From: Agrococcus sp. ProA11 | Lineage (GTDB): Bacteria; Actinomycetota; Actinomycetes; Actinomycetales; Microbacteriaceae | Length of the DNA stretch: 64,000 nucleotides | Reading direction: 5' to 3' | Assembly: GCF_039880525.1 (NCBI RefSeq) | Contig: NZ_CP156989.1 | Span: 1,550,001-1,614,000, forward strand | Shown here: positions 1 to 64,000 of the stretch, one piece after another | Layout of the letters: each line of letters begins with the position of its first letter | Numbering within the stretch: the first letter of the stretch is position 1 | Program-made: the position numbers and the translations under genes | The notes under the pieces: generated by a model | The model's database searches: none | Seen by the model: only the letters and a program-made list of their open reading frames with translations | What the model was told of the DNA's origin: nothing

Positions 1-612
1 CTCGTGCAGCTCGGCGTTCACGCCCTGGAGCCCGGCGAGCAGCGTGATGGTCGTCTGCGGCATGCCCGCCCAGACGCCCACCACGATCGCGGCCGGCAGC
101 GCCGTCGAGGCCTGGCCGAGCCAGTTGATGGAGTCGGGCAGGCCGACCGCGCCCAAGCCGCCGTTCACGGCCCCGTAGGTCGGGTGCAGCATGAGCCGCC
201 ACATGATCGCGATGATCACCGGCGGCATGGCCCACGGGATGAGCGCGAGGGTGCGCGCCACGCCCTGGCCCCACAGGTTGGCGTTCAGCAGCAGCGCGAG
301 CGAGAGCGAGGCGACGAACTGGATGATCGTCACCGAGAACGCCCAGATCAGCCCGATCCCGAACGAGTTCCAGAACAGGTCGTAGCCCGCCAGGTCGACG
401 TAGTTCTGCAGCCCGTTGAACTCGGTGACGGCATTGCGTCCGGCGGTCGCGTTCGTGAAGCCCAGCACGATGCCCTGCATGAGCGGCCAGACGCTGAACA
501 TCAGGATCGGCAGCATCGCCGGCAGGAAGAGCAGCCAGGCGCCCCGCTCCTGGGAGATCCTGCGCCGCTTGCCGAGCTTCCGCTCGGCGACGGTCACATC
601 GACGGGCGTCAT
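1..612 (-). CDS. Sugar ABC transporter permease, MalF type (partial)
   Basis: The reverse strand reads from an ATG at 612 off the window edge, giving about 204 N-terminal residues. A basic cytoplasmic start (ERKLGKRRRISQERGAW) leads into a first membrane helix (LLFLPAMLPILMFSVWPLM), followed by several more hydrophobic segments, as in MalF/UgpA-type permeases. The visible part stops at LQGVNAELHE, exactly where the cytoplasmic EAA loop that contacts the ATPase should begin. It would be an inner-membrane channel subunit for carbohydrate uptake. Its ATG overlaps the stop of the LacI regulator gene as ATGA, so the two are probably cotranscribed. Substrate cannot be told from this part. Confidence 0.85.
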   Translation of the reverse strand, partial: MTPVDVTVAERKLGKRRRISQERGAWLLFLPAMLPILMFSVWPLMQGIVLGFTNATAGRNAVTEFNGLQNYVDLAGYDLFWNSFGIGLIWAFSVTIIQFVASLSLALLLNANLWGQGVARTLALIPWAMPPVIIAIMWRLMLHPTYGAVNGGLGAVGLPDSINWLGQASTALPAAIVVGVWAGMPQTTITLLAGLQGVNAELHE

Positions 613-1631
613 CCGCGCACCTTCCGGGTTGTGGACTCGCGCACCGCGAGCCGGGGTTCGACGATCGCGTGCGTCGTCGCGGTGCGGTCGCCGCCGATCG
701 CGGCGAGCAGCTGCTGCGCGGCGAGCGTGCCGCGGGCCTCAGCGCCGAGGTCGACGCTCGTCAGGCTGGGGATCGCGATCTCCGCGAGCTCGGTGTTGTC
801 CATGCCGACCACCAGGCACTCGTCGGGCACCGCGATGCCGCGGTCTGCCAGCACGCGCAGGGCGGCGAACGCGATGAGGTCGTTCGCCGCGACGATCGCG
901 TCGATCGCGGGCGCACCGGAGAGGCGCTCGAGGAGGGTGTGCACCGCCGGCAGCGCCGCCGCGTGCGTGAAGTCGTCGGCCGCGATCTCGAGGTCGGGGT
1001 CGACCGGCAGCGCCGCGGCGGCGAGCGCCGAGCGGTAGCCCTCAAGGCGGAGCCGCCCGGGCGTCGTGTCGACCGGGCCGTTGACGAATGCGATCCGCCT
1101 GGCGCCCTGCTCGATCAGGTGGTCGATCGCGAGCCCGACGCCGGCGCGCGAATCCGCGCCCACGGCACCATGCGCGGCGGTCGCGGGCAGCGTCCCGATC
1201 ACGACGACCGGCACCCGCGACTGCGCGAGCGCCTCGAGCACCTGCGGCTCGGGGCGCAGCGGCACGACGATGAGGCCGTCGACCGTGCTCGGGTCGAAGC
1301 GCTGGATGGCCGCCGCCACCGCCGACGCGTCCTGCGCCTGCGCCACGAGCAGCTGGCGCTCGTCACCCGCGAGCTCGTGCTGCACCGCGCTCGTCATCCG
1401 CGCGTAGACGGGGTTGGCGGCATCCGGCACGATCATCGCGATCTGCCCGGTGCGACCGGCCTGCAGCGCCCTGGCGACCGCGTTCGGTCGGTAGCCGAGC
1501 TCGGCGGCGACGGCGCGCACGCGCTCGGCGGTGGCCGGGGATGCGCCCTCGCCGTGCAGCGCTCGGCTGGCCGTGGCGATGGAGACGCCGGCACGCTCGG
1601 CGACGGCTGCGATCGTGGGGCTGCTCGCCAT
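609..1631 (-). CDS. LacI family transcriptional regulator
   Basis: About 340 aa. The N-terminal HTH (TIAAVAERAGVSIATASRAL) and hinge segment (ERVRAVAAELGYRPNAVARAL) are classic LacI/GalR. The rest is the periplasmic-binding-protein-like sensor core, with IAMIVPDAANPVYARM and the typical QQLLAAI close to the C terminus. The longest open frame begins at 1700, but that start lies inside the operator palindrome, so I choose ATG 1631, which gives the standard LacI N terminus. It overlaps the sugar permease gene by 4 nt and most likely represses this transport operon until a sugar ligand binds. The inducer is not identifiable from sequence. Confidence 0.93.
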   Translation of the reverse strand: MASSPTIAAVAERAGVSIATASRALHGEGASPATAERVRAVAAELGYRPNAVARALQAGRTGQIAMIVPDAANPVYARMTSAVQHELAGDERQLLVAQAQDASAVAAAIQRFDPSTVDGLIVVPLRPEPQVLEALAQSRVPVVVIGTLPATAAHGAVGADSRAGVGLAIDHLIEQGARRIAFVNGPVDTTPGRLRLEGYRSALAAAALPVDPDLEIAADDFTHAAALPAVHTLLERLSGAPAIDAIVAANDLIAFAALRVLADRGIAVPDECLVVGMDNTELAEIAIPSLTSVDLGAEARGTLAAQQLLAAIGGDRTATTHAIVEPRLAVRESTTRKVRG

Positions 1632-1685
1632 CACTGCTCCGCCCTGAGCGCCATCGCCCATTGAGTCGTACCGGTCCGAGTGAAA

Positions 1686-1699
1686 TGGAAACGTTTCCA
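1686..1699. promoter_or_regulatory. LacI-family operator palindrome
   Basis: TGGAAACGTTTCCA is a perfect 14-bp palindrome with the central CG typical of LacI/GalR/CcpA-type operators. It lies 55 bp upstream of the chosen lacI start, so autoregulation of the lacI-permease operon is the simplest reading. Confidence 0.8.
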
Positions 1700-1774
1700 A
1701 AGCACGTAGCAGAGACTCTAGGCGCTCACCCGACGTGAGCGCAAGCCGAGACGGCGGCGCGCGTGCGCGCCACC

Positions 1775-1803
1775 GAGCGGGCCGCCCCGGGCGGCCCGTG
1801 CTC
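1775..1803 (-). terminator. Hairpin after rsfS
   Basis: The inverted repeat CGGGCCGCCC / GGGCGGCCCG, extended outward by GAG/CTC, starts 3 bp past the rsfS stop. It has no strong U-tract, which is common for actinobacterial terminators. Confidence 0.6.
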
Positions 1804-1805
1804 GC

Positions 1806-2189
1806 CTATTCGGCGTCGGGCGCGGCGTGCTCCGGCAGCTGCAGGTCGATGACCGCAGCATCGCGCCAGAGGCGCTCGAGCTGGTAGTAGGTGCGCTCCT
1901 CCTCGTGGAAGACGTGCACCACGATGTCGGAGAAGTCGAGCAGCACCCAGCGGCCGTCAGCACGACCCTCGCGGCGCACCGGCTTCGCACCCTCCGGCAG
2001 CAGCGCATCCTCGATCTCGCGCGCGATGGCGCTGACCTGCCGCTCGTTGCGGCCGGTCACGACCAGGAAGACATCGGTCAGCGGCAGCTGGCCAGAGACA
2101 TCCAGACCCACCTGGTCGGTGCCGAGTGCCTTGTCTGCCGCACGTGCTGCAGCGCGCGCGAGCGCGATCGCCTTGTCGTCCGCGCTCAT
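1806..2189 (-). CDS. rsfS: Ribosome silencing factor RsfS
   Basis: 127 aa, the usual RsfS/Iojap length. The fold is recognisable from KALGTDQVGLDVSGQLPLTDVFLVVTGRNERQV, the RREGRADGRWVLLDFSDIVVHVFHEEERTYYQLERLW block and an acidic tail. RsfS binds ribosomal protein L14 and prevents subunit joining when nutrients are scarce. A longer frame extends upstream, but ATG 2189 is preceded by GGGAGG at good spacing and gives the conserved N terminus. It is the last gene of the nadD operon, the usual nadD-rsfS pairing in Actinobacteria. Confidence 0.93.
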   Translation of the reverse strand: MSADDKAIALARAAARAADKALGTDQVGLDVSGQLPLTDVFLVVTGRNERQVSAIAREIEDALLPEGAKPVRREGRADGRWVLLDFSDIVVHVFHEEERTYYQLERLWRDAAVIDLQLPEHAAPDAE

Positions 2190-2205
2190 CGCGCACCTCC
2201 CGAGA

Positions 2206-3408
2206 TCAGAGCCAGCCCTGCGAGAGTGCGAGAGCCAGGAAGCCCGCGACCGCGACCGCAACACCGCCAGCGCCGACGCCGATGGCCACAGGCCAGACGT
2301 TCGAGCGCTGCTTCTTCGGCGCGATCTGCACGCGAGCATTTGCATACGACGACACTGCCTTGGAGGCGCGCACCGGCGCCGTCTCCGGGCTCGACACCTC
2401 GCCCTCGGCAACATCGGAGTCAACATCGTTGCCGTCGATCGAGACACTGCCGCGGCCGGACGAGGCGAAGCCCTCCGGCACGTCGATCGACCCGGTCACG
2501 AGCAGCCCGTCATCGCCCTCGAGCGTGAAGTCGGGGCTCTCGCTGCCGGCGGGCAGCACGAGCGCATTCGCCGTGATCGACGAGCCAGAGCCGCTGCCCT
2601 TTCCCGCGACGCCCTGCTCGCGCAGGTCGGCGATGTGGTGCTCGGAGGTGTCGGAGACGACGTTGACGATGACGGGGAGGCGCTGGGACCTGCCGCGGCT
2701 GGGGCCGCTGACGACGGCGTCGTCGGCTTCCTCCTGCGCCAGGCGGCGATCCTCGAGCTGGGCGGGGGTGACCTCGGCGACGCGGCGCGAGGAGACTCGC
2801 GGCTGCGCGACGATCACCTCGTCGATCTCGACGTCATCGACCTCGGCGTCGTCGACGGTGTCGAGACCCTGCACGTCGTCGATGTGCGCGCTCGAACGGC
2901 GCGCGGATGAGGGGGCCGGAACGGCGGAGCCACCGGTCGGCGCGCTGCCGTGCGGTTCGGCGATCTCGGCCTGGATGGCGTCGGCAGCATCGGCGGAGTC
3001 GGCATCCACCTTCTGGACGTCGACCTGCTCCATGGCGACGGTCTCGGCGGGCTCCTGCGCGGCGTCGGGCGCGGGAGCGTCACCGGCCTCCGACTTCTTC
3101 TTGCGACCGAAGAAGCGCCCGATGGGCTTCGAGGGCTGCGGATCCTTGGGGGGCGCCGGCGTCGCGACCGGCTCCTCAGTGCCCGATTCCTCAGAGACCA
3201 GCTCCGCCTCGAGGACGTCGCCGCTCTCGGGTGCTGCGGGCACGCTGGGCGTGGAGTGGCGGCCGAGCTGTGCGGGCTCGTCGTCTCCGGCGCGCTGCTC
3301 TGCATCCGGCTCGGGCGTGGAGTCGCCGTTGGCTGCGAGCTCTGCCGCGCGTTCGCGCGCGCGAAGCTCGCGCCGCGTCAGCGGGCGCTCTCCGTTCACG
3401 TCACTCAT
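2206..3408 (-). CDS. Hypothetical C-tail-anchored disordered protein
   Basis: 400 aa from ATG 3408; its start overlaps the nadD stop as ATGA. The N terminus is charged ([13 protein letters not shown]), followed by a long low-complexity region rich in Glu, Asp, Ala and Pro with two short basic patches (FGRKKKSE and SSARRSSAH). The only clear membrane segment is at the extreme C terminus ([20 protein letters not shown]), so most of the protein should face the cytoplasm. I recognise no catalytic domain. Its place between nadD and rsfS is typical of Microbacteriaceae, where similar acidic membrane proteins of unknown role occur. Confidence 0.75.
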
Positions 3409-4028
3409 GCAGTCAGTCTCCGGTACAGGTCGTGCTTGCTGATGTATTGAACCACCCCGTCGGGCACGAGGTACCAGACGGGATAGCCAGCGCGGACTCG
3501 CGCGCGGCAATCAGTCGAGGATATCGCAAGCGCGGGGATCTCCAGCAGAGAGACGCGCTCTTTCGGGTAATCCGCGATCTCGAGCTGGTGGCCGGGGCGC
3601 GTGACGGCCACGAAGTGCGCGAGCTCCCAGAGCTCCTGCACGTCCTTCCATTCGACGATGGAGGCGAAGGCATCGGCGCCGGTGATGAAGAACAGGTCGG
3701 CGTCCGGATGCTGCGCGCGCATGTCGCGCAGGGTGTCGATCGTGAACGTCGGGCCGTCGCGATCGACGTCGACCCTGCTGACGGTGAACTGCGGGTTAGA
3801 CGCCGTGGCGACCACCGTCATCAGGTAGCGATCCTCGCTCGGCGAGACATCCCGCTTCTGGTACGGCTCACCGGTCGGGACGAACACGACCTCGTCGAGG
3901 CCGAAGTGCTGCGCGACCTCGCTGGCAGCCACCAGGTGGCCGTGGTGAATGGGGTCGAAGGTGCCGCCCATGACGCCGAGGCGGCGCCGGCGCTCCGGCA
4001 CGGCGGGTGCGTCAGTGACGATCGGCAC
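3405..4028 (-). CDS. nadD: Nicotinate-nucleotide adenylyltransferase
   Basis: About 207 aa. [22 protein letters not shown] is the nucleotidyltransferase HxGH signature, and the C-terminal [21 protein letters not shown] carries the conserved ISSTxIR-like motif, here with Asp-Cys. It adenylates nicotinate mononucleotide in NAD biosynthesis. The longest frame begins at 4181, but that part has no coding character and overlaps a separate small ORF. GTG 4028 gives about 19 residues before the GGTFDP motif and is preferred. It forms an operon with the 59-aa membrane protein upstream and the 400-aa gene downstream (ATGA overlap). Confidence 0.93.
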
Positions 4029-4191
4029 CCGGTGCGAACGGGTCGGCGCTGCGGTGCGAGACGTCGCGGAAGGAGCGCAGCACGATGGCCGAGATGATGA
4101 ACACGGCAGCGGTGATGCCGGCAGCGATGTACGGCGTGACGTGGGTCTCGCCGGATTCGGCAGCGGCGGTCGCGAGCTCAAGCAGGGTCAT
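4012..4191 (-). CDS. Small single-span membrane protein (59 aa)
   Basis: A 59-codon frame starts at ATG 4191, preceded by GGAGG at good spacing, and ends at TGA 4012-4014, 17 bp inside nadD in another frame. The product begins [18 protein letters not shown] and has one clear transmembrane segment ([18 protein letters not shown]). It continues with a short basic/polar cytoplasmic tail ([17 protein letters not shown]). It lies between proA and nadD on the same strand and should be translationally coupled to nadD. Function is unknown; the strong RBS, clean topology and compact packing support a real gene. Confidence 0.75.
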
Positions 4192-4241
4192 GGATGCCTC
4201 CGATCAGCGTCCAGCCTAGCGCGGCGCGCGCCGATCGCCGT

Positions 4242-5504
4242 TCATGGACGCACCTGTCCGGAGCCCCGCACGATCCACTTGGTGCTCGTCAGCTCCGGCA
4301 GCCCCATGGGGCCCCGCGCGTGCGCCTTCTGGGTCGAGATGCCGACCTCCGCGCCGAAGCCGAACTCGCCGCCATCGGTGAAGCGAGTCGAGGCGTTGTG
4401 CATGACGACCGCGGAGTCAACCTCGGCGAGGAACCGGCCCGCGGCATCCGCATCCTCCGTCACGATCGTGTCGGTGTGATGCGTGCCGTAGCGGTTCACG
4501 TGCTCGATGGCAGCGTCCAGGTCGTCGACGACGCCGATGGCGATGTCCATCGAGAGGTGCTCGGTCGCCCAGCCGCCGTGGCCGAGCGGCGCGGCGCCCT
4601 CGACGCCCGGCAGTGGGCGGTCGGCGTGCACGGTGACGCCGGCGGTCTGCAGCGCGGTCGCGAGCGCGGGGACGGCCTCCTCCGCGATGTCGCGGTGCAC
4701 GAGCAGCGTCTCGAGCGAGTTGCAGACGCTGATGCGCTGGGTCTTGGCGTTCAGCACGATCTCGGTCGCCATCGACAGGTCGGCGGCCCGGTCGACGAAC
4801 GCGTGCACGATGCCGGCGCCGGTCTCGATGACCGGCACGGTCGATTCGGTGACGACCCGCTCGATGAGCGATGCGCTCCCCCTCGGCACGAGCAGGTCCA
4901 CCAGGCCCCTGGCACGCATGAGGCGCCCTGCGCCATCCCGGCCATAGGGGTCGATGGTCTGCACGGCCGCGCGCGGCAGCCCTTCGGCCTCGAGCGCGCC
5001 CTGCATCGTCGCGACCAGCACCGCGTTGGTGCGCTCGGCGGCCGAGCCGCCACGCAGCACGACCGCGTTGCCGGAGCCGAGCGCGATGCACGCGAGGTCG
5101 ACCGTGACGTTGGGGCGTGCCTCGTAGATCACGCCGATCACGCCGAACGGCACGCGCACCTGCGTCAGGTCGAGCCCGTTCGGCAGCGTGCGCTGCCGCA
5201 GCACCTCGCCCACCGGGTCGGGCAGCGAGGCGAGCTGGCGGGCCGCGGCGGCCAGACCGGCGATGCGCGCATCGTCGAGCAGCAGCCGGTCGAGCAGGCC
5301 GGCGTCGAGGCCGGATTCCCGGCCGCGCTCGAGATCCTGCTCGTTCGCCGCGCGGATCTCTGCGCCCGCCGACTCGATCGCGCCCGCGATGGCGGTGATC
5401 GCGGCGTGCCGCTGCGCTGCCGGCGCGACGCCGAGCGTGCGCGAGGCGCGCTGCGAAGCGTCGAGCAGCGCGTCGAAGCCGTCACGGGTGTCGGTCTCTG
5501 CCAT
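4242..5504 (-). CDS. proA: Glutamate-5-semialdehyde dehydrogenase (gamma-glutamyl phosphate reductase)
   Basis: 420 aa, the normal ProA length. It uses NADPH to reduce gamma-glutamyl phosphate, the second step of proline synthesis. Family landmarks include VPFGVIGVIYEARPNVTVD, ALGSGNAVVLRGGSAAERTN, the catalytic-cysteine region KTQRISVCNSLETLLVH and the C-terminal FGFGAEVGISTQKAHARGPMGL. It lies 38 bp downstream of proB on the same strand, the usual proBA pair. Confidence 0.97.
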   Translation of the reverse strand: MAETDTRDGFDALLDASQRASRTLGVAPAAQRHAAITAIAGAIESAGAEIRAANEQDLERGRESGLDAGLLDRLLLDDARIAGLAAAARQLASLPDPVGEVLRQRTLPNGLDLTQVRVPFGVIGVIYEARPNVTVDLACIALGSGNAVVLRGGSAAERTNAVLVATMQGALEAEGLPRAAVQTIDPYGRDGAGRLMRARGLVDLLVPRGSASLIERVVTESTVPVIETGAGIVHAFVDRAADLSMATEIVLNAKTQRISVCNSLETLLVHRDIAEEAVPALATALQTAGVTVHADRPLPGVEGAAPLGHGGWATEHLSMDIAIGVVDDLDAAIEHVNRYGTHHTDTIVTEDADAAGRFLAEVDSAVVMHNASTRFTDGGEFGFGAEVGISTQKAHARGPMGLPELTSTKWIVRGSGQVRP

Positions 5505-5542
5505 GGCTCGATCCTACGAGGCGGCGGATGCGCCCCGGACGC

Positions 5543-6340
5543 TCAGCGCTCGTCGTCGGGCTCTGCCGCGGGAGCGGGATTGGGCTCGAACTCGGTGCCG
5601 AGCCGCTCCCCCGCCACGAGCCGCTCGAGCAGCGGCGTCGCGGTGACCGTGACGCGCACGCCGGCGTCGGCGGCGAGCCTGGCGGCATCCACCTTCGTCA
5701 TCGCGCCGCCGGAGCCGATGTGCGAGCCGCTCGCGCCGAGCCGCACGCCCTCGAGCGGGTCGCCGAAGGGCACCGAGTGGATCGGCTCGGAACCGGGCTC
5801 GCCGGGCGGGGCGGTGCGCAGCGCCGGGATGTCGGAGAGCAGGATGAGGCGGTCGGCTCGCATGAGCTTCGCGACCAGGGCCGCGAGGCGATCGTTGTCG
5901 CCGAAGCGGATCTCGTGCGTCGCGACGGTGTCGTTCTCGTTGATGATCGGCAGCATCCGCAGCTCGAGCAGGCGTCGCAGGGCGTTCCTCGCGTTGACGC
6001 GGTGCGAGTCGAGATCCATGTCGGATGCCGTCAGCAGGATCTGCGCCGCCGTGACCTCGTGCCGCGAGAGGCCGCGCTGGTAGCGGTTCATGAGCACGTT
6101 CTGGCCCACCGCTGCCGCCGCCTGCTGCATCGGCAGGTCGACCGGACGGTCGTCGAGCCCGAGGAACGGCATGCCGGTCGAGATCGCACCCGACGAGACG
6201 AGGACGACGCGGCAGGTGCGGTGCAGGCTCGCGAGGGCGTCGACGAGCGGCTCGATCTGCGCGCGGCGCTCCCCCGAGATCGATGACGAGCCGACCTTGA
6301 CGACGATGAGCTCGCCCGCGGCGGGGTCGAGCGAGGTCAC
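5543..6340 (-). CDS. proB: Glutamate 5-kinase, short form without PUA domain
   Basis: 265 aa: only the amino-acid-kinase domain is present, with [11 protein letters not shown] at the N terminus, [28 protein letters not shown] and the nucleotide-binding [20 protein letters not shown]. The C-terminal PUA domain of the 367-aa E. coli enzyme is missing, a variant known from other bacteria. It phosphorylates glutamate in proline synthesis and is normally feedback inhibited by proline. Its ATG overlaps the obg stop as ATGA, which ties proline synthesis to the rplU-rpmA-obg operon. Confidence 0.96.
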
Positions 6341-7869
6341 GCCTCGTCGTCCCAGCGCTGCACGTCGACGCCCTCGTCGTCGGCGGCGGCGCGGCCGTCG
6401 CGCTCCTGCACGAGCCCGTCGCGAGCCGCCTGCTTCGCATCCATGAGGCGGCGGTACTGCTCGCGGCGCTCCGGCGTGGTGCGGCGGTCGTTGCGATCCA
6501 GCCGCGGGTCGGTGCCACGGTTGCCCACCAGCTCGGCGCCGGAGGCGACCGTCGGCTCCCAGTCGAAGACGATGCCGGCGCCGGGGCCGATCACGACGGT
6601 CGCGCCGGCGACCGCGCCGGCCTTGAGCAGCGCTTCCTCGGTGCCGAGCTTCGCGAGCCGGTCGGCGAGGTAGCCGACTGCCTCGTCGTTGCGGAAGTCG
6701 GTCTGCTGCACCCAGCGCTCCGGCTTGGCGCCCAGGATCCGGAACAGCGGGCCGGCGTGCGTGCCCTCGACTTTGATGGTGAAGTCGGCGTCGTCGACCG
6801 CGCGCGGTCGCAGCACGATGCGCTCCGGCACCGGGTCAGCGGCCTTGGCGAGCCGGTCGGCCTCGACGATCTCGGCAAGCGCGAACGACAGCTCGCGCAG
6901 GCCCTTCTGGGCGACCGTGGAGATCTCGAAGACCCGGAATCCGAGCGCTTCGATGTCCTCGCGCACGAATGCGGCGAGCTCCGCCGCCTCCGGCACGTCG
7001 ATCTTGTTGAGGGCGACGAGCTGCTGGCGCTCCAGCAGCGGCGGCTGCCCCTCGGGCACCGGGTACGCGGCGAGCTCGGCCAGGATGACCTGCAGGTCGC
7101 TCACCGGGTCGCGGCCCGCCTCGAGCGTCGCGCAGTCGATGACGTGCAGCAGCGCCGAGCAGCGCTCGACGTGCCGCAGGAACTCGAGCCCAAGGCCCTT
7201 GCCCTCGCTGGCGCCCTCGATGAGGCCCGGCACGTCGGCGATCGTGTAGCGGGTCTGCCCCGACTCGACCACGCCGAGGTTGGGGTGCAGCGTCGTGAAC
7301 GGGTAGTCGGCGATCTTCGGGCGTGCGGCGGACATCGCGGCGACCAGGCTCGACTTGCCGGCGCTCGGGAAGCCCACCAGTGCGACATCCGCGACCGTCT
7401 TCAGCTCGAGCGTGACGTCGTGCTCATGGCCCTCGGTGCCCAGCAGCGCGAATCCCGGCGCCTTGCGCTGCTTGTTCGCCAGCGCGGAGTTGCCGAGGCC
7501 GCCCTGGCCGCCCTCGGCGACCACGACCCGCATGCCCGGGTGGGTGAGGTCGGCGAGCTGCTCGCCATCGGCATCGCGCACCACGGTGCCGACCGGCACG
7601 GGCAGCTCGAGGTCGGCGCCCTTGGTGCCGGAGCGGTTGTCGCCCATGCCGGGCTGACCGTTCTCGCTCGCGCGGTGCGGCGAGCGGTGGTACCCGAGCA
7701 GCGTCGTGACCTGCGGGTCGGCGACGAGCACGATGTCGCCGGCGTCGCCGCCGTTGCCGCCGTCAGGGCCGCCGAGCGGCTTGAACTTCTCGCGGTGCAC
7801 GGAGACGCAGCCGTGACCGCCGTTGCCTGCACGCAGGTGCAGCGTCACCTGATCGACGAAGGTGGCCAT
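6337..7869 (-). CDS. obgE: Obg/CgtA ribosome-associated GTPase
   Basis: 510 aa. The N-terminal glycine-rich Obg fold (about residues 1-158: [47 protein letters not shown]-like) is followed by the G domain with [10 protein letters not shown] (G1), [16 protein letters not shown] (G3) and LNKID (G4). The C-terminal OCT domain surrounds [22 protein letters not shown]. The last about 80 residues are charged and probably disordered. Obg acts in 50S assembly and ppGpp-linked growth control. Downstream of rplU-rpmA is its standard place, though a hairpin at 7893-7918 separates it from rpmA. Confidence 0.97.
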
Positions 7870-7892
7870 GGATGTCTCCTCTAGATACGAGA

Positions 7893-7918
7893 ACGGGGCG
7901 AGCCGAAGCCCGCCCCGT
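7893..7918 (-). terminator. Hairpin between rpmA and obg
   Basis: ACGGGGCG and CGCCCCGT are complementary 8-bp arms around a 10-nt loop that can pair further (GC/GC around CGAA). On the minus strand it follows rpmA, so it could attenuate transcription into obg. Confidence 0.6.
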
Positions 7919-7950
7919 CCATCGGAATGTCAGTGTCGTGCGTGCGCCAG

Positions 7951-8208
7951 CTATTCGGCGGCAGCGACGATGTTGACCACCTTGCGGCGGCCCTTCGAGC
8001 CGAACTCGACCGCGCCCGCCGCGAGGGCGAACAGGGTGTCGTCCTTGCCACGGCCGACGCCGGCGCCGGGGTGGAAGTGCGTGCCGCGCTGGCGGACGAG
8101 GATCTCGCCGGCCTTGACGACCTGGCCGCCGAAGCGCTTGACGCCGAGGTACTGCGCGTTCGAGTCCCGACCGTTGCGGGTGGACGATGCGCCCTTCTTA
8201 TGTGCCAT
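7951..8208 (-). CDS. rpmA: 50S ribosomal protein L27
   Basis: 85 aa. [35 protein letters not shown] and [20 protein letters not shown] are the invariant L27 blocks. The N-terminal arm reaches the peptidyl transferase centre. There is no Firmicutes-type cleavable leader. It lies 12 bp after rplU and is cotranscribed with it. Confidence 0.99.
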
Positions 8209-8220
8209 CTCTGGGACCCC

Positions 8221-8529
8221 TTACTTGATGCCGGTGATCTTGAGGCGCGTGAGCTCCGAGCGGTGGCCCATGCGGCGCTTGTAGCCGGTCTTGTTGCGGT
8301 AGTGCTGGATGCGGATCTTCGGGCCGCGCAGGTCGGTCACGACCTCTGCCGTCACCTTCACCTTGGCGAGCGCAGCAACGTCCGACGTCACCTTGTCGCC
8401 GTCGACGAGCAGCACGGGGGCCAGCTCGACGTTGCCGTTGTCGTCACCGGCGATGCGATCGACGACGAGAATGGTCCCGACCTCGACCTTCTCCTGCCGG
8501 CCGCCGGCGCGCACGATTGCGTACACCAC
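8221..8529 (-). CDS. rplU: 50S ribosomal protein L21
   Basis: 102 aa with [18 protein letters not shown] at the start and the C-terminal [24 protein letters not shown] typical of L21, which binds 23S rRNA. First gene of the rplU-rpmA-obg-proBA operon. Its roughly 160-bp upstream region is shared with the divergent DUF4031 gene and contains a short perfect hairpin (8556-8570). Confidence 0.99.
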
Positions 8530-8690
8530 GTTGGATCCTCACTGTTGGAACGACTCCCGACAGTGTCGGGACGAAGCTTGCAGCGCGCGCACGGAATGCG
8601 ACTTGCGCCAGCGAACAACGATACAGGCATCGGGGCCGTCGGGCAACACCGCCGCCGGGCGCGTCGTGACTCAACCGGTACCGTGACCGC

Positions 8691-8960
8691 ATGGCGCTCC
8701 TCGTGGACGACCCGCTCTGGCCGGCGCACGGTCGCATGTGGGCGCATCTGGTGAGCGACGTGTCGCTCGACGAGCTGCACGACTTCGCCCGCCGCGCCGG
8801 GCTCCCGCTGCGCGGCTTCGACCACGACCACTACGACGTGCCCGCTGAGCGCATCGACGAGCTCGTGGCGATGGGCGCCGAGCGCGTGAGCCCGAAGGCG
8901 CTCGTGCGCCGCCTCATCGCCAGCGGGCTGCGGGTGAAGGAGCGCGACCGGCGCGACTGA
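8691..8960 (+). CDS. DUF4031 domain-containing protein
   Basis: 89 aa. It matches the short actinobacterial DUF4031 pattern: ALLVDDPLWPAHGRMWAHLVSD at the N terminus, then SLDELHDFARRAGLPLRGFDHDHYDVP. The repeated His/Asp cluster (FDHDHYD) suggests metal or nucleic-acid contacts, but no activity is established. A basic tail (RRLIASGLRVKERDRRD) ends it. It stands alone, divergent from rplU and convergent with rne. Confidence 0.85.
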   Translation: MALLVDDPLWPAHGRMWAHLVSDVSLDELHDFARRAGLPLRGFDHDHYDVPAERIDELVAMGAERVSPKALVRRLIASGLRVKERDRRD

Positions 8961-9005
8961 CCGGCTGCACGCCCTGCGCCGCCGCGCGACCGGCCCCGCC
9001 ATACG

Positions 9006-9042
9006 ACGAATCCGCCCGGGCCGGAGCGGCGGGCGGATTCGT
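9006..9042. terminator. Bidirectional terminator between DUF4031 and rne
   Basis: Perfect 13-bp arms ACGAATCCGCCCG / CGGGCGGATTCGT flank an 11-nt loop midway between two convergent genes. Confidence 0.8.
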
Positions 9043-9063
9043 GTCGCGGGTGCGCGGAGCCGG

Positions 9064-11865
9064 TCAGGACTCGCCGGGCTTCGCCGTGATGATGCCCGAC
9101 GACGCGCGGCGTGAACGACGCGCAGCCTTGCCGGTGCCGGGAGCCGGCGCCGCGATCGCGTCGAGGGCGCTCCCGAGCAGGCCGTCGAGGTCGTCGACCG
9201 AAGCCTTGGGAGCGGACTCCTCGCGGTACGCCTCGACCGGGATGTCGAGGATCGACACGACCGGCTCGGCCGCCACGGCCTCGACCGCATCCTGGGACGG
9301 GCGCACGACGCCCGACGGCTGCTCGCCCTGGCCGCGGTCGCGGCCCTGGCGCTCGTTGCGGCTGGAGCGACCCTTCGAGCGACCGCGGCCGGACTGCTGC
9401 CGATCCTGCTGGTCGCCCTGCATGGCGTCGGCCTGGCCCGCGTCGCGCTGCTTGGCGTCGCGCTGGTTCGTGTCGCTCTGCTTTGCGTCGCGCTCGTCTG
9501 CGTCGCTCTGCGTGGCGTTGCGCTGCGTGGCGTCGCCCTGCGCGTCGGCGGCCGCGTCCGGCTGCGCGGGCTCGTGCTCGCCCTCTGCGGCCTTGCTCTT
9601 CGCCGCCAGCGCGACCTGCGACAGGCCCTTGCGCATGTCGTCCGTGATGGCGTGCGTGCCGCCGTTGCCGCCCTGCTGCTGGTGCTCCTGCGGCTGCTGG
9701 TCGTGCTGCTTGCCCCCGCGGCCACGGCGACGGTTCGACGAGCCGCCGCCGTTCTGGTCGCTGCTCTGGCGCTGCGATCGCGAGACGGGCTCGTGGTGCA
9801 CGATGATGCCGCGGCCTGCGCAGATCTCGCACGCCTCCGAGTACGACTCGAGCAGGCCGAGGCCCAGCTTCTTGCGCGTCATCTGCACGAGGCCCAGGCT
9901 CGTGACCTCAGCCACCTGGTGCTTCGTGCGGTCGCGCGAGAGGCACTCGATGAGGCGTCGCTGCACGAGGTCGCGATTCGACTCCAGCACCATGTCGATG
10001 AAGTCGATCACGATGATGCCGCCGATGTCGCGCAGCCGCAGCTGGCGCACGATCTCCTCCGCAGCCTCGAGGTTGTTCTTGGTGACCGTCTCCTCGAGGT
10101 TGCCGCCGGCGCCGACGAAGCGGCCGGTGTTGACGTCGACGACCGTCATCGCCTCGGTGCGGTCGATCACGAGCGAGCCGCCGGAGGGCAGGAAGACCTT
10201 GCGGTCGAGCGCCTTATCGATCTGCTCCGCGATGCGGAAGTGCTCGAACGGGTCGTCGGTGCCCTCGTAGGGCGTGACGCGGTCGAGCAGGTCGGGGGCG
10301 ATCGCCTCCAGGTACTCGCGGATCGTCTCGAGCGCCTCGGAGCCCTGGATGACGAGCTTGCCGAAGTCCTCGTTGAAGACGTCGCGCACGATCTTGACGA
10401 GCAGGTCGGGCTCGGCGTGCAGGCGCTGCGGGGCGGTGCCAGAGGTGCGCTGCTGCTGGATGCGCTCCCACTGGCGGGTGAGGCGCTCGACGTCGTTCGT
10501 CAGCTGCTCCTCGGTCGCGCCCTCAGCGGCCGTGCGCACGATCACGCCGACGCCCTCCGGGAGCACCTGCTTGAGGATCTTCTTCAGGCGCGCGCGCTCC
10601 GTGTCGGGCAGCTTGCGCGAGATGCCGTTCATCGAGCCGCCGGGCACCGAGACAAGGTAGCGGCCGGGCAGCGAGATCTGGCTCGTGAGCCGGGCGCCCT
10701 TGTGGCCGATCGGATCCTTCGTCACCTGCACGAGCACCGTGTCGCCGGGCTTGAGCGCGAGCTCGATCTTGCGCGGCTGGCCCTCGAGCTCTGCGGCATC
10801 CCAGTCGACCTCGCCGGAATACAGCACGGCGTTGCGGCCGCGGCCGATGTCGACGAAGGCGGCCTCCATGCTCGGCAGCACGTTCTGCACGCGGCCGAGG
10901 TAGACGTTGCCGATCAGGCTCGACTCGCTCGACTTCGCGACGTAGTGCTCGACGAGCACGCCATCCTCGAGCACGGCGAGCTGCACGCGGTCGTGCTTCG
11001 AGCGCACGATCATCTGGCGCTCGACGGACTCGCGGCGGGCGAGGAACTCGGTCTCGGTCACCACCGTGCGGCGACGGCCGGCGTCACGGCCCTCGCGGCG
11101 ACGCTGGCGCTTCGCCTCGAGTCGCGTCGAGCCCTTCACCTTCTGCGGCTCGGTGATGAGCGGCTTCTCGTCCTCGGGCTCGCGGCGGCGGTTGCGGCGG
11201 TTGCGGCGCGACGAGCGACGGCCCTGCTGGCGGTCGTCGTCGCTGTCGTCGTCATCGTCGTCGTCATCGTCCGCGAACGCGTCGGCGGCCGGCAGTGTCG
11301 GCAGCGCGGCGAGATCGGGTGCGTGGAACAGCAGGCCGAACGGGCCGCTGGGCAGCGCCGGCAGCACCTTGGCGGCTTCGATCGGGTCGGGCTCGGCTTC
11401 GGCCTCGGATGCAGGGTGCTCGGCAGCGCCGGATGCCGACGTGGCCGGGTCCACGAGGCCGGGCTCGTGGCCGGGCTCCTGGTCGGTGCTCGACTGGTCG
11501 GTGCTCGACTGGTCGGTGCTCGACTGGTCGGTGCTGGACCCGTCGGTGCTGGACCCGTCGGTGCTCGACCCGTCGGTGCTCGACGCATCCTCGCTCGACG
11601 CCTCGCCGGCGTCAGCCGACGCATCCGGCACGGCTTCGCCCGAGTCCGCCTGAGCATCCGTCGCCGGGGCGTCCGTCGCCTGCTCGGCATCCGTCGCCTG
11701 CGCGGCAGCGTCTGCCGACGACGCCCGCTTGCGGGTCGAGACGCGCTTGCGCTTGGGCTTGTCCGCCGCGGCGCTTTCGGTCTCGGTGGTCACTGTCTCT
11801 TCGGCCGCGGTCTGTGCCTGCAGCTCGCCGCCCTCATCGGGGAGGGCCGTGGTGTTCTCTGCCAT
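9064..11865 (-). CDS. rne: Ribonuclease E/G family protein
   Basis: 933 aa from ATG 11865, which follows AGGAG at suitable spacing; a longer in-frame start lies inside the leader. Order: a disordered acidic N-terminal arm (residues 1-250) with a five-residue STDGS/STDQS repeat and a run of Asp; an S1-like RNA-binding part (SSLIGNVYLGRVQNVLPSMEAAFVDIG); the catalytic DNase I-like part near residue 575 with VVDVNTGRFVG and GGIIVIDFIDM, supplying the two metal-binding Asp; and the zinc-link CEICAGRG near 680. A Gln/Arg/Asp-rich tail with a TQRDAKQ-like repeat follows. It cleaves single-stranded mRNA and rRNA precursors; the terminal arms probably scaffold a degradosome, as in mycobacteria. Confidence 0.95.
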   Translation of the reverse strand: MAENTTALPDEGGELQAQTAAEETVTTETESAAADKPKRKRVSTRKRASSADAAAQATDAEQATDAPATDAQADSGEAVPDASADAGEASSEDASSTDGSSTDGSSTDGSSTDQSSTDQSSTDQSSTDQEPGHEPGLVDPATSASGAAEHPASEAEAEPDPIEAAKVLPALPSGPFGLLFHAPDLAALPTLPAADAFADDDDDDDDDSDDDRQQGRRSSRRNRRNRRREPEDEKPLITEPQKVKGSTRLEAKRQRRREGRDAGRRRTVVTETEFLARRESVERQMIVRSKHDRVQLAVLEDGVLVEHYVAKSSESSLIGNVYLGRVQNVLPSMEAAFVDIGRGRNAVLYSGEVDWDAAELEGQPRKIELALKPGDTVLVQVTKDPIGHKGARLTSQISLPGRYLVSVPGGSMNGISRKLPDTERARLKKILKQVLPEGVGVIVRTAAEGATEEQLTNDVERLTRQWERIQQQRTSGTAPQRLHAEPDLLVKIVRDVFNEDFGKLVIQGSEALETIREYLEAIAPDLLDRVTPYEGTDDPFEHFRIAEQIDKALDRKVFLPSGGSLVIDRTEAMTVVDVNTGRFVGAGGNLEETVTKNNLEAAEEIVRQLRLRDIGGIIVIDFIDMVLESNRDLVQRRLIECLSRDRTKHQVAEVTSLGLVQMTRKKLGLGLLESYSEACEICAGRGIIVHHEPVSRSQRQSSDQNGGGSSNRRRGRGGKQHDQQPQEHQQQGGNGGTHAITDDMRKGLSQVALAAKSKAAEGEHEPAQPDAAADAQGDATQRNATQSDADERDAKQSDTNQRDAKQRDAGQADAMQGDQQDRQQSGRGRSKGRSSRNERQGRDRGQGEQPSGVVRPSQDAVEAVAAEPVVSILDIPVEAYREESAPKASVDDLDGLLGSALDAIAAPAPGTGKAARRSRRASSGIITAKPGES

Positions 11866-11990
11866 CGCTGGCGCGCTCCTGTCGCGACCGACACTGCCGG
11901 TCGACATCTCCGTCGCAATCCGGGGCGCGCCCCGGCGCGAATCCTCTCTTCTCACCCCCTTGCGGGGGCGGCCCGGGCAAGGCTTGCCGC
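11866..11990 (-). promoter_or_regulatory. Hairpin-rich 5' leader of rne
   Basis: Read on the minus strand, the sequence before the rne ATG can fold into several consecutive hairpins: GGCAAG/CTTGCC, CCCCC-GCAA-GGGGG with a GNRA tetraloop, and GGGGCGCGCCCC. They are followed by a purine-rich GAGAAGAGAGGATT stretch and the AGGAG ribosome binding site. E. coli rne is autoregulated by RNase E cleavage of its own structured leader; a similar role here is inference. Confidence 0.5.
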
Positions 11991-11994
11991 CCGG

Positions 11995-12023
11995 AAAAAC
12001 TTGTGCGTGCGCCCGTCGGGCGC
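11995..12023 (-). terminator. Intrinsic terminator of the LysE-family gene
   Basis: On the minus strand the GCGCCC/GGGCGC hairpin (12009-12023) is followed by ACGCACAAG and a T5 run (11995-11999), 36 bp downstream of the exporter stop. Confidence 0.65.
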
Positions 12024-12058
12024 GCTGCGGGGAAGTCTACCGCACGGTCGTCGCGTCG

Positions 12059-12742
12059 CTACGGCAGCACGACGCGCACCGCGAGCGCCACGAAGGCGGC
12101 GGCGGCCAGCAGCGTGCCCGCGATCGCGAGCCAGCCGTGCGGCTGCACGCTGCGACCGATGCGTGCGCTGATCAGTACGACCGCGGCGAGGTAGGTGGCC
12201 GAGACCGTCTCCAGGATCAGCATCAGCACCAGCAGGTCGCCGAGCGGTGTGGCTGAGTCGGGATCGATGAACTGCACGAAGAAGGATGCGAAGAAGAGGA
12301 TCGCCTTCGGGTTCAGGAGGCTCGTGACGAGCGCGGTGCGGAACGGCGCGATCCGGGGCCTCGCGATGATCGGGTTCGGGGCCGTGAGCGGGTGCGTCGG
12401 GTTCTCGGTCGGCGCCGGCTCGGCGGTGTGGTCGCGCTTGGCGCGGATGCGAGCGACCGCGCTGCGCACCAGGCCGAGCGCGAGCCAGCACAGGTACAGC
12501 GCGCCCGCCCAGGTCAGGATCCGGAAGACGAGCGGGTTGGCCGAGAGCGCCTGCGCCGAGAGCACCGCGAGCACCATCAGGATGGCGTCGCCGAGGAAGA
12601 CGCCGAGCATCGCGCGGAAACCGGAGCGGCGACCGGCGCGGAGCGAGACGGTGATGACGTAGAGGCTGTTGGCGCCCGGCAGCAGCACGATCACGATGAC
12701 GCCGGCTATGAATGCGGCCAGCGTTGCGGCGTCGAGGCTCAT
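12059..12742 (-). CDS. LysE/LeuE family amino-acid exporter
   Basis: 227 aa from ATG 12742; the preceding 22 codons of open frame lack family character. The N-terminal AAFIAGVIVIVLLPGANSLYVITVSLRAGRRSGF is the RhtB/LysE signature, and about six hydrophobic helices follow, including NPKAILFFASFFVQF. A charged loop near residues 90-130 is long and Pro/Thr-rich. Such proteins export amino acids (leucine, threonine, homoserine, lysine) driven by proton motive force. It is divergent from the VKOR gene with 42 bp between, so the two promoters overlap. The exact substrate is not determined. Confidence 0.9.
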   Translation of the reverse strand: MSLDAATLAAFIAGVIVIVLLPGANSLYVITVSLRAGRRSGFRAMLGVFLGDAILMVLAVLSAQALSANPLVFRILTWAGALYLCWLALGLVRSAVARIRAKRDHTAEPAPTENPTHPLTAPNPIIARPRIAPFRTALVTSLLNPKAILFFASFFVQFIDPDSATPLGDLLVLMLILETVSATYLAAVVLISARIGRSVQPHGWLAIAGTLLAAAAFVALAVRVVLP

Positions 12743-12784
12743 CCGGCACCTCCCGCGATGATTGGATGAGTCCCATGAGGCTTC

Positions 12785-13405
12785 ATGACTGAGATCCGCC
12801 GCGCCCACATCGCAGCGCCGAGGTGGCTCGGCGCGCTGCTGATCGTCACGGGGCTCCTGGGCCTGCTGGGCGCCTTCGCGCTCTCGGTCGAGCGCATCGA
12901 GCTGCTGCTCAACCCGGAGGAGTCGCTCGGCTGCGACCTCAATCCGTTCCTGACCTGCTCGGGCGCGATCGAGTCGGAGCAGGGCGAGCTGTTCGGCTTC
13001 CCGAATCCGTTCCTGGGGCTCATGGCGTTCCCCGCTCCGATCATCGTCGGGGCGCTGACGCTGGGTCGCGTCGCCATGCCCCGCTGGGTGTGGACGGTCT
13101 TCTCGATCGGTGTGCTCGGCGGCTTCGCGATCGTGCTCTACCTCGCGCAGCAGTCGATCTTCGTGCTGGGCTTCGTGTGCCCCTGGTGCTTCCTGGTGTG
13201 GCTGGCGATGTACGCGATGGCGTTCCCCCTGTGGGTGTGGGGCTTCGGCTCCGGCGCGCTCCCCGCTGGGTCAGGCATGCGCCGCGCCTTCGCGAAGCTC
13301 ATCCCGTGGGGCTGGGTCTTCTCGCTCGCCCTCGCCGTGATCCTGGTCGTGACAATCATGATCGTCCTCCCCGGCATCCCCCGCTACCTGCTCAGCAGCC
13401 TCTGA
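12785..13405 (+). CDS. Vitamin K epoxide reductase (VKOR) family protein
   Basis: 206 aa with about five transmembrane helices. Four Cys sit where VKOR needs them: an outer-loop pair in CDLNPFLTCSGAIESEQGELF and the quinone-side pair in the CxxC of VCPWCFLVW. PNPFLGLMAFP is also typical. Bacterial VKOR reoxidises a DsbA-like partner and passes electrons to menaquinone. No Dsb partner is adjacent; a DsbA-like protein lies far away at 63316 but lacks a signal peptide. No thioredoxin domain is fused to it. Confidence 0.93.
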   Translation: MTEIRRAHIAAPRWLGALLIVTGLLGLLGAFALSVERIELLLNPEESLGCDLNPFLTCSGAIESEQGELFGFPNPFLGLMAFPAPIIVGALTLGRVAMPRWVWTVFSIGVLGGFAIVLYLAQQSIFVLGFVCPWCFLVWLAMYAMAFPLWVWGFGSGALPAGSGMRRAFAKLIPWGWVFSLALAVILVVTIMIVLPGIPRYLLSSL

Positions 13406-13434
13406 CAGCAAGCCCCCGACCCGAGCGTCGAGGC

Positions 13435-13566
13435 GTCGAGCTTCCCGAACGAGCGCGGTTCGCCGCGCATCCGCCCGATTGACGGAAGCTCGACCGCTCC
13501 CCGATCGTCGAGCTTCCCGAACGCGTGCGGTTCGTCTCGGGAGCGCGCGTTCTCGGGAAGCTCGAC
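13435..13566. repeat. Two tandem long-arm inverted repeats before ndk
   Basis: GTCGAGCTTCCCGA occurs at 13507-13520 with its perfect 14-bp complement TCGGGAAGCTCGAC at 13553-13566. A related, slightly imperfect unit spans 13435-13494 (GTCGAGCTTCCCG / CGGAAGCTCGAC). Both contain CGAACGNGNGCGGTTCG. They lie between convergent genes and may terminate both strands. Confidence 0.65.
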
Positions 13567-13660
13567 GGATGGCGACGGATGCCGACGGATGCCGACGGGC
13601 GCCGACGGGTGCCGGCGGGTGCCGGCGGATGCCGACGGGTGCCGGCGGGTGCCGACGGGT
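13567..13660. repeat. 10-bp minisatellite
   Basis: Nine full consecutive copies of a 10-bp unit with consensus GCCGACGGGT (variants GCCGACGGAT, GCCGGCGGGT, GGCGACGGAT) run without interruption from 13571 to 13660, directly after the inverted repeats and 36 bp from the ndk stop. Confidence 0.85.
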
Positions 13661-13696
13661 CGGATGGGCGGGCCGTCGTTGCGGCGCGGGTACGGG

Positions 13697-14107
13697 TCAG
13701 GCGAACCAGAGGGCGAGCTCGCGCTCGGCCGACTCCTCGGAGTCGGAGCCGTGCACGAGGTTCTGCTGCACCTTGAGGCCCCAGTCGCGGCCCAGGTCGC
13801 CGCGGATGGTGCCCGGTGCGGCCGTCGTGGGGTCGGTGGTGCCCGCGAGCGAGCGGAAGCCCTCGATCACGCGGTCGCCCTCGAGGCGGATCGCGACCGA
13901 CGGGCCCGAGAGCATGAACTCCACGAGCGGCTCGAAGAAGGGCTTGCCCTGATGCTCGGCGTAGTGCTCCTCCAGCAGTGCCCGCGCGGGCTGCACGAGG
14001 CGCAGGTCTGCGATGACGTATCCCTTTGCCTCGATGCGGGCGAGGATGGCGCCGGTCAGCTGGCGCTTGACGCCGTCGGGCTTGATGAGGACGAGGGTGC
14101 TCTGCAT
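13697..14107 (-). CDS. ndk: Nucleoside diphosphate kinase
   Basis: 136 aa from ATG 14107; upstream codons of the same frame are not conserved. [20 protein letters not shown] starts the ferredoxin-like fold. [20 protein letters not shown] and the catalytic-histidine motif NLVHGSDS (His phosphorylated in the ping-pong reaction) are present. It balances NTP and dNTP pools. Downstream of folC-DUF4233, the usual Micrococcales order. Confidence 0.97.
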
Positions 14108-14160
14108 GCCCCCAAGCCTACCGATCGCGCGACTCCCGCTCGCCCCGGCCACCCATCCGC

Positions 14161-14220
14161 AGAGTTGTCGCTATCGGCTCGCAAAGGCGCGGCATGAGCG
14201 CCGATAGCGACACTTCTGGC
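14161..14220. repeat. Dispersed palindrome family B, copy 1
   Basis: Arms GTCGCTATCGGC (14167-14178) and GCCGATAGCGAC (14200-14211) are perfect 12-bp complements around a 21-nt spacer, flanked by AGAGTT on the left and ACTTCTGGC on the right. A second copy with the same spacer length lies at 25871-25929. Confidence 0.75.
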
Positions 14221-14284
14221 GATGGATGCGGGTGCCCGCGCGCGCAGGGACGCTGGCGGCGCGATGATGCGCGCGAGCGCCGCG

Positions 14285-14683
14285 CTACGAGCCGGGGGCG
14301 CCGCGCGGGTCGAGGCCCGCGGCGCGCCGCTGCCGCTCGATGCCGCGCGCCTTCACGAAGGTCCAGATCCAGAGGATGACGAACACGAGCGCGACGATGC
14401 CCCAGATGATCTCGACGAAGGTCAGCGCGGCGAGCGCCACCTGCAGCACGAGGCTCACGATCCATCCCCACGGCCGCGACAGCAGCGGCATCGCGGCGAT
14501 CAGCAGCACGAAGACGATGCCGAACGCCGCGGGCTGCGGCCAGTCGCGCGAGATGCCCCAGGCGGCGAGCGCGCCGAAGGCCAGCGCGCTCACCTCCATG
14601 ACGTGCACGATGCGCAGCAGCGACTCCATGGCGCCGCGCTGCGGGCGCTGCCGCCGCGCTGGCTGCTCGGCCTCGGCGGTCAC
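14285..14683 (-). CDS. DUF4233 domain-containing membrane protein
   Basis: 132 aa. Four hydrophobic helices (VSALAFGALAAWGISR, AAFGIVFVLLIAAMPLL, GWIVSLVLQVALAALTFV, IVALVFVILWIWTFVKARGIE) follow a basic N terminus. This matches the DUF4233 membrane family found between folC and ndk in Actinobacteria. Its ATG overlaps the folC stop as ATGA. Function is unknown. Confidence 0.88.
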   Translation of the reverse strand: MTAEAEQPARRQRPQRGAMESLLRIVHVMEVSALAFGALAAWGISRDWPQPAAFGIVFVLLIAAMPLLSRPWGWIVSLVLQVALAALTFVEIIWGIVALVFVILWIWTFVKARGIERQRRAAGLDPRGAPGS

Positions 14684-16209
14684 AGGTCACCTCCGCGCTG
14701 CTCGCCCCGGAGCTGCTCGGCCTCCAGCTGCTCCGCCTCGAGCTCCTCTGCCTCCAGCTCCGGCGCATCCAGCTGCACGGTCGCGGCCTGGCGACGCACG
14801 TCGGGTCGCTGCAGCCAGCCGGTCTCACGGGCGTGGCTGATCACGTCGCCCAGCAGCGTGATGGATCCCGTCACGACCACGGCGCCGCCGCGATCGGCTG
14901 CCGCATCGCGCGCCGTCTCGACCGCGGTCGAGAGGTCGGGCTCCACCAGCACGCGGTCGGCGCCGAGCACCGCGACCGCGGCGCCCGCGAGCTCGTCGGC
15001 GTCGAGTGCGCGCTCGGAGGTGGACTGCGTCACGATCAGCTCGTCGATCACGGGCTCGAGCTCGGTGAGCACGCCCTTCACGTCCTTGCCGGCCAGCACG
15101 CCGAGCACGAGCGTCACGCGCTCGAGGCCGAAGTACTCCCCCAGCGCGGCGCGCAGCGCGGCCGCGCCGTGCGGGTTGTGGGCGGCGTCGGCGATCACGA
15201 GCGGCTCGGTGCCGATCAGGTCGAGCCGGCCGGGCGAGGTCGCCGCGGCGAGTCCGTCGGCGAGCACCTCGGCGGTCATCGGCTGCGAGCCGCCGCCGAG
15301 GAAGGCCTCGACGGCCACCATCGCGAGCGCGGCGTTCCGACCCTGATGCGAGCCCATGAGCGGCACGAGCTGGTCGATGTACTCCGCAGCGAGCCCCTGC
15401 ACGGTGATGAGCTGACCGCCGACGGCCACCGACTGCGTCGTGAGCGAGAAGTCGCGGCCGTCGAGCAGCAGCCGAGCGCCGACCTCCTCGGCCCGCGCCT
15501 CGAGCACCGCGACCACCGAGGGCTCCTGCGCCGCCGAGACGACGATCGCGTCGGGCTTGATGATGCCGGCCTTCTCGCCTGCGATCGCCTCCACCGTCGA
15601 CCCCAGCCGGTTCGTGTGGTCGAGCGCGATCGGCGTGATCACCGCGACATCGCCGTCGGCGACGTTCGTGGAATCCCAGGTGCCGCCCATGCCGACTTCC
15701 AGCACCGCGACGTCGACCGGCGCATCCGCCATCACCGCGAAGGCGAGCACGGTGAACGCCTCGAAGAACGTCAGCCGGCGCTCGCCCTGCTGCGCGAGCT
15801 CGGCGTCGACCATCTCCAGGAACGGCTCGATGTCGTCGTAGCCGCGGGCGAAGGCCTCATCGGAGACGGGCTCGCCATCGATGAGGATGCGCTCGTTGAC
15901 GCGCTCGAGGTGCGGGCTCGTGAGCACGCCGGTGCGCAGCCCATGGGCGCGCAGCAGCGCGTCGGCGATGCGGGCCGTCGACCCCTTGCCGTTCGTGCCG
16001 GTGATGTGGATGACGCGGAACAGCCGCTGCGGGTCGCCCAGCAGCTCGACCGCGCGGCGGGTCGCCTCGATGCGCGGCTCCACCGCCTGCTCCCCCGCCC
16101 GCTCGAGAAGCGCCTGATAGGCGGCCTCGGCCGCCTCCGCGTGCTCGAGCACCTCCAGGATGCGCTCGTCGACCTCGGGCAGCGAGCCCGGCTCCAGCTC
16201 GTCGCTCAT
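14680..16209 (-). CDS. folC: Bifunctional dihydrofolate synthase / folylpolyglutamate synthase
   Basis: 509 aa. The Mur-ligase-type ATP site appears as [20 protein letters not shown], followed by [15 protein letters not shown] (the folate loop) and [33 protein letters not shown] begins the C-terminal domain. It glutamylates dihydropteroate and tetrahydrofolates. A C-terminal extension of [10 protein letters not shown] repeats comes from 15-bp tandem repeats at about 14705-14765 and is not part of the enzyme fold. Both ends overlap neighbours by ATGA (ileS upstream, DUF4233 downstream). Confidence 0.95.
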
Positions 16210-19200
16210 GCCTGCGTCCCCTCCGCTGATGCCTGCGCCTGCTCGACCGTGATCGCCTTCTCCAGGGAGATGGCCAGCGGCGATCCGTCGCCCACCCGGT
16301 GCGCGGTGCGCCCGTCGGCGAGCTCGCCCATGGTGTCATCGACGCGCTCGAGCAGCAGCTCGACCGCCAGCGTCTCGCCCTTGACGAGCTCGGCGTTCGC
16401 CTCCAGTGCCGCGACCCCGTGGCTGTCGGAGCCGAGCGTGAGACGGATGCGGTCGCTCACGTCGAGCCCGGCATCCTTGCGCGCCGACTGCACGGCGCGC
16501 ACGACGTCGCGAGCGAGCCCCTCGGCCTCGAGCTCCGGCGTGGTCGCGGTGTCGAGCACCACGAAGCCGCCGCCGGGCAGGAAACCGACGGCTGCGGTGT
16601 CGTCCGCGACCTCGAGCGCGAGCTCGTACTCCCCGTCGACCAGCGCGATGCCGCCGACGGTGACCGTCTCGCCGCCATCGTCGTCGGCGGTCACCGACCA
16701 GTCGCCGGCGCGCGCGGCCTGGATGGCGCCCTGCACGTCCTTGCCAAGGCGCGGGCCGGCCGCGCGGGCGTTGACCTGCAGCCGGCGCGAGATGCCGTAG
16801 CGCTCCAGCGCGTCCTCCGCCGCCTCCTCGAGCACCACATCGCGCACGTTCAGCTCGTCGCGCAGCACGTCGGTGAACGAGGAGACGTCGACGGCGCCGA
16901 CGACCGTGAGGGTCGGCAGCGGCAGCCGCACGCGCTTGCGGGCCTGCTTGCGCAGGGCGTTGCCGACGGACGCGATCGCGCGCACGGCATCCATCTGCGC
17001 CACCAGCTCGGGGTCGGCCGGCAGCTCGTCGGGTGTCGGCCAGTCGGTCAGGTGCACCGAGCGACCACCCGTGAGGCCCTTCCAGACCTCCTCGGTCACG
17101 AGCGGCGACAGCGGTGCCGCGAGCCGGGTGAGGGTCTCGAGCACCGTGTGGAGCGTGTCGAACGGCTCGGCGCCCGAGCCGTCGGACGCGACACCGCGCC
17201 AGAACCGGTCGCGCGATCCGCGCACGTACCAGTTGGTCAGCACGTCGATGAACTCGCGCACCGCCCAGGTGGCGCCCGTGGCGTCGAGTCGCTCCAGCGC
17301 ATCCGTCACCGACACGACCGTCTCGCGCAGCTTGGCGAGGATGTAGCGGTCGAGCACGTCGGCGGATGCGGTCGAGCGCTTCGCGATGTATGGCTGGCCG
17401 TCGGCCGCGCGGTTGGCGTAGGTGGAGAAGAAGTACCAGGTCGACCACAGCGGCAGGTGGAACTGCCGCAGTGCCTCGCGGATGCCCTCCTCCGAGACGA
17501 TGAAGTTGCCGCCGCGCAGGATCGAGCCCTGCATGAGGTTCCAGCGCACGGCATCTGACCCGTAGGTGTCGAACGACTCGTTCACGTCGGGGTAGTTCTG
17601 CCGCGACTTCGACGCCTTGAAGCCGTCGTCGCCGAGGATGATGCCGTGGCTGATGACGTTCTCGAACGCCGGCCGGCCGAAGAGCGCCACCGACAGCACA
17701 TGCATGACGTAGAACCAGCCGCGCGTCTGGCCGATGTACTCGACGATGTAGTCGGCGGGGCTGTGCTCCTCGAACCACTGCTCGTTGTCGAACGGGTAGT
17801 GGAACTGCGCGAAGGGCATGGAGCCGGAGTCGAACCAGACGTCGAGCACGTCGGGGATGCGGCGCATCGTGCTCTTGCCGGTCGGGTCGTCGGGGTTCGG
17901 GCGGGTCAGCTCGTCGATCGCGGGGCGGTGCAGGTCACTCGGTCGCACGCCGAAATCGCGCTCGAGCTCGTCGAGCGAGCCGTAGACGTCGACGCGCGGG
18001 TAGTTCGCGTCGTCGCTCTTCCACACCGGGATCGGGCTGCCCCAGTAGCGGTTGCGGCTGATCGACCAGTCGCGCGCGCCCTCGAGCCACTTGCCGAACT
18101 GGCCGTGCTTGACGTTCTCGGGAACCCAGTTGATCTGCTCGTTCGCCGCCAGCAGGTCGTCCTTGATGTCGGTGACGCGCACGAACCAGCTCGAGACGGC
18201 CTTGTAGATCAGCGGGTTGCGGCAGCGCCAGCAGTGCGGGTAGGAGTGCACGTAGGAGGCCTGGCGCAGCACCCGGCCGTCGTCCTTCAGCAGCTTCGAG
18301 AGCGGCTTGTTCGCGTCGAACACCTGCATGCCCGCGACCGGCGCGACCGCGTCCAGGAACCGGCCGCCATCGTCGACCGACAGGATCGTGGGGATGCCCG
18401 CAGCGGTCGCGACCCGCTGGTCGTCCTCGCCGTAGGCGGGCGCCTGGTGCACGATGCCGGTGCCCTCGCCGGTGGCGACGTAGTCGTCCACGAGGATCTG
18501 GAAGGCGTGCTGCGTGCCCCACTCGTCGGCGTCGGCGTAGAAGTCGAACAGCGGCGCGTAGGTGATGCCGGCGAGCTCGGCGCCCGGCAAGGTGCGCGTC
18601 ACCGCGTCGACGGCATCCTCTGCCGAGTCGTAGCCGAGGTCCTTGAAGTAGCCGGCGACGGTGTCGGCCGCGAGCAGGAAGTCGCCCTCGCCCGCCGTGG
18701 TGCCGTTCGGGCCCGCGGGCACGATCACGTACTCGACGGCCGGACCGACCGCGAGCGCCAGGTTCGTCGGCAGGGTCCAGGGCGTGGTCGTCCACGCCAG
18801 CGCCTTGACGCCCGTGAGACCCAGTGCATCCGCCTGCTCGCCGGCGAGCGGGAACGTGACCGTGAGCGTGGTGTCCTGACGGTCCTGGTAGACGTCGTCG
18901 TCCATCCGCAGCTCGTGGTTCGACAGCGGCGTCTCGTCCCGCCAGCAGTACGGCAGCACGCGGTAGCCCTCGTAGGCGAGGCCCTTCTCATGCAAAGTCT
19001 TGAACGCCCAGATGACGCTCTCCATGTAGGTGAGGTCGAGGGTCTTGTAGCCGCCGTCGAAGTCGACCCAGCGGGCCTGGCGCGTGACGTACGCCTCCCA
19101 CTCGTCCATGTACTGCAGCACCGAGGCACGCGCCTTCTCGTTGAAGACGTCGACGCCCATGGCCTCGATCTCGGCCTTCTCGGTGATGCCGAGCTGCTTC

Positions 19201-19520
19201 ATGGCCTCGAGCTCAGCCGGCAGGCCGTGGGTGTCCCAGCCGAACACACGCGGCACCTGCTTGCCGCGCATCGTCTGGAAGCGCGGGAAGACATCCTTCG
19301 CGTAGCCCGTCAGCAGGTGGCCGTAGTGCGGCAGGCCGTTGGCGAACGGCGGGCCGTCGTAGAAGACCCACTCCTGGCATCCCTGGCGCTGCTCGACCGA
19401 GGCCTTGAAGGTGTCGTCGCCCTTCCAGAAGGCGAGGATGCCGGTCTCGATGGCCGGCAGATCGGGGCTGGCGACGACGCTCTCGGCGTCGGTGAGCGGG
19501 TACCTGGTCTTGTCGGTCAC
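16206..19520 (-). CDS. ileS: Isoleucyl-tRNA synthetase, long (type 2) form
   Basis: 1104 aa, the length of the eukaryote-like IleRS found in mycobacteria, unlike the about 940-aa E. coli type. The HIGH motif is [11 protein letters not shown]. The CP1 editing domain includes [20 protein letters not shown]. The KMSKS loop reads KASKS ([12 protein letters not shown]), a Met-to-Ala change at a usually well kept position. A tRNA anticodon-binding and C-terminal domain follow. It starts at GTG 19520 behind GGAG, directly downstream of a T-box leader. The gene leads an ileS-folC-DUF4233-ndk transcript. Confidence 0.96.
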
Positions 19521-19559
19521 GCTGGGTCTCCTGCATCCTCATGGTTCTCGGATGCGGGG

Positions 19560-19745
19560 ACGCTCTCGCGCGGTACCACCCCGCTTGCGACCCGGTGCTC
19601 GGGACGCCGCTTCGTGCCTGATGATGCTGCAGGCGCTGCGGCTGTGACGGGCCTGCCCCGTTCGGATCTAGTGAGCAACCCCGCACCCTTCGGTGCATTG
19701 CTGCCGTTCTCCCGACCGCTCCCCGGTGATGGCCGGATCGATGCG
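19560..19745 (-). promoter_or_regulatory. T-box riboswitch (Ile) upstream of ileS
   Basis: On the minus strand the leader carries the T-box core GGGGTGGTACCGCG at 19582-19569 (consensus AGGGTGGNACCGCG). Its stem I has CGATCCGGCCATCACCGGGG with an ATC isoleucine specifier at 19730-19728. The T-box core is followed by a region able to pair near the GGAG ribosome binding site, and there is no U-tract terminator, so control is probably translational as in mycobacterial ileS leaders. Uncharged tRNA-Ile would raise IleRS synthesis. Confidence 0.92.
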
Positions 19746-19754
19746 TGTGGCTCC

Positions 19755-19760
19755 ATCCTA
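19755..19760 (-). promoter_or_regulatory. Candidate -10 of the ileS T-box transcript
   Basis: TAGGAT on the minus strand, 24 nt upstream of the ATC specifier, would start the transcript just before stem I. No clear -35 is visible. Confidence 0.5.
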
Positions 19761-19787
19761 CCGCGCGGGCGCTGTGGCGCGGAGCAG

Positions 19788-19838
19788 TGCCTGCCGACGA
19801 TCAGTGCTTGCCGACGATCAGTGCTTGCCACCGATCAG
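19788..19838. repeat. 17-bp tandem repeat over the DUF4097 stop
   Basis: Three adjacent 17-bp units with consensus TGCTTGCCGACGATCAG (19788, 19805, 19822) differ at one or two bases each. The third encodes the last residues and the stop region of the DUF4097 gene; each unit carries the TGA on the minus strand. Confidence 0.7.
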
Positions 19839-20672
19839 GCGCACGTTGCCCGCGCTCACCTCGACGTCGATCGTGGATGCGGCGCTCTGGTCGTCGGTCA
19901 CGCGCACGTCGGAGTCGCCCGCAGACACGCTCTCGGTGACGGCGTAGGCGCCATCCGGAATCGTCAGCTCGATCGCGCCGGCGCTGACCGTGGCGTCGAT
20001 CGACGACGGCTGCTCGCCGGTGAGCGAGCCGACGATGCGGCCGGCGCTGACCTCGAGTTGCACGGCGCCACCGGTTGCGACATCGATGCGCGCCTCGCCC
20101 GCGGAGACCTCCACGGTGAGCGACGCGGCCGTGCCCGAGAGTTCGGCGCTGCCCGCGCTGAGACCCAGTGACGCCGATCCCCACTCGCCCGCGGCGGTGA
20201 AGCTGCCGGCGCTGACGTCGGTCTCGAGGTCGAGCTCGGCGCGCTCGAGCGCGGCCGGCAGCGTCAGCACCGCCAGCTCCTCGCCGCCCCGCTCGCCGAA
20301 CATGCCGCCGAGGCCGAGCCAGCCCCAGCGCCGGTCGGTGTCGACGATGAGCGCGTCGCCGGAGCGCTGCAGGCTCCACTGCTGCACGGGCCCGCCGTTC
20401 GTCACGACCTGCAGGGTCGCCTCCTCCACGTCGTCGAAGCGGATCTCGAACGCGGCAGCCGAGCTGTCGATCTGCAGCTGCTCGATGCCATCGGCCGCTG
20501 CCGTGTAGCTCCCGCTCGTCGCCGAGTGGGCGGCGAGGCCGCGCACGACGCCGCCGCCGAGCGCGAAGACGATGCCGATGGCGCCGAGCACGATCACGAC
20601 GATGCTGATCCAGCGGCCCGCGCGGTTGGTCGAGCGTGGCAGGTGCGTTGCGGTGGGGTTGGAGATGGTCAT
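19818..20672 (-). CDS. DUF4097 family beta-strand repeat membrane protein
   Basis: 284 aa from ATG 20672. A basic N terminus (HLPRSTNRAGRW) precedes one membrane segment (ISIVVIVLGAIGIVFALGGGVV). The outside part is a chain of short beta repeats (LEVSAGRIVG, IDATVSAGAIELTI, TESVSAGDSDVRV, IDVEVSAGNVRLIGG) typical of DUF4097 adhesin-like beta-helices. Its start overlaps the response regulator stop by ATGA, so it belongs to the two-component operon and may be the sensed or regulated cell-surface component. Similar DUF4097/LiaG-like proteins accompany envelope-stress systems; that link is inference. Confidence 0.88.
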   Translation of the reverse strand: MTISNPTATHLPRSTNRAGRWISIVVIVLGAIGIVFALGGGVVRGLAAHSATSGSYTAAADGIEQLQIDSSAAAFEIRFDDVEEATLQVVTNGGPVQQWSLQRSGDALIVDTDRRWGWLGLGGMFGERGGEELAVLTLPAALERAELDLETDVSAGSFTAAGEWGSASLGLSAGSAELSGTAASLTVEVSAGEARIDVATGGAVQLEVSAGRIVGSLTGEQPSSIDATVSAGAIELTIPDGAYAVTESVSAGDSDVRVTDDQSAASTIDVEVSAGNVRLIGGKH

Positions 20673-21394
20673 CGGATGCCTCCGGTCACGTCGGGGTTGC
20701 TCCGCTGGCCCGGGGTGCCGGGATAGCCCGTGGAGCCGGGCGCGTCGAGGAGCGCGATCACCGCGAGCACGCGGCGGTTGCCGTCCTCGGGTTCGAGTTC
20801 GAGCTTCTGGAACACCGCGGAGATGTGCTTCTCGACGCTCCCCGCCGAGATGTACAGGCGGTCGGCGATGCTCTGGTTGGACGATCCCTCGGCCATCAGG
20901 GCGAGCACCTGGCGTTCGCGCGGCGTGAGCCGCTCCATCCGGGCGTCGCGGCGCCGCCGGGCGAGCAGCTGGCTGACCACCTCCGGGTCGAGCACCGTCC
21001 CGCCGTTCGCCACCCGCTCCACCGCGTCGAGGAAGTCGGTCACGTCGGCCACGCGATCCTTCAGCAGGTAGCCGAAGCCGGCCGGTCCGCCGGCGATCAG
21101 GTCGGCCGCGTAGCGCTCCTCGACGTACTGCGAGAGCACGAGCACCCGCGGCCGGTCGCCGCCGTGCTGCGTCGTCCTGGCGCGGATCGCGATCGCGGCG
21201 AGGATGCCCTCGTTGGTGCGCGTGGGCGGCATCCGCACGTCCAGGATCGCGAGATCCGGGTCGTGCGCGGTGATCGCGGCCTCGAGCGCGGTGGCGTCGG
21301 GCAGCTGGGCGACCACGTCGTGGCCGGCGTCGCTGAGGAGTCGGGCGATGCCTTCGCGGAGCAGCACGCTGTCCTCGCAGATCAGGATGCGCAT
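20669..21394 (-). CDS. NarL/FixJ family response regulator
   Basis: 241 aa from ATG 21394. Receiver domain: acidic pocket CED near residues 6-8, phospho-acceptor Asp52 in LAILDVRMPP, and YLLKD near the end. The C-terminal LuxR HTH (LTPRERQVLALMAEGSSNQSIADRLYIS and SVEKHISAVFQKL) binds DNA. The tail is short and Gly/Pro-rich. It overlaps the histidine kinase gene by 13 bp and the DUF4097 gene by 4 bp, so the three are one operon in the order kinase, regulator, DUF4097. Confidence 0.95.
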   Translation of the reverse strand: MRILICEDSVLLREGIARLLSDAGHDVVAQLPDATALEAAITAHDPDLAILDVRMPPTRTNEGILAAIAIRARTTQHGGDRPRVLVLSQYVEERYAADLIAGGPAGFGYLLKDRVADVTDFLDAVERVANGGTVLDPEVVSQLLARRRRDARMERLTPRERQVLALMAEGSSNQSIADRLYISAGSVEKHISAVFQKLELEPEDGNRRVLAVIALLDAPGSTGYPGTPGQRSNPDVTGGIR

Positions 21395-22620
21395 GGCACC
21401 TCCACCTCGATCGCGGTCGGGCCCCCTGCGGGGCTGGTGACGGTGAGCGTGCCGCCGACGCCGGCGACCCGGTGGGCGAGGCCGTCGATGCCGCCGCCGG
21501 CCTGGCGCTCCGCGCCGCCGATGCCGTCGTCCTCGATGCGGGCCCACAGCGATGCTGGTGCTGCGGCGCCCGCGCGGGTGCGGATGGCGATGCGGATGCG
21601 GCTGGCGCGGGCGTGCTTCTGGGCGTTCGTGAGCCCCTCGGCGATCGCGAAGTAGACGGCGGTCTCGGCGTCGCGGCTGCAGCGGGTTTCGATGCGTGCG
21701 TCGATCTCGACCGGCACGACGCTGCGCGCGGCGAGTGCCGACACCGCGGCGTCGAGCCCGCGGTCGTCGAGCACCGCGACATGGATGCCGCGGGCGACCT
21801 GTCGCAGCTCGGTGACGGCCGACTTCGACGATGCGTGCGCCTCGTCGATCAGCTGGCGCGCGGCTGCCGGGTCGGTCTCGAGCTTGTCGCGCGCCATCCC
21901 GAGCTGCATCGCGATCGACACCAGGCGCGGCTGCACCCCGTCGTGCAGGTCGCGCTCGATGCGGGTGCGGTCGAAGTCGGCCGCGCGGACGGCGCCGTGA
22001 CGGCGCTCGCGCTCGGCGTTCGCCTCCTGCGCGAGGCGCTCGCGGTCGTCGGGCACGAGCAGGCTCGTCGTGATGTTGCGATGGGCGATCGCGAGGCCGA
22101 CCGTGCCGGCGAGCCCTGCGAGGAAGGCGAGTGCACCGATGAGCGGGGCCCACGCCACCGGCACGGCAAAGCTCGTGAGCGGGATGCCGATCGACTCCGC
22201 CTCCCCGAGCCCGGCGAGCGCGAGCGGGATGCCGATGCCCACGAGGCCCAGCAGCGGCAGCGTGAACGCGCCGAAGATGCTCGCGAGGAAGAAGCTGAGG
22301 ATGGCCTTCCAGTGCTGGCCGTCGGTGAGGATGCGCAGCAGCCGGTGCGGCAGGCGCAGCCAGTCGGTGCGGGGCGACTGCCGGAAGACCGCCGGCGGCA
22401 CGTCGACGCCGTAGAGGCCGGCGATGCGCTCGCGCTCGAACCACGCGACGCCCAGCAGGCCGAGCAGCGCCAGCGGCACGAGCAGGAATCCGAGCAGCAC
22501 GATCAGCGTGCCGATGCCCGCGGCGGCGACCGTGGCGATCGTGACGAGGATCGGGATGCCGATGGAGCCGAGCAGCGCGAGGTGCGCGACGGTGGCGATC
22601 AGTGTGCGGACGCGGTGCAT
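21382..22620 (-). CDS. Sensor histidine kinase, HisKA_3 (NarX/DesK-like)
   Basis: 412 aa. The first about 180 residues hold two membrane hairpins (LIATVAHLALLGSIGIPILV and VAAAGIGTLIVLLGFLLVPL; later ILSFFLASIFGAFTLPLLGL and a pair near residues 145-175). The phospho-acceptor His lies in RIERDLHDGVQPRL, near residue 224. A HATPase fold follows with LTNAQKHARASRI and DDGIGGAERQAGGGIDGLAHRVAGVGG. There is no large extracellular sensor domain, so it probably senses within the membrane. It pairs with the adjacent regulator. Confidence 0.94.
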   Translation of the reverse strand: MHRVRTLIATVAHLALLGSIGIPILVTIATVAAAGIGTLIVLLGFLLVPLALLGLLGVAWFERERIAGLYGVDVPPAVFRQSPRTDWLRLPHRLLRILTDGQHWKAILSFFLASIFGAFTLPLLGLVGIGIPLALAGLGEAESIGIPLTSFAVPVAWAPLIGALAFLAGLAGTVGLAIAHRNITTSLLVPDDRERLAQEANAERERRHGAVRAADFDRTRIERDLHDGVQPRLVSIAMQLGMARDKLETDPAAARQLIDEAHASSKSAVTELRQVARGIHVAVLDDRGLDAAVSALAARSVVPVEIDARIETRCSRDAETAVYFAIAEGLTNAQKHARASRIRIAIRTRAGAAAPASLWARIEDDGIGGAERQAGGGIDGLAHRVAGVGGTLTVTSPAGGPTAIEVEVPCAS

Positions 22621-22713
22621 GACTCCACGCTAGGCCGGGCCCGCGGCGAGCGCGCACCGGATCTCCCCACGCCTCGCGGGGGTTATCCCCCGCCCCGCTC
22701 CCGCCACCCCGTC

Positions 22714-22827
22714 GGTCGAGGAGCGCGCGGCCGCAGGCCGCCCGCGTCACGAGACCGGACCGATCACCCACCCATCTCCGTAGGTCGAGGAGCGCGCGGC
22801 CGCAGGCCGCCCGCGTCACGAGACCGG
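22714..22827. repeat. Dispersed intergenic repeat family A, two copies
   Basis: Two nearly identical 45-bp copies (22714-22758 and 22783-22827) begin GGTCGAGGAGCG and end CGTCACGAGACCGG, with an inner hairpin GCGGCC-GCA-GGCCGC. The same ends recur at 40535-40738, 43617-43708 and, in both orientations, 61600-61758. Here they sit in a divergent intergenic region between the histidine kinase and a lipoprotein gene. Confidence 0.85.
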
Positions 22828-22872
22828 ATCGTTCACCCGCCCGCCCATAGCCTCCCGCAGTACCCTCGACCC

Positions 22873-23364
22873 ATGAGGCTCCAGCGCTCAAGGTCGCCGC
22901 GCACCGCGGGCATCGCGCTCGCGCTCACCGCGGGCCTGCTCGTGACCGGATGCGGCCTGTTGCCCGCCCCGTCGCTGCCTCCCGTGCCGAGCGCCACCAC
23001 GCAGCCCGCGCCGACCGGCGGCAACGCGCAGTCGGCCCAGTGCGAGCGGCTGCTGGCGGATGTGCGGGGCATCGCCGTCGACGTCGCTCGGGTCGGCGAG
23101 CTGCTCGCCAACGATCCACTGGGCGCCATCGCCCTGATCGCGAACGTCTCCGGGCGCATCGGCGATCTGCAGGTGAGCATCACCGATCCCGCCCTGCTCG
23201 AGCGCATCGACGAGATCCAGCGCGGCTGGGACGCCCTCGTGGAGGACGCGAGCGCATCCGTGGCCGAAGGCGACACCGGTGGCATCGACCGCGCCGTCGC
23301 CGGTCTCACCCAGCTGGGCGAGCAGGTCACGGCGCTGCAGGAGTACTGCGCGGGCGCCGAATGA
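22873..23364 (+). CDS. Putative lipoprotein, unknown function
   Basis: 163 aa from ATG 22873. It has a basic N region (RLQRSRSPRTA), a hydrophobic core and lipobox LLVTGC, followed by a Pro/Thr linker. The mature part is helical with two more Cys (AQCERLL and LQEYCAGAE), which could form a disulphide. No family recognised. Its stop overlaps the aminotransferase start by ATGA, so the two genes are cotranscribed. Confidence 0.8.
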   Translation: MRLQRSRSPRTAGIALALTAGLLVTGCGLLPAPSLPPVPSATTQPAPTGGNAQSAQCERLLADVRGIAVDVARVGELLANDPLGAIALIANVSGRIGDLQVSITDPALLERIDEIQRGWDALVEDASASVAEGDTGGIDRAVAGLTQLGEQVTALQEYCAGAE

Positions 23365-24215
23365 GCGCGCCGCTGCTCGCCCTGCTCGACGGCTCGATCG
23401 TCGACGTCGCGCAGCCGATCGTGCGAGCCGATGACCTCGGCGTGGTGCGCGGCGACGGCGTCTTCGATGCTGCCCTCGCACGGCGCGACGCGCGCGGTGC
23501 GCCGTGCATCCGCGACCGGCAGGCGCATCTCGACCGGCTGGAGCGCTCGGCCGCGATCCTGCAGCTGCCCGTGCCCGATCGCGCCGGCTACGAGCGCGCG
23601 ATCGACGCGCTGCTCGCCGCGTGGGACTTCGGTGCCGAGTCCGAGGCGATCATCCGCTTGGTGCTCACCCGCGGACCGGAGGCTGGCGGCGACCCGACCG
23701 CCTTCGCCCTCATGGCGCCGCTGGGCGCATCCGCGATCCGCGAGCGCGAGGACGGCGTCAGCGTGACGCTGCTCGGCCGCGGGCACGACGGCGACGAGGT
23801 GGCCGCGATGCCGTGGCTGCTGCCGGGCGCGAAGAGTCTGTCCTACTCGATCAACATGGCTGCGAAGCGGCACGCGGCGCAACGCGGCTTCGACGATGTC
23901 ATCTTCGTGTCGCCGGCCGGGCTGCTGCTGGAGGGCCCGACCTCGACCCTCGTGGTCGACCGTGGCGGGAGGCTGCTGACGCCGAAGCAGGACGGCATCC
24001 TCGCCTCGATCACCCTCGAGCACCTCATGCGCGATGCCCCCGGCGCAGGCCTCGACGTGGCGTTCGAGTCGCTCACCCCGGACGACCTGCGCGACAGCGA
24101 TGGCGCCTGGCTGTTGTCGTCAGGACGCCTGCTGGCACGCGTGACGAGCGTCGATGGCGCGGCGCTGCCGACCTCGCGGTTGGATCAGGAACTGCGCGAC
24201 CTGCTCGACGTCTGA
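23361..24215 (+). CDS. pabC: Class IV aminotransferase, aminodeoxychorismate lyase-like
   Basis: 284 aa, fold type IV PLP enzyme. The N-terminal substrate part contains VRADDLGVVRGDGVFDAALAR and RQAHLDRLERSA. The likely PLP-binding Lys is in PGAKSLSYSINMAAKRHA, and GFDDVIFVSPAGLLLEGPTSTLVV is the conserved cofactor phosphate region. In this branch the usual job is making 4-aminobenzoate for folate from aminodeoxychorismate. D-amino acid or branched-chain aminotransferase activity cannot be excluded. It follows the lipoprotein gene with an ATGA overlap and is convergent with the next gene 4 bp away. Confidence 0.82.
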   Translation: MSAPLLALLDGSIVDVAQPIVRADDLGVVRGDGVFDAALARRDARGAPCIRDRQAHLDRLERSAAILQLPVPDRAGYERAIDALLAAWDFGAESEAIIRLVLTRGPEAGGDPTAFALMAPLGASAIREREDGVSVTLLGRGHDGDEVAAMPWLLPGAKSLSYSINMAAKRHAAQRGFDDVIFVSPAGLLLEGPTSTLVVDRGGRLLTPKQDGILASITLEHLMRDAPGAGLDVAFESLTPDDLRDSDGAWLLSSGRLLARVTSVDGAALPTSRLDQELRDLLDV

Positions 24216-24219
24216 GCCG

Positions 24220-25131
24220 TCAGCGCACCGCCGCGAGCAGCGCCGCGACCGCCTCGGGAGGGGCACCTTCGTGCTGCACGGCGATCAGCAGCGTGCCGCG
24301 CGCACGCCCCTCGACGATCAGGACGGCATCGCCCGAGGTGAGCGTGACACGTCCGCCCGCACCAGCGCCCAGCGTGCCGTCGGCCGTCTCCACCCCCGCG
24401 CAGGCAGTGCCGAGCGCACGCAGCGCGGTGATCGCGTCGGAGGCCAGCTGCGCCGAGGCGTAGCGCAGCAGCACGACGTCCATCGGGGCGCCGGGCGCGG
24501 GTTCGGCGGCGAGCGACACGGCCGCCGCCGCCAGCACGCTGCCGTCCACGCGGCGGCTGGCGCTCGCGCAGTCACCGCCCGCGGCGCGCGCCGCGCTCAC
24601 GTGGGTGAGCGCGCTCGCGACCGGAACTGCGGCGGGCGGCGAGGTCTCGGTCCAGTCAGCGCTCCTGGTGCCGTCCGCGGCCGTCCAGGTGAGCGGCGGC
24701 AGGTCGGCTGCGCGAGGCAGCAGCGCGACCAGACCAGCCGGTGTCGGCGCCGGTGTCGGCGCGGAGGTCGGCGTCGCGCTCGGCGTCGCCGAAGGGGTCG
24801 GTGTCGCCGTCACCGTCGGCGCTGGCTGCGACGGGCGCGGCGGGCCCGACGGCGCGGGCTCGGTGGTCGGCGGGGGCGGCACGTACGGACCTCGCACCGT
24901 GGGCACCTCCGGCAGCGGCTGCTCGCGCGGCGGTGACAGCGGCGGCCGCTCGCTCGCCGGTGCCGGCGCGTCGATGACGCCGGGATGCGACCCGGTGGGC
25001 GGTGACGCGGCGGGAGCCGGCGGTGTGGTGGTGGCGGCCTCGGGCGGGGTGGAGCCCGCGCCGCACCCGGTCAGCGCGGTCACTGACAGCAGTGCTGCGG
25101 CGACCGTGACCTTCCCGGACCGGGGCCTCAT
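24220..25131 (-). CDS. Putative lipoprotein with Pro/Thr-rich linker
   Basis: 303 aa from ATG 25131. Signal peptide VTVAAALLSVTALTGC ends in a lipobox Cys. A long linker (about residues 25-150) is rich in Pro, Thr and Ala, with TPTPSAT-type repeats, consistent with a cell-wall spacer. The C-terminal globular part contains two Cys (AGGDCASAS and LGTACAGVE) and resembles actinobacterial sensor-domain or PknH-like extracellular modules, but I cannot assign it. No adjacent kinase or partner. It lies 47 bp downstream of the TetR gene on the same strand. Confidence 0.75.
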   Translation of the reverse strand: MRPRSGKVTVAAALLSVTALTGCGAGSTPPEAATTTPPAPAASPPTGSHPGVIDAPAPASERPPLSPPREQPLPEVPTVRGPYVPPPPTTEPAPSGPPRPSQPAPTVTATPTPSATPSATPTSAPTPAPTPAGLVALLPRAADLPPLTWTAADGTRSADWTETSPPAAVPVASALTHVSAARAAGGDCASASRRVDGSVLAAAAVSLAAEPAPGAPMDVVLLRYASAQLASDAITALRALGTACAGVETADGTLGAGAGGRVTLTSGDAVLIVEGRARGTLLIAVQHEGAPPEAVAALLAAVR

Positions 25132-25178
25132 ACCCCGATGATCCGCCTTCTGCCCCTGAATCGGTTGAGCCGCGTCGG

Positions 25179-25781
25179 TTAGTCCGCGAGATCGTTGCCC
25201 ATTCGTGATGCTGCCGCGATCGGCTCGATCGCGCTGCGCACCGCGCTGGCCGCGCTGCCCCGTGCCGGGCTGCGCGTCCATGCCACTACCGCCGCGCACG
25301 CGGCGGCGAGGATCGCCACCGGGGCGACCGCGGCATCGGTCGACTCCGGCAGCGCGTCGCGCTCGAGCGCGAGCGCGAGGGATGCGCGGTCCAGCAGTGC
25401 CTGCAGCCGAGCGGGCGCCCCATCGCGCAGCGCCTCCACTGCGCCCATGGTCGGCGCATCCCGCAGTGCCGGCGGCGGCGTCGTGCCCCACGGCTCGACG
25501 GCGATCACGATCGCATCGACCAGACGCCGGAGCGCGTCTCCGTCGCCGGTCAGGAGCGCCCCGCCCGCGCGCTCGATGGCCGCATCCAGGCCGACCCAGA
25601 GCGCATCGGCCTTCGAGTCGCAGTAGGCGAAGACCGTGCCACGCGAGACGCCCGCGCGCCGGGCGATGTCATCGACGCTGACGGCGTCGTAGCCGTGCTC
25701 GAGGAAGAGCTCGAGTGCCGCCTCGTGGATCGTCTCGGCGCTCGACGCGCGCGGGCGGCCAGGGCCCTTCGACGCTGCCAT
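25179..25781 (-). CDS. TetR family transcriptional regulator
   Basis: 200 aa from ATG 25781, preceded by AGGAAT. The N-terminal HTH reads SAETIHEAALELFLEHGYDAVSVDDIARRAGVSRGTVFAYCDSKADAL; the alpha-helical ligand domain that follows is Ala-rich and not diagnostic. The target is unknown. The upstream 200 bp is shared with the divergent yigZ-like gene and contains a copy of palindrome family B. Confidence 0.92.
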   Translation of the reverse strand: MAASKGPGRPRASSAETIHEAALELFLEHGYDAVSVDDIARRAGVSRGTVFAYCDSKADALWVGLDAAIERAGGALLTGDGDALRRLVDAIVIAVEPWGTTPPPALRDAPTMGAVEALRDGAPARLQALLDRASLALALERDALPESTDAAVAPVAILAAACAAVVAWTRSPARGSAASAVRSAIEPIAAASRMGNDLAD

Positions 25782-25870
25782 CGGATTCCTTTCCCACCTC
25801 CATTGTCGCACTCGGTGTCGATATCGGCGTCGCCCTCGTCATTCCGCGCATCCCGCGCATCATGCGCGCA

Positions 25871-25929
25871 GAATTGTCACGAACGGCTCGTCACCGCACG
25901 CTTTGCGCGCCGATCGTGACACTTCTGGC
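25871..25929. repeat. Dispersed palindrome family B, copy 2
   Basis: Arms GTCACGAACGGC (25876-25887) and GCCGATCGTGAC (25909-25920), with one mismatch, flank a 21-nt spacer, with the same borders (GAATT; ACTTCTGGC) as the copy at 14161. Arm positions 4 and 6 differ between copies as matched base pairs. Confidence 0.75.
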
Positions 25930-25981
25930 CCGCGCGGCGCCCCGCGAGCGCCGGAGGCGCCGCGCGCGGGAGGATGGGGGC

Positions 25982-26605
25982 ATGCTGCTGGCGACGATCG
26001 CACGGGAGGCGAGCGCCGAGGTGGAGATCTCGCGCTCGCGCTTCCTTGCCACCGCCCACCGCATCGGCTCGCTCGACGAGCTCGCCGAGCTGGTGCGCGC
26101 GACGCGTCGGCGGCATCCGGATGCCCGGCACGTCTGCAGCGCGGCCGTCGCGGGGCCGCACGGCGAGGCGAGCCGCTCGAACGACGACGGCGAGCCCGGC
26201 GGCACGGCCGGCGCGCCGATCCTGTCGGTGATCGCGGGGCGCGAGCTGACGGATGTCGCAGTGCTCGTGGTGCGCTGGTTCGGCGGCGTCAAGCTCGGCA
26301 CCGGAGGCCTGGTGCGCGCATACGGCGGCATCGCCGCCGGCGCGCTCGACATCGCGGGCAGGCTGCTGCGGGTGCCCGCGAGCGAGCTGACAGGCTCGCT
26401 CGCGATCGCCGATGCACCCCGCATCGATCACGCCCTGCGCAGCGCCGGGCACGAGCCGACCGTCGACTACGGCGCGGGCGGCGCCGCGCTGCGCCTCACC
26501 GTCGCGGATGCGAGCCTGCCGGCGGCCGAGTCGCTCCTGGCACAGCTCGGCGTCGAGCATGAGGCGCGCACGGGCCTCATCCTCGAGCAGCGCGCGCGAG
26601 GCTGA
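25982..26605 (+). CDS. YigZ/IMPACT family protein
   Basis: 207 aa. The N-terminal UPF0029/Impact domain shows EVEISRSRFLATAHRI, RHPDARHVCSAAVAGP, DDGEPGGTAGAPILSVIAGRELTDVAVLVVRWFGGVKLGTGGLVRAYGG. The C-terminal part is the smaller DUF1949-like ferredoxin fold. Eukaryotic IMPACT influences Gcn2; the bacterial role is unclear, with ribosome or RNA binding proposed. The start is ATG 25982. It stands alone between a divergent TetR gene and a convergent kinase. Confidence 0.93.
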   Translation: MLLATIAREASAEVEISRSRFLATAHRIGSLDELAELVRATRRRHPDARHVCSAAVAGPHGEASRSNDDGEPGGTAGAPILSVIAGRELTDVAVLVVRWFGGVKLGTGGLVRAYGGIAAGALDIAGRLLRVPASELTGSLAIADAPRIDHALRSAGHEPTVDYGAGGAALRLTVADASLPAAESLLAQLGVEHEARTGLILEQRARG

Positions 26606-26663
26606 CGGCATCCAGCTGCGCGCTCGCGGCTGACGGCCGCCGGCGACCACTCGAGCACGTCGA

Positions 26664-27485
26664 TCAGGTGAGCGACCTCGCCACCGCCACGGCCTGCTGC
26701 GCATAGCCGCCCCCGAAGAGCATCGTGTGCACGAGCAGCGGCTGCAACTGGTGCAGCGGGATGCGCTCCCGCCAGCCGTCGGCGAGCGGCGACGCCTCGT
26801 CGTAGGCGGCGAGCACGCGATCGAGCTGCGGCACGCCGAACAGGGCCAGCATGGCGAGATCGGTCTCGGCGTGCCCGCCCTGCGCGTGCGGATCGATGAG
26901 CACCGCACCGGTGTCGACCTCCGACCAGAGCACGTTGCCGCTCCAGAGATCACCGTGGATGCGGGCGACACCGTCGACCAGCCGCGGCTGCGGTGCGTCG
27001 AAGTCGCCCGCGGCCATCCGCTCGACCGCGCGGTCGATGATCGACGCCGCGCCGCGGTCGAAGGCGCCGTCGGCGATGCAGCGCTCGAGGATCGGGCGCA
27101 CGGATGTCGTCGCCCACGCCTCGCCCCAGGCGGCGCCCGCGTGCCCGTCCACGCTCGGCTCCACCCGCCGACCGCCCACAGGCTCTGCCGCAAGCGGCGT
27201 GCGCGAGGAGCCCACCTCGAACGGCGGCTCGGCGCCCGGCGGCGGGCAGCAGTGCCAGTCGGCGCCGCTGGCATGCAGCAGCGCGAGGCTGCGGCCGAGC
27301 GCCTCCGCCCGCTCCGGCGTCGCCGGAGCCGGATCGACGCGCGCGACGCGCAGCGCGTCACCGTCCAGCCGCGCTCGTGCGATCTGCGTGCCGCCGCCGG
27401 TCTCTGCCTCGGCGAGCCACGCGAGCCCCGCAGCCTCCATCGCCAACGCGGCCCGGCCGCCTCGAGCGGTCTTCTCGACGTCCAT
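26664..27485 (-). CDS. Fructosamine kinase family protein
   Basis: 273 aa, the normal length for bacterial fructosamine-3-kinase homologues. The kinase signature is VARIHGDLWSGNVLW (catalytic HGDLWxGN loop), followed by LIDPHAQGGHAETDLAML with the metal-binding Asp. Near the N terminus ALGRSLALLHASGADW marks the nucleotide lobe end. These enzymes phosphorylate fructosamine or ribulosamine adducts so that proteins are deglycated. No operon partner. Confidence 0.93.
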   Translation of the reverse strand: MDVEKTARGGRAALAMEAAGLAWLAEAETGGGTQIARARLDGDALRVARVDPAPATPERAEALGRSLALLHASGADWHCCPPPGAEPPFEVGSSRTPLAAEPVGGRRVEPSVDGHAGAAWGEAWATTSVRPILERCIADGAFDRGAASIIDRAVERMAAGDFDAPQPRLVDGVARIHGDLWSGNVLWSEVDTGAVLIDPHAQGGHAETDLAMLALFGVPQLDRVLAAYDEASPLADGWRERIPLHQLQPLLVHTMLFGGGYAQQAVAVARSLT

Positions 27486-27550
27486 GCCCCGATGCTACGA
27501 GCGCGGCGCTGTGCCCGCTCCCGATGCGCCCGCGCCGCTACCGTTGCCGC

Positions 27551-27724
27551 ATGGCCCCCGCACGCAAGCCCATGCCGCTCTGGCTGCCGATCGTCGCCGC
27601 CGCCTGCCTCGCGATCGCCGCGGCGCTGCAGCAGGACACGCTGACTCGCGTGCTGCTGGCGGTCGCGGCCATCACCTTCGGGCTCGCGGCCTTCCTCCGA
27701 TGGCGGATGCAGCGCAAGCGGTAG
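27551..27724 (+). CDS. Small membrane protein (57 aa)
   Basis: 57 aa: basic start (MAPARKPMP), two hydrophobic segments (LWLPIVAAACLAIAAAL and VLLAVAAITFGLAAFLRW) and a basic end (RMQRKR), a two-helix hairpin. It has no recognised family. It is transcribed toward valS, 142 bp upstream of it, and divergent from the fructosamine kinase gene. Confidence 0.65.
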   Translation: MAPARKPMPLWLPIVAAACLAIAAALQQDTLTRVLLAVAAITFGLAAFLRWRMQRKR

Positions 27725-27866
27725 CCCTCAGCGCCGCGCTCGGCTTTCGCGAGCCCGGCCGAGCGGGCCTAGACTCGTCCAGAACAATCAGGCATCAAGC
27801 CCGATCCCGCACCATGCGGATCCCGAGGCACAGACGCGATGCCGCGCACATCGAAAGCGAGACGCC

Positions 27867-30458
27867 ATGAGCGCCATGCCCACCAACTCCGCGATGCCCG
27901 ACCGCCCCGCCCTCGAGGGACTCGAGCAGAAGTGGGACGCGAAGTGGGAGGAGGCCGGCACCTACCGCTTCGATGGCGTCGCTGCCGACGGTGCCCCGCT
28001 GGAGCGCGACGCGATCTACTCGATCGACACGCCGCCGCCCACCGCATCCGGCTCGCTCCACATCGGCCACGTGTTCTCCTACACGCACACCGACCTCATC
28101 GCCCGCTTCCAGCGCATGCGCGGCAAGCACGTCTTCTACCCCATGGGCTGGGACGACAACGGCCTCCCCACCGAGCGCCGCGTGCAGAACTACTACGGCG
28201 TGCGCGTCGACCCGACGCTCCCCTACGAGCCCGGCTTCACGCCCCCGCAGGAGGGCGGCGACAACAAGAGCTCGAAGGCCGCCGACCAGCTGCCGGTGTC
28301 GCGCCGCAACTTCATCGAGCTGTGCGAGCGCCTCACCGAGGAGGACGAGGAGAAGTTCGAGCATCTGTGGCGCACGCTCGGCCTGTCGGTCGACTGGCAG
28401 CAGTCGTACCGCACCATCTCCGACGACTCCCGCCGCACCTCGCAGCTCGCGTTCCTGCGCAACCTCGAGCGCGGCGAGGCCTACCAGGCGAACGCGCCGA
28501 CCCTGTGGGATGTGACGTTCCGCACCGCGGTGGCGCAGGCCGAGCTCGAGGACCGCGAGCAGCCCGGCAGCTACCACACGCTGCTCTTCGAGAGCGAGGA
28601 CGGCGAGCTGCGGATCGACACCACGCGCCCCGAGCTGCTGCCCTCGTGCGTGGCCGTGGTCGCGCATCCGGACGACGAGCGCTACCGGCACCTGATCGGC
28701 ACCACCGTGACCACGCCGGTCTTCGGCGTCGAGGTGCCGTTCGTCGCGCACGAGCTCGCGCAGATCGACAAGGGCACGGGCGTGGCGATGATCTGCACCT
28801 TCGGCGACGTGACCGACGTGACATGGTGGCGCGAGCTGCAGCTGCCCAACCGATCGGTGATCGGCTTCGACGGCCGCTTCATCGCCGAGGCGCCCGAGGC
28901 GCTCGCCTCCGATGCTGCGAAGGCGGCGTATGCCGAGTTGGCGGGGAAGACCGTCTTCAGCGCGAAGAAGGCGATGGTCGAGCTGCTGCAGGCGGCCGGC
29001 AAGCTCGTCGGAGAGCCTCGCTCGATCACGCATCCCGTGAAGTTCTTCGAGAAGGGCGACAAGCCGCTCGAGATCGTCTCGACCCTGCAGTGGTACATCA
29101 AGAACGGCGGTCGCGACGAGGCACTGCAGGAGCGCCTCGTCGCGCTCGGCCGCGAGATCGCCTGGCACCCGGAGCACATGCGCACGCGCTACGAGAACTG
29201 GGTGCACGGGCTCAACGGCGACTGGCTCATCTCGCGCCAGCGCTTCTTCGGTGTGCCGATTCCCGTCTGGTACCGGCTCGACGAGCAGGGCGAGCGCGTG
29301 CCCGGCGGCGTGCTGATGCCGAAGATCGAGCAGCTGCCGCTCGACCCGACGACCGACGTGCCCGACGGCTTCGACGAGTCGCAGCGCGGCCGCCCGGGCG
29401 GCTTCGTCGGCGAGGTCGACATCATGGACACCTGGGCGACATCGTCGCTCACGCCCCAGCTCGCGGGCGGCTGGTCCGGCGACGACGCGCGCTGGCAGCA
29501 GCTCACCCCCTTCGACCTGCGTCCGCAGGGGCAGGACATCATCCGCACCTGGCTCTTCTCGACGCTGCTGCGGTCGATGTTCGAGGATGGCCGCTCGCCA
29601 TGGAAGCACGCGGCGCTCTCCGGCTGGATCCTCGACCCCGACCGCAAGAAGATGTCGAAGTCGAAGGGCAACGTCGTCACGCCGCTCGGCATGCTCGAGG
29701 AGCACGGCTCGGACGGCGTGCGGTACTGGGCGGCCTCATCGCGCCTGGGCGTCGATGCGACGCTCGACCCGCAGAACCCGAAGATGCTGAAGATCGGCCG
29801 ACGGCTGGCGATGAAGGTGCTGAACGCCGCGAAGTTCGTGCTCGCGATGGAGGGCGAGCCGGGTGCGATCACCGACCGGCTCGACCGCGAGATGCTCGCC
29901 GAGCTCTCGGGCGTCGTGCGCGCGGCCACGCGAGCCTTCGAGGCCTACGACCACGCCAAGGCGCTGGAGGTGACGGAGTCGTTCTTCTGGACGTTCTGCG
30001 ACGACTACCTCGAGCTCGTCAAGGAGCGCGCCTACGCGGGCGAGGCGGCCGGACGCGGCTCCGCGATCGCCGCGCTGCGCACCGCCATCGACGTGCAGCT
30101 GCGGCTGCTCGCGCCGTTCCTGCCGTTCGCCACCGAGGAGGTCTGGTCCTGGTCGCACGAGGGCTCGATCCACGCCGCCTCGTGGCCGGAGCCGACGGAG
30201 CTCGGCGACGACCTGAGCGCGACCGGCATGCTCGCCACCGTCGGCCAGGCGCTCATCGGCATCCGACGGGCGAAGACGGATGCGAAGGCAAGCCAGAAGA
30301 CGCCCGTCGCCTCGGCGGTCATCGCGGTGCCGGCGGCCCTCCGGGAGCACCTCGAGGCCGCGGCGGTCGACCTGCGCGCCGTCGGCCGCATCAGCGACCT
30401 CACGCTCGTCGAGGCGGACGAGCTGGCGGTGCGCGAGATCGTGCTCGAGGAGGCCTGA
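27867..30458 (+). CDS. valS: Valyl-tRNA synthetase
   Basis: 863 aa. HIGH motif PTASGSLHIGHVFSYTHTD; the actinobacterial zinc-less type with PMGWDDNGLPTERRVQNYYG; editing domain around residues 200-340 (INITTRPELLPSCVAVV-like DTTRPELLPS); KMSKS motif RKKMSKSKGNVVTPLG. The C-terminal coiled-coil arm of E. coli ValRS is short or absent. No T-box is visible upstream, but a candidate -10 (TAGACT, 27770) and an imperfect GATCCCGCA/TGCGGATC hairpin lie in the 142-bp leader. The stop overlaps the next small gene by one base (TGATG). Confidence 0.97.
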   Translation: MSAMPTNSAMPDRPALEGLEQKWDAKWEEAGTYRFDGVAADGAPLERDAIYSIDTPPPTASGSLHIGHVFSYTHTDLIARFQRMRGKHVFYPMGWDDNGLPTERRVQNYYGVRVDPTLPYEPGFTPPQEGGDNKSSKAADQLPVSRRNFIELCERLTEEDEEKFEHLWRTLGLSVDWQQSYRTISDDSRRTSQLAFLRNLERGEAYQANAPTLWDVTFRTAVAQAELEDREQPGSYHTLLFESEDGELRIDTTRPELLPSCVAVVAHPDDERYRHLIGTTVTTPVFGVEVPFVAHELAQIDKGTGVAMICTFGDVTDVTWWRELQLPNRSVIGFDGRFIAEAPEALASDAAKAAYAELAGKTVFSAKKAMVELLQAAGKLVGEPRSITHPVKFFEKGDKPLEIVSTLQWYIKNGGRDEALQERLVALGREIAWHPEHMRTRYENWVHGLNGDWLISRQRFFGVPIPVWYRLDEQGERVPGGVLMPKIEQLPLDPTTDVPDGFDESQRGRPGGFVGEVDIMDTWATSSLTPQLAGGWSGDDARWQQLTPFDLRPQGQDIIRTWLFSTLLRSMFEDGRSPWKHAALSGWILDPDRKKMSKSKGNVVTPLGMLEEHGSDGVRYWAASSRLGVDATLDPQNPKMLKIGRRLAMKVLNAAKFVLAMEGEPGAITDRLDREMLAELSGVVRAATRAFEAYDHAKALEVTESFFWTFCDDYLELVKERAYAGEAAGRGSAIAALRTAIDVQLRLLAPFLPFATEEVWSWSHEGSIHAASWPEPTELGDDLSATGMLATVGQALIGIRRAKTDAKASQKTPVASAVIAVPAALREHLEAAAVDLRAVGRISDLTLVEADELAVREIVLEEA

Positions 30459-30688
30459 TGCAGATCGGCACACGCTGGCCGGTGGGCGGTGTCCCGCCGA
30501 CGGCTGTGCCCGCAGCGATGCGCGCCGCCATCGATGACGAAGAGCGCACGCTCGTCGAGCTCGGGGCCGACACGTCGGCCTGGCGCTGGACGCTGACGTT
30601 CCTCGAGGGGCAGCCGGTCGTCGAGCTCGACGACGGCACCACCATCAGGACCGACGGCGACGACGTGCTGGTCACGCGCGAGGACTGA
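30458..30688 (+). CDS. Hypothetical protein (76 aa) downstream of valS
   Basis: 76 aa, starting one base inside the valS stop (TGATG), so translation is coupled. It is soluble and acidic, with MQIGTRWPVGGVPPTAVPAAM, then TSAWRWTLTFLEGQPVVELDD that looks like a small beta-sheet. No family recognised. Its TGA forms the left edge of the CsoR-like palindrome of the next operon. Confidence 0.72.
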   Translation: MQIGTRWPVGGVPPTAVPAAMRAAIDDEERTLVELGADTSAWRWTLTFLEGQPVVELDDGTTIRTDGDDVLVTRED

Positions 30689-30704
30689 TACCCTCCCGGG
30701 GTAT
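30688..30704. promoter_or_regulatory. CsoR-like copper operator
   Basis: ATACCCTCCCGGGGTAT is an inverted repeat TACCC-N5-GGGTA. This 5-5-5 architecture is that of the CsoR operator upstream of Bacillus subtilis copZA (TACCC-TACGG-GGGTA). It lies 104 bp upstream of the nuoA-like start. No csoR gene is in the window, so the regulator is inferred. Confidence 0.6.
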
Positions 30705-30808
30705 GCCGACCGCGCAAGGCGGTCGCTGCGTGCGGTCGTCATGACTGCGGTCTATGCTCGGAACCCGGCCATGCGGTCTTCCTCGATCTGGAAGTAGAGG
30801 TGTGAACG

Positions 30809-31159
30809 GTGTCGCCCTACCTCGGTGTGCTCATCGTCATCCTCGTCGGCGTCGCCGCGGTCGCGGGCCTGTACGGCCTCGGCAGGCTCCTGACCATCAC
30901 GCGCGACGTCGCAGAGGTACTGCCGTTCCAGTCCGGCTGGGTGCCCCGCGAGCACGCCCTCTCCCGGTTCCATGCACGTTGGTACCCGATCTCGCTGGTG
31001 TTCCTGGCCTTCGACGTCGAGATGCTCTTCATGTATCCATGGGCGGTGATCGTCGCGGAGCGTGGCGCCGAGGCGATCATCGAGATGTTCGTCTTCCTGG
31101 CGCTGCTGGTCGCCGGCGTGGTGTGGGCAGCCAGGGAGCGGGCGTTCCGATGGGTCTGA
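30809..31159 (+). CDS. nuoA: Complex I-like subunit A
   Basis: 116 aa, GTG start 30809, three transmembrane helices as in NuoA/ND3. The loop PFQSGWVPREHALSRFHARWYPISLVFLAFDVEMLFMYPWA aligns with the NuoA signature (YECGxxP...FxxFDxExxFLxPW) except that the Cys of ECG is Ser, as in many bacteria; FDVE is kept. It is the first gene of a tight operon of membrane complex I subunits. The next gene begins 10 bp inside it. In complex I this loop contacts NuoH and NuoD near the quinone site. Confidence 0.85.
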   Translation: MSPYLGVLIVILVGVAAVAGLYGLGRLLTITRDVAEVLPFQSGWVPREHALSRFHARWYPISLVFLAFDVEMLFMYPWAVIVAERGAEAIIEMFVFLALLVAGVVWAARERAFRWV

Positions 31160-32370
31160 CGCGGTGGGTGACGGATGCGGCGGTCAAGCGCGTGCACGTC
31201 ATGATCGTCGAGGTCCCGGGGTCGGGGCTGCTGCGCATGCGCGCAGAGGCCGCGGTGACGGTCCGCGGCTGGGCGCTCGCGAGCAGCCCAGCGGACACGG
31301 ACGCCATCCTGGTCTGCGGGAGCCCCCATGCTCGGTTGAGCGAGCGGATCGATGCGGTCTGGGATCAGGTGCCTGCGCCCCGCACGTTGGCGACTGTCGC
31401 CGATCCCGCACGCCTTGCGTCGACCATGGACGCGATCGCTGCGGATCTCGCCGACACCGCCGCCCAGCGTGCGCGCGCCCGGAGGCCGCGGACACAGACT
31501 GCTGACACAGCCATGCCAGACGAGCACGCCAGGGAAATGGCTGGCGACGACTCCGACGACGCCGCTGACGACATGGAGCACGCCGGGCACGACATGGACC
31601 ACACCGGGCACGACATGGACCACACCGGGCACGACATCGACCACACCGGGCACGACATCGACCACACCGGGCACGACATCGACCACACCGGGCACGACAT
31701 GGACCACACCGGGCACGACATGGACATGTCGGGCCCCGGCGGCATCCCGCTCGCCGAAGGCGCGAAGGATCGCGACGGTCTCGAGATGGACGCGACGCAC
31801 CTCACCTTGGGCCCGATCCTCGCCGACTGGCCAGCGGCACTCGTGCTGCATTGCACGTTGCACGGCGACGTCGTCGCTGACGCGGAGGTCGAGTGGTGGG
31901 GAGTCGATGAGCCATCGGACGCATCCGTCCTCGACGAGGCGGCGCGCGCGTGCGACGCGGCATCTCGCGTGCTCGCCGTCGCCGGCTGGGATCCGATGGC
32001 CGCTCGCGTGCGGCGCATCCGCAACGACATCCTCGGGGGCGTGCCGACCGACCGGATCCTCTCCCGGCTGACTGTGGTCATGCGACGGATCGAGCGATCG
32101 CGCACCCTTGCATGGACCACGAGCGACGTCGCGCGGGATGCGGGGGACCCGCGCCGCGCTCTCATGGACTGGCTCCGCGCCTGCAGCGCGCTGCTCGAAC
32201 CTGTGGCGGCCTCGCCCATCTTGCGGCCGAAGCCTGCTCGCGACGCCGACGCGACCGCCGACGCGATCCGCAGCGCCGTCGTCGGGCACGAGCTCTCGGC
32301 CGTCCGTCTGCTCGTCGCATCGCTCGGGCTGGACCACGCGATCACACGAGAGGCGGCCGCCCATGAATGA
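31150..32370 (+). CDS. His/Met/Asp-repeat protein in place of NuoB-NuoD
   Basis: 406 aa, ATG 31150 overlapping nuoA by 10 bp. Residues 15-95 resemble the NuoB/HycG core: VHVMIVEVPGSGLLRMRAE, then ADTDAILVCGSP, IDAVWDQVPAPRTLATVADPA, matching the DVLLVxGxxT...VYxQxPEPR...xGxCA pattern. The cluster cysteines are gone (GSCNGCD-like becomes PGSGLLR). Residues 146-194 are seven heptads GHD(M/I)DHT, a likely Cu/Zn/Ni-binding region. Residues 210-400 begin LTLGPILADWPAALVLHCTLHGDVVADAEVEWWG, reminiscent of the NuoD/HycE N terminus, then a helical part with RRIERSRTLAWT. I infer a redox-dead NuoB-NuoD-like fusion carrying a metal-binding insert; a wholly new protein is the alternative. Confidence 0.6.
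   Translation: MGLTRWVTDAAVKRVHVMIVEVPGSGLLRMRAEAAVTVRGWALASSPADTDAILVCGSPHARLSERIDAVWDQVPAPRTLATVADPARLASTMDAIAADLADTAAQRARARRPRTQTADTAMPDEHAREMAGDDSDDAADDMEHAGHDMDHTGHDMDHTGHDIDHTGHDIDHTGHDIDHTGHDMDHTGHDMDMSGPGGIPLAEGAKDRDGLEMDATHLTLGPILADWPAALVLHCTLHGDVVADAEVEWWGVDEPSDASVLDEAARACDAASRVLAVAGWDPMAARVRRIRNDILGGVPTDRILSRLTVVMRRIERSRTLAWTTSDVARDAGDPRRALMDWLRACSALLEPVAASPILRPKPARDADATADAIRSAVVGHELSAVRLLVASLGLDHAITREAAAHE
31585..31731 (+). repeat. 21-bp in-frame repeat encoding GHD(M/I)DHT
   Basis: Seven consecutive 21-bp units (GGGCACGACATGGACCACAC and variants with ATC for ATG) encode His-Asp-Met/Ile-Asp-His heptads. The near-identity of units suggests recent expansion by slippage. Confidence 0.9.
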
Positions 32371-33304
32371 CGTGGCTGCCGTCGTCGCAACTGTGCTCGC
32401 GGTGGCCGCGGGCCTCGGCGCTGTCGCGTGGGCGACGGCTGCGGCGAACGCGATGTTGGACGCTCGCTCAGCCGGTGCGCCCGTCGCCGCCGCGGCAGCG
32501 GCACCCGTGCGGGAGGTGAGCCGGCTCCTGCGTCAGCAGCGTCGCACGCTGCTCGGCGCAGACTCGCTGCTGTGGCGCATCGCGGGTGCGGGCCTCATCG
32601 TCACGGCGATGCTGAAGCTGCTCGTCATCCCGTTCGGCCCGTTCGTGCTCGCCGACCTGCCGGTTGGCCTCGTCTGGTTCAACGCCATGGACGTGCTGCT
32701 GTGGGTGCTGTGGTGGCTGCTCGGATGGGGCGCCAACAGCGGATGGTCGCTCGTGGGCGGCTACCGATTCCTCGCGCTGGCGCTCTCGTACGAGCTGCCG
32801 CTGATGTTCGCGCTCACTGCGCCGGCGATCGCCGCGCAGAGCCTGCGCATGCTCGACCTGCAGAGCGCGCAGGAGCAGGTGTGGTTCGTCGTCTGGATGC
32901 CCGTCGCGTTCCTGATCTTCGCGGCATCCGTGGTGGCGTTCTCGTCATGGGGGCCGTTCCAGACCGCGATGAGCGGTGACATCGCCTCCGGCGTTCTGGC
33001 CGAGCTCAGCAGCGTCGACCGGCTGCTCGTGCTCGTAGGTCGGTACACGGTGCTGGTGGCCGGGGCCGCCTTCGCCGTGCCGCTGTTCCTCGGGGGCGGG
33101 AGCGGTCCGTGGCTGCCGCCTGCGGCGTGGGTGCTCATCAAGACGCTGCTGGTGCTCGCGGGGATGCTGCTGGTCCGACGGCTCTTCCCCATGATCCGGC
33201 CCGATCGGCTCGCCTGGCTCGCGTGGGTCGTCATCCTGCCGGCGACCATCGTGCAGGTGGCGGTCGTCGCCGTGATCGTCGGCACGAACGAAGGTGCGCT
33301 GTGA
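32363..33304 (+). CDS. nuoH: Complex I-like subunit H
   Basis: 313 aa, about eight transmembrane helices, ATG overlapping the previous stop by 8 bp. VREVSRLLRQQRRTL near residue 50 resembles the group 4 hydrogenase HycD/EchB form (QPYRDLLRLLRK) more than NuoH. GGYRFLALALSYELPLMFAL is the conserved NuoH/HycD block. The acidic quinone loop of NuoH (RAPFDLPEAEQELVAG) is replaced by GPFQTAMSGDIASGVLAE, so the conserved Asp/Glu network there is mostly lost. In complex I this subunit forms the quinone tunnel and E-channel. Next gene follows by a TGATG overlap. Confidence 0.82.
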   Translation: MNDVAAVVATVLAVAAGLGAVAWATAAANAMLDARSAGAPVAAAAAAPVREVSRLLRQQRRTLLGADSLLWRIAGAGLIVTAMLKLLVIPFGPFVLADLPVGLVWFNAMDVLLWVLWWLLGWGANSGWSLVGGYRFLALALSYELPLMFALTAPAIAAQSLRMLDLQSAQEQVWFVVWMPVAFLIFAASVVAFSSWGPFQTAMSGDIASGVLAELSSVDRLLVLVGRYTVLVAGAAFAVPLFLGGGSGPWLPPAAWVLIKTLLVLAGMLLVRRLFPMIRPDRLAWLAWVVILPATIVQVAVVAVIVGTNEGAL

Positions 33305-33888
33305 TGTTGACCGCCGTGCTGTTCTGGGTGCTCGGGATCGTCGCCGTCGCCAGCGGCATCGCGGTGTTCGTCGTCAACTCGATGGCGCGAGCCACCTACG
33401 CCCTCGCCGTCTCCTTCGTGTGCGTCGGCGCGATCCTGCTGCTGCTCGACCTGGACTACCTCGGCGTGATCACCATCCTGATGATGCTCATGGAGATGGC
33501 GATCATGGGCGTGTTCATGGTGATGTTCATGGGAATGAACCCGGCGCTGATGCCGATGGACATGACGCACAGCAAGCGCCGGTCGATGGCGATCGCGGTC
33601 GGCGTGTTCATCCTGCTCGCCGTGGCGGTGCTCGTCATCCCCTGGCCATCCCGCACGGGCGACCCGGCAGCAGATCTGACCAGGTCGCTGGGCGAGGCGA
33701 TCATGGGCTCGAAGATGCTGGTGATGCTGATCGTCAGCCCCGTGCTCTTCGCGACCATCGTGGCCGCGCTCGTGCTGGCCAATCCGCACAGCCGGTCGGC
33801 CGGGGGCGACGAGGCGCCCAGCGGTACCGCAGCGCACGACGGTCATGGCCACGCCGAGGCGCAGGATGCCGGAGGAGACTCGCGATGA
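33304..33888 (+). CDS. nuoJ: Complex I-like subunit J, Met-rich
   Basis: 194 aa. Five helices; TYALAVSFVCVGAILLLLDLDYLGVITILMMLM matches NuoJ TM2-TM3 (LxAxFLGVVQIIVYVGAI). The following ILMMLMEMAIMGVFMVMFMG and NPALMPMDMTHSKR are strikingly rich in Met, more than in ordinary NuoJ. The C-terminal tail ends AAHDGHGHAEAQD with clustered His. Both patterns suit copper(I)/copper(II) contact, in keeping with the neighbouring His-repeat protein. Translationally coupled to nuoH and nuoK. Confidence 0.82.
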   Translation: MLTAVLFWVLGIVAVASGIAVFVVNSMARATYALAVSFVCVGAILLLLDLDYLGVITILMMLMEMAIMGVFMVMFMGMNPALMPMDMTHSKRRSMAIAVGVFILLAVAVLVIPWPSRTGDPAADLTRSLGEAIMGSKMLVMLIVSPVLFATIVAALVLANPHSRSAGGDEAPSGTAAHDGHGHAEAQDAGGDSR

Positions 33889-34187
33889 CGCTCGAAGTGG
33901 TGCTCCTCGTGGCGGCCGCGCTGTTCGCGGTCGGCCTGTACGGTGCCCTGTCGCAGCAGGTGGTCGTGATGGTGATGATGGGCATCGAGCTGATGGTCAA
34001 CGGCGTGCTCCTTGCCGCCGGAGGGCTCTGGTGGTTCCTCGCACCCACGCCCGATGGCCAGACCCTGCTCATCGTCGTCCTCGCTGCGATGACGGTCGAG
34101 ATGGCGATGGGCTTCGCCGTCGCGACGATCGTCCATCGGTCCCGCGGATCGGACATGATCGACTCGGCGACGGAACTGGGCGGATGA
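33885..34187 (+). CDS. nuoK: Complex I-like subunit K
   Basis: 100 aa, three helices, the usual NuoK length. Both buried Glu of the proton path appear kept: MMGIELMVNGVLLAAGGL (helix 2) and AAMTVEMAMGFAVATIVH (helix 3). This is evidence that the proton-conducting core of the complex is functional. ATGA overlaps join it to nuoJ and nuoL. It also resembles MrpC of Na+/H+ antiporters, but the surrounding genes support NuoK. Confidence 0.88.
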   Translation: MTLEVVLLVAAALFAVGLYGALSQQVVVMVMMGIELMVNGVLLAAGGLWWFLAPTPDGQTLLIVVLAAMTVEMAMGFAVATIVHRSRGSDMIDSATELGG

Positions 34188-36097
34188 GTCCCCTGCTCCT
34201 CGCGCTCATCGCGCTCCCCGCAGCGGCGGGCGTGGGCCTGCTGCTCGGCGGTCGACGCGCCGACCGCATCGCGCCAGCGACGTCGATCGCGGTGACCGCG
34301 CTCGCCCTGATCGCCGCGATCGCCGCCGCGGTCACCCGTCCGATGTCCGACGCGCCGTTCATCGTGGGCAGCGGAGCGACCCTCGCTGTCGATGGGCTCT
34401 CCGCGGTGCTGCTGCCGACGATCGCCACCGTCGCGCTGCTCGTCCTGATCATCGCCGTCGCGGAACGCACCGAGCCGGAAGCTCGGTTCCATGGCCTGAT
34501 GCTGGTGTTCGTCGCCGCCGTGTTCGTGACGGTGACCTCCACGTCGCTCGTGTCGCTGCTGGCCGCGTGGGAGATCATGGGTGCGACCTCCTACGCACTG
34601 ATCGGCTTCCACTGGCGGAGCGCGCGCGCTGTGCCCGCCGGTCTCGTCGCGTTCAGCGTGACCCGTGCCGCTGACATCGGGCTCTACCTGGCGGCGGGTG
34701 TGGCGGTCATCGCGGGTGTCGGCTGGCAGCTCGACGACCTGCGAGGCGCCCCCGAACCATGGCTGTCTCTGATCGCAGCCGGCGTGCTGATCGCCGGTCT
34801 CGGGAAGGCCGCGCAGCTGCCGTTCAGCTTCTGGCTGTCCCGCGCGATGGAGGGGCCCAGCCCCGTGAGCGCCCTGCTGCACTCGGCGGCGATGGTCGCG
34901 ATGGGTGGCTACCTGCTGCTGCGGCTGAGTCCGCTGCTGCTCGCCACCGAATGGGCGGGATGGGCGGCCGCCTGGATCGGTGCGGCCACGGCCATCGTGC
35001 TGGGCGTGGTCGCCGTCGCCCAGACCGATCTCAAGCAGCTCCTCGCGGCCTCCACTGCGGCGCAGCTGGGGTTCGTGGCGCTCGCCGCCGGGATCGGTGC
35101 GACGGCCAGCGGCACTGCGCAGCTGATCGCCCACGCCTCCACGAAGGCGCTGCTCTTCCTCGTCGCAGGGCTCTGGCTGGCGGCGACCGGCACCAAGCAG
35201 CTGCAGGCGCTGCGCGGCGTGGGCCGCCGCTGGCCCCTGGTCGGGGTGACCTTCCTGATCGGGGCCCTCGCACTGGCTGGCATCCCGCCGCTGTCGCTGT
35301 GGCTGACGAAGGACGCCGTGCTCGCAGGCGCGCTCGAAGCGAGCCCCGCACTCTATGCGGCGGGGCTCGTGGGAGCGGTGCTGTCGGCGGCCTACTCGGC
35401 GAAGATCATCGCCGTCGCGTGGGCGCCAGTGCAGGTGGAGCGGCGCGAGACCGGCTGGGATCACGAGCACCGGGGCACCCGGCGCGTCCCCGCGGCGGCG
35501 CTCGGCCCGCTCGTGATCCTCGCCATCGGTGCAACGGTGCTCGGGGTGCTCGCTGCGCCGGGGCTGGACGGACCATTCCGCGCGGCGCTCGGCGTCGCAG
35601 CGCAGCCGCACAGCACCATCGCCGAACTCATTGCCTCGGCCGTGCTCGCCGTCATCGTCGGCCTGATCGTCCTCCGGTACCGGCTGCCGGGCATCCCTGG
35701 CGCAGCGGTCTGGTTCGGCCTCGAGCGAGCCGCCGCAGGTCTGGTCGGTCGCCCGACGGAGGCGACGGCGGCAGCGCTCGCCCGCTTCGACAGCCGCCTC
35801 GATGCGCTCATCGATCGGTCACCCCGCGCGCTGCAGCAGCTGGCCACGCGCACGGCTCGCAGCGACGAGCTGCTCGACGCGGCGGTCGACCGGTCGCCGC
35901 GAGCGCTCGACCGCGCGGGAAGATCGACCCGCTCCGCCGACGGCGGCGTCGATGCGATGGTCAGCCGCGTGGTGAGCCTCACCCGGCTCGCGGCGCGGGG
36001 GGCTCGTCGGTCCCAGACCGGTCGCATCGCCGACTACTACGCCGTCGGAGCGGTTGCCGCGGCCGCATTCATCGTCCTGTTGATCGTTGTGAGGTAG
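34184..36097 (+). CDS. nuoL: Complex I-like subunit L (antiporter-like)
   Basis: 637 aa. Key antiporter residues are present: SLLAAWEIMGATSYALIGFHW (Glu of helix 5), GLGKAAQLPFSFWLSRAMEGPSPVSALLHSAAMV (Lys of helix 7) and AQTDLKQLLAASTAAQLGF (Lys of helix 8). The C terminus is long (RFDSRLDALIDRSPRALQQL and QTGRIADYYAVGAVAAAAFI), matching the NuoL lateral helix HL and last membrane helix, although its linker is charged and repetitive (two DRSPRAL copies). The HL feature marks a true complex I-type NuoL rather than MrpA/DabB. Confidence 0.9.
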   Translation: MSPLLLALIALPAAAGVGLLLGGRRADRIAPATSIAVTALALIAAIAAAVTRPMSDAPFIVGSGATLAVDGLSAVLLPTIATVALLVLIIAVAERTEPEARFHGLMLVFVAAVFVTVTSTSLVSLLAAWEIMGATSYALIGFHWRSARAVPAGLVAFSVTRAADIGLYLAAGVAVIAGVGWQLDDLRGAPEPWLSLIAAGVLIAGLGKAAQLPFSFWLSRAMEGPSPVSALLHSAAMVAMGGYLLLRLSPLLLATEWAGWAAAWIGAATAIVLGVVAVAQTDLKQLLAASTAAQLGFVALAAGIGATASGTAQLIAHASTKALLFLVAGLWLAATGTKQLQALRGVGRRWPLVGVTFLIGALALAGIPPLSLWLTKDAVLAGALEASPALYAAGLVGAVLSAAYSAKIIAVAWAPVQVERRETGWDHEHRGTRRVPAAALGPLVILAIGATVLGVLAAPGLDGPFRAALGVAAQPHSTIAELIASAVLAVIVGLIVLRYRLPGIPGAAVWFGLERAAAGLVGRPTEATAAALARFDSRLDALIDRSPRALQQLATRTARSDELLDAAVDRSPRALDRAGRSTRSADGGVDAMVSRVVSLTRLAARGARRSQTGRIADYYAVGAVAAAAFIVLLIVVR

Positions 36098-36101
36098 CCC
36101 T

Positions 36102-37589
36102 GTGCTCAGCATTGTCATCTTCCTGCCGGTGGCTGTCGGCATCGTGCTCGCCCTGCTCCCCCGGCTCTCGCCATCCGCGGCGCGCTGGACATGGCTGCTC
36201 ACGACAGTCGTCGATCTCGCCCTCATCGTCGCGGTCTCGGTCGCCGGGCCGACCGGCGACAACGGCCTGGTCGCGGAGGAGCAGCTCGCGTGGATGCCAG
36301 GCGTCGGCACCAGCTATCACATCGGCATCGACGGCTTCTCGATCCCGCTCATGCTCCTCACCGGCGTGATCTTCGTCGCCAGCGCGCTGTGGTCGATGCG
36401 AGTCGACGACCGCCCACGGGCGCAGGCCGCCCTGTTCCTTTTCCTGCAGACCACGTGCCTGGGTGTCTTCGCCGCGCAGGACCTGATCCTCTTCTTCCTC
36501 TGGTTCGACCTGTCGATCGTCGGCATGTACTTCGTGATCGCAGGCTGGGGTCACGGCGACGCGCGACGCTCTGCGCTGAAGTTCTTCCTGTACACCTTCC
36601 TCGGGTCGCTGGCGCTGCTCCTCGGCTTCATCGGGCTCTACCTGCACTCTGCGCCGCACACGTTCGACATGGTCGAGCTGTCGCAGGCCGGCGCCTTCAC
36701 CGGCGACGCCCTGGCCGGGGGCCTGATCCTCGTCGCCGTGGTGATCGGGCTGGCGATCAAGACTCCCACCTTCCCCTTCCACTCCTGGCTGCCACCGGCG
36801 CACACCGACGCCCCCAGCATCGGATCGGTCGTGCTCGCCGCAGTGATGCTGAAGATGGGCACCTACGGATTCGTGCGGATCGCGATGCCGATGCTCCCTG
36901 ATGCTTGGCGAGCCGGAGCATGGATCATCGTCGCCGTCGGCATCGTGTCGGTGCTCTACGGCGCCCTGGTGGCGCTGGCGCAGACCGACATCAAGCGGAT
37001 GATCGCATTCACGTCGATCAACCACATGGGATACGTGATCCTTGCCGTCGGAGCCGCCGGCATCCTGGCGCCCGACAGCGAGCAGGCACAGCAGCTCGCG
37101 CTCACGGGCGCGACGATCCAGATGGTGTCGCACGGCCTCATCACCGGCGCGCTCTTCCTGCTGGCGGGGGTGTTCTGGGAGCGCACCGGCAACTACGACC
37201 TGCGGGAGTACGGAGGACTGGCCTCGCGCGCGCCTCGCTTCGCGGGATTCTTCGCTGTCGCCGCGTTCGCCTCGCTGGGCCTGCCGGGCTTCAGCGGGTT
37301 CATCGCGGAGTTCCAGATCTTCACCGGCAGCATCGGTTCGACCATGTGGGCGGCGTTGGCCCTTCCCGGCATCCTCATCGTGGCCGTGCTGTTTCTGCGC
37401 ACGTTCCAGCGAGTCTTCACCGGTGGCGAGGCCGGCCTCACGCCCGACTTCGCTGACCTTCGGCGCCACGAGTCGGTGCCGCTCGTGCTGCTGCTGGGCT
37501 TGGCGGTGGTCATCGGCATCGTTCCTGGCCCGCTCATCGAGATCGTCGCACCCGCTGCTGAACAGCTGCTCGGCTTGCTCAGCCCATGA
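36102..37589 (+). CDS. nuoM: Complex I-like subunit M (antiporter-like)
   Basis: 495 aa, GTG start 36102. AIKTPTFPFHSWLPPAHTDAPSIGSVVLAAVMLKMGTYGFVRI-type region carries the helix 7 Lys, and ALAQTDIKRMIAFTSINHMGYV the helix 8 Lys. The helix 5 Glu of the FWEL motif is Asp here (FFLWFDLSIVGMYFVIAGWG), a conservative change. Fourteen helices predicted by eye. It conducts protons in complex I. Ends in an ATGATG overlap with nuoN. Confidence 0.9.
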   Translation: MLSIVIFLPVAVGIVLALLPRLSPSAARWTWLLTTVVDLALIVAVSVAGPTGDNGLVAEEQLAWMPGVGTSYHIGIDGFSIPLMLLTGVIFVASALWSMRVDDRPRAQAALFLFLQTTCLGVFAAQDLILFFLWFDLSIVGMYFVIAGWGHGDARRSALKFFLYTFLGSLALLLGFIGLYLHSAPHTFDMVELSQAGAFTGDALAGGLILVAVVIGLAIKTPTFPFHSWLPPAHTDAPSIGSVVLAAVMLKMGTYGFVRIAMPMLPDAWRAGAWIIVAVGIVSVLYGALVALAQTDIKRMIAFTSINHMGYVILAVGAAGILAPDSEQAQQLALTGATIQMVSHGLITGALFLLAGVFWERTGNYDLREYGGLASRAPRFAGFFAVAAFASLGLPGFSGFIAEFQIFTGSIGSTMWAALALPGILIVAVLFLRTFQRVFTGGEAGLTPDFADLRRHESVPLVLLLGLAVVIGIVPGPLIEIVAPAAEQLLGLLSP

Positions 37590-38995
37590 TGCCGATGTCG
37601 ATGAACTACCTGGCGCTCGTCCCCGAGGCCGTGCTGCTCGCTGCCGCAGTGACGGTGCTGCTGGCCGGCAGCTTCCTGCCTGGTCGGCGCCGGGGAGTGG
37701 TGCGCTGGTTGACGCTGGGAGCGCTCGTGGTCAGTCCGGCTGCAGCACTGGCTGCCAGCGGAGGGCCCGACGATCCCATCTTCACCGGCACCTACGTCGT
37801 CGACGCCTCGACCACGCTCGCGCGCGTGCTCGCGCCCCTCTGCACTGCGGTCGTCGTCATGATCGGACGGCAGGAGTTCCTGGGCGCTGCGCGTGAGTCG
37901 GAGTCCTACACGCTGCTCCTGCTCGCAACGCTCGGCACGGTCGTGATGGGCGGCGGCACCGATCTGCTGGTGCTGATCGCCGCGTTCCTGCTGTCGAGCA
38001 TCCCCCTCTACGCACTGATCGGCATCCGTCGGTCGCCGCGCGCAGCCGAAGCGACGCTCAAGACGTACCTGATGGGGGCGCTCTTCGGCGTGCTGCTGCT
38101 CGCGGGCGCGGCGCTCCTGACCGCGCTCGCCGGCACGAGCAGCTACGTGAGCATGCAGAGCGCCCTCGCGGCCGCCCCGACCTCCGCCGTCATCATCGGA
38201 GCCGTCGCGGTCATCACCGGTCTGCTGTTCAAGGCGGGCGCCGTCCCCGGGCACTTCTGGGTGCCCGATGCCACCGAGGCCGCCGGCACAGCCGTGGGAG
38301 CATTCGTCACGACGGTTCCCAAGATCGGTGCTCTCGTCGCGATCATCCGCCTGGTGGGTGCGCTGCCGTCCACCTTCGATGTGCCGCTGCTCGTCGCGGT
38401 GCTCGCGGCGCTGAGCATGACCGTCGGCAATCTTGCCGCCCTCCTGCAGCACGATGTGCGCCGACTGCTGGGCTGGTCGACGGTGAGCCAGGTCGGGTAC
38501 CTGCTGATGCCGGTCGCTGTCGTCGGCGGCGCCGCTGCCGCGCCCACGAGCCTGCTCGCGTATCTCGTGCTCTACAGCGTCTCGAACCTGACGCTCTTCG
38601 GTGCTCTCGCCGCGCTGCCGGGACGCGGGCGCATCGAAGACTTCGCCGGCACGGCGCGCCAGCATCCCTGGCTGACTGCCACCATCGTGGTCGGCGCGCT
38701 CAGTCTGGTGGGAACGCCACCGACCGCGGTCTTCTTCGGCAAGCTCGCCGTCTTCGCTGCAACGTGGGACGGCGGACTCGTGTGGCTGGTGGTGGTCGCT
38801 GCCGTCAACACGGTCGTGAGCCTCTTCTACTACCTCCGACTCTTCACTGCGCCGTTCCGCGCGATCCCGGAGGGCGCGGCGCGCACCGCGCTCCCAACTG
38901 CGCACCCGACGGTGCAGGCGACCGCGCTGCTGCTCGCCGCCACGGTGCTGCTCGCAGGGTTCGCGTCGGTGATGCTCGCCCCGCAACTACTCTGA
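37586..38995 (+). CDS. nuoN: Complex I-like subunit N (antiporter-like)
   Basis: 469 aa. GLLFKAGAVPGHFWVPDATEAAGTAVGAF is the NuoN helix 7-8 signature with its Lys. The helix 5 Glu (GLELLSLPLY in NuoN) is missing: LIAAFLLSSIPLYALIGI. The helix 8 Lys position reads QHDVRRLLGWSTVSQVGYLL with Arg. So this subunit may be a weak or altered proton path. It is the last gene of the complex I-like operon; no clear terminator follows within 200 bp. Confidence 0.88.
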   Translation: MMPMSMNYLALVPEAVLLAAAVTVLLAGSFLPGRRRGVVRWLTLGALVVSPAAALAASGGPDDPIFTGTYVVDASTTLARVLAPLCTAVVVMIGRQEFLGAARESESYTLLLLATLGTVVMGGGTDLLVLIAAFLLSSIPLYALIGIRRSPRAAEATLKTYLMGALFGVLLLAGAALLTALAGTSSYVSMQSALAAAPTSAVIIGAVAVITGLLFKAGAVPGHFWVPDATEAAGTAVGAFVTTVPKIGALVAIIRLVGALPSTFDVPLLVAVLAALSMTVGNLAALLQHDVRRLLGWSTVSQVGYLLMPVAVVGGAAAAPTSLLAYLVLYSVSNLTLFGALAALPGRGRIEDFAGTARQHPWLTATIVVGALSLVGTPPTAVFFGKLAVFAATWDGGLVWLVVVAAVNTVVSLFYYLRLFTAPFRAIPEGAARTALPTAHPTVQATALLLAATVLLAGFASVMLAPQLL

Positions 38996-39193
38996 GCGGC
39001 CCGGCGCCCCGCGCGGATGGATGCAGCGTGGTCGCCGGCTGCACGTCCTGCGATCCGACATTCCCAGGAAACCGGCTCGTCGTCCGCTATCGTCGTCCGC
39101 AACGTGCGGCCGCTTCGCCGGCTGCAGTTGAGCCCGGATGCCGCTCGTAGACGGTGAGCGGCAAGCCGGTACCCCATCGGGCGGGAGGTGAGC

Positions 39194-39640
39194 ATGTCGC
39201 TGATCAGCATCTCTGAACGCCTGCGCAAGCAGGATGCACCTGCCCGTGGTGTGCTGACGATCATCCTCCTGGCCGCCAGCATCATCGTCGGGCTGCTGGC
39301 CATGCACTCCCTCAACATCCATGCGGACGCCGCCGAGCGCCACGACACGGTCGCCGGCACCAGCGACACGGTGGCCGTCTCCGTCCCGCTCGGCGCACAC
39401 AGCGCTGCCGCTGCGACGACGCCGGAGTGCGCAGACTGCGGCGATGATGGCTCCATGGCTTGGATGGCGTGCGTGCTCGCGCTGATCGCCGCGGTGATCC
39501 TCCTGATCGGCCCTCTGCCTCGATGGTGGACCGCCGCCACACGTCCGCACGACAGCGGCGGGCGTGGCGGGTGGCCGGCCCAAGCACAGGCCTTGCCGCC
39601 GCCGCCCTCGCTGACAGTGCTCTGCATCAGCCGCACCTGA
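39194..39640 (+). CDS. DUF6153 family protein
   Basis: 148 aa, ATG 39194 behind GGGAGG. An N-terminal membrane anchor (VLTIILLAASIIVGLLAMHSLNIH) precedes an extracytoplasmic stretch with HDTV and AHSAAAATTPECADCGDDGSMAWMACVLAL, then a second helix (LALIAAVILLIGPLPRWW). The ECADCGDxxSMAWMACVLAL block is the DUF6153 hallmark, a family seen next to copper and DUF305 genes in Actinobacteria. Clustered Cys, His and Met suggest metal handling. Function is unproven. Confidence 0.8.
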   Translation: MSLISISERLRKQDAPARGVLTIILLAASIIVGLLAMHSLNIHADAAERHDTVAGTSDTVAVSVPLGAHSAAAATTPECADCGDDGSMAWMACVLALIAAVILLIGPLPRWWTAATRPHDSGGRGGWPAQAQALPPPPSLTVLCISRT

Positions 39641-39891
39641 TGCTGGCCGCGCCGGCCCTTCCAACGTCGGCAGGCACCGCGGGCGAGCGCTGACGCAAGA
39701 TGCACGCGCTCGCGATCGAGCGAGTCCCGCTTTCGATCCGGGCACGGGCACGGTCGGCTACATCGTCGCGTCCACGACCGGCGTGCTGTGGATGAGCGCG
39801 GTCCCGCGCTCACCGAGCCACCGCGCTTGAGCTGGCAGCCAGCAATGCACGAACGAACCCTTCACCACTGATGGAACCTGGAGAGAGAACA
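39641..39891. other. Intergenic between DUF6153 and DUF305 genes
   Basis: No gene with an RBS seen. A short open stretch at about 39716-39830 reads FDPGTGTVGYIVASTTGVLW in one plus frame and could be a gene remnant, but it is too short to assign. Confidence 0.3.
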
Positions 39892-40488
39892 ATGAGCAAC
39901 CACAACGACGACCACGCCGGCGCTCACGACGAGCAGCGGCAGAAGAACACGTCGGTCAGCATGTACCTCCGTTTCGGCGCGATGATCCTCACCGCCGTCG
40001 TCATCATGTACTTCGTGATGTTCGCCGGCTCCTGGGAGTGGGGTCACATCCGGCTGAGCGAGAGTCGCATCTTCATGGCGCTCACCATGGGCGGCACCAT
40101 GGTCCTCGTCATGCTGGGCTGGATGCTGAGCATGTACAAGAACACCAAAGCGAACATCGCGATCATCGTCGCTGGCGTACTCGTCATCGGCGGAGGCGTG
40201 TTCCTCGACCGCAGCCAGATCACGGTCGATGACACCGCCTTCATGCAGGGCATGATCCCCCACCACTCGCTTGCCATCACGCGATCCGAGCGCGCACAGA
40301 TCCAGGACGTCCGCGTCTGCCAACTCGCGATCGACATCAGCGAAGCGCAGAAGCGTGAGATCCGCGAGATGGACTGGCTGATCAACGACATCGCGGAGAA
40401 CGGCATTGCCGCCACGCCCGAGGAAGCTGCAGATCGACCCGTACCCGACTACGAGGGCACGGCGGATCGCACCTGCCCGACGGAGTGA
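39892..40488 (+). CDS. Membrane-anchored DUF305 protein
   Basis: 198 aa, ATG 39892 behind GGAGAGAG. A His/Asp-rich N terminus (SNHNDDHAGAHDEQ) precedes three helices (LRFGAMILTAVVIMYFVMFA; ALTMGGTMVLVMLGWML; IAIIVAGVLVIGGGVFL). The C-terminal DUF305 domain has the FMQGMIPHHSLAI metal-binding signature and EAQKREIREMDWLINDI. DUF305 proteins are four-helix ferritin-like domains often linked to copper resistance. It follows the complex I-like operon and the DUF6153 gene on the same strand. Confidence 0.88.
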   Translation: MSNHNDDHAGAHDEQRQKNTSVSMYLRFGAMILTAVVIMYFVMFAGSWEWGHIRLSESRIFMALTMGGTMVLVMLGWMLSMYKNTKANIAIIVAGVLVIGGGVFLDRSQITVDDTAFMQGMIPHHSLAITRSERAQIQDVRVCQLAIDISEAQKREIREMDWLINDIAENGIAATPEEAADRPVPDYEGTADRTCPTE

Positions 40489-40509
40489 CCGACGCGGGTC
40501 CAGGCGCGG

Positions 40510-40738
40510 GCGGCGCAGCCGCGTCCGTCACTCGTAGGTCGAGGAGCATGCGGCGCAGCCGCGTCCGTCACTCGTAGGTCGAGGAGCGTGCGGCGCAGCC
40601 GCGTCCGTCACTCGTAGGTCGAGGAGCCTGCGGCGCAGCCGCGGCCACCACTCGTAGGTCGAGGAGCGTGCGGCGCAGCCGCGTCCGTCACTCGTAGGTC
40701 GAGGAGCGTGCGGCGCAGCCGCGCGCGTCACGAGACCG
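40510..40738. repeat. 40-bp tandem array of family A repeat
   Basis: Five full 40-bp units (from 40521, 40561, 40601, 40641, 40681) plus partial flanks. Each contains CACTCGTAGGTCGAGGAGC and GCGGCGCAGCCGCG with an inner hairpin CGGC-GCA-GCCG. The last partial unit ends CGTCACGAGACCGG, the standard right border of family A. There are no variable spacers, so it is not a CRISPR array. Confidence 0.88.
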
Positions 40739-40747
40739 GACTCGCTC

Positions 40748-40843
40748 CTAGCGCATAGGCCGCAGGATGACCTCGGCGCGGTCGTAGCGGTCCTGGATCA
40801 GCCAGATGGGGGTGGTCACGGGATGGGCGTCGTGCTTCGGCAT
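40748..40843 (-). CDS. 31-aa ORF with strong RBS downstream of HTH regulator
   Basis: A 31-codon frame, MPKHDAHPVTTPIWLIQDRY then DRAEVILRPMR, begins at ATG 40843. It is preceded by AAGGAG with six bases of spacing, among the best ribosome binding sites in the window, 29 bp after the HTH regulator stop. It ends at TAG 40748-40750, just before the tandem array. It could be a genuine small peptide or the head of a gene truncated by the repeat insertion. No family recognised. Confidence 0.5.
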   Translation of the reverse strand: MPKHDAHPVTTPIWLIQDRYDRAEVILRPMR

Positions 40844-40872
40844 GGTGTGCTCCTTGATGGTCGTGCTCACGA

Positions 40873-41481
40873 TCAGTCGATCGGGAAGGCGTTGAACTGG
40901 ATCTGGATCCGGTGGGTGGGGTCCGCTCCGTCGGGCTGCGCTCGCTCGGCAGCGGCGACCCGCTCCTGCACGAGCTGGTGGACGTCGCGCGTGAGCCGGC
41001 GCAGCTCGCTGGCCGGCATGGTCGCCGCGCGTGAGGACACGCGCGCGGCAGCGAGCGTCGGCTCGTCGTAGCGCTCCTCGCCGGTGGCGATGAACGTGCG
41101 CAGCAGCTCACCGTCATGCTGGGTCCAGACGCCCAGCACGGCGGCGGATGCGGTGCGGCCCTCCGGCTGGTCGGCGAGATCCTTCGTCCTGAGCTGCACC
41201 AGGTCGACGGCGCGCCGCCACCAGCGCTCGCGCGCCGTGCCGAGGCTTGCGTCCTCAGCGATGAAGCCCTTCGCCTCGAGCTGTCGCAGGTGGTAGCTGG
41301 TGGAGCCGGTCGACTCCCCCAACTCGACCGCGAGCGACGAGGAGGTCTGCGGCCCTCGCGTCGTCAGCACATGCAGGATGCGCACGCGCAACGGGTGGGC
41401 AAGGGCTTTGAGGGCTTCGAGTTCGACGGCCACCGGGGCCTTGCTCGCGCCGCCGGATCCGTCGACGGCGGCGTCGATCAT
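40873..41481 (-). CDS. Winged-helix (ArsR-like) transcriptional regulator
   Basis: 202 aa from ATG 41481; upstream frame overlaps the operator. An ArsR-type winged helix spans residues 15-90: ELEALKALAHPLRVRILHVLTTRGPQTSS, LGESTGSTSYHLRQLEAKGFIAEDA. RERWWRRAVDLVQLRTKD follows, typical of the ArsR-like HTH_20 group with a C-terminal helical domain. No metal Cys motif is seen. It probably binds the inverted repeat at 41498-41517 and so controls itself and perhaps the divergent peptidase gene. Confidence 0.9.
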   Translation of the reverse strand: MIDAAVDGSGGASKAPVAVELEALKALAHPLRVRILHVLTTRGPQTSSSLAVELGESTGSTSYHLRQLEAKGFIAEDASLGTARERWWRRAVDLVQLRTKDLADQPEGRTASAAVLGVWTQHDGELLRTFIATGEERYDEPTLAAARVSSRAATMPASELRRLTRDVHQLVQERVAAAERAQPDGADPTHRIQIQFNAFPID

Positions 41482-41497
41482 GCATCCAGCGTACCGT

Positions 41498-41517
41498 TTG
41501 CAAACGTTTCTTTGCAA
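41498..41517. promoter_or_regulatory. Operator for the ArsR-like regulator
   Basis: TTGCAAA (41498-41504) and TTTGCAA (41511-41517) form a 7-bp inverted repeat with 6 bp between, 17 bp upstream of the regulator start and 50 bp upstream of the divergent M3 peptidase gene. AT-rich against a GC-rich background. Confidence 0.65.
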
Positions 41518-41566
41518 GTGGCGTGGGCTGAGCGTTCGGCGGAGCTGCGCCACGTAGGGTGGCGCC

Positions 41567-43606
41567 ATGACCAATCCCTTCCTGGCGCCGAGCGCGCTCC
41601 CGTATCAGCTGCCGCCTTTTGCCGACATCCGCGACGAGCACTACGAGGAGGCGCTCGAGGCCGGCTTCGCCGAGCAGGCTGCCGAGGTGCGCGCGATCGT
41701 CGTGCAGCGCTCGGCGCCCACCTTCGAGAACACCATCGAGCCGCTCGAGCGCTCCGGCGGGATCCTCTCCCGCGTCGCGCACGTCTTCTGGAGCATGACG
41801 TCGACCGACTCGAGCCCGTTCCTGGAGCAACTCGAGGAGCGTTACGCGCCGCGCTTCGCGGCGCATGCCGACTCGATCACGCTCGACCCGGCGCTGTACT
41901 CGCGCATCAAGACGCTGCACGAGGACCCTCGCCCCGAGTGGACCGACGAGCAGCGCTACCTCGTGGAGCGCAGGTTCACCGAGATGACCGTTGCGGGGGC
42001 CGGGCTGGATGACGCGGCGCGCGACCGCCTGAAGGAGCTCAACCAGCAGATCGCGACGCTCACCACACGCTTCGACAAGCACCTGCAGGCTGACACCAAC
42101 GATCTCGCGGTCGTCATCGACGACGCGGCCGAGCTCGACGGGCTCTCCGACGGCGAGCAGCAGGCGGCTGCCTCAGCCGCGTCCGACCGGGGTCTGGACG
42201 GCAAGTGGCTCATCACGCTGCCGCTGTTCACCGGCCACCCGTGGCTTGCGTCGCTCACGAACCGCGATGTGCGTCGGCGGGTGTTGGAGGCATCCCTCGC
42301 ACGCGGCACGCGCGGCAACGAGCACGACAACCGCGAGACGGTGCTCGAGCTCACCGCCGCCCGCGCCGAGCGCGCGAAGCTGCTGGGCTTCGCCACCCAC
42401 GCCCACGCGATCACCGCCGACCAGACGGCCGGCTCGCCAGAGAACGTGATGGCGATGCTGACGAAGCTTGCCGCCCCTGCCGCCGCGAACGCGAAGGTCG
42501 AGGCCGCCGCCCTGCAGGCGCAGATCGAGGCCGCGGGTGAGTCGTACGAGCTCGCCGCATGGGACTGGGACTTCTGGACCGAGAAGGAGCGCACGGCGCG
42601 CTTCGACGTCGACACCGCCGCCCTGCGCCCCTACTTCGAGGCAGAGCGCGTGCTCTGGGACGGCGTCTTCCACGCCGCGACGCAGGTGTACGGCGTCACG
42701 TTCACCGAGCGCGACGACCTGGTCGGCTACCACCCCGACGTGCGCGTCTTCGAGGTGCACAACGAGGACGGCAGCGAGGTCGGCCTCTATCTGCTCGACC
42801 TCTACACGCGCGACTCCAAGCGCGGCGGTGCGTGGATGAACCCGCTCATCCAGCAGAACACGCTGCTCGGGCACCCGACGGTCGTGATGAACAACCTCAA
42901 CGTGCCCAAGCCCCCGGCCGGCACGCCGACGCTGCTGACGTTCGACGAGACCAGCACGCTCTTCCACGAGTTCGGCCACGCCCTGCACGGGCTGTTCGCC
43001 GAGGTCACCTACCCGTCGTTCGGCGGCACGAACGTGTTCCGCGACTTCGTCGAGTTCCCCAGCCAGGTGAACGAGATGTGGATGCTGTGGCCCGGCATCG
43101 TCGACAACTACGCCAAGCACATCGAGACGGGCGAGGTGCTGCCCGCCGCGGTGATCGAGCGCCTGCAGGCGTCGGAGTCGTTCAACCAGGGCCACGACAC
43201 GAGCGAGTACCTCGCCGCGGCACTGCTCGACCAGGCCTGGCACGCACGCGTCGCGGGCGACAAGGTCGTGGATGTCGCGGCGTTCGAGCGCGACGCCCTC
43301 GAGCAGGTTGGCCTGCTGAGCGAGACGGTGCCGACGCGCTACTCCACGGGCTACTTCCAGCACGTGTTCTCGGGCGGCTACTCGGCCGGCTACTACTCGT
43401 ACATCTGGTCGGAGGTCATGGACGCCGACACCGTCGAGTGGTTCAAGCAGCAGCCGTCGATCCGCGAGGCCGGCCAGCGCTTCCGCGAGCGACTGCTGGG
43501 CGTGGGCGGCTCGAAGGATCCGCTGGCCGCCTTCCGCGACTTCCTCGGTCGCGACGCCGAGATCGCGCCCCTGCTGCAGCGCCGAGGCCTCGACGCCGCC
43601 GCGTAG
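41567..43606 (+). CDS. M3 family metallopeptidase (oligopeptidase / peptidyl-dipeptidase Dcp)
   Basis: 679 aa, the full length of bacterial Dcp/OpdA. The zinc site is LFHEFGHALHGLFAE near residue 467 (HExxH), with the downstream Glu in FRDFVEFPSQVNEMW. Substrate-loop sequences YFQHVFSGGYSAGYYSYIWSEVMDAD match Dcp. There is no signal peptide, so it degrades oligopeptides in the cytoplasm. It is divergent from the ArsR-like regulator across an 85-bp gap and convergent with the iron transporter operon, separated by two family A repeats. Confidence 0.95.
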   Translation: MTNPFLAPSALPYQLPPFADIRDEHYEEALEAGFAEQAAEVRAIVVQRSAPTFENTIEPLERSGGILSRVAHVFWSMTSTDSSPFLEQLEERYAPRFAAHADSITLDPALYSRIKTLHEDPRPEWTDEQRYLVERRFTEMTVAGAGLDDAARDRLKELNQQIATLTTRFDKHLQADTNDLAVVIDDAAELDGLSDGEQQAAASAASDRGLDGKWLITLPLFTGHPWLASLTNRDVRRRVLEASLARGTRGNEHDNRETVLELTAARAERAKLLGFATHAHAITADQTAGSPENVMAMLTKLAAPAAANAKVEAAALQAQIEAAGESYELAAWDWDFWTEKERTARFDVDTAALRPYFEAERVLWDGVFHAATQVYGVTFTERDDLVGYHPDVRVFEVHNEDGSEVGLYLLDLYTRDSKRGGAWMNPLIQQNTLLGHPTVVMNNLNVPKPPAGTPTLLTFDETSTLFHEFGHALHGLFAEVTYPSFGGTNVFRDFVEFPSQVNEMWMLWPGIVDNYAKHIETGEVLPAAVIERLQASESFNQGHDTSEYLAAALLDQAWHARVAGDKVVDVAAFERDALEQVGLLSETVPTRYSTGYFQHVFSGGYSAGYYSYIWSEVMDADTVEWFKQQPSIREAGQRFRERLLGVGGSKDPLAAFRDFLGRDAEIAPLLQRRGLDAAA

Positions 43607-43616
43607 CGTCCCCGCA

Positions 43617-43708
43617 GGTCGAGGAGCGCCCGCAGGGCGCGTCACGAGACCGGGCGCTCCTCACACCCCGCAGGTCGAGGAGCGCCCGCAGGGCGCGTCA
43701 CGAGACCG
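43617..43708. repeat. Family A repeats, two copies
   Basis: Copies at 43617-43653 and 43673-43708: GGTCGAGGAGCGCCCGCAGG then GCGCGTCACGAGACCG. The inner hairpin is GCGCCC-GCA-GGGCGC. Placed between convergent genes, where they could act as terminators. Confidence 0.85.
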
Positions 43709-43722
43709 AACCGCCCCCGACC

Positions 43723-45753
43723 TCAGCGCCCCCGCCCCGCCTGCAGCACCAGCCAGATGAAGTAGGGGATGCCGACCAGCGCCGTCATCACACCTGCCGG
43801 CAGCTGCGCCGGCGCGATCAGCGTCCGCCCGAGCGTGTCGGCGAGCAGCGTGAGCGTGCCGCCGAGCAGCGCCGCGAGCGGCAGCAGCACGCGGTGCCGA
43901 GCCCCCACCAGCGCACGTGCCGCGTGCGGAGCGACGAGGCCGACGAACGCGACGACGCCGATCGCGGCGACCGCCGTCGAGGCGAGCACCACCGCCAGCG
44001 CGAGCGCGAGCACCTGCAGCCTCGTCAGACGCACGCCCAGCAGCCGCGGGGTTGCCTCGTCGAGCTGCGCGAGGTCGAGGCCGCGATGCATCCACAGCAG
44101 CGCCGCCACCGCGGCCACGATCGCCACGGCGACCGGGAGCACATCCTCGAAGCCGCGCCCGTAGGTCGAGCCGGCGAGCCAGACGATCGCCTTGGCCCGA
44201 TTCCACGGATCGGTCGTCACGATGAGCAGACTCGTGACCGCCGCGGTCGCCGCCGACATCGCGAGCCCGGTGAGCACGAGTCGCAGCGACCCGAGCCGGC
44301 GCCAGCCGACCAGCAGCAGCACCGCGACGCCGACGATCGCTCCCCCGCCGAGCGCGCTCGCGGCTACCGCCCAGCCGGTCGCGACCGGCACGAGCGTGAT
44401 GATGCTCACGGCGCCGAGCCCCGCGCCCCCGGCTACGCCGAGCAGATACGGATCCGCCAGCGCATTGCGGGCCACCGCCTGCACGAGCCCGCCAGAGAGC
44501 GCGAGCGCGATCCCGGCCAGCACAGCGGCGAGGACGCGCGGCGTGCGGGTGTCGAGCGTGACGCGCACGGCGTCGCCCGCGCGTCCGCCGAGCCAGTTGA
44601 CGACGTCGCCCAGCAGCAGCATCCGATCGCCCAGCAGCACCGCCGCGGCAGCCATCGCGACGAGCACGACGGCGGCGACCGCGATGGGCAGCCAGGCCCG
44701 GCGGGCGATCGTGCGGGCTCCGAGCACGGCCATCGATTCGGTCTCCGCCGAGCCTGCCACCGAGCGGGCGAGCGCGATGATGCAGGCCGCGCCGATCAGG
44801 CTCGTGACGACGCCTGTCGGCACGTCGAGCGACGCGACCCCGCCGAGTGCGGCGCGCAGCAGCACATCCGCCCCCACCACCAGCACGGCGCCGGCGAGCG
44901 CGGCCAGCGGGATCGCGATCAGGTGCCGCGAGGCGCCCGGGATGCGCGCGGCCAGCAGTCGGATCACGATGGGTGCGGCGAGGCCGACGAAGCCGATCGG
45001 TCCGGCGATCGCGACCGCGGCGGCGGCGAGTGCGACGGAAGCGACGAGCGTCGTCAGCCGCAGTCGTCCGACGCCGACGCCGATCGTGGTGGCGACCTCC
45101 TCGCCCAGCGCCAGCACATCGAGCCTGCGCGCGAGCAGCAGCAGCACCGCGATGCCGAGGAGCACGATCGGCAGCAGCTGCACGACCGTGTCGATGCCGT
45201 TCTGCGACAGCCGCCCGACGCCCCAGGCGAACAGCCCCGCCGTCTCCTGCTCTGCCAGGATGATCGCCACCGTGGTGACCGACTGCAGCGCGAGCGCGAG
45301 CGCGGTGCCGACCAGCACCATCTGCGTCGTCGACCCTCTGCCACGACCGATGGCGACCACCAGCAGCGCGGCGAGCATTCCGCCGACGAAGGCGAGCCCG
45401 GCACCGCCGATGCCCGGCAGGCTGATGCCGAAGACGGCGGCGAGTGCGATCGCGGCACCGGCCCCGCCGTTGACGGCGAGGGTGTCGGGCGAGGCGAGCG
45501 GGTTGCCGGTGAGCGTCTGCATCGCATAGCCGGCGGCGCCGAGCGCGAGCCCGACGACGACCGCCGCCGCGATGCGCGGCAGTCTGCTCTCCAGGATCAC
45601 CGACGCGTTGCCCTGCTCGCCTCCCAGCCAGCCGAGCAGCTCGGACATGCCAAGCTGCGTCGTGCCCTGCGTCGCGTGCCAGGCGGAGAGCGCGAGCAGG
45701 GCGACGAGGAGGGCCGCGCCGAGCGCGAGCCCTCCCGGCCGGGCCCGCGTCAC
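43723..45753 (-). CDS. Iron-siderophore ABC transporter permease, fused FecC-FecD type
   Basis: 676 aa with two complete FecCD domains (about residues 1-330 and 340-676), each of nine or ten helices. The first shows LPRIAAAVVVGLALGAAGYAMQTLTGNPLASPDTLAVNGGAG and the second TRTPRVLAAVLAGIALALSGGLVQAVARNALADPYLLGVAGGAG, the duplicated signature of each half. The FhuB-like fusion replaces a heterodimer. GTG 45753 overlaps the binding-protein stop as GTGA. It imports ferric hydroxamate-type siderophores with the two upstream genes. Confidence 0.93.
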   Translation of the reverse strand: MTRARPGGLALGAALLVALLALSAWHATQGTTQLGMSELLGWLGGEQGNASVILESRLPRIAAAVVVGLALGAAGYAMQTLTGNPLASPDTLAVNGGAGAAIALAAVFGISLPGIGGAGLAFVGGMLAALLVVAIGRGRGSTTQMVLVGTALALALQSVTTVAIILAEQETAGLFAWGVGRLSQNGIDTVVQLLPIVLLGIAVLLLLARRLDVLALGEEVATTIGVGVGRLRLTTLVASVALAAAAVAIAGPIGFVGLAAPIVIRLLAARIPGASRHLIAIPLAALAGAVLVVGADVLLRAALGGVASLDVPTGVVTSLIGAACIIALARSVAGSAETESMAVLGARTIARRAWLPIAVAAVVLVAMAAAAVLLGDRMLLLGDVVNWLGGRAGDAVRVTLDTRTPRVLAAVLAGIALALSGGLVQAVARNALADPYLLGVAGGAGLGAVSIITLVPVATGWAVAASALGGGAIVGVAVLLLVGWRRLGSLRLVLTGLAMSAATAAVTSLLIVTTDPWNRAKAIVWLAGSTYGRGFEDVLPVAVAIVAAVAALLWMHRGLDLAQLDEATPRLLGVRLTRLQVLALALAVVLASTAVAAIGVVAFVGLVAPHAARALVGARHRVLLPLAALLGGTLTLLADTLGRTLIAPAQLPAGVMTALVGIPYFIWLVLQAGRGR

Positions 45754-46751
45754 GGGGAGGTGGTGACCGAGGCGAGCAGCGCGTCGAGGTAGGCGGTGAC
45801 CGAGTCGACGCCGCCGAAGAGCCAGATGCCGTCGGGCAGGCGCACGACATTGCCAGCCTGCACCGAGGGGAGGTCGTTCCAGATGGCGTTGTCGGCGAGA
45901 TCCTGCGTGAACACATCGCGGTCGCCCACCGTCAGGTAGACGATCCAGGCATCATCCGCCAGCGCGGTGAGCCCCTCGACGTCCGTGACGCCGAGACCGT
46001 ACTGCTCGTCGCCCTCGCCGGGCCAGCCGTTGAGGAAGCCGATCGACTCGAACGCGGCGGGCAGCAGGGCCCCGTCAGCGTACGGACGGATCTCGACCTG
46101 CCCGCCGTTCTCATAGCCGTCCATGTGCGCGATCGGCGTGCCGGCGACTCCGGCCTCCTCGGCGCGAGCCGAAAGCTCGTCGAGGTGCGTCTCGAAGTCG
46201 GTGATCGCCTGCTCCGCGGCGTCCTCGCCGCCGACGGCCTCGCCGACCATGCGCAGATCGTTGAGCATGGTCTCGAGCGGCGCGCTCGCGTCGGCGCCCC
46301 GCAGCACCAGCACCGGCGCGATGGCCTCGAGATCGGCGTAGGCGCCGGCGTCGCGGCCGGCGACGGCGACGATCAGGTCGGGCGCGAGCCCCGCGATGGC
46401 ATCGATCGACGGCTCGGTCCGCGTGCCGACGTCGGTGGGCTCACCCTCGAGCGGCGCGCCAGTGCCGGCCCAGTCCTGATAGCCGGCCACATCGGCCACG
46501 CCGACCGGCACGACGCCGGCGGTCTGCAGGTGCTCGACCGCGACCCACTCGAGCGCCACCACGTCCTCGACCTCGCCGGGGATCTCGACGTCCTGGCCGC
46601 GCGCATCCGTCACCGTGACGCTCTCGCCGGCCGCGTCCGAGGCGTCGCCGTCGACCGGGGCCTCCGTCGTGCCGCAGGCTGCCAGCGCGAGCGCCGTGAG
46701 CACCGCAGCGCCCGCGAGCAGCGGCCTGGTGGGCAGGGTCTTCCTGGTCAT
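45750..46751 (-). CDS. Iron-siderophore ABC transporter substrate-binding lipoprotein
   Basis: 333 aa from ATG 46751. Signal peptide with lipobox LALAAC. The mature part is a class III binding protein: VTVTDARGQDVEIPGEVEDVVAL, APDLIVAVAGRDAGAYADLEAIAPVLVL, then IWNDLPSVQAGNVVRLPDGIW, as in FhuD/YfiY-type ferric hydroxamate receptors. A longer open frame upstream has no support. It lies between the ATPase and the fused permease in one operon. Confidence 0.92.
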   Translation of the reverse strand: MTRKTLPTRPLLAGAAVLTALALAACGTTEAPVDGDASDAAGESVTVTDARGQDVEIPGEVEDVVALEWVAVEHLQTAGVVPVGVADVAGYQDWAGTGAPLEGEPTDVGTRTEPSIDAIAGLAPDLIVAVAGRDAGAYADLEAIAPVLVLRGADASAPLETMLNDLRMVGEAVGGEDAAEQAITDFETHLDELSARAEEAGVAGTPIAHMDGYENGGQVEIRPYADGALLPAAFESIGFLNGWPGEGDEQYGLGVTDVEGLTALADDAWIVYLTVGDRDVFTQDLADNAIWNDLPSVQAGNVVRLPDGIWLFGGVDSVTAYLDALLASVTTSP

Positions 46752-46803
46752 GGTCGGCCTTCCTCTGCCCTGGCGCACGGCCGGGGCGTGGTGGGGATGC
46801 GCG

Positions 46804-47619
46804 TCACGCGGCGCGTGACACGGCCGGTCGGCGGCGGAGCCGCTGCGGCCGGATGCGGAGTCCGTCGGCGACGGACTCGACGTCGATGGGCACCTCGTAG
46901 GCGGCGCTGAGGCGCTCGGCCGTGAGCACCGCGTGCGGCGTGCCGGCGGCGAGGATGCGCCCGTGCACGAGCAGCACCACCTCGTCGGCGATCTCTGCCG
47001 CCTGCTCGAGATCGTGCAGCACCACGCCGACGGCGACGCCGTCATCCGCGAGGTCGCGGATGATCTCGAGGATCTCGCGCTGATACCGCACGTCGAGGAA
47101 GGTCGTGGGCTCGTCGAGCAGCACGACGCCGGTCTCCTGCGCCAGGCAGGTCGCGAGCCAGACGCGCTGGCGCTGACCGCCCGAGAGCTGCGACACGGGC
47201 TGTGCCGCGAGCTCGGCGATGCCGGTCGCTGCCATGGCGCGATCGATGACCTGCGCGCCGGTGGGATCGCCCGCGCGGAGTCGCCCGCGATGCGCGAAGC
47301 GACCGTAGGCGACGACTTCGCGCACGCTCACGCCCGAGGGGTCGGGATGCGACTGGGCGAGCATTGCGACGCGGCGGGCGAGCTCGCGCTCCCCCAGCGC
47401 AGCCGCGTCGACGCCGTCACCGAAGACGACCGACCCGGCATCGGGGCGGTGGAGCGCGGTGAGTCCGCGGAGCAGCGTCGACTTGCCACTGCCGTTCGGG
47501 CCCACCAGCGCGGTGACCGACCCCGGCCGCAGGGCGATGGACGCCTCATGCACGATGCGCTCCCGCCCGTACGCGAGCGAGATGTCGCTCGCGTGCAGAG
47601 CCGAAGGTGCGGGGATCAC
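46804..47619 (-). CDS. Iron-siderophore ABC transporter ATP-binding protein
   Basis: 271 aa, GTG 47619. Walker [18 protein letters not shown], signature [18 protein letters not shown], Walker [17 protein letters not shown] and the H-loop in [16 protein letters not shown], all FepC/FhuC-like. It is the first gene of the operon ATPase, binding protein, permease. An IdeR/DtxR-type box ends only five bases upstream of the start codon, so the transcript is leaderless or starts within the gene. Confidence 0.95.
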
Positions 47620-47624
47620 ACGAG

Positions 47625-47643
47625 TAAGGGTAGCCTTACCTCA
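47625..47643. promoter_or_regulatory. IdeR/DtxR iron box
   Basis: TAAGGGTAGCCTTACCTCA matches the 19-bp DtxR/IdeR consensus (TTAGGTTAGCCTAACCTAA) at 15 positions and sits directly before the siderophore transporter operon. Iron-bound IdeR would repress import. Confidence 0.82.
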
Positions 47644-47690
47644 CGCCAGGTGGCAAGTCGTGAGGCGTCACCGCGCGGCAGGCATCTCGC

Positions 47691-48968
<1,278 letters not shown>

Positions 48969-49088
48969 CTCGCATCTCCCGATCGTCGTCGAACGCAGGC
49001 TGCGCCCGTGTCCCAAGACTACTGCGGGGCGCTGACACGGCCGCCGACCACGCCGTTCCGCTTCGAACGCGGCCGGTATCGTGGAGGC

Positions 49089-49751
49089 ATGCTTCCCGCT
49101 CTTGCCGTGCTCTCGGCTGCCCTGCTCCTGCCCGCCCACGCATCCGTCATCGGCTCGACCCCTGCCGACGGGGCCACGGTCACCGAGCAGCCAGGCACGT
49201 TCAGCGTCGTCATGAACGAGCAGATCCTCTCGGTCGACGGCGCCGACAGCTCGAACGCCATCCAGATCACCGATGCATCGGGCCGCTACTACGGGGACGG
49301 CTGCCTGACCGTCGACGGCGACACCGCGTCCCTCGACGCCCAGCTCGGCGAGGCTGGCGACTACACGGTCACCTACCAGGTCGTCTCCGCCGACGGCCAC
49401 CCGGTCTCCGACACGATCGAGTTCGCGTTCGAGCCGGCTGCGGGTGAGGCCGGCGCACCCGGTGTGGCTGAGGCCCCCGTCTGCGGCGCCGCGGCGACCG
49501 AGAGCGCCGAGCCCGCCCCGGCAGAGACCCCGGCGGCATCGGCCGACGCCAGCGACGAGGCGGCTCCCGCGACCGCCTCCGCGCAGCAGGGCGATGACGC
49601 CGACACCGATGCCTCCGCCGAGGATGACGCGGCGCCGTTCCCGTTCCTGACCGTCGGCGTGCTGGCGGTGCTCGCGGTGCTGGCCGTCATCGCCTACCGC
49701 GCGAACCGGATGCGCACCTCGCGGCAGGCGCGCGACACCGACGAGGTCTGA
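49089..49751 (+). CDS. CopC domain membrane protein
   Basis: 220 aa. Signal peptide [17 protein letters not shown] ends in HAS, so the mature protein begins near the copper-binding HA- of CopC/YcnJ proteins ([28 protein letters not shown]). The second conserved block is [23 protein letters not shown], with the DGHP copper ligand His. An acidic Ala/Glu/Asp linker and one C-terminal helix ([19 protein letters not shown]) anchor it outside the cell. It may bind periplasmic-side copper(II). Two extra Cys (DGCLTVD, APVCGAA) are unusual. Confidence 0.9.
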
Positions 49752-49777
49752 GCCTCCACCAGGATCCCGGCAGCGCA

Positions 49778-49810
49778 GAGGGCCGGCACCCATCGCGGGT
49801 GCCGGCCCTC
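49778..49810. terminator. Bidirectional terminator between copC and clpP2
   Basis: Perfect 14-bp arms GAGGGCCGGCACCC / GGGTGCCGGCCCTC with a 5-nt ATCGC loop, between two convergent genes. Confidence 0.9.
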
Positions 49811-49826
49811 AGCCGTCGTGCAGCTC

Positions 49827-50498
49827 TCAGCTGCCGAGCTGCGCCTGCGCCGCCGTCTTGCGGCTCGTGAGCACCTGGTCGATGAGGCCGTACTCCATGG
49901 CCTCCTCGGCCGAGAGGAAGGTGTCGCGCTCGATGTCCTTCGAGACTCGCGCGACATCGTGCTTCGAGTGGTTCGAGAGCGTCTGCTCGAGCCACCCGCG
50001 CATGCGCAGCACCTCGCGCGCCTGGATCTCGATGTCCGACGCCTGGCCGCGGCCGGCATCCGAGGTCGCGGGCTGGTGGATCAGGATGCGCGCGTTCGGC
50101 AGCGCGAGGCGCTTGCCGGGCTCGCCGGCGGCCAGCAGCACTGCGGCTGCCGAAGCGGCCTGGCCGAGGCAGACGGTCTGCACCGCGGGGCGGATGTACT
50201 GCATCGTGTCGTAGATCGCCGTCATCGCGGTGAATGAGCCACCGGGCGAGTTGATGTACATCACGATGTCGCGATCCGGGTCCTGCGACTCGAGCACGAG
50301 CAGCTGCGCCATGATGTCGTCGGCGGATGCGTCGTCGACCTGGACGCCGAGGAAGATGATGCGGTCCTCGAAGAGCTTCGCGTAGGGGTCCTGGCGCTTG
50401 TAGCCGTAGGCCGTGCGCTCCTCGAAGGTCGGCAGGATGTAGCGCGAGCCGGGCATCTGCAGCGCGCTGCCGCCGGCCTGGAACGTGGGGGTCTCCAT
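49827..50498 (-). CDS. clpP2: ATP-dependent Clp protease proteolytic subunit 2
   Basis: 223 aa. Catalytic Ser116 in LGQAASAAAVLLAAG and His141 in ARILIHQPATSDAGRG; INSPGGSFTAMTAIYDTM forms the oxyanion strand. N-terminal extension before YILPTFEERTAYGYKRQD is typical of actinobacterial ClpP2, which docks the ATPase. Starts one base inside the clpP1 stop (TGATG), so the two are coupled and form a mixed tetradecamer. Confidence 0.97.
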   Translation of the reverse strand: METPTFQAGGSALQMPGSRYILPTFEERTAYGYKRQDPYAKLFEDRIIFLGVQVDDASADDIMAQLLVLESQDPDRDIVMYINSPGGSFTAMTAIYDTMQYIRPAVQTVCLGQAASAAAVLLAAGEPGKRLALPNARILIHQPATSDAGRGQASDIEIQAREVLRMRGWLEQTLSNHSKHDVARVSKDIERDTFLSAEEAMEYGLIDQVLTSRKTAAQAQLGS

Positions 50499-51109
50499 CA
50501 GTTGTCGCCCTCCGTGTCGATGATGTCGTGGTCCGTGCCGCCGCCACCGGCGACGTCGGAGGCCGAAGCGCGGACGTGGTCGACGAAGCCGTACTCTAGC
50601 GCCTGCTGCGCCGTGAACCAGCGGTCGCGGTCGCCGTCCTCGTTGATCTGCTCCACCGACTTGCCGGTGCGCTCGGCGGTGATCTCGGCGAGGCGCTTCT
50701 TCATGTCGAGGATCAGCTGCGCCTGCGTCTGGATGTCGCTCGAGGTACCGCCGAAGCCACCGTGGGGCTGGTGCAGCAGCACGCGCGCGTTCGGCGTGAT
50801 GTAGCGCTTGCCGGGGGCGCCGGCCGTCAGCAGCAGCTGCCCCATCGAGGCGGCCATGCCGATGCCGACCGTGACGATGTCATTGGGCACGAACTGCATC
50901 GTGTCGTAGATCGCCATGCCAGCGGTGATCGAGCCGCCGGGCGAGTTGATGTAGAGGTAGATGTCCTTGTTCTGGTCCTCAGCGGCCAGCAGCAGGATCT
51001 TCGCGCAGATCTCGTTCGAGTTGTCGTCACGCACCTCCTCGCCGAGCCAGATGATGCGGTCGCGCAGCAGTCGGTCGAAGACCGACTGGGCGAAGACGGG
51101 TTCAGCCAC
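50498..51109 (-). CDS. clpP1: ATP-dependent Clp protease proteolytic subunit 1
   Basis: 203 aa. Catalytic Ser88 in [14 protein letters not shown] and His113 in [34 protein letters not shown] is conserved. It begins with a short [20 protein letters not shown] typical of ClpP. It is the upstream member of the clpP1-clpP2 pair and lies after tig on the same strand, the common tig-clpP order. RBS AAGGAG-like sequence (AGAAGGAGTCACCC) precedes the ATG. Confidence 0.97.
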
Positions 51110-51196
51110 GGGTGACTCCTTCTGTCGTTGTTCTCAACCCTAGGCGAGCGCTGCACCCGTTCCGGGTCATGTTCGCCGCAGGCGGAGGCATGCGAA

Positions 51197-51220
51197 AGGG
51201 CCGGGCTGGAGCCCGGCCCT
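51197..51220 (-). terminator. Terminator after tig
   Basis: AGGGCCGGGC-TGGA-GCCCGGCCCT, perfect 10-bp arms with a tetraloop, followed on the minus strand by TTTC, immediately after the trigger factor stop. Confidence 0.85.
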
Positions 51221-51231
51221 CTCGCTGGTGA

Positions 51232-52593
51232 TCAGTCCTCGGCGCGTTCCGCGGCGAGCTGCTCCTCGTTGTCGCGCACGGCAGCGTCGACGTCGTCCTC
51301 GCTGACCTCGTCCGACTCGGCCGGGGGCAGGAAGTCGGTCAGGTCGACCGTCTCGCCCTTGTCGTCGACGACCGTGACGCGGCTGAGCAGCGTCGAGAGC
51401 GTCTTGCCGCGGAGGATGTCGCCGAGCAGCACCGGCAGCTGGCCGTTCTGCTCCAGCGCCTGCACGAGCTCCTGCGGGCCCATGCCGTACTGCGCGGCCT
51501 GCTGCACGATGATCTGCGTCAGCTCCTGCTGCGTGACCTGGAGGTTCTCCTCCTCCGCGAAGCGGTCGAAGAGCATCTGCTGCTTGAGCAGCTTGCGCGT
51601 CTCCTGGCGCACCTCTTCGCCGTGCTCGGCGTCCTCGGCGCGGTTCTCGGCCGCGAGGTGGCGAGTCACCTCGTCCTCGACGACGGCCTCGGGCACCTCG
51701 ATCTCGACGGCCTCGATGAGCTCGTCCTGCAGCAGCTGGCGAGCCTGCTCAGCCTGGGCGAGGCGGCCGGAGCGGCCGGCCTGCTCGGCGAGGTCCGCCT
51801 TGAGCTCGTCGATGGTGTCGAACTGGCTCGCCATCTGGGCGAAGTCGTCGTCTGCCTCGGGCAGCTCGCGCTCCTTGACGGCCTGGACGGTCACGCTGAC
51901 CTCGGCGTCCTTGCCCGCGTGGTCGCCGCCGACGAGCGTCGACGTGAAGGTGGTCTCCTCGCCGGCGGTGAGCGACTCGATGGCCTCGTCGACGCCGTCG
52001 ATGAGCTCGCCGGAGCCGACCTCGTAGGAGATGCCGCTCGCGGTGTCGACGGTCTCGCCGTCGATCGTCGCGATCAGGTCGAGCTGCACGAAGTCGCCGT
52101 TGGCCGCCGGGCGGTCGACGGTCACGAGCGTGCCGAAGCGGCCGCGCAGCTCGTCGAGCTCCTTCTGCACTGCGGCGTCGTCGATCTCGATCGCGTCGAC
52201 CGTGAGGGTGCGGCCGTCGACCTCGGGCAGGTCGAAGTCGGGGCGGACGTCGACCTCGATCTCGAGCACGAGATCGCCGGAGAAGTCTTTGACCTCGGGC
52301 CACGCGGTGACGTCAGCCTGCGGGCGGCCCATCGGGCGCACGCCGGCCTCGGCGACGCCCTGGCGGTAGAACTCGTCGATCGACTCGGAGACGGCCTGGT
52401 TGAGCACCTCCGCGCGTCCGACACGCTGATCGATGATCGCCGAAGGCACCTTGCCCTTGCGGAAGCCGGGGACGCTGATCTGCTCGGCGACGGTCTTGTA
52501 CGCCTGGTCGATCGCGGGGCGCAGCTCAGCGGGCTCGACCGCGATGGTGAGCTTGGCGCGCGTGTTCTCGATCTTCTCGACCGTGGTCTTCAC
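51232..52593 (-). CDS. tig: Trigger factor (ribosome-associated chaperone)
   Basis: 453 aa from GTG 52593, preceded by AGGAG. The N-terminal ribosome-binding domain shows [28 protein letters not shown] with the GFRKGKxP signature. The PPIase domain follows ([16 protein letters not shown]...[21 protein letters not shown]), then the helical C-terminal chaperone arms and an acidic Glu/Asp tail. It shields nascent chains at the exit tunnel. A much longer open frame upstream is an artefact. A terminator hairpin separates it from clpP1. Confidence 0.96.
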
Positions 52594-52812
52594 GAGGTGG
52601 TCTCCTGGGGGTTCGTCGGATGTGCCGGCCGTGCCGACCTGGGGCGCGCGAGCGCGCAGGATCCACCGCAGAAGGGCGGACCGCCGCCCGAGTCTACCGG
52701 CCGCGCGCCTGTGAGCCGCAATCCGTTCGTTCACCGGTGACGAACCCACTGCATGACCGCCCTTCTGCACGTCGCGCCGCTCCCTCAGGTGCGGCCTGCA
52801 ATACTCGTGCGC

Positions 52813-53361
52813 GTGGCGAACAGCTTGGAGCAGTGCTTGGTGCGTGCCGCCGTGGGCGACCAGCGTGCCTTCGCCGAGCTCTACGACGCCGCGGCTCCCC
52901 GCGTCTTCGGCCTGGTGCTGCGCATCCTGGTCGATCGGGCACAGGCCGAGGAGGTCGTGCAGGAGGTCTTCCTCGAGGCGTGGCGGCGCGCTCAGCGCTT
53001 CGACCCGGAGCGTGGGGCCGCGATCAGCTGGCTGCTGCAGATCGCTCATGCGCGAGCCGTCGACCGGGTGCGCGCCTCGCAGTCGCAGCGCGACCGCGAT
53101 GCGCGCATCGGAGTGCGAGACACGAATGTGCCCGTCGACGAGGTCGCCGAGCGCGTCGAGACCTCCATGGAATCGGCGCGAGCGAAGCGGGCGCTCGCCG
53201 AGCTGAGCCCGGCGCAGCGCGAGGCGATCGAGCTCGCCTACTTCGGCGGGCTGACGCAGACCGAGATCGCCGAGCGCATCGGTGCGCCGCTGGGCACGGT
53301 GAAGACGAGGATGCGTGACGGCATGCGCCGATTGCGCGAGATCCTAGGAGTGACGACATGA
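52813..53361 (+). CDS. ECF RNA polymerase sigma factor (SigK/RpoE family)
   Basis: 182 aa from GTG 52813; an in-frame ATG at 52753 gives a 202-aa alternative. Region 2: [43 protein letters not shown] with the -10 contact helix; region 4: [49 protein letters not shown]. The sequence before GTG 52813 has CAATACT in the right place for a leaderless promoter. It overlaps the next gene, an anti-sigma factor, by ATGA, the standard sigK-rskA style pair. Confidence 0.92.
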
Positions 53362-54281
53362 GCGGGGGTGACGAGATGAACGGTGGTGACGCGATGCGCG
53401 AGCGCAAGTCGATCGACGAGCTCGCCGCCGCCTATGCGCTCGACGCGCTCTCCCCCGATGAGCGTGTCCGATTCGAAGCGGAGGCATCGCCCGCTGCCCG
53501 CCGTGAGGCGGAGGAGCTCGCAGACATCGCGACGCTGCTCGCGACCGATGCCGTCGCTCCCCCGGTCAGCATGCGCGCCGGCCTGCTCGCGGCGATCGCC
53601 GCGGAGCCGCAGGAGGTGGCCGAGCCCGCCGACGCCCAGTCCGATGAGGCGCAGCCCGACAACACAGAGCTGGCCGCGCAGCGGACGGCCGCGCTCGCCG
53701 CCGACGCGCCCTCGACCGAGGTGACCGGTGCGGAAGCGCTGGCGGCCGAGCCGCAGGACGCCGAGGCGCGCGCGGCCGGTGCGCCGCGGCACGCTGACAG
53801 CGCACGCGGCCCCGGACCCGCGGAACGACGGGCTCGTGCGCGGTGGCGCCCCATGCAACTGCTCGGTGCCGTCGCGGCAGGCGCGGCGATCCTGACTGGT
53901 GGCATCGCCATTGGCACGCAGCTCGGTGCCGACTCCCAGCAGCAGACGCTCGGCGCCATCGTGGCCGCCGGCGATGCGCAGCGCAGCGAGGTCGAGCTCG
54001 AGGGCGGCGCGACGGCGACCGCCATCTGGTCGACGGAGCTTGGCCAGTCGGTGCTGCTGTTCGAGGGCCTCGATCCGGCGCCGGCAGGCCGCAACTACCA
54101 GGCCTGGTACATCGACGGCGCCGGACCGCGCAGTGCCGGCGTCTTCCAGACCGCTGGCGGCAGCACGGCCGTGCTGCTCGAGGGGCAGCTGGCCGCGGGC
54201 GATGCCGTTGGCGTGACCGTCGAGCCCGAGGGCGGATCCGAGGCCCCCACGACCGACCCCATCCTCGTCGTCCAGACGTGA
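53358..54281 (+). CDS. Anti-sigma factor, RskA family
   Basis: 307 aa. N-terminal sigma-binding part SIDELAAAYALDALSPDERVRFEAEAS, an Ala/Glu-rich cytoplasmic linker that is longer than usual (about residues 90-155), one transmembrane segment (LLGAVAAGAAILTGGIAIGT) and the extracytoplasmic RskA domain with VLLFEGLDPAPAGRNYQAWYI and GGSTAVLLEGQLAAGDAVGVTVEPEGG. No zinc HxxxCxxC motif is seen. It would hold the adjacent sigma factor at the membrane until regulated proteolysis releases it. Confidence 0.92.
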   Translation: MSGGDEMNGGDAMRERKSIDELAAAYALDALSPDERVRFEAEASPAARREAEELADIATLLATDAVAPPVSMRAGLLAAIAAEPQEVAEPADAQSDEAQPDNTELAAQRTAALAADAPSTEVTGAEALAAEPQDAEARAAGAPRHADSARGPGPAERRARARWRPMQLLGAVAAGAAILTGGIAIGTQLGADSQQQTLGAIVAAGDAQRSEVELEGGATATAIWSTELGQSVLLFEGLDPAPAGRNYQAWYIDGAGPRSAGVFQTAGGSTAVLLEGQLAAGDAVGVTVEPEGGSEAPTTDPILVVQT

Positions 54282-54334
54282 CGCATCCCGGCCCCTCGGC
54301 GTCGCCGGTGCCGGTGACCTGACAGGATCGGACG

Positions 54335-55300
54335 GTGTCTGATCTCGCGAGCGCCGCTCGCTCCTCGCGCCTCGGTCCCGTCGCGATCGTCGTCGCCGCC
54401 GTCGCGCTCATCATCACCTGGAGCTCCGGCTTCGTCGGTGCGGAGCTGGCGACGCGCGCGAACGGCGAGCCTGTCACCGTGCTCGCCTGGCGCTTCGTCG
54501 TGCTCTCGTCGATCCTGCTCGTCGCGATGCTCGTCATGCGGCGCCGCTGGCCGCGATGGCAGAGCTGGGCGCGCCAGGGCGGTGTCGCCCTGCTGAGCCA
54601 GTTCGGCTACCTGCTGATGATCTTCGAGGGCGTGCGCTTCGGCGTCGATGGCGGCACAGCCGCCCTGATCGCGGCGCTGCAGCCGATGCTCGTCGCCACG
54701 GTCGCCGGTCGCTTCCTCGGTGAGCGCGCGAACGCGTGGATGTGGGTGGGCATGCTGGTCGGATTCGGCGGGGTCGCGCTCGTGGTGTCGGGGCAGCTCG
54801 GCCACACCGGGGCGCCGATCTGGGCGTATGCGCTGCCGGTCATCGGCGTGCTGTGCCTCGGCAGCGGCACCGTGCTGCAGCGGCGCTGGCACTCGCACGA
54901 CGACCTGCTGCAGACCCTCATGATGCACTCGGTCGTGGCGGGGGCTGCCTTCATGCTGGTCGCGGCTGTGCGAGGTCAGGCGGCGATGCCCGCGACGGCC
55001 GAGCTCTGGCTCGCGATCCTGTGGCTCGTGGGGATCTCGAGCCTCGGCGGCTACATGCTGTACGTGACGGTCACGCGCTCGCACGGCGCGACCTTCGTCA
55101 GCACGCTGCTCTACCTCACTCCCCCGACCACGATGCTCTGGGTCTGGCTGATGTTTGGCGTGCCCGTGTCGCTCCTGGGCCTGCTCGGCATGGCGGTCGC
55201 GGCCGTCGGCGTCGCGGTCGTGCTCACTGCGCAGCGCTGGGCCACGCACGCTACCGTCGAGCGACGTACCAGCAGACGCGCGAGCGAGGAGGCAGCATGA
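54335..55300 (+). CDS. EamA/DMT family transporter
   Basis: 321 aa, GTG 54335, ten helices in two EamA repeats. The first carries ITWSSGFVGAELATRANGEPVTVLAWRF and QFGYLLMIFEGVRFGVDGGTAALIAALQPMLVATVAGRFLGER, the second ALPVIGVLCLGSGTVLQRRW and TFVSTLLYLTPPTTMLWVWLMFG. Exporters or importers of small metabolites; substrate unknown. It overlaps the PAP2 phosphatase gene by ATGA. Confidence 0.92.
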   Translation: MSDLASAARSSRLGPVAIVVAAVALIITWSSGFVGAELATRANGEPVTVLAWRFVVLSSILLVAMLVMRRRWPRWQSWARQGGVALLSQFGYLLMIFEGVRFGVDGGTAALIAALQPMLVATVAGRFLGERANAWMWVGMLVGFGGVALVVSGQLGHTGAPIWAYALPVIGVLCLGSGTVLQRRWHSHDDLLQTLMMHSVVAGAAFMLVAAVRGQAAMPATAELWLAILWLVGISSLGGYMLYVTVTRSHGATFVSTLLYLTPPTTMLWVWLMFGVPVSLLGLLGMAVAAVGVAVVLTAQRWATHATVERRTSRRASEEAA

Positions 55301-56151
55301 CGCCGCAGCCGCCCGAGCCGCATGAGCAGCATGACGACTCGGCACCCGCGCCGGGGGCCGCCGCCGAGCGCCGCGAGGACACCTCGGTCGGCGGCGTGCA
55401 ACTCACCCGCTGGTCGTCGTGGGTCGGTCGCTGGATCGCGAAGCTCGGCCACCGCCTCGGCGACTGGCTGGGGCCCTATGCAGCGCTCGTCATCACGCTC
55501 GCGATCGGCGCAGCCATCACGTCGGCGCTCACCTACCTCGCCGCTGCCGTCTACGAGGCGGTGACGGATGAGGACGGCGTGGCAGGCATCGACCGCCCCG
55601 TGCTCGACGCGATCCTCACCATCCGGGAACCGGGGGCGGATGCGTTCATCACCGGCTTCACGGATCTCGCGGGCACCATCGGCATGCCGCTCATCGCGGT
55701 GTCGGCGCTGCTGATCCTGAGCATCCGGCGCCGTTCGTGGACGCCGGCCGTGCTCGTCGTTGCCACGGGCATCGGCTCGCTGCTCATGACCGTCGCCGGC
55801 AAGTCGCTCATCGGCCGCGACCGGCCGCCGATCGCCGACGCCGTGCCGCCGTACGAGATCTCGGCGTCGTTCCCGAGCGGCCACACGCTGAACGCGGTGG
55901 CGCTGCTCGGCGTCATTGCCTACCTGCTGATCCTGCGTCGCGAGAGCGCGCTCGCACGCGCGGGGATCGTCCTAGTCGCCGTCGCCGCGACCATCCTGGT
56001 CGCCGCGAGCCGCGTCTACCTCGGCCACCACTGGGTGACCGACGTGGTCGCCGGGTGGCTGCTGGGTGCCGCGTGGCTGGCGCTCGTGATCACGGCGCAT
56101 CGCATCTATCTCACCGTGCGGGTGCGACGCCAAGCGCGGGCCGCCGCCTGA
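55297..56151 (+). CDS. PAP2 family phosphatase
   Basis: 284 aa from ATG 55297, with an acidic N terminus and about six helices. The three phosphatase motifs are present: KSLIGRDRPP, FPSGHT and SRVYLGHHWVTD. Such enzymes dephosphorylate lipid phosphates such as undecaprenyl pyrophosphate or phosphatidate at the outer membrane face. Coupled to the EamA gene. No signal peptide beyond the first helix. Confidence 0.93.
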   Translation: MTPQPPEPHEQHDDSAPAPGAAAERREDTSVGGVQLTRWSSWVGRWIAKLGHRLGDWLGPYAALVITLAIGAAITSALTYLAAAVYEAVTDEDGVAGIDRPVLDAILTIREPGADAFITGFTDLAGTIGMPLIAVSALLILSIRRRSWTPAVLVVATGIGSLLMTVAGKSLIGRDRPPIADAVPPYEISASFPSGHTLNAVALLGVIAYLLILRRESALARAGIVLVAVAATILVAASRVYLGHHWVTDVVAGWLLGAAWLALVITAHRIYLTVRVRRQARAAA

Positions 56152-56168
56152 GCCAGCCGCGGCACCGG

Positions 56169-56243
56169 TCGGGGCGACAGGATTCGAACCTGCGACCTCC
56201 CGCCCCCAAAGCGGGCGCTCTAGCCAAGCTGAGCTACGCCCCG
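56169..56243 (-). tRNA. tRNA-Pro (UGG)
   Basis: Cloverleaf on the minus strand: acceptor CGGGGCG/CGCCCCG with discriminator A, D-arm GTAGCTCAGCTTGGCTAGAGC, anticodon stem CCCGC/GCGGG with loop TTTGGGG (anticodon TGG), and T-arm GGTTCGAATCC. CCA is not encoded. Confidence 0.95.
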
Positions 56244-56452
56244 TAGGGATCGCTCCCGTACGACAGGCGAGTCTATCCGCGTTCGCGGACCCCTTCCGCA
56301 CTCGGCGACCCGGTGCACCGGGTCCGATTCGGCGGAAGAGGTCCGCAAGGTCCGGGAGGCCTACAGGGAGCGAGCGGATGCTCGTCGACGCGCCTGTGCG
56401 GCGGGGCTCACACCGCTGCGCGGCACAGCGTTGCTCGCCCGGCGGCCGAAAC

Positions 56453-56472
56453 TGAACACGTTCAGGTATCAT
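56453..56472 (+). promoter_or_regulatory. Promoter and operator of TetR gene
   Basis: TGAAC-AC-GTTCA is a 5-bp inverted repeat (56453-56464) directly before the -10 hexamer TATCAT (56467-56472). The hexamer lies 7 bases before GTG 56479, giving a leaderless transcript. Autorepression is likely. Confidence 0.65.
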
Positions 56473-56478
56473 CGGGCC

Positions 56479-57195
56479 GTGAGCGAATCCCCGGTGACGT
56501 TTCGGCTGTCTGGTCCAAAGCCCGAGACGAAGGGCGCGCGCACCGCTACGCGCATCCGCGAGGTCGCACAGACCGCCCTCCGCGAGGACGGCTGGCACGC
56601 GACGACCATGCGCGGGATCGCCCAGCGCGCCGGTGTCTCCCCCGGCACGATCTACCTGTCGCTGCCCTCGAAAGAGCACGTGCTGCTCGACCTCTACGAC
56701 GACACGGTCGCGCGGATCGACGCTCGCGCTCGCATGGCGCTCGATGGCGTGCGGCCCTTCGCCGACCGCATGACGATCGTGCTCGGCGCCGCGCTCGAGG
56801 AGATCGCGCCCTTCCACCGCGTGGCCGCCGAGGCGATTGGGCACGCGATCAGCCTCGACTCCCCTGTCAGCCCCTTCGGCGAGCAGTCGTCGCAACCCCG
56901 CGCCGCAATGATCACGCTCTTTCGAGACGTCGTCGACGCATCCGACCTGCGCGCCGACCGGCAACTCGTCGACGAGCTCCCCGAGCTGCTCTGGGGACTG
57001 CTGATCGCGGGAATGCTCGCCTGGAGCTCGGATCGCAGCCGCGGCCAGCGGCGCACCCGGGCGCTCGTCGCACAGGCCGTGCCGATGCTTGATCGGATGC
57101 TCCGCGTCTCTGCTGTGCCACTGCTGCGATCGCAGGTTCGCGACGTGGTCGCCCTCGCGGCCGCCGTCAAGGAACTTCCGCGTGACGATGCGTGA
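56479..57195 (+). CDS. TetR family transcriptional regulator
   Basis: 238 aa from GTG 56479. HTH: TATRIREVAQTALREDGWHATTMRGIAQRAGVSPGTIYLSLPSKEHVL. The helical ligand-binding domain follows with a long C-terminal part. The GTG sits right after a -10 box, consistent with leaderless translation. The next gene overlaps its end by 14 bp. The target is unknown. Confidence 0.92.
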   Translation: MSESPVTFRLSGPKPETKGARTATRIREVAQTALREDGWHATTMRGIAQRAGVSPGTIYLSLPSKEHVLLDLYDDTVARIDARARMALDGVRPFADRMTIVLGAALEEIAPFHRVAAEAIGHAISLDSPVSPFGEQSSQPRAAMITLFRDVVDASDLRADRQLVDELPELLWGLLIAGMLAWSSDRSRGQRRTRALVAQAVPMLDRMLRVSAVPLLRSQVRDVVALAAAVKELPRDDA

Positions 57196-57622
57196 GCGCT
57201 ACGGGTGGCGCGACCCGGCAGCACACGAGTGGACGGCAGGCGACATCGCTTTCGGATGGCTGGTGGGCGCCGGCGTTCTGCTGGCGGGGTCCCTCGTGGT
57301 CGGGGTGGTGATGGCCGGCTCGGCCGCCGTCATCGTCATGCTCTTCGGAGCGATCATCGGCCTGCCCACGCTCACGGTCTACGGCATCCCCGTCGCCATC
57401 GCGGCGGCCTCTGCGCTGCGCCGCGTCCGGAACGAATTCGTGCACGTGATCGTATTCGCATTGCTCGGAGCGCTCGGCGGGGCGCTCGCGGGGCTCGCGT
57501 CGGCGGAGCCAGTCGGGTCGGGGTGGGCGATCGTGACGCCCATGATCGTCGTCGGCGCCGTCACCGCGGTGCTCGCTCGCGCGCTCGCGCACGACAGAGC
57601 CATGCGCACCCGCGGCGCATGA
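57182..57622 (+). CDS. Hypothetical membrane protein
   Basis: 146 aa from GTG 57182, preceded by AAGGA at 8-base spacing; ATG 57188 is an alternative. Four hydrophobic helices: FGWLVGAGVLLAGSLVVGVVM, AAVIVMLFGAIIGLPTLTVYG, FVHVIVFALLGALGGALAGLA and WAIVTPMIVVGAVTAVLARAL. N-terminal RERYGWRDPAAHEWTAGD is polar. Overlaps the TetR gene end, so it is coexpressed and may be the regulated target. No family recognised. Confidence 0.75.
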   Translation: MTMRERYGWRDPAAHEWTAGDIAFGWLVGAGVLLAGSLVVGVVMAGSAAVIVMLFGAIIGLPTLTVYGIPVAIAAASALRRVRNEFVHVIVFALLGALGGALAGLASAEPVGSGWAIVTPMIVVGAVTAVLARALAHDRAMRTRGA

Positions 57623-57640
57623 CCGAGCGGCGCCGTCGCG

Positions 57641-59053
57641 CTACAGCGTCCGCTCGCGGATCATCCTGGTGAGTTCGCGGCCCGAATCCTTCACCGTGCG
57701 CTCCTGCGTGTCGTAGTCGACCCGCACGATCCCGAACCGCTTGTGGTAGCCCCAGGCCCACTCGTAGTTGTCGAGCAGCGACCAGTACATGTAGCCCTTG
57801 ACCGGCACCCCTGCGTCGATCGCGTCGAGCACGGCACCGACGTGCGAGCGCAGGAAGTCGACCCGCTCGGTGTCGTGGATGCGCGCCTCGCCCGTGGCCG
57901 CATCCGTCGTCACCTCGTCGTCGAAGGCCGCGCCGTTCTCGGTCACCCACAGCTCGATGCCCTTGGGCCCGGTGTACTGCTCGTGGAGACGCTGCAGCAG
58001 CGCCGTGAGGCCGGAAGGATTGACCTCCCATCCCATCGACGTCGTCGGCACATCGCGCGGATGCACGTGCACGCCCTCGGCGGCCGGATACGGGCTCGCG
58101 ATGGCGCGGTCGGTCGGCGCGTCGTTGACGACGGGCACCGCTGGCACCTCGTACGAGACGACGTCGTCGTGGTAGTAGTTCACGCCCAGCACGTCGATGG
58201 GCGCGGCGATGATCTCCAGGTCGCCCGGCTGCACCACGGCGTCGAGGCCGAGGTGGTCGACGTCGGCGAGCAGCGACTCCGGGTAGGCGCCGAGCGTGAT
58301 GGGCTCGATGAAGAAGCGGTTGTACTGGTCGTCGAGGCGGCGGGCGGCATCACGGTCGGATGCGCTGGCCGCGTCGAGCGGCTCGGCAGGCTGGAAGTTG
58401 AGGGTGATGCCGAGGCGCTCGGCACCGGCATCCCGCAGCGCCGTGACCGCCATGCCGTGCGCGAGCAGCAGGTGATGCGCCGCTTGGAGCCCCGCTTCGA
58501 TGCTCTGCCTGCCGGGCGCGTGGGCGCCCGCGGTGTAGGAGAGGAACGACGAGCACCACGGCTCGTTCATGGTCGTCCAGTTCGTGACCCGGTCGCCGAG
58601 CGTCTCGTGCACCGTGAGCGCGTAGTCCACGAAGCGGTGCGCCGTGTCGCGGTTCGTCCAACCGCCATCGTCCTCCAGCACCTGCGGCAGATCCCAGTGG
58701 TAGAGGGTCAGCCACGGCAGGATGTCGGCGTCGAGCAGCTCGTCCACGAGCCGCGAGTAGAAGTCGAGGCCCTTCGGGTTCGGCGCGCCGCCGTCGGGCC
58801 GCACGCGCGCCCAGCTCGTCGAGAACCGGTAGGTCTGCAGACCGAGATCGCGCATGAGCGCGACGTCCGCGGGCATCCGATGGTAGTGATCGCACGCCAC
58901 ATCGCCGTTGTGCGCGTCGATGACGGCGCCCGGCACGCGCGCGAAGGTGTCCCAGATGCTGGGGCGCCGGCCGTCCTCGGCCGCGGCGCCCTCGATCTGG
59001 TAGGCAGCGGTCGCGCCGCCGAGGATGAGGTCAGAAGGGATGCTGCGTTGCAC
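57641..59053 (-). CDS. GH1 family beta-glucosidase
   Basis: 470 aa, GTG 59053, normal GH1 length. Begins LILGGATAAYQIEGAAAEDGRRPSIWDTFARVPG; acid/base Glu in NWTTMNEPWCSSF near residue 163 and the nucleophile Glu in ELWVTENGAAF near residue 369; WSLLDNYEWAWGYHKRFGIVRVDYD near the C terminus is the aglycone-site signature. It is cytoplasmic (no signal peptide) and hydrolyses beta-glucosides, possibly imported disaccharides. No transporter is adjacent. Confidence 0.95.
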   Translation of the reverse strand: MQRSIPSDLILGGATAAYQIEGAAAEDGRRPSIWDTFARVPGAVIDAHNGDVACDHYHRMPADVALMRDLGLQTYRFSTSWARVRPDGGAPNPKGLDFYSRLVDELLDADILPWLTLYHWDLPQVLEDDGGWTNRDTAHRFVDYALTVHETLGDRVTNWTTMNEPWCSSFLSYTAGAHAPGRQSIEAGLQAAHHLLLAHGMAVTALRDAGAERLGITLNFQPAEPLDAASASDRDAARRLDDQYNRFFIEPITLGAYPESLLADVDHLGLDAVVQPGDLEIIAAPIDVLGVNYYHDDVVSYEVPAVPVVNDAPTDRAIASPYPAAEGVHVHPRDVPTTSMGWEVNPSGLTALLQRLHEQYTGPKGIELWVTENGAAFDDEVTTDAATGEARIHDTERVDFLRSHVGAVLDAIDAGVPVKGYMYWSLLDNYEWAWGYHKRFGIVRVDYDTQERTVKDSGRELTRMIRERTL

Positions 59054-59132
59054 GCCACGAGCGTATCCCGCCGGAGCGTGCCCGCGGATGCGGTAAGTTC
59101 TTGGAGTCCCACCGCACGTGTGCGCGGGGCGC

Positions 59133-59206
59133 GCGGGCGTAGCTCAATGGTAGAGCCTCAGTCTTCCAAACTGATTACGCGGGTTCGATTCCCGTCGCCC
59201 GCTCCA
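59133..59206 (+). tRNA. tRNA-Gly (UCC)
   Basis: Acceptor GCGGGCG/CGCCCGC, D-arm TAGCTCAATGGTAGAGC, anticodon loop CTTCCAA (anticodon TCC), T-arm GGGTTCGATTCCC, discriminator T and an encoded CCA. Confidence 0.96.
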
Positions 59207-59345
59207 CTCCCTCTCCGCCCGCACCCTCTCCGCCCGCACCGCTCGCTCGGCTCGCGTCCGCTCGCGGGCACCGGTTCTCCACAGGCCGTTCACGATCGGG
59301 CCGACCGACCGCATCCATGTCAGTGGCCGGGTGTTCACTGCAGGC

Positions 59346-60893
59346 ATGGACGAAGCAGTCATCGACGCGGAGAGCTACATCGCAGCCATCCGCGCTGGTG
59401 CGATCGATCCGTTCGGCGCATCGGCTGACGAGCTCAGCGCCGCGCTCGACGACGCGCTCCGTGCCGAGAGCGAGCTGATGGCCTCGTTGACCGATGCGGA
59501 GGTCGAAGCTTGCTTCCGCGCCGGCACCAGCCCATCGCCGACTCCGGTGCCCGAGTCGCCCGTGCTGCAGCGGCTGCGACTCGACGCCGAGTTCACCGGC
59601 AGGCTGAAGTCCCTTGCGCAGCAGACCGCGCGCATCGAGGGCGAGCGCCGCGCGCTCATGGCTGCGCACATGCAGCGAGCCCTCGACGAGCAGAACGCGT
59701 CGACGGCGGTGCGCGAGTTGGCCTCCATCGCTGCGGTCGAGCTGCGGCAGAGCCCGCGCGGCGTCGAGCGAGGCATGACCGACGCATGGCGTCTCGTGCG
59801 GGAGCTGCCGCTCGTGCATGAGGCCGCCAAGGCCGGCCGGATCGCCTCGGGTCACCTGCGGGTGATCGAGCAGGAGACGCGAGCCCTCCGCTCGGACGAC
59901 ACGGTCGACGCCGACCAGCTCCGCGCCGTCGAGTCCGAGCTCGTCGACATCGCCGAGACGACGACACCGGGCACCCTGGCCCGGCGGGCGAAGCGCATCG
60001 TGGATCGAGCGCTCCCGACACCGTTGCAGCAGCGCCACGAGGTCGCCAACGAGCAGCGCAAGATCGAGGTGTTCGACGCCGGCGACGGTATGAGCGACAT
60101 CATCGGTCGCGTGCCCGCTGTGCTGGCGGCGGGCATCATGGATCGCTGCACCCAGGCCGCTCGCGGCAAGGCCAAGGACGACCCCCGCACCTTCGACCAG
60201 GTCCGCGCTGATGCCTTCTGCGAGCTGCTGCTGGGCGGTGTGGTGCCGGAAGGCCTGCACGGCACCGCGATGCTGACCGCACATGTATCGGTCATGGTGC
60301 CCGCGATGGAGCTCCTGCACGCCGAGGGAACGCCCGAGCTCGGCTTCCCCGCCTCGCTCGACGGCAAGACACTCGTCGATCGCGACACCGCGCGCCGTCT
60401 GGCCGGCGGCGAGCGCGTGTGGGAGCGCCTCTTCACCGACCCGGTCACCGGCGTCGCCGTGACCGTCGACACCTACCGCCCCAGCGCCGAGCAGCGGCGC
60501 TGGCTGCAGGCGCGCGACGGCGGATGCCGTGCCCCCAACTGCGGATGTCGTGGCACGATCGGCGACCTCGACCACACCCTCGACTGGGCCAAGGGCGGCA
60601 CGACGTCCATCGACAATCTCGCGGTGCTCTGCCGACGCGATCACACGCTCAAGCACTCCTCGCGATGGTCGATGCGACAGCTCGACCACGGCGTCATCGA
60701 GTGGACGACGCCGCTCGGCGACGTCGTCACCACCGTGCCAGAGCCCGTCGGGCCCACCTTCGCCGATCCCGATCCACCGCCCGGCGACGGTCCGCCCAGT
60801 GACGGTCCGCCCGCGAACCCGCCGCGCGCCGAGGCGTGGGGTGCGGCCGAGCTCGGCCCCGCCGGCACAGCACCGCCCGGCCTGCCCTTCTGA
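59346..60893 (+). CDS. DUF222 / HNH endonuclease family protein
   Basis: 515 aa from ATG 59346. The long N-terminal DUF222 region (residues 1-360) has ADELSAALDDALRAESELM and ARIEGERRALMAAHMQRAL. The C-terminal HNH nuclease reads RWLQARDGGCRAPNCG, then LDHTLDWAKGGTTSIDNLAVLCRRDHTLKH, containing the Cys pair, catalytic His and Asn. The end is Pro-rich and disordered. Dozens of such paralogues occur per actinobacterial genome, many linked to inteins or mobile DNA; the role of this one is unknown. Confidence 0.93.
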   Translation: MDEAVIDAESYIAAIRAGAIDPFGASADELSAALDDALRAESELMASLTDAEVEACFRAGTSPSPTPVPESPVLQRLRLDAEFTGRLKSLAQQTARIEGERRALMAAHMQRALDEQNASTAVRELASIAAVELRQSPRGVERGMTDAWRLVRELPLVHEAAKAGRIASGHLRVIEQETRALRSDDTVDADQLRAVESELVDIAETTTPGTLARRAKRIVDRALPTPLQQRHEVANEQRKIEVFDAGDGMSDIIGRVPAVLAAGIMDRCTQAARGKAKDDPRTFDQVRADAFCELLLGGVVPEGLHGTAMLTAHVSVMVPAMELLHAEGTPELGFPASLDGKTLVDRDTARRLAGGERVWERLFTDPVTGVAVTVDTYRPSAEQRRWLQARDGGCRAPNCGCRGTIGDLDHTLDWAKGGTTSIDNLAVLCRRDHTLKHSSRWSMRQLDHGVIEWTTPLGDVVTTVPEPVGPTFADPDPPPGDGPPSDGPPANPPRAEAWGAAELGPAGTAPPGLPF

Positions 60894-60925
60894 TCGTCAC
60901 AGCCGCGGGCGATAGCGTGCATGCC

Positions 60926-61576
60926 GTGTCCAGGCTCGTCTCTCGTCAACGCTCACGCGGCTCCAGCCGGCTCGGCGCCGCCCTCGTGGCGGCGGTCGCG
61001 CTGTCGCTCGCCGCGTGCGTCGCGATGCCGCCGACGACCCCCGAGGATCCGGCGATCCCCGCCAGCCCGACACCGGTGTTCACCGACCTCGCTCCCCCGC
61101 CGACGACCAACGGACCGTCAGATCCGCCCGTACCCACGACGGAGCCCGGCGAACTCGCCTACGGCGACACCGCGACCATTCACACCGAGCGCGGCTCCAC
61201 GTGGGAGGTCACCGTGCTCGGCTCGACCGATCCCGCTGACAGCCTCGCGGCCCAGACGGGCTCCGTGCCGCGAGCGGGCGAGCGCTTCGTGATCATGGAT
61301 CTCGAGATCGCGAACGTCGGCGTCATCACCACGCATCCGATGCACGACATGACCTTCGGCTACCAGCCCGACGGCGGGCCGATCGCCGACCAGAACTCGG
61401 CATCGATTGCGGCGGCGCCGAACGACCTGGGCTACATCTGGGAGTTCGCGCCCGGCGACCGCGAGGTCGTGCAGGTGATCGTCTCGGTTCGGGAGGATGC
61501 GGCCAGCACCGGCTCGTGGATCATCAGCCCCACGCAGAGCACGCAGGACGGCTCGCGGCTGTACCGCTGGCGCTGA
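60926..61576 (+). CDS. DUF4352-like lipoprotein
   Basis: 216 aa from GTG 60926; GTG 60917 is an alternative. A strong basic N region (RLVSRQRSRGSSRLG) precedes a hydrophobic core ending in lipobox SLAAC. A Pro/Thr linker leads to an immunoglobulin-like fold with GERFVIMDLEIANVGVI, close to DUF4352/telokin-like extracellular domains. GATAGC sits where a -10 for a leaderless transcript would lie. Function is unknown. Confidence 0.8.
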   Translation: MSRLVSRQRSRGSSRLGAALVAAVALSLAACVAMPPTTPEDPAIPASPTPVFTDLAPPPTTNGPSDPPVPTTEPGELAYGDTATIHTERGSTWEVTVLGSTDPADSLAAQTGSVPRAGERFVIMDLEIANVGVITTHPMHDMTFGYQPDGGPIADQNSASIAAAPNDLGYIWEFAPGDREVVQVIVSVREDAASTGSWIISPTQSTQDGSRLYRWR

Positions 61577-61599
61577 GGCGCGACCGGTCTCGACCCGCC

Positions 61600-61758
61600 G
61601 GTCGAGGAGGTGACGGGCGCAGCCCGGCACCGTCACGAGACCACCGGCGAGCGACCGCCCGGTCTCGTGACGCGCGCGGCTGCGCCGCGCGCTCCTCGAC
61701 CTACGGAACACACCACCGGTCTCGTGACGCGCGCGGCTGCGCCGCACGCTCCTCGACC
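61600..61758. repeat. Family A repeats, both orientations
   Basis: One forward copy (61600-61642) and two reverse copies (61661-61701 and 61718-61758) of the GGTCGAGGAGCG...CGTCACGAGACC element, with inner hairpin GCGCGGCTGCGCCGCGC, between convergent genes. Confidence 0.85.
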
Positions 61759-61768
61759 TACGAGTGGG

Positions 61769-62800
61769 CTACAGCTGGCAGCCGGGGCACCAGTAGAGCT
61801 TGCGGCCCTGCATGGTCTCGAGCGCGATCGGGGTGCCGCACCGGCGGCACGGAAGTCCCTCGCGCTTGTAGACCCAGTGCCGGTCGGCGCGGTTCGCGAG
61901 CGCCGCCTCCCGCTTGACGCCTCGCAGCCCATCGATCGTGAGCATCTGCCCGGTCTCGACGCCGATGCGCAGCAGCTTCACCCAGTCGCGCCAGAGTCCA
62001 CGCAGTTCATCGTCCGTCAGCTGGCTGCCGGGCCGGTGCGGATCGATCCGCCCGCGGAACAGCAGCTCCGCCCGGTAGACATTGCCGATCCCGGCGACGA
62101 CCGACTGATCCATGAGCAGCTGCCCGATCGACTGGTTCGACCGAGAGGCGCGCGCAACGAAGCGATCCTCGGCCTGCGCCCGCGTCTCGGTGAGCGCCTG
62201 CGGATCCGGCCCGAGCCTCGCGGCGAGCGCATGCACCTGCGCGTCGTCGAGCACCTCGCACACCGTCGGGCCGCGCAGGTCGGCGACCGCCATGGAGGTG
62301 AGGATGCGCACCCGGACCTGACCGACGGGCTCCGGCGGGAAGTCCACGGCCTCGCTCACGCGCTCCTGCTCCCCCGCCCGTAGCCGCGCGAGCCGCGGCG
62401 CGCCGATGGAGGCGATCGAGTCCTCGTGCTCGCCGTCGACGCCGGCACCGGTACCGGCACCGACACCGACACCGCGCATGCCTGTCTGGCCCATGCGGGC
62501 AGCCCCGACAGCAGCCCTCGACGCGAGGATCGTGGGGTCGACCGAGATCGCACCCGCGAAGTCCCACGCGCCGTAGATGCCCAGGTGCACGTGCAGCACG
62601 CGCTCCGGGTCGGCGGGCGTGCCGTCGAACCCCAGCAGCAGGTGCTTGCCGATCGCCTGCGACGACGTCATCGCTCGCCCGTCGAGCTCTGCCGCTCCCA
62701 CCTCGAACCGCCCCTGCGGGCTCGACACCGCTGCCGTGCTGCCGACGAAGTTCGCGCCGAACTGGCGTGCGATGCGATGGACGGAATGCCCCTCAGGCAT
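61769..62800 (-). CDS. Fpg/Nei family DNA glycosylase (endonuclease VIII type)
   Basis: 343 aa. MPEGHSVHRIARQF gives the catalytic Pro and Glu; ESIxNVYRAELLFRGRIDPHRPG-like stretch GIGNVYRAELLFRGRIDPHRPG holds the H2TH region. The C-terminal zinc finger is PCRRCGTPIALETMQGRKLYWCPGCQ, with four Cys. SVHR at position 6-9 marks the actinobacterial Nei2 group, which removes oxidised pyrimidines. An insert of about 35 residues after residue 110 (GVGVGAGTGAGVDGEHEDS) is encoded by a 6-bp repeat at about 62443-62474 and breaks the usual domain. Confidence 0.93.
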   Translation of the reverse strand: MPEGHSVHRIARQFGANFVGSTAAVSSPQGRFEVGAAELDGRAMTSSQAIGKHLLLGFDGTPADPERVLHVHLGIYGAWDFAGAISVDPTILASRAAVGAARMGQTGMRGVGVGAGTGAGVDGEHEDSIASIGAPRLARLRAGEQERVSEAVDFPPEPVGQVRVRILTSMAVADLRGPTVCEVLDDAQVHALAARLGPDPQALTETRAQAEDRFVARASRSNQSIGQLLMDQSVVAGIGNVYRAELLFRGRIDPHRPGSQLTDDELRGLWRDWVKLLRIGVETGQMLTIDGLRGVKREAALANRADRHWVYKREGLPCRRCGTPIALETMQGRKLYWCPGCQL

Positions 62801-62830
62801 CAGACTCCTCAGGCATGGACCCCTCAGGCA

Positions 62831-63316
62831 TCAGACGATCTCGTGGCCGGCGATGGCGCCCGTCGTCTCGTACTCCCCGAGCTGCGCGATGCGGCGCGCG
62901 TGGCGCTCCGCTCCCGAGAACGGTGTCGCGATGAAGGCGTCGATGATCTCGAGCATCTCCGGCTCGCTGTGCTGCCGAGCGCCGACCGCGACGACGTTCG
63001 CGTCGTTGTGCTCCCTGGCGAGCTGCGCGGTCGCGAGGCTCCACGCGAGCGCCGCGCGGGCCCCCTCGACCTTGTTCGCCGCCATCTGCTCGCCGTTGCC
63101 CGAGCCGCCGAAGACGACAGCCAGTGCGTCGACGCCTGCGCGCTGGTCCGCGACCACGGCACGCGCCGCGTTGATGCAGAACGCCGGGTAGTCGTCCTCG
63201 GCGTCGTAGGCAGTGGGGCCGTGATCGACGACCTCGTGCCCGTTGCCGGCGAGATGCTCGACGAGCCGCTTCGACATCTCGAAGCCTGCGTGGTCAGTCG
63301 CGACGTGGATGCGCAT
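62831..63316 (-). CDS. rpiB: Ribose-5-phosphate isomerase B
   Basis: 161 aa. DHAGFEMSKRLVEHL and VFGGSGNGEQMAANKVEGARAAL are the RpiB signatures; the GSGNGEQ form, with Glu where E. coli has the catalytic Cys loop, is the Mycobacterium type. It interconverts ribose and ribulose 5-phosphate. It starts one base inside the DsbA-like gene stop (TGATG). The glycosylase gene follows 31 bp downstream. Confidence 0.95.
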   Translation of the reverse strand: MRIHVATDHAGFEMSKRLVEHLAGNGHEVVDHGPTAYDAEDDYPAFCINAARAVVADQRAGVDALAVVFGGSGNGEQMAANKVEGARAALAWSLATAQLAREHNDANVVAVGARQHSEPEMLEIIDAFIATPFSGAERHARRIAQLGEYETTGAIAGHEIV

Positions 63317-63969
63317 CAGACCGCAGCCGCATCCGTGACGGACGCCGCCGGCGTGAACTGCGGCTTACGCGTGCGCGTGCGCTTCAGCTCGAAGAAGCCG
63401 TCGATCGACGCGGCCGCCACGATGCCGTCGAACAGCTGCAGCGCGGCCGCGCCGGTCGGCGCCGGCGTGACGACCGGGCCGAAGAACGCGACGTCGTCGA
63501 CGGCGATGACGGGCGTGCCGACCTCGTCGCCGACCAGGTCGATCGCAGTGCTGTGCGTTTCGCGCAGCGTCGCATCGTGGGCGTCGGTCTCCTCCACCAG
63601 CGCGGCGTCGAGCCCCGCCTCGGCGAGCGACTCGGCGATGATCGCATCGTCGTCCTTGCGGCCCTGGTGGTGGATGCGCTCACCGAGCGCGTCGTAGAGC
63701 GGCTTCACGACCGCGTCACCGCCGACGGCGCGCGCCGCGGTCACGAGGCGCGTCATCCGCATCGACCTCGGCATCAGCGACTCGTAGTTCGCCGACAGCT
63801 CACGCCCCTCGTTGAGGACGGCCAGGCTCATCACCTGCCAGTCGACGTCGAAGGCCCGCTCCTCGGCGACCTCGCCCAGCCAGCGGGAGGTCATCCACGC
63901 CCACGGGCACACCGGGTCGAACCACATCCGCACGCGCTGCGGATCCTGCTGCTGGAGCGTCTCAGTCAT
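63316..63969 (-). CDS. DsbA-like protein, mycothiol-dependent (Rv2466c) type
   Basis: 217 aa, no signal peptide. WFDPVCPWAWMTSRWLGEV near residue 20 is the Rv2466c/DsbA thioredoxin-fold signature with a single Cys (CPWA; Rv2466c has CPWC). ALxQxIHHQGRKDDDAI-type region and GTPVIAVDDVAFFGPVVTPAP with cis-Pro follow. In mycobacteria these reduce substrates with mycothiol/mycoredoxin. The monothiol form here suggests a glutathione-transferase-like mechanism. TAGCAT at 63976-63981 fits a leaderless start. Confidence 0.88.
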   Translation of the reverse strand: MTETLQQQDPQRVRMWFDPVCPWAWMTSRWLGEVAEERAFDVDWQVMSLAVLNEGRELSANYESLMPRSMRMTRLVTAARAVGGDAVVKPLYDALGERIHHQGRKDDDAIIAESLAEAGLDAALVEETDAHDATLRETHSTAIDLVGDEVGTPVIAVDDVAFFGPVVTPAPTGAAALQLFDGIVAAASIDGFFELKRTRTRKPQFTPAASVTDAAAV

Positions 63970-64000
63970 GGTTCGATGCTATCGAGCGCTGACTGGACGC

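Follow-up and report, generated by a model that had tools for sequence, protein, structure and literature searches.

How the peripheral reaction of complex I is coupled to distant proton movement is a long-standing question. Mrp Na+/H+ antiporters use NuoL/M/N-type and NuoK-type subunits free of redox chemistry, and to our knowledge they have no counterpart of NuoB, NuoD or NuoH. The HMBD module belongs to copper systems, namely CusB-type adaptors and copper P-type ATPases. The Ehr (energy-converting hydrogenase-related) complexes keep the NuoB-type Fe-S cysteines. In the accessible part of PMC6349859, Ehr complexes are described as complex I kin whose catalytic subunit lacks metal ligands and which are suspected to stay redox-active. 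Seven nuo genes have also been reported as a 'partial NDH-1' operon in Salinispora and Kocuria, linked to marine life and interpreted as pumping protons or sodium; the accessible parts of these two papers (PMC3314556, PMC6002675) contain no mention of a fusion gene, a metal arm or a Met-rich NuoJ. A description of the fusion, the arm, a metal role or a Met-rich NuoJ was not found in the open-licence literature searched. In the paper on plasmid pMAH135 (PMC4324632), the words NADH, copper, metal and nuo do not occur, and the accessible parts of PMC8115904 and PMC11877719 hold nothing on the operon. The operon itself has been seen before; its nature as described here, with the fusion, the arm and the Met-rich NuoJ, was not met in the open-licence literature searched.

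In this study, we analysed a stretch of 64,000 nucleotides from Agrococcus sp. ProA11, hereafter the window, which carries an operon of the order nuoA-[B~D]-H-J-K-L-M-N on the plus strand, its genes mostly overlapping by a few bases. The membrane-arm genes and their order are the same as in respiratory complex I (NDH-1), and the two halves of the fusion fold like NuoB and NuoD. Unlike complex I, however, the family lacks an NADH module in its operon, the NuoB cluster ligands and the quinone histidine; its B and D subunits are fused via an arm, and its NuoJ is Met-rich. The seven membrane genes are those of the 'partial NDH-1' operon, to which Salinispora can be likened by gene list alone, while two Kocuria strains in the accessible part of the published table, K. 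polaris CD08-4 and K. marina SO9-6, match our loci L110 and L127 by name. Loss of metal ligands in the catalytic subunit is shared with Ehr, but this family has lost the NuoB-type ligands too. It differs from Mrp in having counterparts of NuoB, NuoD and NuoH, all three. The HMBD module (PF19335) of the copper systems also occurs in the arms of relatives, whereas the transport scaffold differs.

The fusion gene occupies 31150-32370 on the plus strand, with its ATG at 31150 and its TGA at 32368-32370, and overlaps the 3' end of nuoA (30809-31159, plus strand) and the start of nuoH (32363). It encodes 406 aa with no cluster cysteines. The coordinates in the preliminary description, which had assigned the gene to the nuoB-nuoD slot, proved exact, and the gene sits between nuoA and nuoH. 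The N-domain (residues 1-112; 31150-31485, plus strand) is NuoB-like, as had been claimed from a NuoB/HycG motif, but that motif reads ILVCGSP, not VLVCGSP. A Pfam scan of the window protein returned no family at E ≤ 1, and on its own the protein matched NCBIfam nuoB_fam with E 0.0087 and 16 bits (curated cut-off 142.7). The same model was matched by 71 of 78 family members at E ≤ 1 (best 3.9e-5), below curated cut-offs. Because so many members match it, the NuoB resemblance is more than chance. When PDB sequences were compared with a profile of the 78 members, the first 32 rows were NuoB/PSST chains, from E 8e-5. Alignment of the N-domain with NuoB by hhalign gave a probability of 94.4, whereas none of the seven other families compared exceeded 0.2. 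Searches with a 12-member profile hit NuoB genes in other genomes, with E values between 2e-5 and 1e-3 and at about positions 36-87 of the profile, and in genomes also searched with PF01058, 16/16 such matches fell inside PF01058 matches. For one relative, PF01058 gave E 4.3e-5, which falls short of its cut-off.

The fold pointed to the same subunit. The AlphaFold model of the full-length window protein had a pTM of 0.76, and Foldseek against the PDB placed NuoB-type chains of complex I or related hydrogenases in the top 39 rows, with probabilities of 0.97-1.00 and E values from 3.7e-3, none of the 438 matches reaching 0.001; chain identities were taken from the entry title and chain label. 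At four columns, 29/29 canonical NuoB have Cys and 0/78 members do, and the fourth of these columns is a gap in 78/78. The claimed loss of the four cluster cysteines was thus borne out. The single Cys of ILVCGSP aligns to a non-ligand NuoB position. As a member of the NuoB family, the domain has the fold and the central sequence motif and lacks the four [4Fe-4S]-binding cysteines. The canonical NuoB and NuoD profiles were built from 29 sequences each, with truncated ones left out. The named loci are the best 80 of 123 confirmed, retrieved through one N-domain motif, and the fusion alignment (A2) was made without three of the 80 genes: L072 (contig end), L093 (short) and L127 (out of frame in the repeat).

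The C-domain (residues 197-406; 31738-32367, plus strand) has a shrunken NuoD-like fold. The direct hhalign comparison of the window family with NuoD was weak (probability 13.9; next family 2.0). In the PDB profile search, NuoD/NDUFS2 chains appeared for the C half at E 0.57 and up and were outranked by three chains of the DNA-repair protein XPA, which matched around residues 253-311 at E 0.063-0.18. PF00346 was found in 2/78 members (best E 0.0013) and not in the window protein; the Pfam scan of the 78 members gave an unrelated helix-turn-helix family in seven, PF00346 in two and PF01058 in one, all at E > 0.001. The C-domain model had a pTM of 0.80, and its top seven Foldseek rows were NuoCD, MbsL, HycE or NuoD, at weak E values of 0.12-0.45. 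The C-domain alignment (A3) comprised 76 sequences, with L078 and L115 left out.

Deeper relatives were found by a phylum-wide search with a NuoJ profile, which matched 36/396 genomes. In 17 of the 18 stretches fetched, some of them cut by contig ends, a fusion-type middle gene lay between nuoA and nuoH; the weakest match of the 18, L262, was a canonical operon with NuoB. Among ten middle genes of deeper relatives, PF00346 scored over its cut-off in nine and PF01058 below its cut-off in four. Intermediate profiles of 15 sequences (L249 and L251 left out) were then compared with both ends of the chain. For the intermediate C-domain profile, the match was 99.8% with the window family and 99.2% with NuoD over 279 columns; for the intermediate N-domain profile, it was 97.2% with NuoB and 97.1% with the window family. 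No other family exceeded 0.5%. The NuoD link of the C-domain is therefore firm, but only via the intermediates. The quinone His of GPxHP is Leu in 75/76 sequences and Met in 1/76. Thus NuoD sequence and fold are present, by the profile chain and the structure search, and the quinone-site histidine is absent.

The profile and fold searches that had been suggested for the two halves put NuoB on top for the first and NuoD kin on top by fold for the second, and the intermediates tie the latter to NuoD, as had been proposed from its opening residues. Unrelated folds in both predicted halves were looked for, and both returned NuoB/NuoD-type folds. A chance motif is ruled out as the source of the resemblance, because independent sequence and fold searches both give the same subunits. 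These results demonstrate that a fusion of degenerate NuoB and NuoD is encoded in an operon with the whole complex I membrane arm, and its ancestry from NuoB plus NuoD is near certain.

The host genome is a single contig of 2.67 Mb and 99.99% complete. It gave 0 matches to NuoB (PF01058), NuoD (PF00346) or NuoF (PF01512), and the operon lacks NuoC, NuoE, NuoG and NuoI. In a sample of the class that included this genome, NuoB was detected in 59/60 and NuoD in 58/60 genomes. The preliminary description had suggested a redox-dead connecting module with a metal-binding arm. The cysteine-less NuoB~NuoD with its arm stood, but there is no working complex I around it: since the host shows no NuoB, NuoD or NuoF, the quinone site is gone and the A, J and K subunits are remodelled, the fusion is not a redox-dead joint in such a complex. 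It is almost certainly a redox-dead NuoB~NuoD fusion within a metal-linked branch of complex I. Unlike the window host, 12/12 hosts of deeper relatives have canonical NuoB elsewhere, so a role beside true complex I is possible there. 'NADH-quinone oxidoreductase' annotations of such operons are misleading.

Between the two domains lies a His/Met/Asp-rich arm (residues 113-196; 31486-31737, plus strand), disordered in the AlphaFold model with pLDDT < 50 over most of 133-198. It contains a tandem repeat at 31568-31725 (plus strand; period 21 bp, 7.5 copies, 97% match) coding for GHD(M/I)DHT heptads. Seven such heptads had been described; six are exact, but the seventh reads GHDMDMS. Over the 78 members, the arm consists of 17.5% His, 9.6% Met and 22.8% acidic residues, compared to 2.6-2.7% His in both domains. 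At least five His are present in 66/78 arms, and at least five His or at least five Met in 76/78. The repeat varies fast, with seven heptads in the window and 36 MDHS units in the same-genus genome L046. The draft assemblies of L127 (Kocuria marina SO9-6), L035 and L036 show an arm that is frameshifted or N-filled in its repeat, which may be assembly trouble or real slippage. HMBD (PF19335) scored over the Pfam cut-off in 6 of 10 deeper-relative middle genes scanned, and one to three HMBD-like modules of the form CxMH...CxxCGM were seen in 7/16 middle genes that come from elsewhere in the phylum and in 6/9 of those from the Lysobacter class. The middle gene of L257 has nine His. Neither HMBD nor five or more His was present in 11/25 deeper-relative middle genes. 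By eye, a G(E/K/S)GM(M/T)GG..(Y/H/W)GR motif was noticed between the domains of the armless middle genes L248, L250-L256 and L266-L268.

Metal-related genes recur around the operon. In the window, it is followed on the plus strand by a gene for a DUF6153 small membrane protein (39188-39640), a family that recurs near such operons, and by one for a DUF305/CopM-like membrane protein (39871-40488), also a recurrent neighbour. In 81 loci, the neighbours included DUF305 in 26 and a membrane type of it in 18, multicopper oxidase in 20, a BNR-repeat protein, F510_1955-like by name, in 20, ArsR-type regulators in 18, HMA P-type ATPases in 18, CsoR-type repressors in 14 and HMA-domain proteins in 10. 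At least one scored family, ArsR included, was found in 54/80 of the named loci (best 80 of 123), and scored neighbours were not found in 26/80 within the stretch of sequence examined. DUF305 occurred in 16/29 loci (23 genes against 0.45 expected, 51x) and multicopper oxidase in 11/29 (11 genes against 0.43 expected, 26x). This sample of 29 of 80 genomes (30 picked by hand for genus spread after the neighbours had been listed, L066 dropped) is non-random. Some loci carry Zn/Cd-type genes.

The fusion also matched 16 plasmid records, 11 of them mobilizable or conjugative according to PLSDB. Plasmid islands that contain multicopper oxidase, DUF305, a metal regulator and a P-type ATPase were seen. 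A multicopper oxidase lies directly upstream of nuoA on the Arthrobacter FB24 plasmid, and a heavy-metal ATPase holds that position on a Curtobacterium plasmid. On pMAH135, a heavy-metal ATPase is located a few kb off, beyond an IS element. In the Ornithinimicrobium plasmid stretch, one DUF305 gene occurs together with two metal-type regulators, and metal genes were not seen in the Gordonia and Rhodococcus stretches (two of six, with an incomplete gene table).

We next compared the membrane subunits with their canonical counterparts. All genes lie on the plus strand. NuoA (Pfam Oxidored_q4, E 2.6e-23) keeps the D69/E71 pair and has the family-specific residues H49, H55, M72 and M75. NuoH (32363-33304; NADHdh, E 2.1e-43) keeps E144, and its acidic quinone loop is replaced. 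NuoJ (33304-33888, start possibly 33301; Oxidored_q3, E 1.7e-13) is Met-rich at 52-89 and contains E64 and H89. NuoK (33885-34187) keeps E35 and E72 and has new M29, M31, M69, M73 and M75. NuoL (34184-36097) keeps E130, K208, K321 and K376; NuoM (36102-37589) keeps K220, K251 and E403, with D136 in place of the TM5 Glu; NuoN (37586-38995) keeps K159, K246 and K386. In NuoN, K216 is Lys in 60/76 and Glu in 16/76, and the TM5 Glu, present in 13/13 canonical sequences, is lost in 76/76 family members. The membrane arm of A, H, J, K, L, M and N is thus complete, and most of the compared acids and lysines of A, H, K, L, M and N, which we take to form the proton path, are kept. Such a natural homologue, with a whole membrane arm and without redox or quinone residues, isolates the coupling machinery.

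The Met content differed by subunit. Compared to 10-15 canonical actinobacterial sequences per subunit, the Met fraction was raised in NuoJ (0.096 against 0.028), NuoK (0.097 against 0.042) and NuoA (0.050 against 0.022), but not in NuoH (0.026 against 0.034), NuoL (0.017 against 0.035), NuoM (0.022 against 0.029) or NuoN (0.019 against 0.022). Seventeen deeper clusters gave 0.091 for J, 0.087 for K and 0.052 for A. Twelve NuoJ Met columns are kept in 103-107 of 107 sequences; one of them, M74, is shared with canonical NuoJ. The other eleven (27, 60, 61, 65, 68, 72, 76, 78, 85, 87 and 138), together with E64 and H89, recur in 106-107 of the 107 sequences and are absent from 10/10 canonical NuoJ. 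Nine of the eleven fall in segment 52-89, which has 10-13 Met in the family against 1-3 in canonical sequences. The window NuoJ also ends in a short HDGHGHAEA tail, none being seen in 12 aligned relatives.

As the electron-handling parts are lost and metal arms and a Met-rich subunit are gained, the pump machinery may move metal ions such as copper. We suggest, with a probability of about one in two, that this redox-dead complex I transports soft metals driven by the proton motive force. The cytosolic arm would capture a metal ion, and the NuoB~NuoD plug would hand it to the A/H/J/K region. The Met, Glu and His residues of J, K and A may form a soft-metal path at the place of the E-channel of complex I, for which the Met-rich helices are circumstantial evidence. 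Proton flow via L, M and N, where most proton-path residues are kept, would drive the metal step. The cargo and direction are probably Cu(I) and export; copper is preferred over Zn, Ag or Cd on account of the neighbour genes. The broader proposal of a new class of ion-driven metal transporter derived from a gutted complex I, in which capture by the arm replaces electron transfer and protons drive Cu(I) along a Met-lined path, is a tentative one that falls somewhat short of probable. If it is true, the coupling machinery of complex I works without redox chemistry, and if metal is moved, this would be a widespread and often plasmid-borne metal pump driven by the proton motive force. We know of no other system with a pump of this kind. 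Several findings count against soft-metal transport as described here: the arm is not universal, given the 11/25 deeper middle genes above; scored neighbours are missing from 26/80 loci in the sequence examined and metal genes from two of six plasmid stretches; the proton-path residues are not all kept, as the NuoN TM5 Glu shows; one cluster, L041, consists of the fusion and nuoH only, which the metal-path mechanism does not explain; and the hosts of deeper relatives have a canonical NuoB as well. The Zn/Cd-type genes of some loci speak against copper in particular.

The complex could instead serve salt and pH adaptation, working as an Mrp-like Na+(K+)/H+ antiporter or by pumping protons or sodium, with the arm as a regulator or decoration. 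L, M and N keep most of their antiporter-like residues, and the seven nuo genes are listed as a marine adaptation pumping Na+ or H+ in the accessible parts of PMC3314556 and PMC6002675. However, this leaves unexplained why NuoJ has invariant Met, Glu and His residues and why Met enrichment is confined to A, J and K, as well as the HMBD modules and the metal-gene neighbours, and 17/80 named loci (best 80 of 123) are mycobacterial. We consider such a function unlikely. Somewhat more doubtful still is a metal-gated proton conductor or a metal sensor coupled to the proton motive force, in which binding to the arm gates protons and no metal crosses the membrane. The arm does adjoin retained coupling acids, and the proton-path residues of L, M and N are mostly kept, but a ligand set of soft-metal type within a hydrophobic segment suggests metal inside the membrane.

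A third possibility is that metal bound to the arm replaces the Fe-S clusters as a redox centre, so that the complex would still be a redox-driven pump. Such arms could bind redox-active copper, and multicopper oxidases are among the neighbours. The loss of the quinone His in 76/76 and the replaced quinone loop of NuoH, however, argue against it, as do the operon without an NADH or ferredoxin module and the members in which the arm is missing; this explanation is very improbable. Soft-metal transport remains our preferred reading.

The operon is conserved over a wide range. Among relatives, 20/199 genomes matched and 17, the host included, carry the fusion gene; of the three not counted, two have no nuo genes around the match and the third was left out. 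In the class sample, the fusion matched 27/394 genomes at E < 1e-30. The reverse search with NuoJ matched 26/394, all among these 27, so that 26/26 have the fusion; the 27th (G422) has only a fusion fragment. In the named loci (best 80 of 123), nuoA comes before the fusion in 80/80 and all eight genes are in order in 73/80; five of the other seven are cut by a contig end and two lack only a called nuoL. The operon spans two phyla: it recurs in Actinomycetota and also among genomes of the class to which a Lysobacter belongs. In the class of Lysobacter maris, 10/185 genomes matched, that genome included, and a fusion-type gene was present in 10/10 further stretches fetched. A decaying complex I remnant, for which the loss of redox and quinone residues might speak, is ruled out by this two-phylum conservation of the operon, its near-invariant membrane residues and the strong co-occurrence, and its probability is negligible.

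In a NuoM tree of 52 rows, obtained by a quick method with no bootstrap, the 37 fusion-type rows fell on one side of a branch with an SH-aLRT of 99. Nuo2-type operons were rejected as the source, the fusion-type NuoM rows being apart from both canonical Nuo1 and Nuo2. One locus, L041:5016-9465 (G119), may hold a minimal version of the system next to a copper ATPase: after a CsoR-like gene and one for an HMA-type P-type ATPase, both identified by eye, come a short armless fusion and a divergent nuoH, and the stretch contains no further nuo gene. In two Lysobacter species, L077 and L079, an actinobacterial-type operon lies in a GC dip beside a cation-efflux gene (CDF-like, by eye), and these two operons are likely the result of cross-phylum transfer.
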